A stretch of DNA of 26,191 nt from a virus: IMG/VR virus record IMGVR_UViG_3300042473_000438, positions 1 to 26,191 of that record, one strand, 5' to 3'. This document shows positions 1-26,191 of this stretch, piece by piece. The position numbers and the translations under genes are program-made. The notes beneath the pieces were generated by a model that was given only the letters and a program-made list of their open reading frames with translations, was not told the DNA's origin and did not search any database. Position 1 is the first letter of the stretch. Every line of letters starts with the position of its first letter.

Positions 1-221
1 AGGGCATATACCCATGATAGAGCGTCCATTTGGCCTTCCCAGTATTTACGCTCCATAGAATCCATTGCCTCTTCTGTATATTCTTCTTGCTCAACAGCGG
101 CATTGTATTCTTTTTCAGCCTCAAGCATGAGGTTTTTAAGTTCACCGTGTAGGATGTCAGTTCCTGACTCTCCCATATCAATCAGTTTCTGTAGTCTTGG
201 TTCTAGGGTTGTATTCATCAT
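1..221 (-). CDS. small acidic protein, C-terminus cut by window edge
   Basis: An open frame starts at ATG 221 (MMNTTLEPRL...) and runs off the left end of the window, so only about 73 residues are visible. The visible part is acidic and helical, rich in Glu, Leu and Met, with no signal peptide or membrane segment. Its ATG lies 2 nt beyond the stop codon of the gene at 224-430, so it is probably the last visible member of the same leftward operon. Function unknown. Confidence 0.7.
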   Translation of the reverse strand, partial: MMNTTLEPRLQKLIDMGESGTDILHGELKNLMLEAEKEYNAAVEQEEYTEEAMDSMERKYWEGQMDALSWVYA

Positions 222-223
222 AG

Positions 224-430
224 TTATATTCTACCCTCTAGCACTGACAAGAAATGGCGGGTAGCAATAAGTTCACCTGTATTATGCATGTCCTCAATCT
301 CTAGGTCACGATACTCATCAGAGTCATAGTCACCCTCAAATGTGTCCATGAGGTTTTGTAGTTTCTCAGCGTCCTGTAGGAGACTAATCTCATGCAGGCG
401 TACATATTCTTTGAATGTATTTAGGTCCAT
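224..430 (-). CDS. small acidic hypothetical protein (68 aa)
   Basis: The start is the only early ATG. The protein is strongly acidic (stretch EGDYDSDEYRDLEIED near residues 33-48) and mostly helical, with no Cys and no membrane segment. It is packed 1 nt after the stop of the gene at 432-635 and just before the truncated gene at 1-221, which is typical operon spacing. I do not recognise the family. Acidic mini-proteins like this are common in early regions of phages that infect Actinobacteria, where some bind host proteins, but nothing here shows a target. Confidence 0.75.
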   Translation of the reverse strand: MDLNTFKEYVRLHEISLLQDAEKLQNLMDTFEGDYDSDEYRDLEIEDMHNTGELIATRHFLSVLEGRI

Positions 431-431
431 A

Positions 432-635
432 CTATAAAGTATACGGGTTTGAGTTGATTTTTACAACTTGTGGAGATGTGACTTCTATCACAGGCTGATA
501 CGCAGGGGATGAGCCAATACCAATAACCATTCCTCTAGCGCAAATACAGTCAGGATCTACCCTTGGTATCTCCAGGGCAGTGACCTCAATAAGAGCATCA
601 CAGTTAGTACATACATAGTCATGCTTAGTCCACAT
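432..635 (-). CDS. small putative zinc-binding protein (67 aa)
   Basis: I choose the ATG at 635 (MWTKHDYVCTNC...) over the in-frame ATG at 671. The 635 start has AAAGGAG about 10 nt upstream and overlaps the end of the previous gene by only 11 nt. A CxxC pair (CTNC, residues 8-11) and a later CIC pair suggest a small zinc ribbon. The C-terminal half is beta-rich, with several Val/Ile/Pro. Function unknown; it belongs to the leftward operon driven from about 850. Confidence 0.65.
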   Translation of the reverse strand: MWTKHDYVCTNCDALIEVTALEIPRVDPDCICARGMVIGIGSSPAYQPVIEVTSPQVVKINSNPYTL

Positions 636-810
636 TATGAACATACTCCTTTGCCCACTCAGGTGCTTCACCTTCTACCCAATCTAATTTAACATCGAAA
701 TCTCCACCGCCTTCAGGCCATCCAGTTGTTACTACCAACTCTGTGCCGTCCTCAAAGAAGATTTGCTCAACAATTAAGCGATATGTGATTTCACGAGATT
801 CTATTTTCAT
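625..810 (-). CDS. small hypothetical protein (61 aa)
   Basis: The start at ATG 810 is supported by AAAGGA about 9 nt upstream and by a promoter at 841-863 that would give a leader of about 25 nt. The N-terminal half is beta-strand-like (ITYRLIVEQIFFEDGTELVV), followed by an acidic, Trp-containing tail. It is the first gene of the operon running leftward through 1-221. No known domain recognised. Confidence 0.75.
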   Translation of the reverse strand: MKIESREITYRLIVEQIFFEDGTELVVTTGWPEGGGDFDVKLDWVEGEAPEWAKEYVHNVD

Positions 811-840
811 AAGGGTCCTTTCTTTGTTGTGTATGTATTA

Positions 841-863
841 ATTATAGCGGGGACCACTGACAA
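841..863 (-). promoter_or_regulatory. TTGTCAG-class promoter A
   Basis: On the minus strand TTGTCA (863-858) is followed by exactly 11 bp and then a perfect TATAAT (846-841). One of nine sites in this window with the same box, orientation and spacing. It fires toward the gene at 625-810. Confidence 0.7.
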
Positions 864-864
864 A

Positions 865-1071
865 TTAGTCCTCTATGTATTCTACTAGGATTTGGTCTCT
901 TACCTCATCATATTTAACAAGACTATCAATGTCCTCAGCAAAGCGGGTAACTAGATAATCAACCTTATCATTATCACTCATATCTTCAGGACCATAGAGT
1001 TCAAACCCTATATCATTAGACATGGCATCATCTAGATCTATAATCTGCTCAATAGCAATTCTAACTTTCAT
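865..1071 (-). CDS. small acidic hypothetical protein (68 aa)
   Basis: ATG 1071 overlaps the TAA of the upstream gene (TAATG), indicating translational coupling. The protein is highly acidic (many Asp and Glu: DLDDAMSND, EDMSDNDK), probably helical, with no Cys and no membrane span. It is the last gene of the four-gene operon that begins at 1479. Family not recognised. Confidence 0.75.
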   Translation of the reverse strand: MKVRIAIEQIIDLDDAMSNDIGFELYGPEDMSDNDKVDYLVTRFAEDIDSLVKYDEVRDQILVEYIED

Positions 1072-1160
1072 TAGTCCCCCTGATTAACTAAATAAGCACG
1101 AACTTCTTCAAGGGCATCAATAGCCTGTTCACATACAACAATCATATCTTCTCTAGTCAT
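1071..1160 (-). CDS. mini-protein (29 aa)
   Basis: This short frame (MTREDMIVVCEQAIDALEEV...) is linked at both ends: its ATG overlaps the TAA of the gene at 1160-1315, and its TAA overlaps the next ATG. Overlap at both ends is the best evidence that it is real. It looks like one amphipathic helix with a single Cys. Function unknown. Confidence 0.65.
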   Translation of the reverse strand: MTREDMIVVCEQAIDALEEVRAYLVNQGD

Positions 1161-1315
1161 TAGTCAAAGTACCCTTCTGCCCATAAGCCCTTTAAGAACT
1201 CATCTGCTTTATCTAAACCAGCATGGATTCTAAGTTGTGTGCTTGGTACTGATTTCTTAGATAGGACAACAGCCCTAATCATTTCATCTAAATCATCAAC
1301 GGTATAACCTAACAT
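1160..1315 (-). CDS. small hypothetical protein (51 aa)
   Basis: ATG 1315 overlaps the TGA of the upstream gene (TGATG) and GAGGAGAA lies just upstream. Sequence MLGYTVDDLDEMIRAVVLSKK... is helical. The pattern resembles short phage proteins with two helices, but I cannot name a family. Coupled in an operon with the genes on both sides. Confidence 0.7.
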   Translation of the reverse strand: MLGYTVDDLDEMIRAVVLSKKSVPSTQLRIHAGLDKADEFLKGLWAEGYFD

Positions 1316-1479
1316 CAGTTCTCCTCATCCCACCAGTATTTGACTATTGTATTTAAGGTAGTGTGAATTGCACAATCACAATCCCCACCGTTCATATTTT
1401 CCATGTATTCGAGATGTGCCTCATTGTCCATGTACATCTCATTGACTAGTTCGTCAATCGTTCTCATTGTTTGGGTCAT
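1315..1479 (-). CDS. small hypothetical protein, probably leaderless (54 aa)
   Basis: The frame starts at ATG 1479. The -10 TATAAT of promoter B ends exactly 6 nt before this ATG, so transcription would start at or next to the ATG and no Shine-Dalgarno is needed. A second possible start is Met5. The protein has Met-rich helices and a CDC pair (residues 34-36), so metal binding is possible but unproven. It is the first gene of the operon 1479 to 865. Confidence 0.7.
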   Translation of the reverse strand: MTQTMRTIDELVNEMYMDNEAHLEYMENMNGGDCDCAIHTTLNTIVKYWWDEEN

Positions 1480-1485
1480 AGATTA

Positions 1486-1508
1486 ATTATAGCGGAAGGG
1501 TCTGACAA
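1486..1508 (-). promoter_or_regulatory. TTGTCAG-class promoter B (leaderless start)
   Basis: TTGTCA (1508-1503), 11 bp, TATAAT (1491-1486) on the minus strand, then 6 nt to ATG 1479. Same class as promoter A, but placed to give a leaderless mRNA. Confidence 0.7.
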
Positions 1509-1678
1509 ATGCAATCCTGGGGGTTTTTTACAATGATCGTAAAGATTTTTTGGTTTGACATTTTGGGGATTTTTTTGATCCATCGTAATTTAATTTAAGA
1601 TTGACATTTTTATGTCCGATTTGTACTATTTGTCTGCACGTGCAAATTTTATGCATTGTGTTGCATTTTTATTTATTG
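1509..1678. other. non-coding region with a plus-strand promoter-like sequence and CACGTG
   Basis: No credible gene on either strand in 170 bp. The plus strand holds TTGACA (1601-1606), 17 bp, TACTAT (1624-1629), a good sigma-70-type promoter pointing toward the antisense strand of the tRNA gene. An ATGTCCGATTTGTAC element (1612-1626) lies in its spacer. CACGTG sits at 1637-1642 inside a 10-bp palindrome, and a weak hairpin (ATGCA...TGCAT) lies just past the tRNA 3' end. Confidence 0.5.
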
Positions 1679-1752
1679 CGATCCGTACGGGACTTGAACC
1701 CGTGACCTCCACCGTGACAGGGTGGCGAACTAACCAACTATTCTAACGGACC
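1679..1752 (-). tRNA. tRNA-Asp (GTC)
   Basis: The minus strand folds as a full cloverleaf: 7-bp acceptor stem with one G-U pair, GAAT/GTTC D-stem, anticodon stem CCACC/GGTGG with loop CTGTCAC (anticodon GTC), T-arm ACGGG-TTCAAGT-CCCGT and discriminator G73, which is the expected identity base for tRNA-Asp. The CCA end is not encoded. It lies only 4 nt past a hairpin element that follows the DUF932 gene, with no promoter between, so it is probably co-transcribed with that gene and processed out. Confidence 0.95.
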
Positions 1753-1756
1753 GTGT

Positions 1757-1780
1757 GAGCAGTTTTAATTCTTACTCAGG
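1757..1780 (-). repeat. 24-nt stem-loop element, copy 1
   Basis: In the minus-strand RNA, GAGTA pairs with TGCTC (one G-U) around an 11-nt loop, preceded by CCT. It starts 11 nt after the stop of the DUF932 gene and ends 4 nt before tRNA-Asp. One of six copies of identical length. Confidence 0.7.
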
Positions 1781-1791
1781 AATTTTTTTAG

Positions 1792-2808
1792 TTATGCAAT
1801 CTGCAAAGTGCTTTGCACAATTTTTAGCAAACGATTTTTTTCTGCATTGATAGCAGGGTCAAAACCACTTGCAGAAGCAAGGATAGATTCGTTAGAACCA
1901 CCACGAGCAGAACGGTACCAATCAAGGCGTTCAGTTAGTGCATTGAAAGCACCCCAAGCATTACCAGCAATCATGCCGTTAAACTCGCCTGTGTAGATGT
2001 CATTGATAACATCAACCTTGTTTTCCCACTTCTTGAAAGCACCCTTAGAATCTTTTTCTGGCTTAGGGTATGCAGCAAGAATGATGTCGTTAAATTGCTT
2101 AGCATTAACTTCTGTTTCAATCATTGCTTTTGCCATAAGGTCAAAAGAATCCATGTACTTATGAGCAAGACCAAGAGTCTCACGAGCAACGGCAACCTTA
2201 CCAGAAGCGGTCTGAGTGTGACGAATCTTGAAAGATTGCTTGACACCATTCTTTTTCTTAGTAGTGTTTAGTGCAAGGTTAAGAGTGTTAGCGCACACAA
2301 CACGAACAGGTGTAATGCTTGCTTGAATAGCGATTGAGCCGTCATGTGATGTGTTGATAAGTAAATAAGTCTTTACCTTATCCGCAACACCGTTAGGGTC
2401 TAGGACAGTTTCACGCTCTAGTGCTAATGCACCGAATACAACACGACCACCCTTGATTGAGCCAGCCGTTTCCCAACGACCTCCGCCGTCTAGAATGTTA
2501 TCGCCGAATGAGAATAAATCTTCATTCTGCATTACATGATAGCGCTCACCAACGACACCAAGAATGTCGGTCTGAGAGTTATCAGTAGGATTAGTACGCA
2601 AAACATACTGGTATGCCTTGTCGCTTGTTAGATGTGTAGGGGTTTCCAAATCTTCCAGACGAACATTCCAATTGTTTAGATTGGCAGCAGCAAGCATTTC
2701 GCTTGTTGTTTTTTCTTCTGTAAATACGGTACCCAATCCATGCCAAGCAGGTTCACGAAATGATGCGAATGAAGCCTTACCATTTTGTGATTCTAGTTCA
2801 TGTGCCAT
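1792..2808 (-). CDS. DUF932 / TIGR03299-type phage-plasmid protein (338 aa)
   Basis: The start is ATG 2808 (MAHELESQNGKASF...), because AAAGGAG lies about 8 nt upstream; the longer frame from 2886 has no such support and would read through the promoter. The N-terminal pattern with PAWHGLGTVF and later LRTNPTDNSQTDILGVVGERYHVMQNEDLFSFGDNI matches the DUF932 family found on phages and plasmids next to replication or early genes. Its biochemical role is unknown. Length is usual for the family. Promoter C drives it, and tRNA-Asp follows in the same transcript. Confidence 0.9.
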   Translation of the reverse strand: MAHELESQNGKASFASFREPAWHGLGTVFTEEKTTSEMLAAANLNNWNVRLEDLETPTHLTSDKAYQYVLRTNPTDNSQTDILGVVGERYHVMQNEDLFSFGDNILDGGGRWETAGSIKGGRVVFGALALERETVLDPNGVADKVKTYLLINTSHDGSIAIQASITPVRVVCANTLNLALNTTKKKNGVKQSFKIRHTQTASGKVAVARETLGLAHKYMDSFDLMAKAMIETEVNAKQFNDIILAAYPKPEKDSKGAFKKWENKVDVINDIYTGEFNGMIAGNAWGAFNALTERLDWYRSARGGSNESILASASGFDPAINAEKNRLLKIVQSTLQIA

Positions 2809-2839
2809 GAGTTTTCTCCTTTTTGTTGTTGTTAATCTA

Positions 2840-2862
2840 AGTATACACCGACGGTCTGACAA
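2840..2862 (-). promoter_or_regulatory. TTGTCAG-class promoter C
   Basis: TTGTCA (2862-2857), 11 bp, TATACT (2845-2840) on the minus strand, about 25 nt upstream of the DUF932 ribosome-binding site. Confidence 0.65.
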
Positions 2863-2909
2863 ATGCAAATCGGTATAGTTATACATGGGATAATTCGGAC
2901 ATTTCTTAA

Positions 2910-2941
2910 AGTGATCTTAATCACATGTGATCTTGATCATG
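2910..2941. promoter_or_regulatory. CRP/GlxR-like palindromes (two adjacent)
   Basis: AGTGA-N6-TCACA (2910-2925) is followed directly by the weaker TGTGA-N6-TCATG (2926-2941). The ideal site is TGTGA-N6-TCACA. They lie upstream of promoter C. Confidence 0.55.
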
Positions 2942-2959
2942 TGGATAACCTGTGGATAA
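2940..2959. promoter_or_regulatory. pair of DnaA-box sequences, 11 bp apart
   Basis: Two copies of TGTGGATAA (2940-2948 and 2951-2959) are perfect reverse complements of the consensus DnaA box TTATCCACA, in the same orientation one helical turn apart. CACGTG follows at 2969-2974. Confidence 0.6.
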
Positions 2960-2995
2960 CTTCTGCGCCACGTGGAATTTTTAAGGGAATTTAGG

Positions 2996-3019
2996 GAGCA
3001 GTTTAAAAACATGCTCAGG
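2996..3019 (-). repeat. 24-nt stem-loop element, copy 2
   Basis: GAGCA pairs with TGCTC perfectly around an 11-nt loop in the minus-strand RNA. It lies 18 nt after the stop of the gene at 3038-3457. A second palindrome, TAGTAG-N4-CTACTA (3026-3041), overlaps that stop codon. Confidence 0.7.
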
Positions 3020-3037
3020 TTTATTAGTAGCCCCCTA

Positions 3038-3457
3038 CTAAATATCTATTCTGTCAACACTGGATGACAAATAAGTTACCTCTTCACCATATGAGACTGA
3101 ATCAAAATCAATGTCATGAATTGCATTCTGTGCAGATTCCTCATCACGAGCATTAACTGTAATTGAATATTGAACGGTTACCTCTAGTTCAAATTCTTTT
3201 GATAATTCAAAACCGCAAATGTTTGCAATTTCTTCTGCAGTGCTTTCATCAATGGTACCGTGCTCCATTGCTTCCAAGGTCCACTCTTGCATTTCGTTAC
3301 GCATGCGAGAGCGCTCTGCAGCCTCGCCGTATGAGCGCTGAGTTACTGTTTGGATGTGCTCTTCAAGTTGCTGAATGCGCTTCTTGTTTTCTACTAATTG
3401 AGTTTCTAAAAACTCTCGTGTCATGTAGTGATTGTCTACTTTTGTTACTTGGTCCAT
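3038..3457 (-). CDS. coiled-coil hypothetical protein (139 aa)
   Basis: ATG 3457 has AAAGAGG upstream, and promoter D gives a leader of about 25 nt. Residues about 12-60 are a charged heptad-like coiled coil (ETQLVENKKRIQQLEEHIQ). The C-terminal 50 residues are beta-rich with a pattern (ELEVTVQYSITVNARDEESA) seen in many small phage proteins that end in a strand-helix-strand module. Function unknown. It is transcribed alone, and a stem-loop element follows its stop. Confidence 0.8.
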   Translation of the reverse strand: MDQVTKVDNHYMTREFLETQLVENKKRIQQLEEHIQTVTQRSYGEAAERSRMRNEMQEWTLEAMEHGTIDESTAEEIANICGFELSKEFELEVTVQYSITVNARDEESAQNAIHDIDFDSVSYGEEVTYLSSSVDRIDI

Positions 3458-3489
3458 GGGGGCCTCTTTCTGTTTGTTGGTTTACATTA

Positions 3490-3512
3490 ATTATACTGGG
3501 TACCACTGACAA
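3490..3512 (-). promoter_or_regulatory. TTGTCAG-class promoter D
   Basis: TTGTCA (3512-3507), 11 bp, TATAAT (3495-3490) on the minus strand. Here the box is part of a perfect 12-bp palindrome TGACAATTGTCA (3507-3518), which the other copies lack. Confidence 0.65.
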
Positions 3513-3532
3513 TTGTCAAGGGCCCTTGCGGG

Positions 3533-3556
3533 GAGCAGTTTAGGATCTTACTCAGG
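3533..3556 (-). repeat. 24-nt stem-loop element, copy 3
   Basis: GAGTA/TGCTC stem (one G-U) around an 11-nt loop on the minus strand. Unlike the other copies it does not follow a recognisable gene; it closes a 98-nt non-coding stretch whose other end is copy 4. Confidence 0.65.
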
Positions 3557-3654
3557 ATCATCATCTCAGGCATACCCACGCATCATGGCCTGGGGCTTAG
3601 CAGAGATGAAACTCCACTCTATTTATTTAGCCACGCATTTCTGTGGTCGTGGTT
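3557..3654 (-). other. non-coding stretch between two stem-loop elements (possible small RNA)
   Basis: No frame longer than a few codons exists here on the minus strand. ATGCGTGG occurs twice, and CCACG can pair with CGTGG around 3631-3652. Being bounded on both sides by the conserved 24-nt hairpin, it could be a processed RNA or a decayed gene. Weak evidence. Confidence 0.3.
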
Positions 3655-3678
3655 GAGTAGTTTAGCGACATACTCAGG
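3655..3678 (-). repeat. 24-nt stem-loop element, copy 4 (covarying stem)
   Basis: Here the stem is GAGTA/TACTC, a compensatory change from GAGCA/TGCTC in the other copies. This is direct evidence that the RNA (or DNA) pairing is conserved. It lies 15 nt after the stop of the gene at 3694-4116. Confidence 0.75.
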
Positions 3679-3693
3679 TCGTTTATTATCTAA

Positions 3694-4116
3694 TTATAGA
3701 TAACGGGCAACGGCTTGATAAGTTGATGTGGAAACTGTTTCCTCATCTGTCATCTTTAGGATACGAATAGCATTAGAGATTTCCTCTTTCTGCTCACGAT
3801 AGTTGTAGATAGACATTGACTCAAAATCCTTTACAGGCTCTTTAGGCAAGTCCTTCTCTGATACTGTGAGGTCGAAGTCAATGTTGAGTTGATTGTTCCA
3901 AGAACGGAAGTTAGTGCGGAAGTTTTCTGCCTTTTTGATGTTTGCTACCGCATAGTCAATAAGTTCCTTTTTCCACTTTTCGTGTTGCTTCTGATACTTT
4001 GCTTCATTTGCTTCTTGTGATGTGTAATTGACTTCTAGTGTAGCAAGTGCTTGCTCTAGTGCCTTGATTACCTTTGGTGTTGCGATTTTAACTGAGATTG
4101 CTTTCTGTCGTGCCAT
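3694..4116 (-). CDS. Lys/Glu-rich helical protein (140 aa)
   Basis: ATG 4116 is preceded by AAAAGGAAC. The protein is highly charged and mostly helical (residues 10-70 like a coiled coil: ALEQALATLEVNYTSQEANE), with no Cys, signal or membrane span. No promoter is visible between it and the gene at 4197-4361, so both are probably on one transcript from the promoter at 4407-4436, with stem-loop copy 5 between them. Family not recognised. Confidence 0.75.
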   Translation of the reverse strand: MARQKAISVKIATPKVIKALEQALATLEVNYTSQEANEAKYQKQHEKWKKELIDYAVANIKKAENFRTNFRSWNNQLNIDFDLTVSEKDLPKEPVKDFESMSIYNYREQKEEISNAIRILKMTDEETVSTSTYQAVARYL

Positions 4117-4158
4117 TGGGTCTGTTCCTTTTCTGTTTAGTTTGTTAGGGGGTTGGTT

Positions 4159-4182
4159 GAGCAGTTTGTATTCTTGCTCAGG
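4159..4182 (-). repeat. 24-nt stem-loop element, copy 5
   Basis: Perfect GAGCA/TGCTC stem and 11-nt loop, 14 nt after the stop of the 54-aa gene and before the 140-aa gene. Its place inside an apparent operon argues against a simple terminator role. Confidence 0.7.
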
Positions 4183-4196
4183 AATTAGTAATTAGA

Positions 4197-4361
4197 TTAC
4201 TTAGCCGTCCAAGTTGTATAGCGAGCCTGTCCATTGACATCTAACTTAACACGAACATTTCCGTTAGCCTGTGGGTTAATCTCTGTGATTACACCTGTGA
4301 CCTTTGACTTCTGTGTTGTGAAAGTATCGCCTACCTTGTAAGTTGCTGTTGCTACTGCCAT
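4197..4361 (-). CDS. small SH3/KOW-like beta protein (54 aa), paralogue 1
   Basis: The frame starts at ATG 4361. The core Y-K-V-G-D-T-F-T-T-Q-K (residues 8-18) and V-T-G-V-I align clearly with the protein of 4468-4638 (Y-Q-I-G-D-L-F-T-T-S-K, then V-T-G-R-I). The short beta-rich layout with an 'xVGDxF' turn suggests an SH3-like or KOW-like barrel; this fold is inference. A canonical promoter lies 46 nt upstream. Confidence 0.75.
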   Translation of the reverse strand: MAVATATYKVGDTFTTQKSKVTGVITEINPQANGNVRVKLDVNGQARYTTWTAK

Positions 4362-4406
4362 TTGTTTATTTCCTTTTCTGTTAGAGGGTTGTTTTCGTTA
4401 TACCTA

Positions 4407-4436
4407 AGTATAACATTTTGGGGATAAAAATGTCAA
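4407..4436 (-). promoter_or_regulatory. canonical sigma-70-type promoter
   Basis: Minus strand TTGACA (4436-4431), 18 bp, TATACT (4412-4407). No TTGTCAG box. Drives the genes at 4361-4197 and 4116-3694. Confidence 0.75.
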
Positions 4437-4467
4437 ATCCATTTCTGACATTTCTCACAATGTGAGA

Positions 4468-4638
4468 TTACTTAGATGTCTTAACCATAGCCAAGCGACG
4501 AGAGCCGTTTGCTAGTACGAGAGAAACTCTAGTAACCTTATTATTGATTGGTGAGAAACCTGCAATACGACCTGTAACGCCTGTCTTGCTTGTTGTGAAC
4601 AAATCACCAATTTGGTATGTGTATCCATGTAGTGTCAT
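4468..4638 (-). CDS. small SH3/KOW-like beta protein (56 aa), paralogue 2
   Basis: I choose ATG 4638 (MTLHGYTYQIGDLFTT...) because GAAAGG lies upstream and the promoter at 4675-4703 would sit inside any longer frame. It is a tandem paralogue of the 54-aa protein of 4197-4361. A 15-bp palindrome (TCTCAC-ATT-GTGAGA, 4453-4467) touches its stop codon and could form a short hairpin. Confidence 0.75.
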   Translation of the reverse strand: MTLHGYTYQIGDLFTTSKTGVTGRIAGFSPINNKVTRVSLVLANGSRRLAMVKTSK

Positions 4639-4674
4639 TTGGGTCTTGCCTTTCGTTGTGGGGGTTAATTGCTT

Positions 4675-4703
4675 ATAGTATAAGTATAGCAAAAAAATGT
4701 CAG
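4675..4703 (-). promoter_or_regulatory. sigma-70-type promoter
   Basis: Minus strand CTGACA (4703-4698), 17 bp, TACTAT (4680-4675), just upstream of the 56-aa gene. A CRP-like half-conserved palindrome, TGTGT-N6-TCACA, lies at 4732-4747, and CACGTG at 4789-4794. Confidence 0.6.
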
Positions 4704-4731
4704 AAATACCAATTTTGGGGGGGTTTTGGGG

Positions 4732-4747
4732 TGTGTCCTTAATCACA
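4732..4747. promoter_or_regulatory. CRP/GlxR-like palindrome
   Basis: TGTGT-CCTTAA-TCACA, one mismatch from TGTGA-N6-TCACA, upstream of the promoter at 4675-4703. The surrounding 4748-4870 holds CACGTG but no gene. Confidence 0.5.
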
Positions 4748-4870
4748 TCTTAACGGCGTGTCGCAACTTGACAAATGAAAGATTTTGCCACGTGCACCCT
4801 TTCACTGATATGCAAAGAATAAAAAAATAAACCAAAACAAAAATACAATTTGCATTTTGCTCATACTATC

Positions 4871-5593
4871 TCATTTCTTAGTTGCAGAAAAAATTATGTC
4901 ACTCTTAGAGTATACACAAAGTGAGCAAGAAACGCAAGCCGAGCCAGCCGATGAGATAAGTGGAATCTGTTTATTATTCTCAGGACACTTAGCAGCAGGG
5001 CGACCAATCATTTCTTTTACATCTGCTTGACCAATAGCAAAATTTTTAGCAAGGTATGCCATGCGAACACCGCTATTAATTTTTAGATCAACGGCAGTTT
5101 TAACATTCTCACTATCAGCAGAGAAGTACAAACTAAGATTAGGAATGTCCTTAAGGATAAGTGCAGCGCTCTTCACACGAGTGTATACCCAAAATTGAAT
5201 GTCAGGGTGCTTATCAATAACTACTTTCCATGCATAAGCATAGGTATCGTTAAAGAAGTCGCCGTCCCAGTGGATACGGAATAGCATAGGTGCCTTACGC
5301 TTTACACAATCAGCCTTGAATTCTGTGATCATCTCATTAAGTAAGCGCACCATGGTTTCACCGTCTGCGTCTTTAAGCAATTCCCAATTGTGCAATAGAT
5401 TTTTCTTTACTGTTGGAAAGACCTTTTCCAATTTGCCTGCATAGCAAACACTCTCGCAGACACTCGTTGCGCCAGGACATGAATAAGCCTTTCCTGCGGG
5501 TAGTCCGAATGTGTTAGCAATACTTGCTTGCTTTCCGTTAGGTGTGACAAGGTTAGCCACCTTTCTATCTTTTGAGCGTAGTAGTTTAGTCAT
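4871..5593 (-). CDS. GP88-like Cys-cluster phage protein (240 aa)
   Basis: ATG 5593, with AAAGAGG upstream. Near the N-terminus three Cys are spaced CX6CX3C (C39, C46, C50) in the setting CPGATSVCESVCYAGK. Near the C-terminus there is a CP-N motif and a CVSCSLC cluster. This pattern resembles 'Gene product 88' (PF17338), known from mycobacteriophages, and recalls metal or Fe-S cluster proteins such as radical-SAM folds; the fold is inference and the role is unknown. A hydrophobic core (LFRIHWDGDFFND, FWVYTRVKSA) lies between the clusters. Promoter G is directly upstream. Confidence 0.75.
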   Translation of the reverse strand: MTKLLRSKDRKVANLVTPNGKQASIANTFGLPAGKAYSCPGATSVCESVCYAGKLEKVFPTVKKNLLHNWELLKDADGETMVRLLNEMITEFKADCVKRKAPMLFRIHWDGDFFNDTYAYAWKVVIDKHPDIQFWVYTRVKSAALILKDIPNLSLYFSADSENVKTAVDLKINSGVRMAYLAKNFAIGQADVKEMIGRPAAKCPENNKQIPLISSAGSACVSCSLCVYSKSDIIFSATKK

Positions 5594-5735
5594 GAGGGCC
5601 TCTTTCTTTCTTTAATTCTATCATGAGGGACTGACATTTTTTTCTGTCATATTTCTTTTTATTGGGTACGGCAGAGGCAGCATTGCTACGGCGTAGTTCC
5701 ATTAGCCGTCTTAATTCCTCTTTATTTTTCTTCAT
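5586..5735 (-). CDS. small basic protein, leaderless (49 aa)
   Basis: The frame MKKNKEELRRLMELRRSN... is very rich in Lys and Arg, so nucleic-acid binding is plausible. Its ATG (5735) lies exactly 6 nt after the -10 of a canonical promoter (5742-5770), giving a leaderless mRNA. Its stop overlaps the start of the GP88-like gene. Promoter G for that gene sits inside this frame. Family not recognised. Confidence 0.6.
   Translation of the reverse strand: MKKNKEELRRLMELRRSNAASAVPNKKKYDRKKCQSLMIELKKERGPHD
5615..5637 (-). promoter_or_regulatory. TTGTCAG-class promoter G
   Basis: ATGTCA (5637-5632), 11 bp, TAGAAT (5620-5615) on the minus strand, directly upstream of the GP88-like gene and within the basic-protein frame. 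Confidence 0.55.
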
Positions 5736-5741
5736 GTAACA

Positions 5742-5770
5742 ATCTTAGCATACAGGGGGAAAAATGTCAA
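5742..5770 (-). promoter_or_regulatory. canonical promoter with leaderless start
   Basis: TTGACA (5770-5765), 17 bp, TAAGAT (5747-5742), then 6 nt to ATG 5735, on the minus strand. Confidence 0.7.
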
Positions 5771-5779
5771 TTTCTTAAA

Positions 5780-5795
5780 TGTGATAAATCTCACA
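5780..5795. promoter_or_regulatory. CRP/GlxR-like palindrome (perfect)
   Basis: TGTGA-TAAATC-TCACA. CACGTG follows at 5803-5808. It lies upstream of the promoter at 5742-5770. Confidence 0.6.
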
Positions 5796-5845
5796 TACGA
5801 CACACGTGCATTTTTGTGCGGGGAAGCACACAAAAATACTTTTAA

Positions 5846-6085
5846 CTATTCTTCTTCAATAAAAACATACAACGGAATTAAATCAGTGTAAGCAAATTGA
5901 ACAATTTCTTTTTCACCAAATTCGTTTTCTGTTTGTATGTCATAGTTATCTCCAGTGGAATCACTTTCAATAAAAATAACTTCAACAATGTCATCACCGA
6001 TTTTAATTAAATCACCAAGCATTAATTGATCTGGTGTTAAGTTATCTGCGTTTATTAATTCCATGCTTACCATTGTATCACTCAT
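5846..6085 (-). CDS. acidic beta-rich hypothetical protein (79 aa)
   Basis: ATG 6085 overlaps the TAA of the upstream gene (TAATG). The sequence LMLGDLIKIGDDIVEVIFIESDSTGDNY... and the closing hydrophobic strand LIPLYVFIEEE suggest a small SH3-like barrel in which the GDLIKIGDD turn is the hallmark; this is inference. It is the last gene of the five-gene operon starting at 7012. Confidence 0.75.
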   Translation of the reverse strand: MSDTMVSMELINADNLTPDQLMLGDLIKIGDDIVEVIFIESDSTGDNYDIQTENEFGEKEIVQFAYTDLIPLYVFIEEE

Positions 6086-6405
6086 TACTCTAACCCCAAT
6101 CCTAATTCAAATCCTAAGTCTTCGTCATAGTCTTCAATGTTTTCTGGCAACCATGCATGAAGGTGGTGTTGCTCAATGATAGCCCATACTGGTGCAGCGG
6201 TTAAGCCCTTGTACAAAATACCATCAGGCATTTCAATAGTCTCGTCCCACAAATCCTCATGAGCAAAGTCAATAGCCTGTATGCATACTGGCACCATGCT
6301 TAGTGGTACTGGTGGATAGTGATTACCTTGTAAATGATAACCAATAGCCTGTTCAAGGCTTATGTCAATGTTTTCTGCTAAGTCTGTTGCAAAATTACTT
6401 CCCAT
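6085..6405 (-). CDS. actinophage-type small protein (106 aa)
   Basis: ATG 6405 follows the upstream TAA directly. The stretch LQGNHYPPVPLSMVPVCIQA (residues 26-45), followed later by AIIEQHHLHAWL, is a pattern I associate with small conserved proteins of Streptomyces and other actinobacterial phages, although I cannot give the family a name or a function. The C-terminus is acidic. Coupled within the operon. Confidence 0.7.
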   Translation of the reverse strand: MGSNFATDLAENIDISLEQAIGYHLQGNHYPPVPLSMVPVCIQAIDFAHEDLWDETIEMPDGILYKGLTAAPVWAIIEQHHLHAWLPENIEDYDEDLGFELGLGLE

Positions 6406-6624
6406 TTACTTACCCCCTACAATTCCTGAGCGATACAAAATCTTTGTATGCATTTTGCCTGACGGCTCTGATAGATTAACTGTTCGGTATTCGTTAGCAA
6501 ATCCGTGGTCTACAAAAGACTCAAAACTTTGCACGGCAGATAAAGCATCACTAAATCTACCAATCCAATTAGGCTTAGTCTCACTATCGTTAGTGCTAGT
6601 AACTGAGTATAGGTATTCGTTCAT
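6406..6624 (-). CDS. small hypothetical protein (72 aa)
   Basis: ATG 6624 overlaps the upstream TAA (TAATG), with AAGGAGAA 6-10 nt upstream. The sequence MNEYLYSVTSTND...WIGRFSDALSAVQSFESFVDHG suggests an alpha/beta mini-domain; no Cys and no membrane span. Function unknown. Confidence 0.75.
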   Translation of the reverse strand: MNEYLYSVTSTNDSETKPNWIGRFSDALSAVQSFESFVDHGFANEYRTVNLSEPSGKMHTKILYRSGIVGGK

Positions 6625-6800
6625 TATGCGTTCTCCTTATAGAATTCGTTCATTACTGTTTCAGCATACCATGTTGAGTATTCATTTTCAAGAGATACGC
6701 CCTTGTTGCACTCACAAAATTCTGAGTCAAATTCTCCATGACCATTACCCCAAAAGAGTACGCCTTCGTCATAGCAATCATAGCAATTCCAATTATTCAT
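6624..6800 (-). CDS. small Cys-rich protein (58 aa)
   Basis: The frame MNNWNCYDCYDEGVLFWGNG... has CYDC (residues 6-9) and CEC (29-31), a likely zinc knuckle. ATG 6800 overlaps the stop region of the upstream gene (TAATAATG) and its TAA overlaps the next ATG, so it is coupled at both ends. Rich in Trp and Tyr. Function unknown. Confidence 0.75.
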   Translation of the reverse strand: MNNWNCYDCYDEGVLFWGNGHGEFDSEFCECNKGVSLENEYSTWYAETVMNEFYKENA

Positions 6801-6802
6801 TA

Positions 6803-7012
6803 TTATTCTCCAATCTTTACTGCAAGTATGCGGTATGTATCTTTTAGATTAAATACTGAGGGATAGTGAGGGCGAACCTGAACACGATAACTTTCGCAAT
6901 CGGCATACCATACATCAGATTTTTCGGCTGAGATAATTTCTCCCGTAAGTGTACGGGACTTATAAGTTTTTCCTACAAGTAGGTTTTCTATTGTATAGAC
7001 ATTTGCTGACAT
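6803..7012 (-). CDS. small beta-rich protein (69 aa)
   Basis: ATG 7012 (MSANVYTIENLLVGKTYKSR...) has AAAGAGG 6 nt upstream; a TTG two codons earlier is the alternative. The LLVGKTY-turn and short strands resemble the small SH3-like proteins elsewhere in this arm, but similarity is too low to call a paralogue. It is the first gene of the operon 7012 to 5846, behind promoter H. Confidence 0.7.
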   Translation of the reverse strand: MSANVYTIENLLVGKTYKSRTLTGEIISAEKSDVWYADCESYRVQVRPHYPSVFNLKDTYRILAVKIGE

Positions 7013-7044
7013 GAGCAACCTCTTTCGTTTTTGTTATTAAATCT

Positions 7045-7067
7045 ATCCTACCATGAGGGTCTGACAA
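7045..7067 (-). promoter_or_regulatory. TTGTCAG-class promoter H
   Basis: TTGTCA (7067-7062), 11 bp, TAGGAT (7050-7045) on the minus strand. Drives the operon 7012 to 5846. Confidence 0.65.
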
Positions 7068-7169
7068 ATCTTTGTTATTTATTTTTTTCTTACTATGTAA
7101 GTCTAGCCTATTAGTCATAAATTATCAACCTACTAACGAGTAATCTTAAATAGTGAGACGCTCAGTGGG

Positions 7170-7185
7170 TGTGATAAATCTCACA
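7170..7185. promoter_or_regulatory. CRP/GlxR-like palindrome (perfect)
   Basis: TGTGA-TAAATC-TCACA, the same half-sites and spacer as the site at 5780-5795. It lies in the 205-bp gap between promoter H and the next stem-loop element. Confidence 0.6.
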
Positions 7186-7197
7186 TCTTAAATGACC

Positions 7198-7227
7198 TGT
7201 GGATAAACTGGTCTGACCTGTGGAAAA
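7198..7227. promoter_or_regulatory. DnaA-box pair
   Basis: TGTGGATAA (7198-7206, perfect) and TGTGGAAAA (7219-7227, one mismatch), both preceded by CC, 21 bp apart in the same orientation. CACGTG follows at 7231-7236. Confidence 0.55.
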
Positions 7228-7254
7228 CGGCACGTGCATTTTTTTTGATGTGTT

Positions 7255-7278
7255 GAGCAGTTTTAGATCATGCTCAGG
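7255..7278 (-). repeat. 24-nt stem-loop element, copy 6
   Basis: Perfect GAGCA/TGCTC stem and 11-nt loop, 9 nt after the stop of the gene at 7288-7482. Confidence 0.7.
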
Positions 7279-7287
7279 ATTTTATTT

Positions 7288-7482
7288 TTATTTTAGAGTT
7301 GCAAGAAATTCTTGCGAGTCCATGCAAGCATCAAAAAATTTCTGTTCATCAAATCTTGGATTGTCAGAAGCAAACCACTCACTGAATTCAAAAATTAAAT
7401 CTTGAAAATCACCTGAGTCGATTGTGTTAGAAAACTTTTGAAGAATTTTTGCAGTTTCAATGTAGTCTTTGCGAGTCATCAT
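7288..7482 (-). CDS. small helical protein (64 aa)
   Basis: ATG 7482 overlaps the TGA of the gene at 7479-7571. The sequence MMTRKDYIETAKILQKF... resembles short 'MTRKDY' proteins that recur in actinobacteriophage early regions, whose function is unknown. Two or three helices, acidic C-terminal half, one Cys. Last gene of the operon starting at 7992. Confidence 0.75.
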   Translation of the reverse strand: MMTRKDYIETAKILQKFSNTIDSGDFQDLIFEFSEWFASDNPRFDEQKFFDACMDSQEFLATLK

Positions 7483-7571
7483 TTATGAACACACTCGCTT
7501 TCTATTTCATGACCAAACTCATCTACCAATTCCTCATAGATTTCATCCATGTAGTCTAAGTAATCGCTCAT
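7479..7571 (-). CDS. mini-protein (30 aa)
   Basis: The frame MSDYLDYMDEIYEELVDEFG... is a strongly acidic amphipathic helix. It is coupled at both ends: ATG 7571 overlaps the TAA of the upstream gene and its TGA overlaps the next ATG. Function unknown. Confidence 0.65.
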   Translation of the reverse strand: MSDYLDYMDEIYEELVDEFGHEIESECVHK

Positions 7572-7777
7572 TATTCGGCCACCTTTAGAATTGCATAGGA
7601 CCCACCCGCATTTATTTCATCAAGTGCAGGCTTTAGTGCAGGCGCTAACAATTCTTTTAGCATTCCCTCAAGCATTGCAATTTGCATTTCTTTTTCTAGT
7701 GCAAGCAGGCGCATTCCTACTGGATGAGTTTCGTCTACCTCAGTGATAAACTTTAGATTGTGTTCGATTTGTACCAT
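7571..7777 (-). CDS. small helical protein (68 aa)
   Basis: ATG 7777. Sequence MVQIEHNLKFITEVDETHPV... with a Leu/Met-rich middle helix (LLALEKEMQIAMLEGMLKEL). No Cys or membrane span. Second gene of the operon from 7992, with a 17-nt gap to it. Function unknown. Confidence 0.75.
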   Translation of the reverse strand: MVQIEHNLKFITEVDETHPVGMRLLALEKEMQIAMLEGMLKELLAPALKPALDEINAGGSYAILKVAE

Positions 7778-7794
7778 TGTTAGTTTTCCTATTC

Positions 7795-7992
7795 TTAGTT
7801 TGGGTTTGTAAGTGTAAGAGTGCCACGAAGGACACCGCTAATTCCGAGAGTGTCGCAAGCGACTTTAACAGATACGCCAACAGGTAATTGTGTTGGGTAT
7901 GTTGAGATAAATTGAGCAACCGCACCTTTTGAGGCAAGGTCGATTTTCTTTACAGAACCATTAAAGGTTTCTAGTTTTACAGTGTATGTCAT
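7795..7992 (-). CDS. small beta-rich protein (65 aa)
   Basis: ATG 7992 with GAAAGG upstream. The sequence MTYTVKLETFNGSVKKIDLASKGAVAQFISTYP... alternates strands and one helix. It is preceded by promoter I and, further up, a second canonical promoter at 8137-8165. Function unknown. Confidence 0.75.
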   Translation of the reverse strand: MTYTVKLETFNGSVKKIDLASKGAVAQFISTYPTQLPVGVSVKVACDTLGISGVLRGTLTLTNPN

Positions 7993-8025
7993 TTATTGAC
8001 TACCTTTCGTTTAATTGATAAGACT

Positions 8026-8048
8026 ATCCTATCATGGGGGGCTGACAA
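8026..8048 (-). promoter_or_regulatory. TTGTCAG-class promoter I
   Basis: TTGTCA (8048-8043), 11 bp, TAGGAT (8031-8026) on the minus strand. The centre of the CRP-like site at 8076-8091 lies 52.5 bp upstream of the first base of the -10. Confidence 0.65.
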
Positions 8049-8075
8049 ATTGGGCACTTATTTGCTTAGGCTCAC

Positions 8076-8091
8076 TGTGATACTCGTCACA
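8076..8091. promoter_or_regulatory. CRP/GlxR-like palindrome (perfect)
   Basis: TGTGA-TACTCG-TCACA, 28 bp beyond the TTGTCA box of promoter I. Confidence 0.6.
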
Positions 8092-8136
8092 TTTATTTGC
8101 TAAGGCTCATTGCTTATTTATCTTTATTTAATTGTT

Positions 8137-8165
8137 ATACTAGAAGTATAGCAAAGAAATGTCAA
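8137..8165 (-). promoter_or_regulatory. canonical sigma-70-type promoter
   Basis: TTGACA (8165-8160), 17 bp, TAGTAT (8142-8137) on the minus strand, giving a leader of about 135 nt into the operon starting at 7992. Confidence 0.65.
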
Positions 8166-8204
8166 AAAGTCAAATCGACACACCGTAAATAGGGGAAATA
8201 ATCG

Positions 8205-8245
8205 TGTGACCTTAAACACATTAGTTATACACACCCTGTGGATAA
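8205..8245. promoter_or_regulatory. CRP-like site plus inverted DnaA-box pair
   Basis: TGTGA-CCTTAA-ACACA (8205-8220, one mismatch) is followed by DnaA-box consensus TTATACACA (8225-8233) and, inverted 3 bp on, TGTGGATAA (8237-8245). CACGTG follows at 8254-8259. Confidence 0.55.
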
Positions 8246-8265
8246 CTTTTTGCCACGTGCAAAAA

Positions 8266-8299
8266 ATCGCAGAGTTTTTATTTCTGCGATCCTTTTTTT
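8266..8299. terminator. bidirectional intrinsic terminator
   Basis: ATCGCAGA (8266-8273) pairs with TCTGCGAT (8283-8290), an 8-bp perfect stem with a 9-nt loop. A-run 8261-8266 gives a U-tract for leftward RNA and T-run 8293-8299 one for rightward RNA. It ends the seven-gene leftward operon 9280 to 8303. Confidence 0.85.
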
Positions 8300-8302
8300 A
8301 TT

Positions 8303-8392
8303 TTATTCTTTTACAAAAGAGTAAAGTCCATAAAATAAACAAATAAAAGAAAACCAAAACAATGCGTTTCCACTTATAAAAAAGTTACTCAT
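8303..8392 (-). CDS. single-helix membrane peptide (29 aa)
   Basis: The frame MSNFFISGNALFWFSFICLF... is almost wholly hydrophobic and aromatic after residue 9, a likely single transmembrane helix ending in VKE. ATG 8392 overlaps the TGA of the upstream gene. The terminator follows 12 nt later. Function unknown. Confidence 0.65.
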   Translation of the reverse strand: MSNFFISGNALFWFSFICLFYGLYSFVKE

Positions 8393-8481
8393 TTATTTTC
8401 CTCAATTTCATTTAGTAAATCCCAAAGTATTGGTTCTAACTCTAACGCAACTGCATCAAGTTTTTCTTGAAGTGTTTTCAT
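8389..8481 (-). CDS. acidic mini-protein (30 aa)
   Basis: MKTLQEKLDAVALELEPILW... is an amphipathic helix. Both ends overlap neighbouring genes by 4 nt (ATGA), which supports it as coding. Function unknown. Confidence 0.65.
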   Translation of the reverse strand: MKTLQEKLDAVALELEPILWDLLNEIEENK

Positions 8482-8627
8482 TGTGATACCACCTCTACAT
8501 GAAAAGCGTTAAACTTTTCTAATTCGTTTTCGCTAAGTGGGCGAAGTGTTTTGTTTAGAGCAAATACCGCCTCTAATTCACTATCCGATTCGCATACATA
8601 CGAAACTAACACATTGTATTTAGTCAT
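8478..8627 (-). CDS. small hypothetical protein (49 aa)
   Basis: MTKYNVLVSYVCESDSELEA... has a strand-helix-strand look and ends in VEVVSQ. ATG 8627 overlaps the upstream TAA (TAATG); its TGA overlaps the next ATG. Function unknown. Confidence 0.65.
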   Translation of the reverse strand: MTKYNVLVSYVCESDSELEAVFALNKTLRPLSENELEKFNAFHVEVVSQ

Positions 8628-8764
8628 TATGCAATCTCCAATTCGTTATAGTCAATGACCTCAAAGTCATGTCGTTCTAGTGGCATAGCCTTTAGCCATG
8701 ATAGGGCAGACTCAAAGTCCTCAGCCTCAATAGTGACCATTAGGTCAAAGTTAAATAGTGTCAT
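8627..8764 (-). CDS. small hypothetical protein (45 aa)
   Basis: MTLFNFDLMVTIEAEDFESA... with a strong GGAGG ribosome-binding site 7 nt upstream. It resembles a compact strand-helix-strand 'V.I.A.dfesA' domain seen in many small phage proteins. Coupled at both ends. Confidence 0.7.
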   Translation of the reverse strand: MTLFNFDLMVTIEAEDFESALSWLKAMPLERHDFEVIDYNELEIA

Positions 8765-8928
8765 TACTTTACCTCCTTGTATAAAAAGTCCCAAGCCTTA
8801 CGGCATAACACGATAGACTTGCAGTTATCGCAACAGATAACCCCATGAGGGTTAAGGTCTACATCATAGACATCAACGCTTGCTGATGTTGCCCCACATA
8901 CTGAGGGGATATTTACAAAGGTACTCAT
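8764..8928 (-). CDS. small Cys-rich protein (54 aa)
   Basis: MSTFVNIPSVCGATSASVDV... followed by CCDNC (residues 32-36) and LCRKAW. A zinc-binding fold is likely. ATG 8928 overlaps the TGA of the upstream gene. Function unknown. Confidence 0.7.
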   Translation of the reverse strand: MSTFVNIPSVCGATSASVDVYDVDLNPHGVICCDNCKSIVLCRKAWDFLYKEVK

Positions 8929-9107
8929 TTTCTAAGTCCTTCCTTTCCATAAGTGTTAATAAAATCAGGGAGAGCCATAACGCCCTTGTAGTCTTTACAT
9001 CTTGGGCAAAATCTATTCCACCCGTCAAATAGTGTTATGCAAAATGCACAAATGTTATCCATAGCGCATAAGCCTTGTTCATCTATAAATTGCATAGTGT
9101 CGTTCAC
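8925..9107 (-). CDS. zinc-ribbon-like protein (60 aa), GTG start
   Basis: Starts at GTG 9107, which overlaps the TGA of the upstream gene (GTGA). CAFC (residues 20-23) and CPRC (34-37) form a classical four-Cys zinc ribbon, with an aromatic stretch LFDGWNRF between. Could bind nucleic acid or a host protein; nothing decides this. Confidence 0.75.
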   Translation of the reverse strand: MNDTMQFIDEQGLCAMDNICAFCITLFDGWNRFCPRCKDYKGVMALPDFINTYGKEGLRK

Positions 9108-9280
9108 TTAGACACCTTCCAATCTGTCCACATAGGCAAACGCTCAGGGTCGGTATCGTTATACCAACGCTCAATGTTTTGTTCACAATCCATGCAGAAA
9201 GTGAATTGGTCATCTCCAATTTCGGAGATAGCAGAAACCATAGGGCTATGGTCTTTACATAGTGTGTTTAGTGTAGTCAT
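9104..9280 (-). CDS. small Cys-containing protein (58 aa)
   Basis: MTTLNTLCKDHSPMVSAISE... then CMDC (residues 29-32) and a Trp-rich tail (ERWYNDTD, MWTDWK). Possibly a zinc knuckle with CKDH. First gene of the seven-gene leftward operon driven by promoter J; GAAAGGTAGG lies upstream of ATG 9280. Confidence 0.7.
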   Translation of the reverse strand: MTTLNTLCKDHSPMVSAISEIGDDQFTFCMDCEQNIERWYNDTDPERLPMWTDWKVSK

Positions 9281-9335
9281 TTTGACCTACCTTTCTTTAA
9301 GGGATTTCTTTACCCTTGTTTTTCTTTATACTGTA

Positions 9336-9358
9336 AGTGTAGCATGGGGGTCTGACAA
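9336..9358 (-). promoter_or_regulatory. TTGTCAG-class promoter J
   Basis: TTGTCA (9358-9353), 11 bp, TACACT (9341-9336) on the minus strand. An alternative reading is TTGTCA-17-TACAGT. Confidence 0.6.
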
Positions 9359-9390
9359 ATTGAGGGGTACAAATAGGATAAATCGGACAT

Positions 9391-9406
9391 TGTGAGGTGT
9401 ATCACA
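9391..9406. promoter_or_regulatory. CRP/GlxR-like palindrome (perfect)
   Basis: TGTGA-GGTGTA-TCACA, upstream of promoter J. The 9407-9490 stretch holds no gene; a GTGTCG/CGACAC motif recurs beside these sites (9473, 9522, 9621). Confidence 0.6.
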
Positions 9407-9503
9407 TGAGATACAAGTCACATTTTTGGGGGGTATTATAACGATTTCATAACAATAGTAATTTTATCGGTGTGTCGACTTGACAAAATCGGCACGTGCT
9501 CGA

Positions 9504-9569
9504 TGTGGTGTAAATCACATGCGACACGCCGTATAGGTACTTGACTTTTGGCAGGGTATGTGATAGGAT
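9504..9569 (+). promoter_or_regulatory. canonical promoter with upstream CRP-like site
   Basis: TGTGG-TGTAAA-TCACA (9504-9519) lies upstream of TTGACT (9541-9546), 17 bp, TAGGAT (9564-9569). The distance from palindrome centre to the -10 is 52.5 bp. CACGTG is at 9493-9498. First of two tandem rightward promoters. Confidence 0.65.
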
Positions 9570-9602
9570 ACTCCTATAACAATTAAATAACAGGATAATC
9601 CA

Positions 9603-9668
9603 TGTGGTACACATCACATGCGACACACCCGAAAAACAGGCTAATTTGTCAGTACCCTATGATAGGAT
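9603..9668 (+). promoter_or_regulatory. TTGTCAG-class promoter K with upstream CRP-like site
   Basis: TGTGG-TACACA-TCACA (9603-9618), then TTGTCA (9646-9651), 11 bp, TAGGAT (9663-9668). The palindrome centre is again 52.5 bp from the -10. It is the only rightward copy of this promoter class and drives the cluster 9706-10323. Confidence 0.7.
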
Positions 9669-9705
9669 ACTAGGTATAAAGATTAAATAAAGAAAGGTCA
9701 GATAA

Positions 9706-9801
9706 ATGACACTAGATGAATACAAGGCTTATGTAGAAGCCCAGCGCAAGGAAAGCCTAGCGCAAGCCCTAACCCTACTAAAGAAAGGTGCTAACAAATG
9801 A
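9706..9801 (+). CDS. mini-protein (31 aa)
   Basis: MTLDEYKAYVEAQRKESLAQ..., one charged helix, with AAAGGTC upstream. Its TGA overlaps the next ATG. First gene after promoter K. Function unknown. Confidence 0.65.
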   Translation: MTLDEYKAYVEAQRKESLAQALTLLKKGANK

Positions 9802-9944
9802 GCACACTAGAAAGAATAAGAGCAGAGCAACAGGCTCGCTATGCTATCCAACGAGAGAAGGATAAGGCTAAGATAGAGGCTATGTTTGCTAGTCACTCTC
9901 GCCCACTAAATAACCAATACCTTTTAGAGAAAGAAGAAAACTAA
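9798..9944 (+). CDS. small basic helical protein (48 aa)
   Basis: MSTLERIRAEQQARYAIQRE... is a highly charged helix. Start overlaps the previous stop (ATGA) and its TAA overlaps the next ATG. Function unknown. Confidence 0.65.
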   Translation: MSTLERIRAEQQARYAIQREKDKAKIEAMFASHSRPLNNQYLLEKEEN

Positions 9945-10063
9945 TGAACCCTTTTACATACATCATTGATTTATTAGATGAATACGATTACATGGGGCCA
10001 ATCGGTGCCTTTGTTGGTGTTGCAATAGCAATCATCACCGCTTTTGTTATTGGAGGTAACTAA
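9944..10063 (+). CDS. single-pass membrane peptide (39 aa)
   Basis: MNPFTYIIDLLDEYDYMGPI is followed by a hydrophobic helix (GAFVGVAIAIITAFVIGG, residues 21-38) at the C-terminus. Overlaps the previous stop (TAATG) and abuts the next ATG. Function unknown. Confidence 0.65.
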   Translation: MNPFTYIIDLLDEYDYMGPIGAFVGVAIAIITAFVIGGN

Positions 10064-10225
10064 ATGAAAAGCAATTTTGAGATTACACAAGAGATTAACA
10101 CTCTTGCTAAAAAGCACTATCAAGACATGGACTTAGCGTTCATGTGGGGTTGTGCTCAAGCATTACTATCAACAAGTCAATTAGACATTATTCTTGGAAT
10201 ACTAAAAGAGAAAGAGGTCGCATAG
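10064..10225 (+). CDS. small helical protein (53 aa)
   Basis: MKSNFEITQEINTLAKKHYQ... two or three helices, one Cys. Follows the previous stop directly; its TAG overlaps the GTG of the next gene. Function unknown. Confidence 0.65.
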   Translation: MKSNFEITQEINTLAKKHYQDMDLAFMWGCAQALLSTSQLDIILGILKEKEVA

Positions 10226-10323
10226 TGAACGCTATGTACGCACACACCTGCGAGTTTTGCGGGGATACAGGTATCATCATTTTCTCTGAGAAAGAGACCC
10301 GCATAGACCCTTGCAAATGCTAA
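10225..10323 (+). CDS. zinc-ribbon mini-protein (32 aa), GTG start
   Basis: CEFC (residues 9-12) and CKC at the very C-terminus give a compact zinc ribbon, CxxCGDTG...PCKC. GTG 10225 overlaps the previous TAG (TAGTG); an internal ATG at 10234 is the alternative start. Last gene of the cluster from promoter K. Confidence 0.65.
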   Translation: MNAMYAHTCEFCGDTGIIIFSEKETRIDPCKC

Positions 10324-10326
10324 ACA

Positions 10327-10431
10327 AATTGCAGGCACTAGTGCTAAACTAAACCATGGTACTAGTGCTTGGGGCAATTGCATGGAGATCGTAGCCAATA
10401 AATCGTAGCACTATGGGCGCACTATTTTTTT
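10327..10431 (+). terminator. complex hairpin region with T-run, likely terminator
   Basis: CACTAGT (10336-10342) pairs with ACTAGTG (10361-10367), and AATTGC (10327-10332) with GCAATT (10374-10379). TAGTGC (10363-10368) can instead pair with GCACTA (10419-10424), which is directly followed by seven T (10425-10431). No gene lies here; 10432-10500 is AT-rich with a palindrome ATGTAT-C-ATACAT (10452-10464). Confidence 0.5.
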
Positions 10432-10500
10432 GTGTGTATTTTCTGTATAGTATGTATCATACATCTGGACAAAATATTCAGATTTTAGGCTATTTGGGTT

Positions 10501-10530
10501 TTACAAAATTTTTCAGAATTATGCTATAAT
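10501..10530 (+). promoter_or_regulatory. promoter, extended -10, leaderless start
   Basis: TTACAA (10501-10506), 18 bp, TGC-TATAAT (10525-10530), then exactly 6 nt to ATG 10537. Confidence 0.7.
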
Positions 10531-10536
10531 GGTTTA

Positions 10537-10629
10537 ATGACTGAAGACACATATAAAGGGAAAAACTGCTGTTCTGCATGCACATGCACAAACCCTCATC
10601 AATCAAAACCACAAGTTACAGAGGAATAA
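10537..10629 (+). CDS. leaderless Cys-rich peptide (30 aa)
   Basis: MTEDTYKGKNCCSACTCTNP... carries a CCSACTC cluster (residues 11-17). The next protein ends with a very similar CCRDCSC cluster. Metal binding or a disulfide-rich fold is possible. The ATG lies 6 nt past a strong extended -10, so the mRNA is probably leaderless. Function unknown. Confidence 0.65.
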   Translation: MTEDTYKGKNCCSACTCTNPHQSKPQVTEE

Positions 10630-10630
10630 A

Positions 10631-10828
10631 ATGGGAATCCTAGACAATTTAGAAAATTCCTGGGACATAGAAGTCAGACCAGAACCAAGCAATCCAAAGT
10701 TTGAATCAAGTCCATTCCCAGTAACAGACAACATGGGAAGAGATCAGTTCTGGATAGAAGATCAAAACCTGGCTGTAAAATTATTTTCAGAAACCTGCTG
10801 CAGAGATTGTAGTTGTAAAAATGGATAG
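10631..10828 (+). CDS. small protein with C-terminal CCxxCxC cluster (65 aa)
   Basis: ATG 10631 lies 1 nt after the previous stop, with GAGGAA upstream. The first 50 residues are acidic and Pro-rich; the end is ETCCRDCSCKNG, matching the CCxxCxC cluster of the preceding peptide. The shared cluster suggests a common metal partner or dimerisation, or a fission of one gene. Function unknown. Confidence 0.7.
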   Translation: MGILDNLENSWDIEVRPEPSNPKFESSPFPVTDNMGRDQFWIEDQNLAVKLFSETCCRDCSCKNG

Positions 10829-10991
10829 CGATCAACAACAACTTACTCCAGAACAAGTGCAAGCAATATTATTATTTAAGATTGAGCAGAAACTAAGGTT
10901 TTATATTGCAAACCAAGTTGAGTCAAAATTTCACGGTATGTATCATAACGCATCACACGATATAGCACAATTTATCCGCAATATGGCTTAA
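10821..10991 (+). CDS. small helical protein (56 aa)
   Basis: MDSDQQQLTPEQVQAILLFK... starts 8 nt inside the end of the previous gene and is mostly helical. Its stop overlaps the end of the convergent gene at 10988 by 4 nt. Function unknown. Confidence 0.6.
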   Translation: MDSDQQQLTPEQVQAILLFKIEQKLRFYIANQVESKFHGMYHNASHDIAQFIRNMA

Positions 10992-11185
10992 TCTTGTACT
11001 AACTCCCACATATTGATATCTACAAACCCATAGCGAGATAGATCTGCTAACTCTTCAGTGTCTGCTTCAATAACAAGTCGCACATTGGACTCAATGTCAA
11101 AACCTGGTTTGTACTCCGTCTTGGCATTCTCCAAATAGGTTTCTTTAACCTTCTCAAGAATCGGACGGTATTGATATTTAGGCAA
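10988..11185 (-). CDS. small hypothetical protein (65 aa), probable TTG start
   Basis: The only start near the frame beginning is TTG 11185 (MPKYQYRPILEKVKE...), overlapping the end of the upstream gene by 8 nt. Alpha/beta with a central strand (NVRLVIEADTEELADL). Last of three overlapping leftward genes. Function unknown; start uncertain. Confidence 0.65.
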   Translation of the reverse strand: MPKYQYRPILEKVKETYLENAKTEYKPGFDIESNVRLVIEADTEELADLSRYGFVDINMWELVQD

Positions 11186-11369
11186 TTACTCCACCATCTT
11201 TTAACATATCGTACATATTGCTAAGAATAAGTTGAAGGCTAGGCTGACTTTGTGAAATTTGTGATTCTGTATCTGATTCGCTCATTCCAGCCTTCTTGCA
11301 TAATTCTCTATTATCAGCATTAATGCTAAATAGCATCATGTCGACTACTTCTTCTTTTGTCATACCCAT
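11178..11369 (-). CDS. small hypothetical protein (63 aa)
   Basis: ATG 11369 (MGMTKEEVVDMMLFSINADN...) lies inside the end of the DHH-like gene, with AAAGGAA upstream. Helical, one Cys, Ser/Gln-rich middle (SESDTESQISQSQPS). Function unknown. Confidence 0.7.
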   Translation of the reverse strand: MGMTKEEVVDMMLFSINADNRELCKKAGMSESDTESQISQSQPSLQLILSNMYDMLKDGGVIA

Positions 11370-12130
11370 TCCTTTTCTTGGTCGTAAGTTACAGAATACT
11401 CTCCTGTAAATATCTCTGCATAAGAGATGATATCTCTATTATACCGTATAAGCGTTTCTATGCCAACTTTGTCACATACATACTTCATACCCTGGACTAA
11501 TGGCTCAAACTTCATCCCCTGCCCCTCTAGGGCGTTATTAAGGGTATCTATGTAACGTGTCTTGCCATAACGCTTTGATGTAAATGATTGATCAACATAG
11601 TCAAACCTTGCTTGTGCATCATTCTTTCTTGCAATGTCCGAATTGTCTATTATGTACTTTGTTGCAGGATGATCCATCCGTGTAGACCAGTTTCGCATGT
11701 TATCGCTGTACTTCTCCATGTTCTTGAGAGTTGAGTCAGCGAAAGCCATGCGTATAAGGTCTTGTTCGGATAGGTCAGCCTCTATTGCGAACGAAATCAA
11801 AAAAGCGGTTGCGAAAGGAAACTTGTCGCTATATGTCGAAACGCCGAAGTGCACATTCGGATTAAACGACTCGACTGACATATTATCTTCTAAGAGTCGC
11901 ATATGGTTGCCGAGAGACACAAACTCTTGTCGATTCATATCACAATCGACGAACAAACATTCTTCTGGATTGATCCCGTCGGCGAGACATAAAATATTTT
12001 TGTCATAAGAACCAACTATTTTCGAACCGTTAAAACGCTCTAGTAATTTTGCGGACATAAAACCATCCATGTCAGGGGAAATAATTAAATTCTTAGAATG
12101 CTCTAAGGTTTCAAGTATGGCTGTTTTCAT
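11360..12130 (-). CDS. putative DHH-superfamily phosphoesterase-like protein (256 aa)
   Basis: The N-terminus (NLIISPDMDGFMSAKLL, with D20 and D22) and a second Asp pair in LFVDCDMN (D62, D64) match the first two metal motifs of DHH phosphoesterases (RecJ/NrnA type), which hydrolyse phosphodiester bonds in oligo- or cyclic nucleotides. I do not see a clear DHH triad or a DHHA1 C-terminus, so activity is uncertain. ATG 12130; the gene is divergent from the holin-like gene at 12165. It leads a three-gene operon. Confidence 0.5.
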   Translation of the reverse strand: MKTAILETLEHSKNLIISPDMDGFMSAKLLERFNGSKIVGSYDKNILCLADGINPEECLFVDCDMNRQEFVSLGNHMRLLEDNMSVESFNPNVHFGVSTYSDKFPFATAFLISFAIEADLSEQDLIRMAFADSTLKNMEKYSDNMRNWSTRMDHPATKYIIDNSDIARKNDAQARFDYVDQSFTSKRYGKTRYIDTLNNALEGQGMKFEPLVQGMKYVCDKVGIETLIRYNRDIISYAEIFTGEYSVTYDQEKEWV

Positions 12131-12164
12131 TTTTGTAAAATACTCCCCTTATAATAATCTAGTT

Positions 12165-12434
12165 ATGACAATCCAGGACTGGGCTTCGTTAATCGTAGCA
12201 ATACTTACAATTGTATCATCAATCGGCTTGTCGATCAAGTGGTTAGTAAAACATTATCTTAGCGAACTTAAGCCGAATTCTGGATCATCGCTAAAAGACC
12301 AAGTTAATAGACTTGAAAGTGCTCTAGACGAACAAAAAAATGATTCACAAAGATCCAGAGATCGCCAAGAAAAGAAACTTGACGAAATGTATCAGATTTT
12401 GATTAAGCATATTGCTAAAGTTGATAAAGAATAA
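12165..12434 (+). CDS. holin-like protein: one membrane helix plus coiled coil (89 aa)
   Basis: Start chosen at ATG 12165 (MTIQDWASLIVAILTIVSSI...), since TATAAT ends 9 nt upstream. Residues 5-27 form one hydrophobic helix; residues 35-85 are a charged coiled coil (KDQVNRLESALDEQ). This layout is common among phage holins and membrane-anchored lysis accessory proteins, often placed beside tail genes; a terminator follows. A role in host lysis with the lysozyme-like protein of 21623-22186 is inference. Confidence 0.6.
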   Translation: MTIQDWASLIVAILTIVSSIGLSIKWLVKHYLSELKPNSGSSLKDQVNRLESALDEQKNDSQRSRDRQEKKLDEMYQILIKHIAKVDKE

Positions 12435-12458
12435 TTTTCCTATATACTATATATAAAG

Positions 12459-12492
12459 ATAGTTTTTAAAACTATAAAGATAGTTCTTTTTT
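12459..12492 (+). terminator. probable intrinsic terminator
   Basis: ATAGTTTT pairs with AAAACTAT (12459-12475); six T follow at 12487-12492. AT-rich stem, so moderate strength. It separates the holin-like gene from the tail operon. Confidence 0.55.
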
Positions 12493-12550
12493 CTTATATA
12501 TTTAAAGTATACACTATCCCTAATCTGGCTAAAATAGACTTATGGTAACA

Positions 12551-12689
12551 AATCGGACATTCTTTATTATAACAATTTGATAACTTTAAATATCATGTCC
12601 GTTTTGTACCTTTATGGTATAATTTATTATTGGCTAATGCCTTGGTTTGTCCTATACCCACCAACCTTGGTATTAGTCAATTTTTATGG
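12551..12689 (+). promoter_or_regulatory. late control region: inverted ATGTCCG elements, promoter and leader hairpin
   Basis: AATCGGACAT (12551-12560) faces ATGTCCG (12595-12601). TGG-TATAAT at 12618-12623 would start RNA near 12630. That RNA folds CTAATGCC (12634-12641) onto GGTATTAG (12669-12676) with inner GGTT/AACC pairs, then TTTTT (12681-12685). It may be an attenuated leader or short RNA. Confidence 0.45.
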
Positions 12690-12695
12690 TATAAT
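12690..12695 (+). promoter_or_regulatory. late promoter, extended -10, leaderless
   Basis: TTGGTA (12667-12672), 17 bp, TGG-TATAAT (12690-12695), then 6 nt to ATG 12702. Confidence 0.7.
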
Positions 12696-12701
12696 CACAG
12701 T

Positions 12702-13097
12702 ATGCCTATTCATTCATCCCTGACTTTTGGTGCTGATCCAGTAACCATGCAGTGGAGTGTTGTCAGAGGGGATACTGCTACTTTAAGAGTAGAGTTTTAT
12801 GAAGACAATGAAGTAGATTATTACGATACTTCTGGATGGATTTTTAGAGCAACCGCTTATGATCAATCTGGTAATGTTCTAGATGCCCTTGAATGTGAGC
12901 CTAGCGAGGGATTTGTAGATATTACAGCATACCCATCGGTTACAAAAAATTGGGGATCTAAATACTCTTCAATCGTGGCTCAATTACCATTTGATGTCCA
13001 GGTAACAATTCCAGAATTAATAGAAGACACAGTTTGGACTCCTGTAATTGGAACCATACATGTATTAGGCGACATTACACCAGGGGGTACACTATAA
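12702..13097 (+). CDS. small tail/baseplate beta-sandwich protein (131 aa), BppU-N-like
   Basis: ATG 12702 is chosen over the in-frame TTG at 12630 because a -10 ends 6 nt before it. The signature W-S-V-V-R-G-D-T-A-T-L-R-V (residues 18-30), followed by strands and an acidic loop, recurs in the protein at 23178 (W-T-V-V-R-G-D-S-A-A-F-R-V) and, more loosely, in 15308 (Y-Y-K-G-D-T-F-E-F-R-I). The layout resembles the N-terminal domain of BppU-type baseplate proteins that dock receptor-binding parts; this is inference. Its TAA overlaps the next ATG. Confidence 0.6.
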   Translation: MPIHSSLTFGADPVTMQWSVVRGDTATLRVEFYEDNEVDYYDTSGWIFRATAYDQSGNVLDALECEPSEGFVDITAYPSVTKNWGSKYSSIVAQLPFDVQVTIPELIEDTVWTPVIGTIHVLGDITPGGTL

Positions 13098-14548
13098 TGG
13101 CAGTTATTAAGATTGTTCCAATGCCAGGCGCAGTTGGAGACAAGGGAGACGAAGGAGCCGTAGGCCCTCAAGGCCCACAAGGAGCACAAGGTTTGCAAGG
13201 AGTGCCAGGTGCTGATGCACTATGGAGTTACAATGGCCAATGGCAGAGCAATGCTTCATATGCCGAAGGTGATGTCGTAACTTATCAGGGACAACTGTAT
13301 TACACAAAGTCAGTTACAACTGCTGGAACACTTCCAACCAATACTACTAAGTTTGATTTAATTGCATCAAAGGGTGCAGATGGACAACCAGGTACAAACG
13401 GTACAAATGGTACAAATGGTGCAAATGGTGCAGATGCACTTTGGAATTACACGGGAGAATACAGTAGCGGAGCATCATATGCCGTTGGAGATATAGCAAC
13501 ATATGACGGACAACTTTGGTATCGCTACAACGCTAATGGTGGAAATGTTGGAGACACTCCTTCCCCAGGACTTTGGAATTTATTAGCAGCAAAGGGTGCA
13601 GATGGTTCTGGTGGAACAGCAAACACTGGAGATATAACTTTTGATGGTGTAAAAATTATTGGTACAGGAACAGCATCTGGTGATGGATCTAATAGAGGAA
13701 CAATAGACTTAGTTCCAGATGCAGATTTACTTACAAATCAATATCATGAAGATCAGTATTTAATTGTTGATCCTACCGCACCAAACCACATTCATATTCG
13801 TGCAGGTGGAACACAAGATGCTTCTGCTGCAGACCTATTTCTTGGCGGAGAAAGAAACAATGTTCGTGTTTCAGATGGCGGAAGAAGTGTAAGTGTTAGC
13901 ACAAGACCAAATACAGTTATTAACACATATACAAATCAAAATACAACAAGTAACACTTCTTTTGTAACAAGTAATGCATCAAGTATTTATATAGGGGATA
14001 CATTATTTTATGTAGGCGGAGATATAGTAACTGTTGATTCAATTACGCAGGACTCACCAAGTGCTGGTCTACAAACTATCACAGCAAACTTAAATGGAGC
14101 ACCAGCCTCATTTGTTGCAGGAGAACCGCATATATTTAGCCATGAAGAAGAATGGAATAACTACTGGCAGTTTACCCCAGATGGAACTCTTTCAGGACCA
14201 TCAATGGGTGGACTTAAAGTTTTAGGTTTATTAAATTCAGGTGATAATGATCTTGGTCTATATGCTAACGATGCAGACATATATCTACAGGCTTCTTCTG
14301 GAGCAGTAAATATTGCAGCGCCTGAAGTTACCATTACTTCAAATGCCGTTCCTTCTTCAGTAAATATCAACACATATAGTGGTGCAAAAATTAGTAGCGC
14401 AAGAACATCTGGCTATTCTGATGCAGACAAAGTTGTAGCAACACTTGGAGATTTACCAACGGGAGCAACAGGAACATTTGAAACTCCAGATAGTAAATTA
14501 GTTACAGTTACTAATGGAATCATTACATCTATAGAGTCACTTACTTAA
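13097..14548 (+). CDS. collagen-like tail fibre with two chitin-binding-like modules (483 aa)
   Basis: ATG 13097 overlaps the previous stop (TAATG). A Gly-X-Y stretch (about residues 14-38, GPQGPQGAQGLQGVPG) is followed by two similar modules (about 41-92 and 113-168) with the pattern W-N5-Y-N2-GD-N-V/I-N-Y-N-G-Q-L-Y/W-Y, which matches CBM5/12-type carbohydrate-binding modules. A Gly-Thr-Asn linker (GTNGTNGTNGANG) joins them. The C-terminal 300 residues are beta-rich and end in a trimerisation-like strand region. Likely a receptor-binding or capsular-glycan-binding fibre on the virion. Confidence 0.8.
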   Translation: MAVIKIVPMPGAVGDKGDEGAVGPQGPQGAQGLQGVPGADALWSYNGQWQSNASYAEGDVVTYQGQLYYTKSVTTAGTLPTNTTKFDLIASKGADGQPGTNGTNGTNGANGADALWNYTGEYSSGASYAVGDIATYDGQLWYRYNANGGNVGDTPSPGLWNLLAAKGADGSGGTANTGDITFDGVKIIGTGTASGDGSNRGTIDLVPDADLLTNQYHEDQYLIVDPTAPNHIHIRAGGTQDASAADLFLGGERNNVRVSDGGRSVSVSTRPNTVINTYTNQNTTSNTSFVTSNASSIYIGDTLFYVGGDIVTVDSITQDSPSAGLQTITANLNGAPASFVAGEPHIFSHEEEWNNYWQFTPDGTLSGPSMGGLKVLGLLNSGDNDLGLYANDADIYLQASSGAVNIAAPEVTITSNAVPSSVNINTYSGAKISSARTSGYSDADKVVATLGDLPTGATGTFETPDSKLVTVTNGIITSIESLT

Positions 14549-14556
14549 TATTGTGA

Positions 14557-14562
14557 GATAAT
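14557..14562 (+). promoter_or_regulatory. late promoter, extended -10, leaderless
   Basis: TGA-GATAAT (14557-14562), then 6 nt to ATG 14569. One mismatch from TATAAT. Confidence 0.55.
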
Positions 14563-14568
14563 ATCACT

Positions 14569-15300
14569 ATGGCTGTTTCTAAATCTATGGACTTTCCAGG
14601 TGCAAAAAAATCTTCGTATGCTGCACAAGTAGAACAAAGTCAAGCATCTCCTACTGTAGATAGTGCTCTTTCATTTCTTCCAGTCCCTGGCCCAGTTGGT
14701 CCACAAGGACCTGCAGGTAGAGATGGTAGAGATGGAAAGCAGGGACCTGAAGGACCAGAAGGAAAACCAGGTCCAAAAGGAGAAAAAGGTCCAGCAGGTA
14801 AAGACGGACTAAGTTCTTTGTCATCTTCAGGACAGCAAGCAGGATGGGCATCTTATACAAATACAATTACTAAACCAACAAAACTTGGAGTGTCTCAAGG
14901 AAATGATGGCTGGGTAACACTTTTATTAGATACAAAAGACAAAGAGCAAAATGAGACATACCTTCCTAAAGGTTGTACCAGCCTTTGGAATAGTCACCAG
15001 AGAGCCCTAAACTTCCACGGTATAAAAGAAGGCTCCCAAATATTCGTAACATACAACTTTGAACTAACTACCTATACAGCCAATACTGAGGTTTGGCTAA
15101 GGACATATTTTGCAAGCAAGGATCAAGAGTTTGTGCAATTAGTAGGGTCTTTAAAGTACCAGAATGTATATAACCTTTCAGTCACCCAAAACATATTTAT
15201 TGAAGACAAGTATATGTGGGGAAATGGTGCAGTTCCACAACTTAGAACAGACTTTGATGCCTCCGTAATCTTCAATTCTGTCTACGTCAGCGTGGTATAA
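14569..15300 (+). CDS. collagen-like tail protein (243 aa)
   Basis: After about 40 residues there is an unbroken run of about 13 Gly-X-Y triplets (starting GPVGPQGPAGRDGRDG and ending GPAGKDG), then a globular beta domain of about 150 residues with many Tyr and Thr. Trimeric collagen-like stems with a C-terminal head are typical of phage fibres. Prolines are mostly in the X position, with GKP placing one in Y, the site that prolyl 4-hydroxylases modify in animal collagen. Ends in the TATAAT that precedes the next gene. Confidence 0.8.
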   Translation: MAVSKSMDFPGAKKSSYAAQVEQSQASPTVDSALSFLPVPGPVGPQGPAGRDGRDGKQGPEGPEGKPGPKGEKGPAGKDGLSSLSSSGQQAGWASYTNTITKPTKLGVSQGNDGWVTLLLDTKDKEQNETYLPKGCTSLWNSHQRALNFHGIKEGSQIFVTYNFELTTYTANTEVWLRTYFASKDQEFVQLVGSLKYQNVYNLSVTQNIFIEDKYMWGNGAVPQLRTDFDASVIFNSVYVSVV

Positions 15301-15301
15301 T
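15296..15301 (+). promoter_or_regulatory. late promoter, extended -10, leaderless
   Basis: TGG-TATAAT (15296-15301), overlapping the previous stop codon, then 6 nt to ATG 15308. Confidence 0.7.
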
Positions 15302-15307
15302 AAAACC

Positions 15308-15787
15308 ATGGCATTTCCAGCAACCTATGACTTTAACTACTATAAAGGTGATACCTTTGAGTTTCGTATCTACCCGAAAAAGAACGATGGAACGGTTTTT
15401 GACCTAAGCGCTTTTTATATTCCAACAAACTATGCCAATACTCCAGATGATGTAACTGACTCATCTGCACCATATGATAGTGCTCAATTTACTATTGCAG
15501 AGGTTCGTGGAGCAACAAAAATTGTAAATAACCTTCCAGTTGCAGTAGTGCCAATTAAATGCTTTGCTAGGGTGTCAGATGATAATACTTTTGTTCAGTG
15601 TGCAATCAGACCAGCAGAAGGAAATCAACTTGTTGCTGGTACAGAATATGTCTATGACGTTGAAGTTAAAAAGCCAGCAGGGTTATCAGGTAGCGGACAA
15701 TACGAAGTTGTACAAACACTGCTAACAGGCAAAATAACAATTACAGATCAGGTTACAGGCGCTACGTCTGCAACATCAGGTGCGTAA
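15308..15787 (+). CDS. tail/baseplate beta-sandwich protein (159 aa)
   Basis: MAFPATYDFNYYKGDTFEFR... shares the 'GDTxxxR' strand pattern with the proteins at 12702 and 23178, placing it in the same structural-adaptor group. One Cys pair (about residues 80 and 99) might form a disulfide. The end is Gly/Ser/Thr-rich. Its TAA overlaps the next ATG. Confidence 0.65.
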   Translation: MAFPATYDFNYYKGDTFEFRIYPKKNDGTVFDLSAFYIPTNYANTPDDVTDSSAPYDSAQFTIAEVRGATKIVNNLPVAVVPIKCFARVSDDNTFVQCAIRPAEGNQLVAGTEYVYDVEVKKPAGLSGSGQYEVVQTLLTGKITITDQVTGATSATSGA

Positions 15788-16383
15788 TGGCAGACATACT
15801 TTTATCAAATGACGACTTAACCGTCTTTGGTGGACCAGAAACAATCAGTCTTGATTTAGATATAGGGCCACAGGGTGATCGTGGAAGTCTTATTATTGCT
15901 ACTCTTGGAGATCCAAGAAATGCTACAGTGGCCTCGTATATAGTTCAAGATGTTCAGGCTTTAGACATTGCAATAGACTCAAACCCTGCCTCTTTAACAT
16001 TTAAAAATATTTTTCAATTAGTTTCTACACCAAACGGATTGCAATGGACTCCATTAGTTAGCCTTAAGACAGACTTCTACTCTTCTACTAAAACAGTAAC
16101 TGCTGCAAACGGAAAACTTACTATACCCCCAATCAATGTAACAGATATTTATTTGTTTCAAGATAATACAACTGTAGACTCTTCTAATTTTAGTGTACAG
16201 TACTCAATATCATCCCCAGATTCTGGCGGTCCCTTGGCAACAACATTAGTAGTAAAAGAGTTAAGCACTAGTTCAGGCTTTTTAGCGTTACCACTTGAAA
16301 TAAAGGGTGTAGAATATGATGGAACAAACTGGGGACCTATAACGGGAACCAAAAACGTCCACTTATTTATTACAGTGGTATAA
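15787..16383 (+). CDS. tail-associated protein (198 aa)
   Basis: Coupled to the previous gene (TAATG). A short IGPQGDRGS element (about residues 25-33) is followed by a beta-rich body containing two strand blocks. No catalytic motif seen. Its position between fibre genes makes a virion role likely. Family not recognised. Confidence 0.65.
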   Translation: MADILLSNDDLTVFGGPETISLDLDIGPQGDRGSLIIATLGDPRNATVASYIVQDVQALDIAIDSNPASLTFKNIFQLVSTPNGLQWTPLVSLKTDFYSSTKTVTAANGKLTIPPINVTDIYLFQDNTTVDSSNFSVQYSISSPDSGGPLATTLVVKELSTSSGFLALPLEIKGVEYDGTNWGPITGTKNVHLFITVV

Positions 16384-16384
16384 T
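16379..16384 (+). promoter_or_regulatory. late promoter, extended -10, short leader
   Basis: TGG-TATAAT (16379-16384), overlapping the previous stop. Here a Shine-Dalgarno AAAGGGTGA (16388-16396) precedes the GTG start, so this gene is not leaderless. Confidence 0.6.
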
Positions 16385-16402
16385 GAAAAAGGGTGATTTA
16401 TA

Positions 16403-18286
16403 GTGGCAGAAGAGAATATTGATAACACCGTTAGTGGTAGCGGACTCTTCAACACCAAAATCCCAGGTTTGTCAGATGCAGCGGATATTCAGGCAGCGTT
16501 AAGGCTTTATCACTACGGAACATATACATATGATGGTGCAAATACAGATCCATCAGTTCTTCCTATTCCTTCTATGGCTAAGCACCTTCAAAACCTTGTA
16601 GACGCAGATGCTGCAGAGATAGTAAACAGAAATGCTGCAATTGCCACACATAATGCAGCCACAACAAATGTTCACGGAATATTAAATACAGCAAATCTTG
16701 CAACAAAAGCATATGTAATTGATGAAATAAATAATTTTGCTGGAGGATACCCAGACCTAGCAGGAGCAGGTATTGACTGGAATGGTGTTGATGAACAGTT
16801 TGACATTGAGCCAAGAATTGTAAATTCTGGAACATTAATAACAAAAACATCTGATTTTATATTAGCGTCAGAAGATGTTTCTAAAACTATAATTTTAAAC
16901 GCATCTTCCCCTATCACATTAACTGTTCCGCTAAATTCTTCAGTAAATATTCCTATTGGATATCAATTTAATTTAATTGAAGTAGGACTAGGAAGAACAA
17001 CCTTTTCTCCAGTTTCTGGAGTCACAATAAATAGTAAAAATTCACAAATGTACATTGACTCACAATATGGCAAGGCAACACTTTTAAAAATTGATACAAA
17101 TTCTTGGATTGTCTATGGAGATATTTATGAGGGATCTACATCTTCTCCAACACCAACTCCAACTCCAACACCGACTCCAGCACCAACTTCAACTTTAACC
17201 CCAACACCAACACCAGTCCCACCATATTTCGTTCCTCCATTCTTCCCTCCATATTTTGTACCTCCATTCTTCCCACCAGACTTTACGCCTACAGCAACTG
17301 CAACCCCAACGCCTACAGCAACTGCAACCCCAACACCCACCGCAACTGCAACCCCAACGCCTACAGCAACTGCAACCCCAACGCCTACAGCAACTGCAAC
17401 CCCAACGCCTACAGCAACTCAAAGTAATGCTTACTGGTATACAGGTTGTTGTTCAACAACTGGCGCACAGGTTACAGGTTTGAGCAGTACAGAATTTACT
17501 GCAGCATATAACTCTATGATTGGTCAGTGCGTTGGAGAAGTTACAAACCAGCAAAGTGGAAATTATGGAACCATTCCAACAGTAAACTGTTCAGGACTTA
17601 CCTATTGTCCTTCACTAGGGTATAACGTACCTTCAAGTGGCTACCCAGGTAACTGTCCAGGTGCCTCACCAACAGATCCTACAGCAACACCAACTGCTAC
17701 TCCAACACCAACTGCTACTCCAACACCTACAGCAAGCCTTACCTACTGCCCTTCACTAGGATATAATGTTCCAACAAGTGGCTACCCAGGTAACTGTCCA
17801 GGTGCCTCACCAACAGATCCTACAGCAACACCAACACCAACGCCAACACCTACTCCAACCCCAACAACCACCGCAACTGCAACCCCAACCCCTACTGCAA
17901 CTGCGACACCAACACCTACCCCCGCTCCAGTACCTCTAACCTACTGCCCTTCACTTGGGTATAACGTACCTTCAAGTGGCTACCCAGGTAACTGTCCAGG
18001 TGCCTCACCTTCACCAACTACAGCACCACCTTACTTTGTTCCACCGTTCTTCCCACCTTACTTTGTACCTCCATTCTTCCCTCCATATTTTGTACCACCA
18101 TATTTCGTTCCACCTTTCTTCCCGCCTGACTTTACTCCTACATCAACACCAACTGAAACCCCAACCCCTACCCCCGCTCCAGTACCTTTAACATACTGCC
18201 CATCACTAGGGTATAACGTACCTTCAAGTGGTTACCCAGGTAACTGCCCAGGGTTTAGATTTGATGCAAATATAATAAATATGTAA
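16403..18286 (+). CDS. proline/threonine-rich tail fibre with repeated Cys modules (627 aa)
   Basis: GTG start at 16403 with a good ribosome-binding site. Residues 1-240 look like a tail-attachment region (KIPGLSDAADIQAAL) ending in a small beta domain. From about residue 244 come long low-complexity runs: Pro-Thr repeats (TPTPTATATPTPT), VPPYFVPPFFPP repeats (near 273 and 547), and four copies of a 22-residue module with two Cys, YCPSLGYNVP...YPGNCPG, starting near residues 399, 446, 512 and 596. Such rigid Pro-rich stalks suit a surface fibre and are natural targets for prolyl hydroxylation and O-glycosylation. The modifying enzymes follow directly. Confidence 0.8.
   Translation: MAEENIDNTVSGSGLFNTKIPGLSDAADIQAALRLYHYGTYTYDGANTDPSVLPIPSMAKHLQNLVDADAAEIVNRNAAIATHNAATTNVHGILNTANLATKAYVIDEINNFAGGYPDLAGAGIDWNGVDEQFDIEPRIVNSGTLITKTSDFILASEDVSKTIILNASSPITLTVPLNSSVNIPIGYQFNLIEVGLGRTTFSPVSGVTINSKNSQMYIDSQYGKATLLKIDTNSWIVYGDIYEGSTSSPTPTPTPTPTPAPTSTLTPTPTPVPPYFVPPFFPPYFVPPFFPPDFTPTATATPTPTATATPTPTATATPTPTATATPTPTATATPTPTATQSNAYWYTGCCSTTGAQVTGLSSTEFTAAYNSMIGQCVGEVTNQQSGNYGTIPTVNCSGLTYCPSLGYNVPSSGYPGNCPGASPTDPTATPTATPTPTATPTPTASLTYCPSLGYNVPTSGYPGNCPGASPTDPTATPTPTPTPTPTPTTTATATPTPTATATPTPTPAPVPLTYCPSLGYNVPSSGYPGNCPGASPSPTTAPPYFVPPFFPPYFVPPFFPPYFVPPYFVPPFFPPDFTPTSTPTETPTPTPAPVPLTYCPSLGYNVPSSGYPGNCPGFRFDANIINM
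17130..18286 (+). repeat. Pro-Thr, PPYFVPPFFPP and Cys-module coding repeats
   Basis: Near-identical DNA repeats (ACTGCAACCCCAACGCCTAC type, several tandem copies at 17290-17420) encode ATATPTPT. Four copies of the Cys module at 17597, 17738, 17936 and 18188 are alike even in codon choice, which suggests recent expansion by recombination or slippage. Confidence 0.85.
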
Positions 18287-18317
18287 TACCTTGGTTGCAT
18301 AACAAAATGTAATCGTG

Positions 18318-18323
18318 TATAAT
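18318..18323 (+). promoter_or_regulatory. promoter of the modification cassette
   Basis: TATAAT (18318-18323) with a leader of about 20 nt and a purine-rich ribosome-binding site (AGGGGAAG) before ATG 18351. Confidence 0.5.
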
Positions 18324-18350
18324 AGAATCAACTATAAGCAAGGGGAAGAT

Positions 18351-18557
18351 ATGTCAAAATCAAGGTGGGAAGAATACAAAGAAAAAAATCAAGGCATTGT
18401 CTCTGATCTTTCAAAAGAAGATCCTTTAAAAAGGTTAAGCATATGCAACTCGTGCGAGCACTTAATAAAATTAACAAAAGAATGCAAAAAAGACAAATCT
18501 TTTGTTCTTGAAACGGTAAAAATAAAAGAACAGCAGTGTCCAATAGGAGCCTGGTAA
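18351..18557 (+). CDS. small Cys-rich cassette protein 1 (68 aa), degenerate
   Basis: ATG 18351 with AGGGGAAG upstream. It shares the layout of the proteins at 19150 and 22326 (ICNxC...LIxLTxxC...CPxGxW), which resemble the phage DUF6171-type small Cys-rich family (name from memory). Here the central CKxCxC is replaced by CKKDKS, so part of the metal site is lost. Its TAA overlaps the start of oxygenase 1. Possibly a zinc-binding partner of that enzyme; role unknown. Confidence 0.75.
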   Translation: MSKSRWEEYKEKNQGIVSDLSKEDPLKRLSICNSCEHLIKLTKECKKDKSFVLETVKIKEQQCPIGAW

Positions 18558-19153
18558 TGCATAAAGAAGAACTTGCTCCTGGAATTGCATTATATAGCGA
18601 CGTAATTCCTTCTTATAAAGAATTGATTGACAACATAGAGGACTCAACAACGCTTGGCACAATAAAATGGGGTAATGCTGAAGTTCACTCAGACGATAAC
18701 AATACTTTAAAGAAAGATACAAGAGACACATCTGTTATAGGTGTGCCATACAAGACAAACCTTTTAGAGGGATTCCCATATCCAGGCTCTACATTTGATA
18801 CAATTCTTTCATCTTTATTTTTTGAACATTTTGATCCAATAGAAAAAGATTATATAGGAGACTATAACTCAATAGTTGATTGGCATGACTCTTATGGAAT
18901 TTTAAAGTATGGAAAAGGACAGAAGTTTATAAATCATATAGATGATAGTCCTGCTGCTACAAGAAGAATATCAACAGTCTATTATTTAAACGATAACTAT
19001 TCTGGCGGAGAAATAAATTTTCCTAGGTTTGGAATAAAATTAAAACCAAAAGCAAATCAAATGATTCTGTTCCCATCTAGTTTCATCTATAACCATTCTG
19101 TAGATCCTGTTATTGATGGCATAAGATATGCTATAGTTAGTTGGTTAAGATGA
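18557..19153 (+). CDS. 2OG-Fe(II) oxygenase, prolyl 4-hydroxylase type (198 aa), copy 1
   Basis: ATG 18557 overlaps the previous stop (TAATG). The double-stranded beta-helix signature is complete: iron ligands H127-I-D129 and H180, and R190 ten residues past H180 to bind 2-oxoglutarate, in YGKGQKFINHIDD, VYYLNDNYSGGEINF and HSVDPVIDGIRYAIVSWL. This is the P4H subclass that hydroxylates proline using O2 and 2-oxoglutarate. Soluble, no signal peptide. Followed by an overlapping Cys-rich gene and a paralogue. Proposed substrate: the Pro-rich and collagen-like fibres encoded upstream (inference). Confidence 0.9.
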   Translation: MHKEELAPGIALYSDVIPSYKELIDNIEDSTTLGTIKWGNAEVHSDDNNTLKKDTRDTSVIGVPYKTNLLEGFPYPGSTFDTILSSLFFEHFDPIEKDYIGDYNSIVDWHDSYGILKYGKGQKFINHIDDSPAATRRISTVYYLNDNYSGGEINFPRFGIKLKPKANQMILFPSSFIYNHSVDPVIDGIRYAIVSWLR

Positions 19154-19371
19154 GCCTTGAAGAATATAAAGAAAAAAATGGGGTTACTCCATTTGATTTA
19201 ATAAATCCAAAATCTCCTAGATCTTCAGAAGACTTAAAAAAAGAAAGAATGAGTATTTGTAATGATTGCCCAGAACTGATAAAGTTGACTACACAGTGTA
19301 AGCAATGTCATTGCATAATGTATTTAAAAACTACTCTTGAAGAAGCAAAATGTCCATTAGGAAAGTGGTAA
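19150..19371 (+). CDS. small Cys-rich cassette protein 2 (73 aa)
   Basis: ATG 19150 overlaps the TGA of oxygenase 1. Cys layout: CNDC, then C-KQC-HC (CKQCHC) and a last Cys in CPLGKW, a full set for zinc or another metal. It precedes oxygenase 2 by 2 nt, so each oxygenase has its own Cys-rich partner gene directly upstream. Resembles DUF6171-type phage proteins. Biochemical role unknown. Confidence 0.8.
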   Translation: MSLEEYKEKNGVTPFDLINPKSPRSSEDLKKERMSICNDCPELIKLTTQCKQCHCIMYLKTTLEEAKCPLGKW

Positions 19372-19373
19372 AA

Positions 19374-19976
19374 ATGAAAAAAGAAGAAATAGCACCAGGA
19401 CTAATAGTCTATAGCGATGTAATTCCAAATAGTTTAAATCTTAAAAATGACATAGAAGAAGGAGTTGCATCCTCTGGTCTTTCTTGGTTACCAGCCTATG
19501 TTGCAGAAGCAACCAATGATGCAAAGGTTAATTCAAAAACAAGAGACACTGATTCTATAGGGATTCCATATAATGGTGGAGTAAAAGAACTTTCTGGAAA
19601 TGTTTTGTCAGAAATTTTCAAGACAAGTCTAGGAAACATATTTTTTGAACATTTTCATCCAGTAGAGCAAGACTACATGAGTTCTTATGGCATTGGGTGG
19701 GGATGGCATGATGAGTACAGTGTTTTAAGATATGGAAAAGGACAACACTTTACAAATCATATAGATGATCATCCAAATTACCCAAGAAGAACATCAACTG
19801 TTTATTATTTAAATGATGATTACGAGGGTGGAGAAATAAATTTTCCAAGATTTAATATAACCTTAAAACCAAAGGCCAATCAAAAGATAATCTTCCCTTC
19901 AAACTATGTGTTTAACCATTCTGTTTCTCCAGTAGTTTCTGGAACACGATATGCAGTAGTAAGTTGGCTATTCTAA
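19374..19976 (+). CDS. 2OG-Fe(II) oxygenase, prolyl 4-hydroxylase type (200 aa), copy 2
   Basis: ATG 19374, 2 nt after the previous stop. Clear paralogue of copy 1, with the same catalytic set: H129-I-D131, H182 and R192. Both keep the same opening (K-K/E-E-I/L-A-P-G) and the WHD...YGKGQ block. Divergence outside the core, mainly in residues 30-90 that form the substrate lid in P4Hs, suggests different peptide substrates, for example collagen-like versus Pro-Thr repeats. This last point is inference. Confidence 0.9.
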   Translation: MKKEEIAPGLIVYSDVIPNSLNLKNDIEEGVASSGLSWLPAYVAEATNDAKVNSKTRDTDSIGIPYNGGVKELSGNVLSEIFKTSLGNIFFEHFHPVEQDYMSSYGIGWGWHDEYSVLRYGKGQHFTNHIDDHPNYPRRTSTVYYLNDDYEGGEINFPRFNITLKPKANQKIIFPSNYVFNHSVSPVVSGTRYAVVSWLF

Positions 19977-19999
19977 TATGAAAAGGAAAATATAATAAA

Positions 20000-20674
20000 A
20001 TGAAAGAAATGTTAGTTATAATTCCATCAAGGAATAGACCACAGGCAGTTGCAGAAATAACTGAGTCTTTGATGGAAAAATCAATAGGAGTAGATATTTG
20101 TTTTGGATTAGACGACGATGATACTTCTGAGTACACGTATGTTCCAGGAGTTATATATGAAAGAAATCCAAGAGTTTTAATGAATGCAACAAATAATATA
20201 CTTGCAAATAAATATGCTAACAGTTATAACTTTATCTGTTTTCTAGGTGATGACGTTAGACCAAGAACATTTGCTTGGGATAAGATACTTATAGAGCCAT
20301 TGAGAAATAAACCTGGAATTTCTTATGCAAACGATCTAATCCAAAAAGAATTTTTACCAACTCATGTTGCCATGTCATCAGAAATAATAAAGTCTCTTGG
20401 TTTTATGGCACCACCCGTTTTAAAACATTTATTCATGGATAATTTTTGGCTAGATCTTGGTAAAGCAATAAACTCAATACATTATTTTGAAAATGTTGTA
20501 CTTGAACACTTACACCCAGCATTAGAAAAATCTTCTGTTGACCAGGTATACCTAGAGTCTTGGGGTCTATTTGAACATGACAAAAATGCCTATGAAAAAT
20601 ACAAAGAAACAGACTTTTTACAAGATGTCGAAAAAATTATGAAGATGTACGAAAATCTTAATGATATGTCGTAG
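20000..20674 (+). CDS. GT2-like (GT-A fold) glycosyltransferase (224 aa)
   Basis: The opening MLVIIPSRNRPQAVAEITES is the nucleotide-sugar-binding start of GT-A enzymes. LDDDD (residues 37-41) and a second acidic motif FLGDDVRP (81-88) are candidate DxD metal sites. The C-terminal part (HLHPALEKSS...) resembles phage glycosyltransferases used for virion or DNA decoration. AAAGGAAAA lies upstream of ATG 20000 but is rather far. Could extend a sugar started by the GT60-like enzyme next door. Sugar and acceptor unknown. Confidence 0.75.
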   Translation: MKEMLVIIPSRNRPQAVAEITESLMEKSIGVDICFGLDDDDTSEYTYVPGVIYERNPRVLMNATNNILANKYANSYNFICFLGDDVRPRTFAWDKILIEPLRNKPGISYANDLIQKEFLPTHVAMSSEIIKSLGFMAPPVLKHLFMDNFWLDLGKAINSIHYFENVVLEHLHPALEKSSVDQVYLESWGLFEHDKNAYEKYKETDFLQDVEKIMKMYENLNDMS

Positions 20675-20684
20675 AGTTTTTTAA

Positions 20685-21581
20685 ATGGACAAGATATATG
20701 TTTCTATTGCCTCTTATAAAGATAAAGAGTTAGCAGATACTGTTTTTTCTATTTTGCGTCGTGCAAAAAATCCAGAAAGAGTTTTTGTTTCAATTTTTTC
20801 TCAAGATGAGACTCACCCACAATTAGAAAATATCTTTAGTTTGTTTGGAGTGCAGAATTTTTCTTATGAAAAGGTTCATTTTTCTGAAGCAAAAGGTGTT
20901 GGTTATGCAAGAAAAAAAACACAAGAAAAATTATCTTTAGATTTTAAATACTATTTACAAGTTGACTCACACACAAGATTTATACAAGACTGGGATAGCG
21001 TATTAATTTCAGAGTATACACAAAGTCAAGATTTTTGGAAGGTTCCAATAATCTTTTCATCTTATCCACTTCCCTATACATATGATAAAAATGGAAATGA
21101 AGTGATTACTGCAAGAGACAAAGCAAATTTTGTAAGTATTAAGCCTATTGAAGGGACTATGCTATATAAGGCAGAATATGAGGAAAGATCTATATCCAGA
21201 TATGGAGAACTTCATGGTCACTTTTGTGCTGGATTTGTTTTTTGCTTGTCTGAGTATATGCTTAGCGTTCCATACGACCAGAGGATTTATTTTATTGGAG
21301 AAGAGCACACAATGTCTGTTAGGTTTTTTTGTAATGGAATTTATATTATTGCTCCACAAAGATCTTATGTTTATCATCACTACTATGGAGTTCAGACAAG
21401 AGAAAAACATTGGGAGATAGATCCTAATTGGGGAGATTATGAAAAGGCTAGTTTTGATAGAATAGCAAAGTTTTTTTTGTTTGAGGAACTTGAAGGTTAT
21501 GGTATAAAAGATAAACCAAGATATGAATTATGGAAAAATAGATTTGTTGTTGAAAGTGAAAATATAAAAGAGTTGGGATAG
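20685..21581 (+). CDS. GT60/PF11397-like GlcNAc-transferase (298 aa)
   Basis: The sequence tracks the PF11397 family end to end: IYVSIASYKD at residues 4-13, ERVFVSIFSQD (31-41), AKGVGYAR (69-76), YYLQVDSHTRFIQDWD (89-104, with D94-S-H96 as the DxD-like metal motif), FIGEEHTMSVRFFCNG (203-218) and VYHHYYG (229-235). The characterised family member, Dictyostelium Gnt1, transfers GlcNAc to hydroxyproline on Skp1. Length is close to the catalytic domain alone. Lying 1 gene after two prolyl hydroxylases, it is the natural second step. No strong ribosome-binding site is visible before ATG 20685. Confidence 0.85.
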   Translation: MDKIYVSIASYKDKELADTVFSILRRAKNPERVFVSIFSQDETHPQLENIFSLFGVQNFSYEKVHFSEAKGVGYARKKTQEKLSLDFKYYLQVDSHTRFIQDWDSVLISEYTQSQDFWKVPIIFSSYPLPYTYDKNGNEVITARDKANFVSIKPIEGTMLYKAEYEERSISRYGELHGHFCAGFVFCLSEYMLSVPYDQRIYFIGEEHTMSVRFFCNGIYIIAPQRSYVYHHYYGVQTREKHWEIDPNWGDYEKASFDRIAKFFLFEELEGYGIKDKPRYELWKNRFVVESENIKELG

Positions 21582-21611
21582 CAGTCATATTCTGCCAGCC
21601 CAACCCTTTTT
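21572..21611 (+). terminator. intrinsic terminator after the cassette
   Basis: GTTGGG (21572-21577) pairs with CCCAAC (21599-21604), with inner GCAG/CTGC pairs and a 5-T tract at 21607-21611. The left arm overlaps the end of the GT60-like gene. Confidence 0.75.
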
Positions 21612-21622
21612 GTGTATTTACA

Positions 21623-22186
21623 TTATTTTGGAAATTTGTTCATCCAAAACTTAGTCCTTGGGGTAATACCCTTCCATGAGGACCAGTCTTCTCCACCATT
21701 TGTCATGTAGTATGCAATCTCTGCATTCTTAACGGGATTGAATAGTTCAGCGTTAGAGTCAAGATCAAACTTGGTTCTACGATCAGGACCAAGGGTATCA
21801 ATCATATTGATTTGGAACATACCATAAGATGAGTCACCAGTTTTGTGGTTGCCATTAAAAGCCAATGGTCGTCCATTAGACTCTTTCTTAGCCACTGCCC
21901 AAGCAACTACAAGGTCTTTTCCCTTGAAGCCCACTAATGAAAGCAGTTCCTTTAGTTCTAAATCAGTCAGAGAAACCTTATTCTCAAAACTCTCTAACTT
22001 TTTAGCCTTAGAAACCAAAAAAACCTCTTTCGAGGCGGTTTCCAATGTCTGAGCCTGTTCTATGCTCAAGTTGTTTTTAGTATCAAGACCTGAGTCAGCA
22101 TTGGCTCCGTTCGACAAAACAGTTACTAATGCTACGATACTGAGTGTGCTAATGATCTCTTTGTTTCTTTCGATAAATTTAATCAT
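21623..22186 (-). CDS. exported lysozyme/transglycosylase-like protein (187 aa)
   Basis: Start is ATG 22186 (MIKFIERNKEIISTLSIV...), supported by AAGGAGG 6 nt upstream; a longer frame from 22243 lacks support. Residues 1-30 are a Sec signal peptide (basic start, hydrophobic core, NGANA before DS). The core VAKKESNGRPLAF (E102 as likely catalytic acid) and YGMFQIN (121-127) match lysozyme/SLT-fold muramidases. It would cut cell-wall glycan during lysis or entry. It is the only minus-strand gene in the tail region and has its own promoter. Confidence 0.8.
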   Translation of the reverse strand: MIKFIERNKEIISTLSIVALVTVLSNGANADSGLDTKNNLSIEQAQTLETASKEVFLVSKAKKLESFENKVSLTDLELKELLSLVGFKGKDLVVAWAVAKKESNGRPLAFNGNHKTGDSSYGMFQINMIDTLGPDRRTKFDLDSNAELFNPVKNAEIAYYMTNGGEDWSSWKGITPRTKFWMNKFPK

Positions 22187-22207
22187 AGTTTCCTCCTTAG
22201 AAAACAA

Positions 22208-22233
22208 TAACACCCTGGTAGGTGTTACTACCA
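22208..22233 (-). promoter_or_regulatory. overlapping palindromes at the lysozyme transcript start
   Basis: TAACACC-N6-GGTGTTA (22208-22227) would be a perfect hairpin at the very 5' end of the mRNA. TGGTAG-N6-CTACCA (22216-22233) overlaps it and spans the predicted start, more like an operator. The two pairings exclude each other. Confidence 0.6.
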
Positions 22234-22263
22234 AGTATAACACAAAATTTTGTTAAAAGTCAA
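22234..22263 (-). promoter_or_regulatory. canonical promoter of the lysozyme-like gene
   Basis: TTGACT (22263-22258), 18 bp, TATACT (22239-22234) on the minus strand. Confidence 0.7.
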
Positions 22264-22325
22264 ATTAAACGGCCAAATTATGAAAAATCTTTTATGGTAA
22301 AATTATAGTATATCTGGAGGTTTTT

Positions 22326-22553
22326 ATGTCTAAATGGGATGATTGGAAGATTGCAAGCGGAACAACTAGGCCATGGCACCTATTAAATCCAAGCCAGTAT
22401 TCAAAAGAAGAGGCTTTAGCCAGGAAAAGACTTTTAATTTGCCAAGGGTGCCCACAATTGATTCAACTAACAACCCAATGCAAAAAATGTGGCTGCATAA
22501 TGAAATTAAAAACTAAACTAGAGGCTGCAACCTGCCCACTAGGTAAATGGTAA
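22326..22553 (+). CDS. small Cys-rich protein 3, DUF6171-like (75 aa)
   Basis: ATG 22326 with GGAGG 5 nt upstream. Full Cys set: CQGC, CKKCGC and CPLGKW, almost identical in layout to the protein at 19150 but without an oxygenase beside it. It sits between the lysozyme-like gene and the next tail gene, so this copy may serve the same pathway from a distance or have another job. Confidence 0.8.
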   Translation: MSKWDDWKIASGTTRPWHLLNPSQYSKEEALARKRLLICQGCPQLIQLTTQCKKCGCIMKLKTKLEAATCPLGKW

Positions 22554-22600
22554 TAAATCATATTGTTTAAAATATCGACTAGCACAACTTTATAAGATGG

Positions 22601-22606
22601 TATAAT
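22601..22606 (+). promoter_or_regulatory. late promoter, extended -10, near-leaderless
   Basis: TGG-TATAAT (22601-22606), then 7 nt to ATG 22614. Confidence 0.65.
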
Positions 22607-22613
22607 AAAGATT

Positions 22614-23165
22614 ATGGCTACAGGTCAATCACTTAATTATCCTACTATGAAGTATCCACTTGCTTCTGATCCCGTGAATGTCCACGGAGACATTAAAGTA
22701 TTGGTTGACGCTTTAAATGATATTTTGCCCCCTTTGGGTATGACAAGTGTATCTTCTCCTGTAAGAAATAACACAAACCTTGCATTACCAGCAGGAACCC
22801 CTGTTTATATTTCAGGAAATGTTTCACACGGTGGACAAATGAAAACAACTGTAGAAAGATACAACCCATCAAGTTTAACCCATAATCCAGATTCACCAAT
22901 TCTTGGATTAATACAAACAGGAATTTCTGCACTAAGCGATGGCGTTGCTGTGGTGTCTGGAGTTTTGCAGATGAATACAACAAATATTGGTACACCAGGA
23001 ACAAAAGTTTATATTGATGGAAGTGGACAACTTGTTGGTGGAAGACCTTCTTCTGGACCAGCAAGATATGTAGCAGTCGTTGCAGTTCAGGGTACACAAG
23101 GTCTAATTGTTGTCCAGACAAAAGGAAACGGTACTTGGGGAGCACTTAAAGACGGATTGTCGTGA
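22614..23165 (+). CDS. tail protein with beta-repeat domain (183 aa)
   Basis: Residues 50-150 (NLALPAGTPVYISGNVSHGG..., then PILGLIQTGISALSDGVAVVSG and VYIDGSGQLVG) match a beta-domain common in phage tail-fibre proteins, where 'G.pVY.sg' and 'dG..g.v..G' strands alternate. The N-terminal 45 residues are probably a docking segment. Ends in the TATAAT of the next gene. A virion role is likely. Confidence 0.7.
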   Translation: MATGQSLNYPTMKYPLASDPVNVHGDIKVLVDALNDILPPLGMTSVSSPVRNNTNLALPAGTPVYISGNVSHGGQMKTTVERYNPSSLTHNPDSPILGLIQTGISALSDGVAVVSGVLQMNTTNIGTPGTKVYIDGSGQLVGGRPSSGPARYVAVVAVQGTQGLIVVQTKGNGTWGALKDGLS

Positions 23166-23171
23166 TATAAT
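23166..23171 (+). promoter_or_regulatory. late promoter, extended -10, leaderless
   Basis: TGA-TATAAT (23166-23171), then 6 nt to ATG 23178. Confidence 0.7.
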
Positions 23172-23177
23172 AACATT

Positions 23178-23567
23178 ATGGCAACCTTTAGAAATCAACC
23201 AACAGACTCTTATGCACTAGGTGCAGCCCCACCAGAAATTCGTTGGACAGTTGTTCGTGGAGACTCAGCAGCATTTCGTGTTTATGTAACTAATGACGCA
23301 AGAGTTCCTCTTCTTCTTGAAGATTGGGAAGTTGCAATGGATATATATAGACCAGTAACGGATGCTGTTATTTTGTCTTTATCCCCTGAGCCAATTGAGT
23401 TCCAAGATGAAGAAGGAAGTTTCACAGTCACATTAACATCAGCACAATCTCAACTTCTTGAGACAGGAGACATCTTCGACATACAACTCACAGAACTTCT
23501 ATCAGAGGGCAGAGTTTGGACGGTAGCCAGAGGGTCAATGGTTATCCTTGAAGATGTAACCCAGTAA
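23178..23567 (+). CDS. tail/baseplate beta-sandwich protein (129 aa), paralogue of 12702
   Basis: W-T-V-V-R-G-D-S-A-A-F-R-V (residues 24-36) matches the signature of the protein at 12702, and the lengths agree (129 and 131 aa). No Cys. Probably an adaptor domain in the baseplate or fibre base. Its TAA overlaps the next ATG. Confidence 0.65.
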   Translation: MATFRNQPTDSYALGAAPPEIRWTVVRGDSAAFRVYVTNDARVPLLLEDWEVAMDIYRPVTDAVILSLSPEPIEFQDEEGSFTVTLTSAQSQLLETGDIFDIQLTELLSEGRVWTVARGSMVILEDVTQ

Positions 23568-23773
23568 TGCCAACACATCAATTAGCACATGCACAGATTC
23601 AAGATCTTGATTTAAGACGAATTCGTATAGATCACATACAACCAAAAGCAAGGGTTGAAGAGGTTTTACCATTTAGGGTTCAGTTTATCAATGTAAGTGT
23701 GTTTGGTTATTCTAAAACCAATCCACCACCAATTCCATTGCAGGTTATTGGCTACAGCAACTATATTCTATAA
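23567..23773 (+). CDS. small tail-associated protein (68 aa)
   Basis: Coupled to the previous gene (TAATG). The basic N-terminal half (DLDLRRIRIDHIQPKARVEE) is followed by PFRVQFINVSVFGYSKTNPPPIPLQVIGYSNYIL (split here only by eye), whose Gly-Tyr/Pro pattern resembles C-terminal tags of other fibre-associated phage proteins. Role unknown. Confidence 0.65.
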   Translation: MPTHQLAHAQIQDLDLRRIRIDHIQPKARVEEVLPFRVQFINVSVFGYSKTNPPPIPLQVIGYSNYIL

Positions 23774-23794
23774 TTAGATTAATTAAAAGGGTGA

Positions 23795-23800
23795 TATAAT
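23795..23800 (+). promoter_or_regulatory. late promoter, extended -10, leaderless
   Basis: TGA-TATAAT (23795-23800), then 6 nt to ATG 23807. Confidence 0.7.
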
Positions 23801-23806
23801 TGCCAC

Positions 23807-24253
23807 ATGGCTAAAGTATCAATTCCATCAGTTAAGGCTCTATTTCAAACAGGTGATAGACCTACTCAAGAAAACTATGAAGATTTAATCGATACCGCTT
23901 CAGCACAGGCAACAGACCTTGGCTCAGCAGGTAACAATGAAAACACAATCACTGGTATTGAGAACGTAACTGTTATTGATAACTTTGACGCTACAGTTTG
24001 GCGAATGGTCAAGTATATTGTTTCAATATCAAAGACCACTGCAGGGGACAACAAGTTCTATGCAACCGAACTAACAATTCTCGTTGACGGTACAAATGTA
24101 AATGTCAGCGAGTATGGAACAATCGACAATGATGGGAATATTGGCACCATTAATGTCTCTCGCACTGGAAATACCGTGGCCTTAACAGTCACTCCAGACC
24201 CAGCGATCAAGCCAGTCACAGTTCGTTTCGCACGAATTGGACTTAAGGCATAA
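23807..24253 (+). CDS. tail fibre protein with shared C-terminal beta domain (148 aa)
   Basis: N-terminal 40 residues (SIPSVKALFQTGDRPTQENY) resemble a fibre-attachment segment. The rest (WRMVKYIVSISK..., LTILVDGTNVNVSEYGTI, TVALTVTPD) is the same fold as the last 90 residues of the 587-aa fibre at 24271 (YRSAEYLVKVAY..., VLLTLDSSDNIAITEYGIV). This domain is widespread at the ends of phage fibres. Virion protein, probably host-facing. Confidence 0.75.
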   Translation: MAKVSIPSVKALFQTGDRPTQENYEDLIDTASAQATDLGSAGNNENTITGIENVTVIDNFDATVWRMVKYIVSISKTTAGDNKFYATELTILVDGTNVNVSEYGTIDNDGNIGTINVSRTGNTVALTVTPDPAIKPVTVRFARIGLKA

Positions 24254-24270
24254 CTAAGGAGATATAAAAA

Positions 24271-26034
24271 ATGGCAACAGTAAATAAAGATTTTAAGATT
24301 AAGAGTGGTTTAATCGTTGAAGGTACAACAGCGACAGTTAACGGTTTTGACGTTCTTACAAAGAAGCAAGCAGATCAAGATTACGTAGTTAATCTTATTG
24401 GCGGAACAGCCACATCTGCCAACGAAGCAAACAAAGTTGTAAAGCGTGATGCTAATGGTAACTTTGCTGCAGGAACAATTACAGCAGAATTAACTGGTAA
24501 CGCAAGCACAGCAACAACACTTGCTACAGCAAGAACTATTGCTGGTCAATCATTTGACGGTAGTGCTAATGTTAGCATTGCACCAACAGACCTAACAGGA
24601 GTAACTGCTACAGCAGCAGAAATTAATCTTCTTGATGGCGTAACAGCAACTACAGCAGAATTAAACATCCTTGACGGTGTAACTGCAAGTGCATCAGAAC
24701 TTAATATTCTTGATGGCGTAACAGCATCTACAGCAGAACTTAACTTTGTTGACGGGGTAACTTCAGCAATTCAGGATCAGATTAATGCTAAGGCACCATC
24801 TGCTTCACCTACATTTACAGGTACAGTTTCTGGTATTGACAAGACTATGGTTGGTCTTGGAAACGTAGATAACACTTCCGATGCAGACAAGCCAGTTTCA
24901 ACTGCTACTCAAACAGCACTTGATCTAAAGGCTCCACTTGCATCACCTGCATTAACTGGAACACCAACTGCACCAACAGCAACAGCAGGTACAAACACTA
25001 CACAGGTAGCAACAACAGCGTTCGTAGGAACAGCAGTAGCAAACCTTGTAGGTTCAGCACCAGACCTTTTGGATACACTTCAAGAGTTGGCTGCAGCAAT
25101 AGATAATGATCCAGAAACAATCAATAACCTACAAAGTCTTGCAGCAGGAAAGCAAGATAACTTAACTGCTGGAGATAACATCAGTATTGATGGATCAAGC
25201 GTAATTTCTGTAACTGGTCTAGATGCAGCAGATATTTCAGATTTCTCAACGGCAGCACTAGCAGCAACTTCAGCAGCATACGATGTTGCAGGTGCAGCAG
25301 CAGAGGCTCTTTCAGATGCAGAAGATTATGCAGATGCAAAGATTAGCGATGCAAATGGATCTGCTACAGACAAGGCTTGGTCAGCATATAAGACAGCAAC
25401 AGAAATTAGTCTTGCACAACAAGCAGCAACTGATGTAGCAAACAGCCTTACAACAGACGATGTAGCAGAAGGATCAGCACAGTACTTCACAGATGCTCTT
25501 GCTAAGTCTTCAGCAGCAGATCTTTTGACTGGTGCTTCACTTACAAACATTACAATTACAGGAACAGGTGCAGGACTTACTATTACCGCAGAAAACGGTG
25601 TAGCAGATTCTACAACATCTGATCTTGCAGAAGGTACAAATAAGTACTTCACAGATGCTCGTGCTCGTGCTGCTGTAGATGGAACAGACCGTTCATTTAC
25701 TTCAGTTGCGTTAAACTCAGTTGCTAAGCAGGTCGCAGCAACACTTTCAGCACCAACAGCAGGAATTCAAGTAGCACACGCCTTCGCAAAGGCTGACTAC
25801 CGTTCAGCAGAATACCTTGTAAAGGTTGCCTACGGAACACATACTGAAATATCAAAGGTCCTTTTGACACTTGACTCTTCAGATAACATTGCAATCACTG
25901 AATACGGAATTGTTGGAACAAATGGCTCAGCGTCATCAATTTCAGCAGGTATTTCAGGAGCAAACGTACAACTACAGGTGACAACCGCTAACAATGACTC
26001 AACAGTTACTGTTATGGGAACACTTCTAGTTTAA
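24271..26034 (+). CDS. long tail fibre (587 aa)
   Basis: Start ATG 24271 with AAGGAG 10 nt upstream. Residues 1-95: attachment region plus a fibre repeat (GNFAAGTITAELTGNAST). Residues about 105-165 hold four tandem copies of T-A-(A/T)-E-(I/L)-N-x-L-D-G-V, a motif frequent in cyanophage and other fibres. Then a PTFTG/ALTGTPTAPT fibre motif, helical segments, two YFTDARARA-like units, and a C-terminal beta domain shared with the protein at 23807. Ala/Thr-rich, no Cys. Host-binding fibre. Confidence 0.85.
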   Translation: MATVNKDFKIKSGLIVEGTTATVNGFDVLTKKQADQDYVVNLIGGTATSANEANKVVKRDANGNFAAGTITAELTGNASTATTLATARTIAGQSFDGSANVSIAPTDLTGVTATAAEINLLDGVTATTAELNILDGVTASASELNILDGVTASTAELNFVDGVTSAIQDQINAKAPSASPTFTGTVSGIDKTMVGLGNVDNTSDADKPVSTATQTALDLKAPLASPALTGTPTAPTATAGTNTTQVATTAFVGTAVANLVGSAPDLLDTLQELAAAIDNDPETINNLQSLAAGKQDNLTAGDNISIDGSSVISVTGLDAADISDFSTAALAATSAAYDVAGAAAEALSDAEDYADAKISDANGSATDKAWSAYKTATEISLAQQAATDVANSLTTDDVAEGSAQYFTDALAKSSAADLLTGASLTNITITGTGAGLTITAENGVADSTTSDLAEGTNKYFTDARARAAVDGTDRSFTSVALNSVAKQVAATLSAPTAGIQVAHAFAKADYRSAEYLVKVAYGTHTEISKVLLTLDSSDNIAITEYGIVGTNGSASSISAGISGANVQLQVTTANNDSTVTVMGTLLV

Positions 26035-26069
26035 TAAAAAATAAAAATAGTTGGAAGAAGGAGTAGTAA

Positions 26070-26191
26070 ATGGCAATAGTCGATAAAGACTTCAAGGTCA
26101 AGAATGGATTAGTCGTAGCAAACGGCGGTACATTCGGAGATGCAGTAACAGTAGGAGCCCCAACTCTTAATGCCCATGCAGCAACTAAGGA
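26070..26191 (+). CDS. tail fibre paralogue, cut by window edge
   Basis: ATG 26070 with GAAGGAG upstream. The visible 40 residues (MAIVDKDFKVKNGLVVANGG...) match the start of the fibre at 24271 (MATVNKDFKIKSGLIVEGTT...), so fibre genes continue to the right as tandem paralogues. Confidence 0.8.
   Translation, partial: MAIVDKDFKVKNGLVVANGGTFGDAVTVGAPTLNAHAATK

Follow-up and report, generated by a model that had tools for sequence, protein, structure and literature searches.

The window analysed here, a stretch of 26,191 nucleotides of viral DNA, raises the question of what a phage might gain from carrying prolyl-4-hydroxylase (P4H)-type oxygenases and glycosyltransferase-like genes directly behind the gene for a proline- and threonine-rich fibre. 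The original prediction proposed a pathway in which prolines of the phage's own fibres are hydroxylated and then glycosylated. The phage family is environmental, with actinobacteria as its probable hosts; a phage database search did not find a near DNA relative of the window.

Gene content of the locus

An ORF check recovered the five genes on which this prediction was built, the fibre, two oxygenases and two transferases, with unchanged coordinates and contiguous on the plus strand. The features of the locus are:

16403..18286, plus strand: Pro/Thr-rich tail-fibre-type protein, probable substrate, with (TP)n/(ATPTPT)n and PPYFVPPFFPP repeats
18351..18557, plus strand: small Cys-rich protein (phrog_13558), a paralogue lacking some central Cys; its stop overlaps the P4Ha start
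18557..19153, plus strand: P4Ha, 2OG-Fe(II) prolyl-4-hydroxylase-type oxygenase; PF13640, 4.4e-17; HxD...H...R conserved
19150..19371, plus strand: small Cys-rich protein; phrog_13558, 4.7e-13
19374..19976, plus strand: P4Hb, 2OG-Fe(II) prolyl-4-hydroxylase-type oxygenase; PF13640, 1e-17; structure modelled; listed ORF start 19350
20000..20674, plus strand: probable small glycosyltransferase (phrog_14945); PHROG 'glycosyltransferase', 1.9e-47
20685..21581, plus strand: GT60/PF11397 polypeptide GlcNAc-transferase-like protein; PF11397, 132 bits (cut-off 21); DSH motif
21568..21612, plus strand: hairpin and U run, probable terminator
22326..22553, plus strand: small Cys-rich protein, third, stand-alone copy, 53% identical to that at 19150-19371

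The fibre protein comprises 627 aa; a segment at about 146-241 gives matches to virion-protein PHROGs of phages, and the C-terminal 387 aa contain 95 Pro and 86 Thr. Its (A/S/T/V)-Pro repeats are clustered, 65% of the 95 tail prolines coming after A, S, T or V, and in the dereplicated fibres of P4H-carrying loci TPTP/PTPT predominate, with T, A or V flanking Pro. T/A/V-Pro are AGP-type dipeptides of plants (PMC4908140).

With respect to the oxygenases, both match PF13640 at 63-65 bits (cut-off 27), and the complete HxD...H...R sites first read from the letters are borne out, as the HxD...H iron triad and the 2OG-binding Arg are present in both window proteins and in every alignment row, as well as in 108 of 108 homologues at the same locus position. 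The starts at 18557 and 19374 were taken from homologues and differ from those in the ORF list. The best PDB matches of the P4Hb model (pLDDT 92.6) in a Foldseek search are protein prolyl hydroxylases (4iw3, 2jig, 6t8m, 3gze; TM about 0.6-0.7), the top matches comprising the P. putida P4H with EF-Tu, the C. reinhardtii P4H including its (Ser-Pro)5 complex, Dictyostelium PhyA, PHD2 and, at rank 10, PBCV-1 vCPH. By family, active-site residues and the fold of P4Hb, P4Ha and P4Hb are predicted protein prolyl-4-hydroxylases. Each of the two genes is preceded by one of the small Cys-rich ORFs, which overlap or abut the P4H genes and had initially been overlooked.

The GT60-like assignment of the last gene was likewise upheld by the profile search, and D94-S95-H96, a DxH-type motif that is invariant across five diverged phage GT60 members, is presumably a metal-site motif. 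The GT60 family spans both hydroxyproline-type and mucin-type (Ser/Thr) enzymes (PMC6939170, PMC8724618). In the phage database, window-like GT60 proteins were found only in XacN1 and two Stenotrophomonas phages, where a neighbouring annotated oxygenase is absent. The smaller transferase had been described as GT2-like; it is a probable glycosyltransferase by a single assignment, that to PHROG 14945, and the GT2 label is weak, as PF00535 is matched with an E-value of 0.03 and 14.7 bits, below the cut-off of 23.3. Its AlphaFold model (pLDDT 51.5) is too poor for classification.

The hairpin at about 21568-21612 (-16.5 kcal/mol, z -2.96, followed by U5) fits the terminator proposed to close the block, and is absent from the list of a consensus terminator scan with loops limited to 8. 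Purifying selection acts on each of the six cassette genes (dN/dS 0.01-0.19 in comparison with L006) and the gene order of the window recurs in relatives; therefore, the arrangement is not a product of chance.

Fibre synteny and exchange of the sugar genes

Absence of a PF11397 match and loss of synteny in related phages had both been named beforehand as refutations of the original prediction; the match is there, and the survey found the fibre-P4H order maintained over dozens of phages and P4H-GT60 adjacency recurring in unrelated phage lineages. Among 41 non-redundant P4H relatives from IMG/VR with enough upstream sequence, picked by P4H sequence alone, 39 have a Pro-rich ORF at most five genes upstream of the P4H, compared with 2.5% of ORFs elsewhere, which makes for a strong link at the level of gene order. 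This P4H-selected count replaces a Fisher test of the association that was discarded because its loci had been picked by the presence of fibres rich in Pro or Thr.

The sugar half of the cassette, in turn, is swapped among related phages, the same slot holding GT60, O-FucT-like, GDP-Man-dehydratase/epimerase, GT61, GT11-like, sulfotransferase or radical SAM genes. The glycan would thus vary, with hydroxylation usually kept. The association of P4H with GT60 is weak: in a marker-selected sample of complete slots, 7 of the 8 with GT60 have a P4H, versus 21 of the 36 without.

Fibres of P4H-carrying loci do not differ in Pro and Thr content with or without GT60 (p 0.39 and 0.31, respectively), and twelve fibre groups from loci lacking both genes are likewise Pro-rich (median 0.245). 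At several of the latter loci an unclassified 190-aa protein (cluster 2) occupies the P4H position; profile comparison showed no relation to P4H for this protein or for a cupin-like one (cluster 7). Among the GT60-carrying loci, fibre composition follows the presence of the oxygenase. The nearest GT60 clade (46-47% identity) resides in the same locus without P4H and adjoins poly-Thr fibres, and the five groups of such fibres have median contents of T 0.39 and P 0.10, versus T 0.24 and P 0.26 in the 22 oxygenase-associated groups (p=3e-4 each).

Proposed pathway and competing acceptors

Taken from sequence and comparison, the locus is probably a fibre-decoration cassette, in which predicted hydroxylation by P4H would be followed by sugar addition by the GT60 enzyme on the neighbouring fibre. 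The substrate of both P4Hs would be prolines within the (T/A/V)-Pro repeats of the fibre whose gene lies just upstream, and the GT60 enzyme might then add a sugar, probably GlcNAc, to the repeat region, on hydroxyproline and/or threonine, with the small glycosyltransferase possibly extending the glycan. The benefit may lie in stiffer, protease-resistant fibres or in changed surface recognition.

As to the acceptor, hydroxyproline has about an even chance, threonine a considerable though lesser one, and any other acceptor is improbable. The coupling of hydroxylase and GT60 postulated originally was found again, but the addition of GlcNAc to hydroxyproline stays putative, as GT60 genes also lie beside poly-Thr fibres without P4H and beside (TP)n fibres without a detected 2OG oxygenase. 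It is quite conceivable, if somewhat short of an even chance, that the same fibre bears two independent modifications, P4H acting on Pro and GT60 on Thr in the manner of mucins, with hydroxyproline not required. Apart from the P4H-less clade described above, in other phages GT60 genes directly follow (TP)n fibres on contigs of up to 140 kb in which PF13640 was not found, nor, where also searched, PF13661 and PF13759. Hydroxyproline is therefore not a general requirement of GT60, and threonine is a live alternative acceptor, the more so as the T. cruzi mucin-type enzyme belongs to GT60 (PMC6939170, PMC8724618). However, the GT60s at poly-Thr fibres make up a clade of their own, whose acceptor may differ, and the contigs without a detected oxygenase may be incomplete. 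Moreover, hydroxyproline glycosylation is favoured by the P4H-GT60 adjacency in unrelated lineages, by a bacterial protein (L266) in which both domains are fused (PF11397 1.5e-53, PF13640 1.5e-16), and by a phage (L368) that combines an (SPTP)n fibre and a P4H with GT60 and a match to PF23452, the hydroxyproline arabinosyltransferase (HPAT) profile (3e-12). L266 is the single chromosomal GT60 locus with a P4H, and no further fusion was found in 300 genomes sampled from the same order, nor in the viral loci retrieved. In L341/L381-type phages a P4H adjoins a GT60+O-FucT protein, and L413 has a P4H, an HPAT-like gene slightly under the cut-off and a (TP)n fibre. At close to even odds, complete pathways of hydroxyproline O-glycosylation (P4H with GT60, O-FucT or HPAT-type enzymes) may be encoded by several unrelated phage lineages, whose Pro-rich fibres would thereby become hydroxyproline-rich glycoproteins of the plant type, the glycan half being exchanged as a cassette.

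Other substrates seem less plausible than the neighbouring fibre. PHD-type enzymes can act on EF-Tu, phage glycosyltransferases often modify host surface polysaccharides, and the closest solved fold to P4Hb is that of the P. putida P4H bound to EF-Tu; the enzymes might accordingly modify EF-Tu or another host protein and the host cell surface. This is unlikely, since neither the almost fixed position of P4H right after Pro-rich fibre genes nor a fibre composition that follows oxygenase presence among GT60-carrying loci would be expected for host targets. Collagen-like or Pro-rich peptides are substrates of P4Hs from animals and PBCV-1, and the products of two collagen-like genes at 13034-15300, also counted among the substrates in the original prediction, might be hydroxylated for stabilisation of their triple helices. 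As the main substrate they are disfavoured and very improbable, because their prolines are mostly in the X and not the Y position (9 X and 3 Y in the window, 170 X and 30 Y in the family), P4H-less relatives retain these genes, and the P4H genes adjoin the TP-rich fibre instead.

Relation to known systems

The Skp1 PhyA-Gnt1 pathway of Dictyostelium and Toxoplasma likewise links a PhyA-like prolyl hydroxylase fold to a GT60 gene, with more transferases extending the glycan; however, it modifies one Pro of a cytoplasmic ubiquitin-ligase subunit in O2 sensing, whereas here a repetitive viral fibre is the likely target and the acceptor is putative. Plant and algal AGPs and extensins share the clustered non-contiguous (A/S/T/V)-Pro repeats, here beside P4H, and the HPAT of the distant L368 system, but the window lacks contiguous SP4-type extensin repeats and has GT60 and an unclassified transferase in place of the plant galactosyl/arabinosyl set. 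T. cruzi mucin-type polypeptide alpha-GlcNAc transferases are also GT60 enzymes, and Thr-rich acceptor-like repeats are conspicuous in the P4H-less relatives; the oxygenase linkage and the alternating TP repeats set the window apart. PBCV-1 vCPH is a virus-encoded P4H of the same fold, but from a virus of algae, and we know of no GT60 cassette linked to it. Finally, the cyanophages S-SCSM1 and S-SCSM2R have oxygenases beside O-FucT, glycosyltransferase, carbamoyltransferase or radical SAM genes, and S-SCSM1, a cultured phage, encodes Pro-rich virion proteins (gp019 and gp155); yet both differ in phage family and P4H subfamily and lack the tight fibre-P4H-GT60 block. A literature search, with subscription journals mostly outside it, returned no paper on a phage hydroxyproline-glycosylation pathway and none joining phage, hydroxyproline, glycosyltransferase and tail fiber.

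The use of the abundant viral prolyl 4-hydroxylase genes has been termed cryptic (PMC9301287), and their location beside TP-repeat fibres offers a concrete, testable substrate for viral P4Hs, just as the exchangeable sugar cassette offers a rationale for environmental phages having so many glycosyltransferases. Relatives with P4H and GT60, with P4H only and with GT60 only are a ready set for comparison. Together, these observations suggest that phages of this family modify their own fibres by hydroxylation and glycosylation, much like the cell-wall proteins of plants and algae. If hydroxyproline is glycosylated, phages would join plants, algae and protists in having this modification, which would affect virion stability and recognition.

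Gene order and enzymes of the cassette

The window, a complete IMG/VR record of 26,191 bases, is likely to stem from a phage of an actinobacterial host, since the protein encoded at 1792-2886 is 50-53% identical to large Streptomyces phage proteins. With ORFs called mechanically at all loci, the gene order from the collagen-like fibres onwards is as follows:

13034-14548, plus strand, collagen-like fibre 1
14569-15300, plus strand, collagen-like fibre 2
between the collagen-like fibres and the Pro/Thr-rich fibre, plus strand, two small structural-type genes
16403-18286, plus strand, Pro/Thr-rich fibre
18351-18557, plus strand, small Cys-rich protein, first copy
18557-19153, plus strand, P4Ha (PF13640)
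19150-19371, plus strand, small Cys-rich protein, second copy
19374-19976, plus strand, P4Hb (PF13640)
20000-20674, plus strand, probable glycosyltransferase (PHROG similarity)
20685-21581, plus strand, GT60 protein (PF11397)

Behind the GT60 gene a hairpin followed by a run of U ends this plus-strand series, and the next gene, on the opposite strand, is lysozyme-like.

Sequence, structure modelling and the neighbourhood of the genes are the basis on which all functions discussed here are inferred. Both P4Ha and P4Hb match PF13640 and have retained the iron and 2-oxoglutarate residues, and a structure search with the model of P4Hb (pLDDT 92.6) returned protein prolyl-4-hydroxylases as the nearest solved structures, with matches to the Pseudomonas putida P4H with EF-Tu and the Chlamydomonas reinhardtii P4H, including its (Ser-Pro)5 complex, and further matches to Dictyostelium PhyA, PHD2 and PBCV-1 vCPH. 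The original prediction of a GT60-like transferase at 20685-21581 was borne out by an unambiguous profile match, while the protein encoded at 20000-20674 is assigned as a glycosyltransferase by PHROG similarity alone. Comparison of the window with the related locus L006 indicates purifying selection on all six cassette genes, i.e., the two small Cys-rich, the two P4H and the two transferase genes (dN/dS 0.01-0.19).

The small Cys-rich proteins (phrog_13558; 18351-18557 and 19150-19371) directly precede each P4H of the window, with ends overlapping or nearly abutting; a third copy lies at 22326-22553, and the gene is also found upstream of GT60 in relatives lacking P4H. It possibly codes for an accessory factor.

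Proline-rich fibres and the exchangeable slot in related loci

Scanning IMG/VR with a P4H alignment, a GT60 alignment and the structural marker gene at 23807-24253 yielded more than 200 loci, where each scan comprises the best 80 of a larger set, so that counts lean towards close relatives, and where a gene missing from a contig is not necessarily missing from the phage, the loci being metagenomic fragments. With respect to 41 non-redundant P4Hs, from loci picked on P4H sequence alone and having at least 2 kb of upstream sequence, a Pro-rich ORF is found at most five genes upstream in 39, compared to 18 Pro-rich ones among 726 ORFs elsewhere. In the fibres accompanying P4H, a TP alternation and its variants with Ala or Val predominate, and TP/AP/VP-type dipeptides are a hallmark of plant arabinogalactan proteins (PMC4908140).

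The block between fibre and lysozyme-like gene is an exchangeable slot, the proteins of which were clustered over the 121 loci having both of these flanking genes.

Clusters of slot proteins in the 121 loci (number of genes)
P4H: 108
Small Cys-rich protein: 98
Unclassified 190-aa protein (cluster 2): 54
GT60: 50
GDP-mannose-dehydratase/epimerase-like: 50
O-fucosyltransferase-like: 28
JmjC/cupin-like: 18
Other slot genes: GT11-like, GT61, SGNH-like (assigned by eye), radical SAM + SPASM, sulfotransferase

The radical SAM + SPASM protein is encoded between P4H and GT60 in four loci (L027, 4250-5185; L060; L061; L171) and between the small Cys-rich gene and GT60 in a fifth (L220), a position which suggests an additional fibre modification. 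The 190-aa protein (e.g., L010, 8213-8794) often follows P4H or takes its place beside Pro-rich fibres; its PHROG label 'ferrochelatase' looks unreliable, and a Pfam search gave no match. The phages of two loci (L006, 17645-20829; L013, 12865-16526) encode, besides the first, a second Pro-rich fibre, which is accompanied by P4Hs of its own and by DUF6065/phrog_7084 genes.

Candidate substrates and the acceptor residue

Hydroxylation of the collagen-like fibres would be an alternative to that of the Pro/Thr-rich fibre, but these are poor candidates because their proline resides chiefly at the X position and because relatives without P4H retain such fibres. Host EF-Tu is possible in principle as a target; however, this would leave the position of the P4H genes next to the fibres unexplained.

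As for the sugar, the GT60 family covers hydroxyproline-type as well as mucin-type enzymes (PMC6939170, PMC8724618). Coupling to hydroxylation is suggested in a Burkholderiales MAG (L266), where one protein is a fusion of GT60 and P4H (1132-2997; a GT60-methyltransferase fusion follows at 3029-4600), and in L341- and L381-type phages, where P4H immediately precedes a protein with O-fucosyltransferase and GT60 domains, P4H and GT60 of L341 being just 27-28% identical to those of the window. Also, one locus (L368) combines an (SPTP)n fibre, P4H, GT60 and a protein of the hydroxyproline arabinosyltransferase (HPAT) family PF23452, and another (L413) P4H, a (TP)n fibre and an HPAT-like protein slightly below the cut-off. 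Phage proteins of this plant hydroxyproline O-arabinosyltransferase type are located in L368 (4665-9415), L412 (7001-7831) and L413 (1297-5071), those of L368 and L413 adjoining P4H and SP/TP-repeat fibres.

The loci L099-L108, whose GT60s form the nearest well-sampled P4H-less group to the window clade in the GT60 tree, speak against a need for hydroxyproline: they carry GT60 without P4H at the equivalent locus, and the PF13640, PF13661 and PF13759 profiles had no match on any of the nine contigs searched from this group, the longest of 73 kb. The fibres encoded at these loci, for the most part low in Pro, are of the poly-Thr kind. PF13640 was likewise not detected in other phages with GT60 directly behind (TP)n fibres (contigs up to 140 kb). 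In the comparison of fibre composition between GT60 groups with and without oxygenase, the oxygenase-free side comprises only five groups, which are related to one another, and the p-values therefore overstate independence.

Since both GT60-P4H coupling and P4H-free GT60 loci are seen, both acceptors are retained: hydroxyproline has about an even chance of being the residue modified by GT60, and threonine is a serious candidate at a little under even. With the hydroxyproline-GlcNAc step put forward as a hypothesis, the main result lies in a conserved hydroxylase-plus-sugar cassette linked to Pro/Thr-rich fibres.
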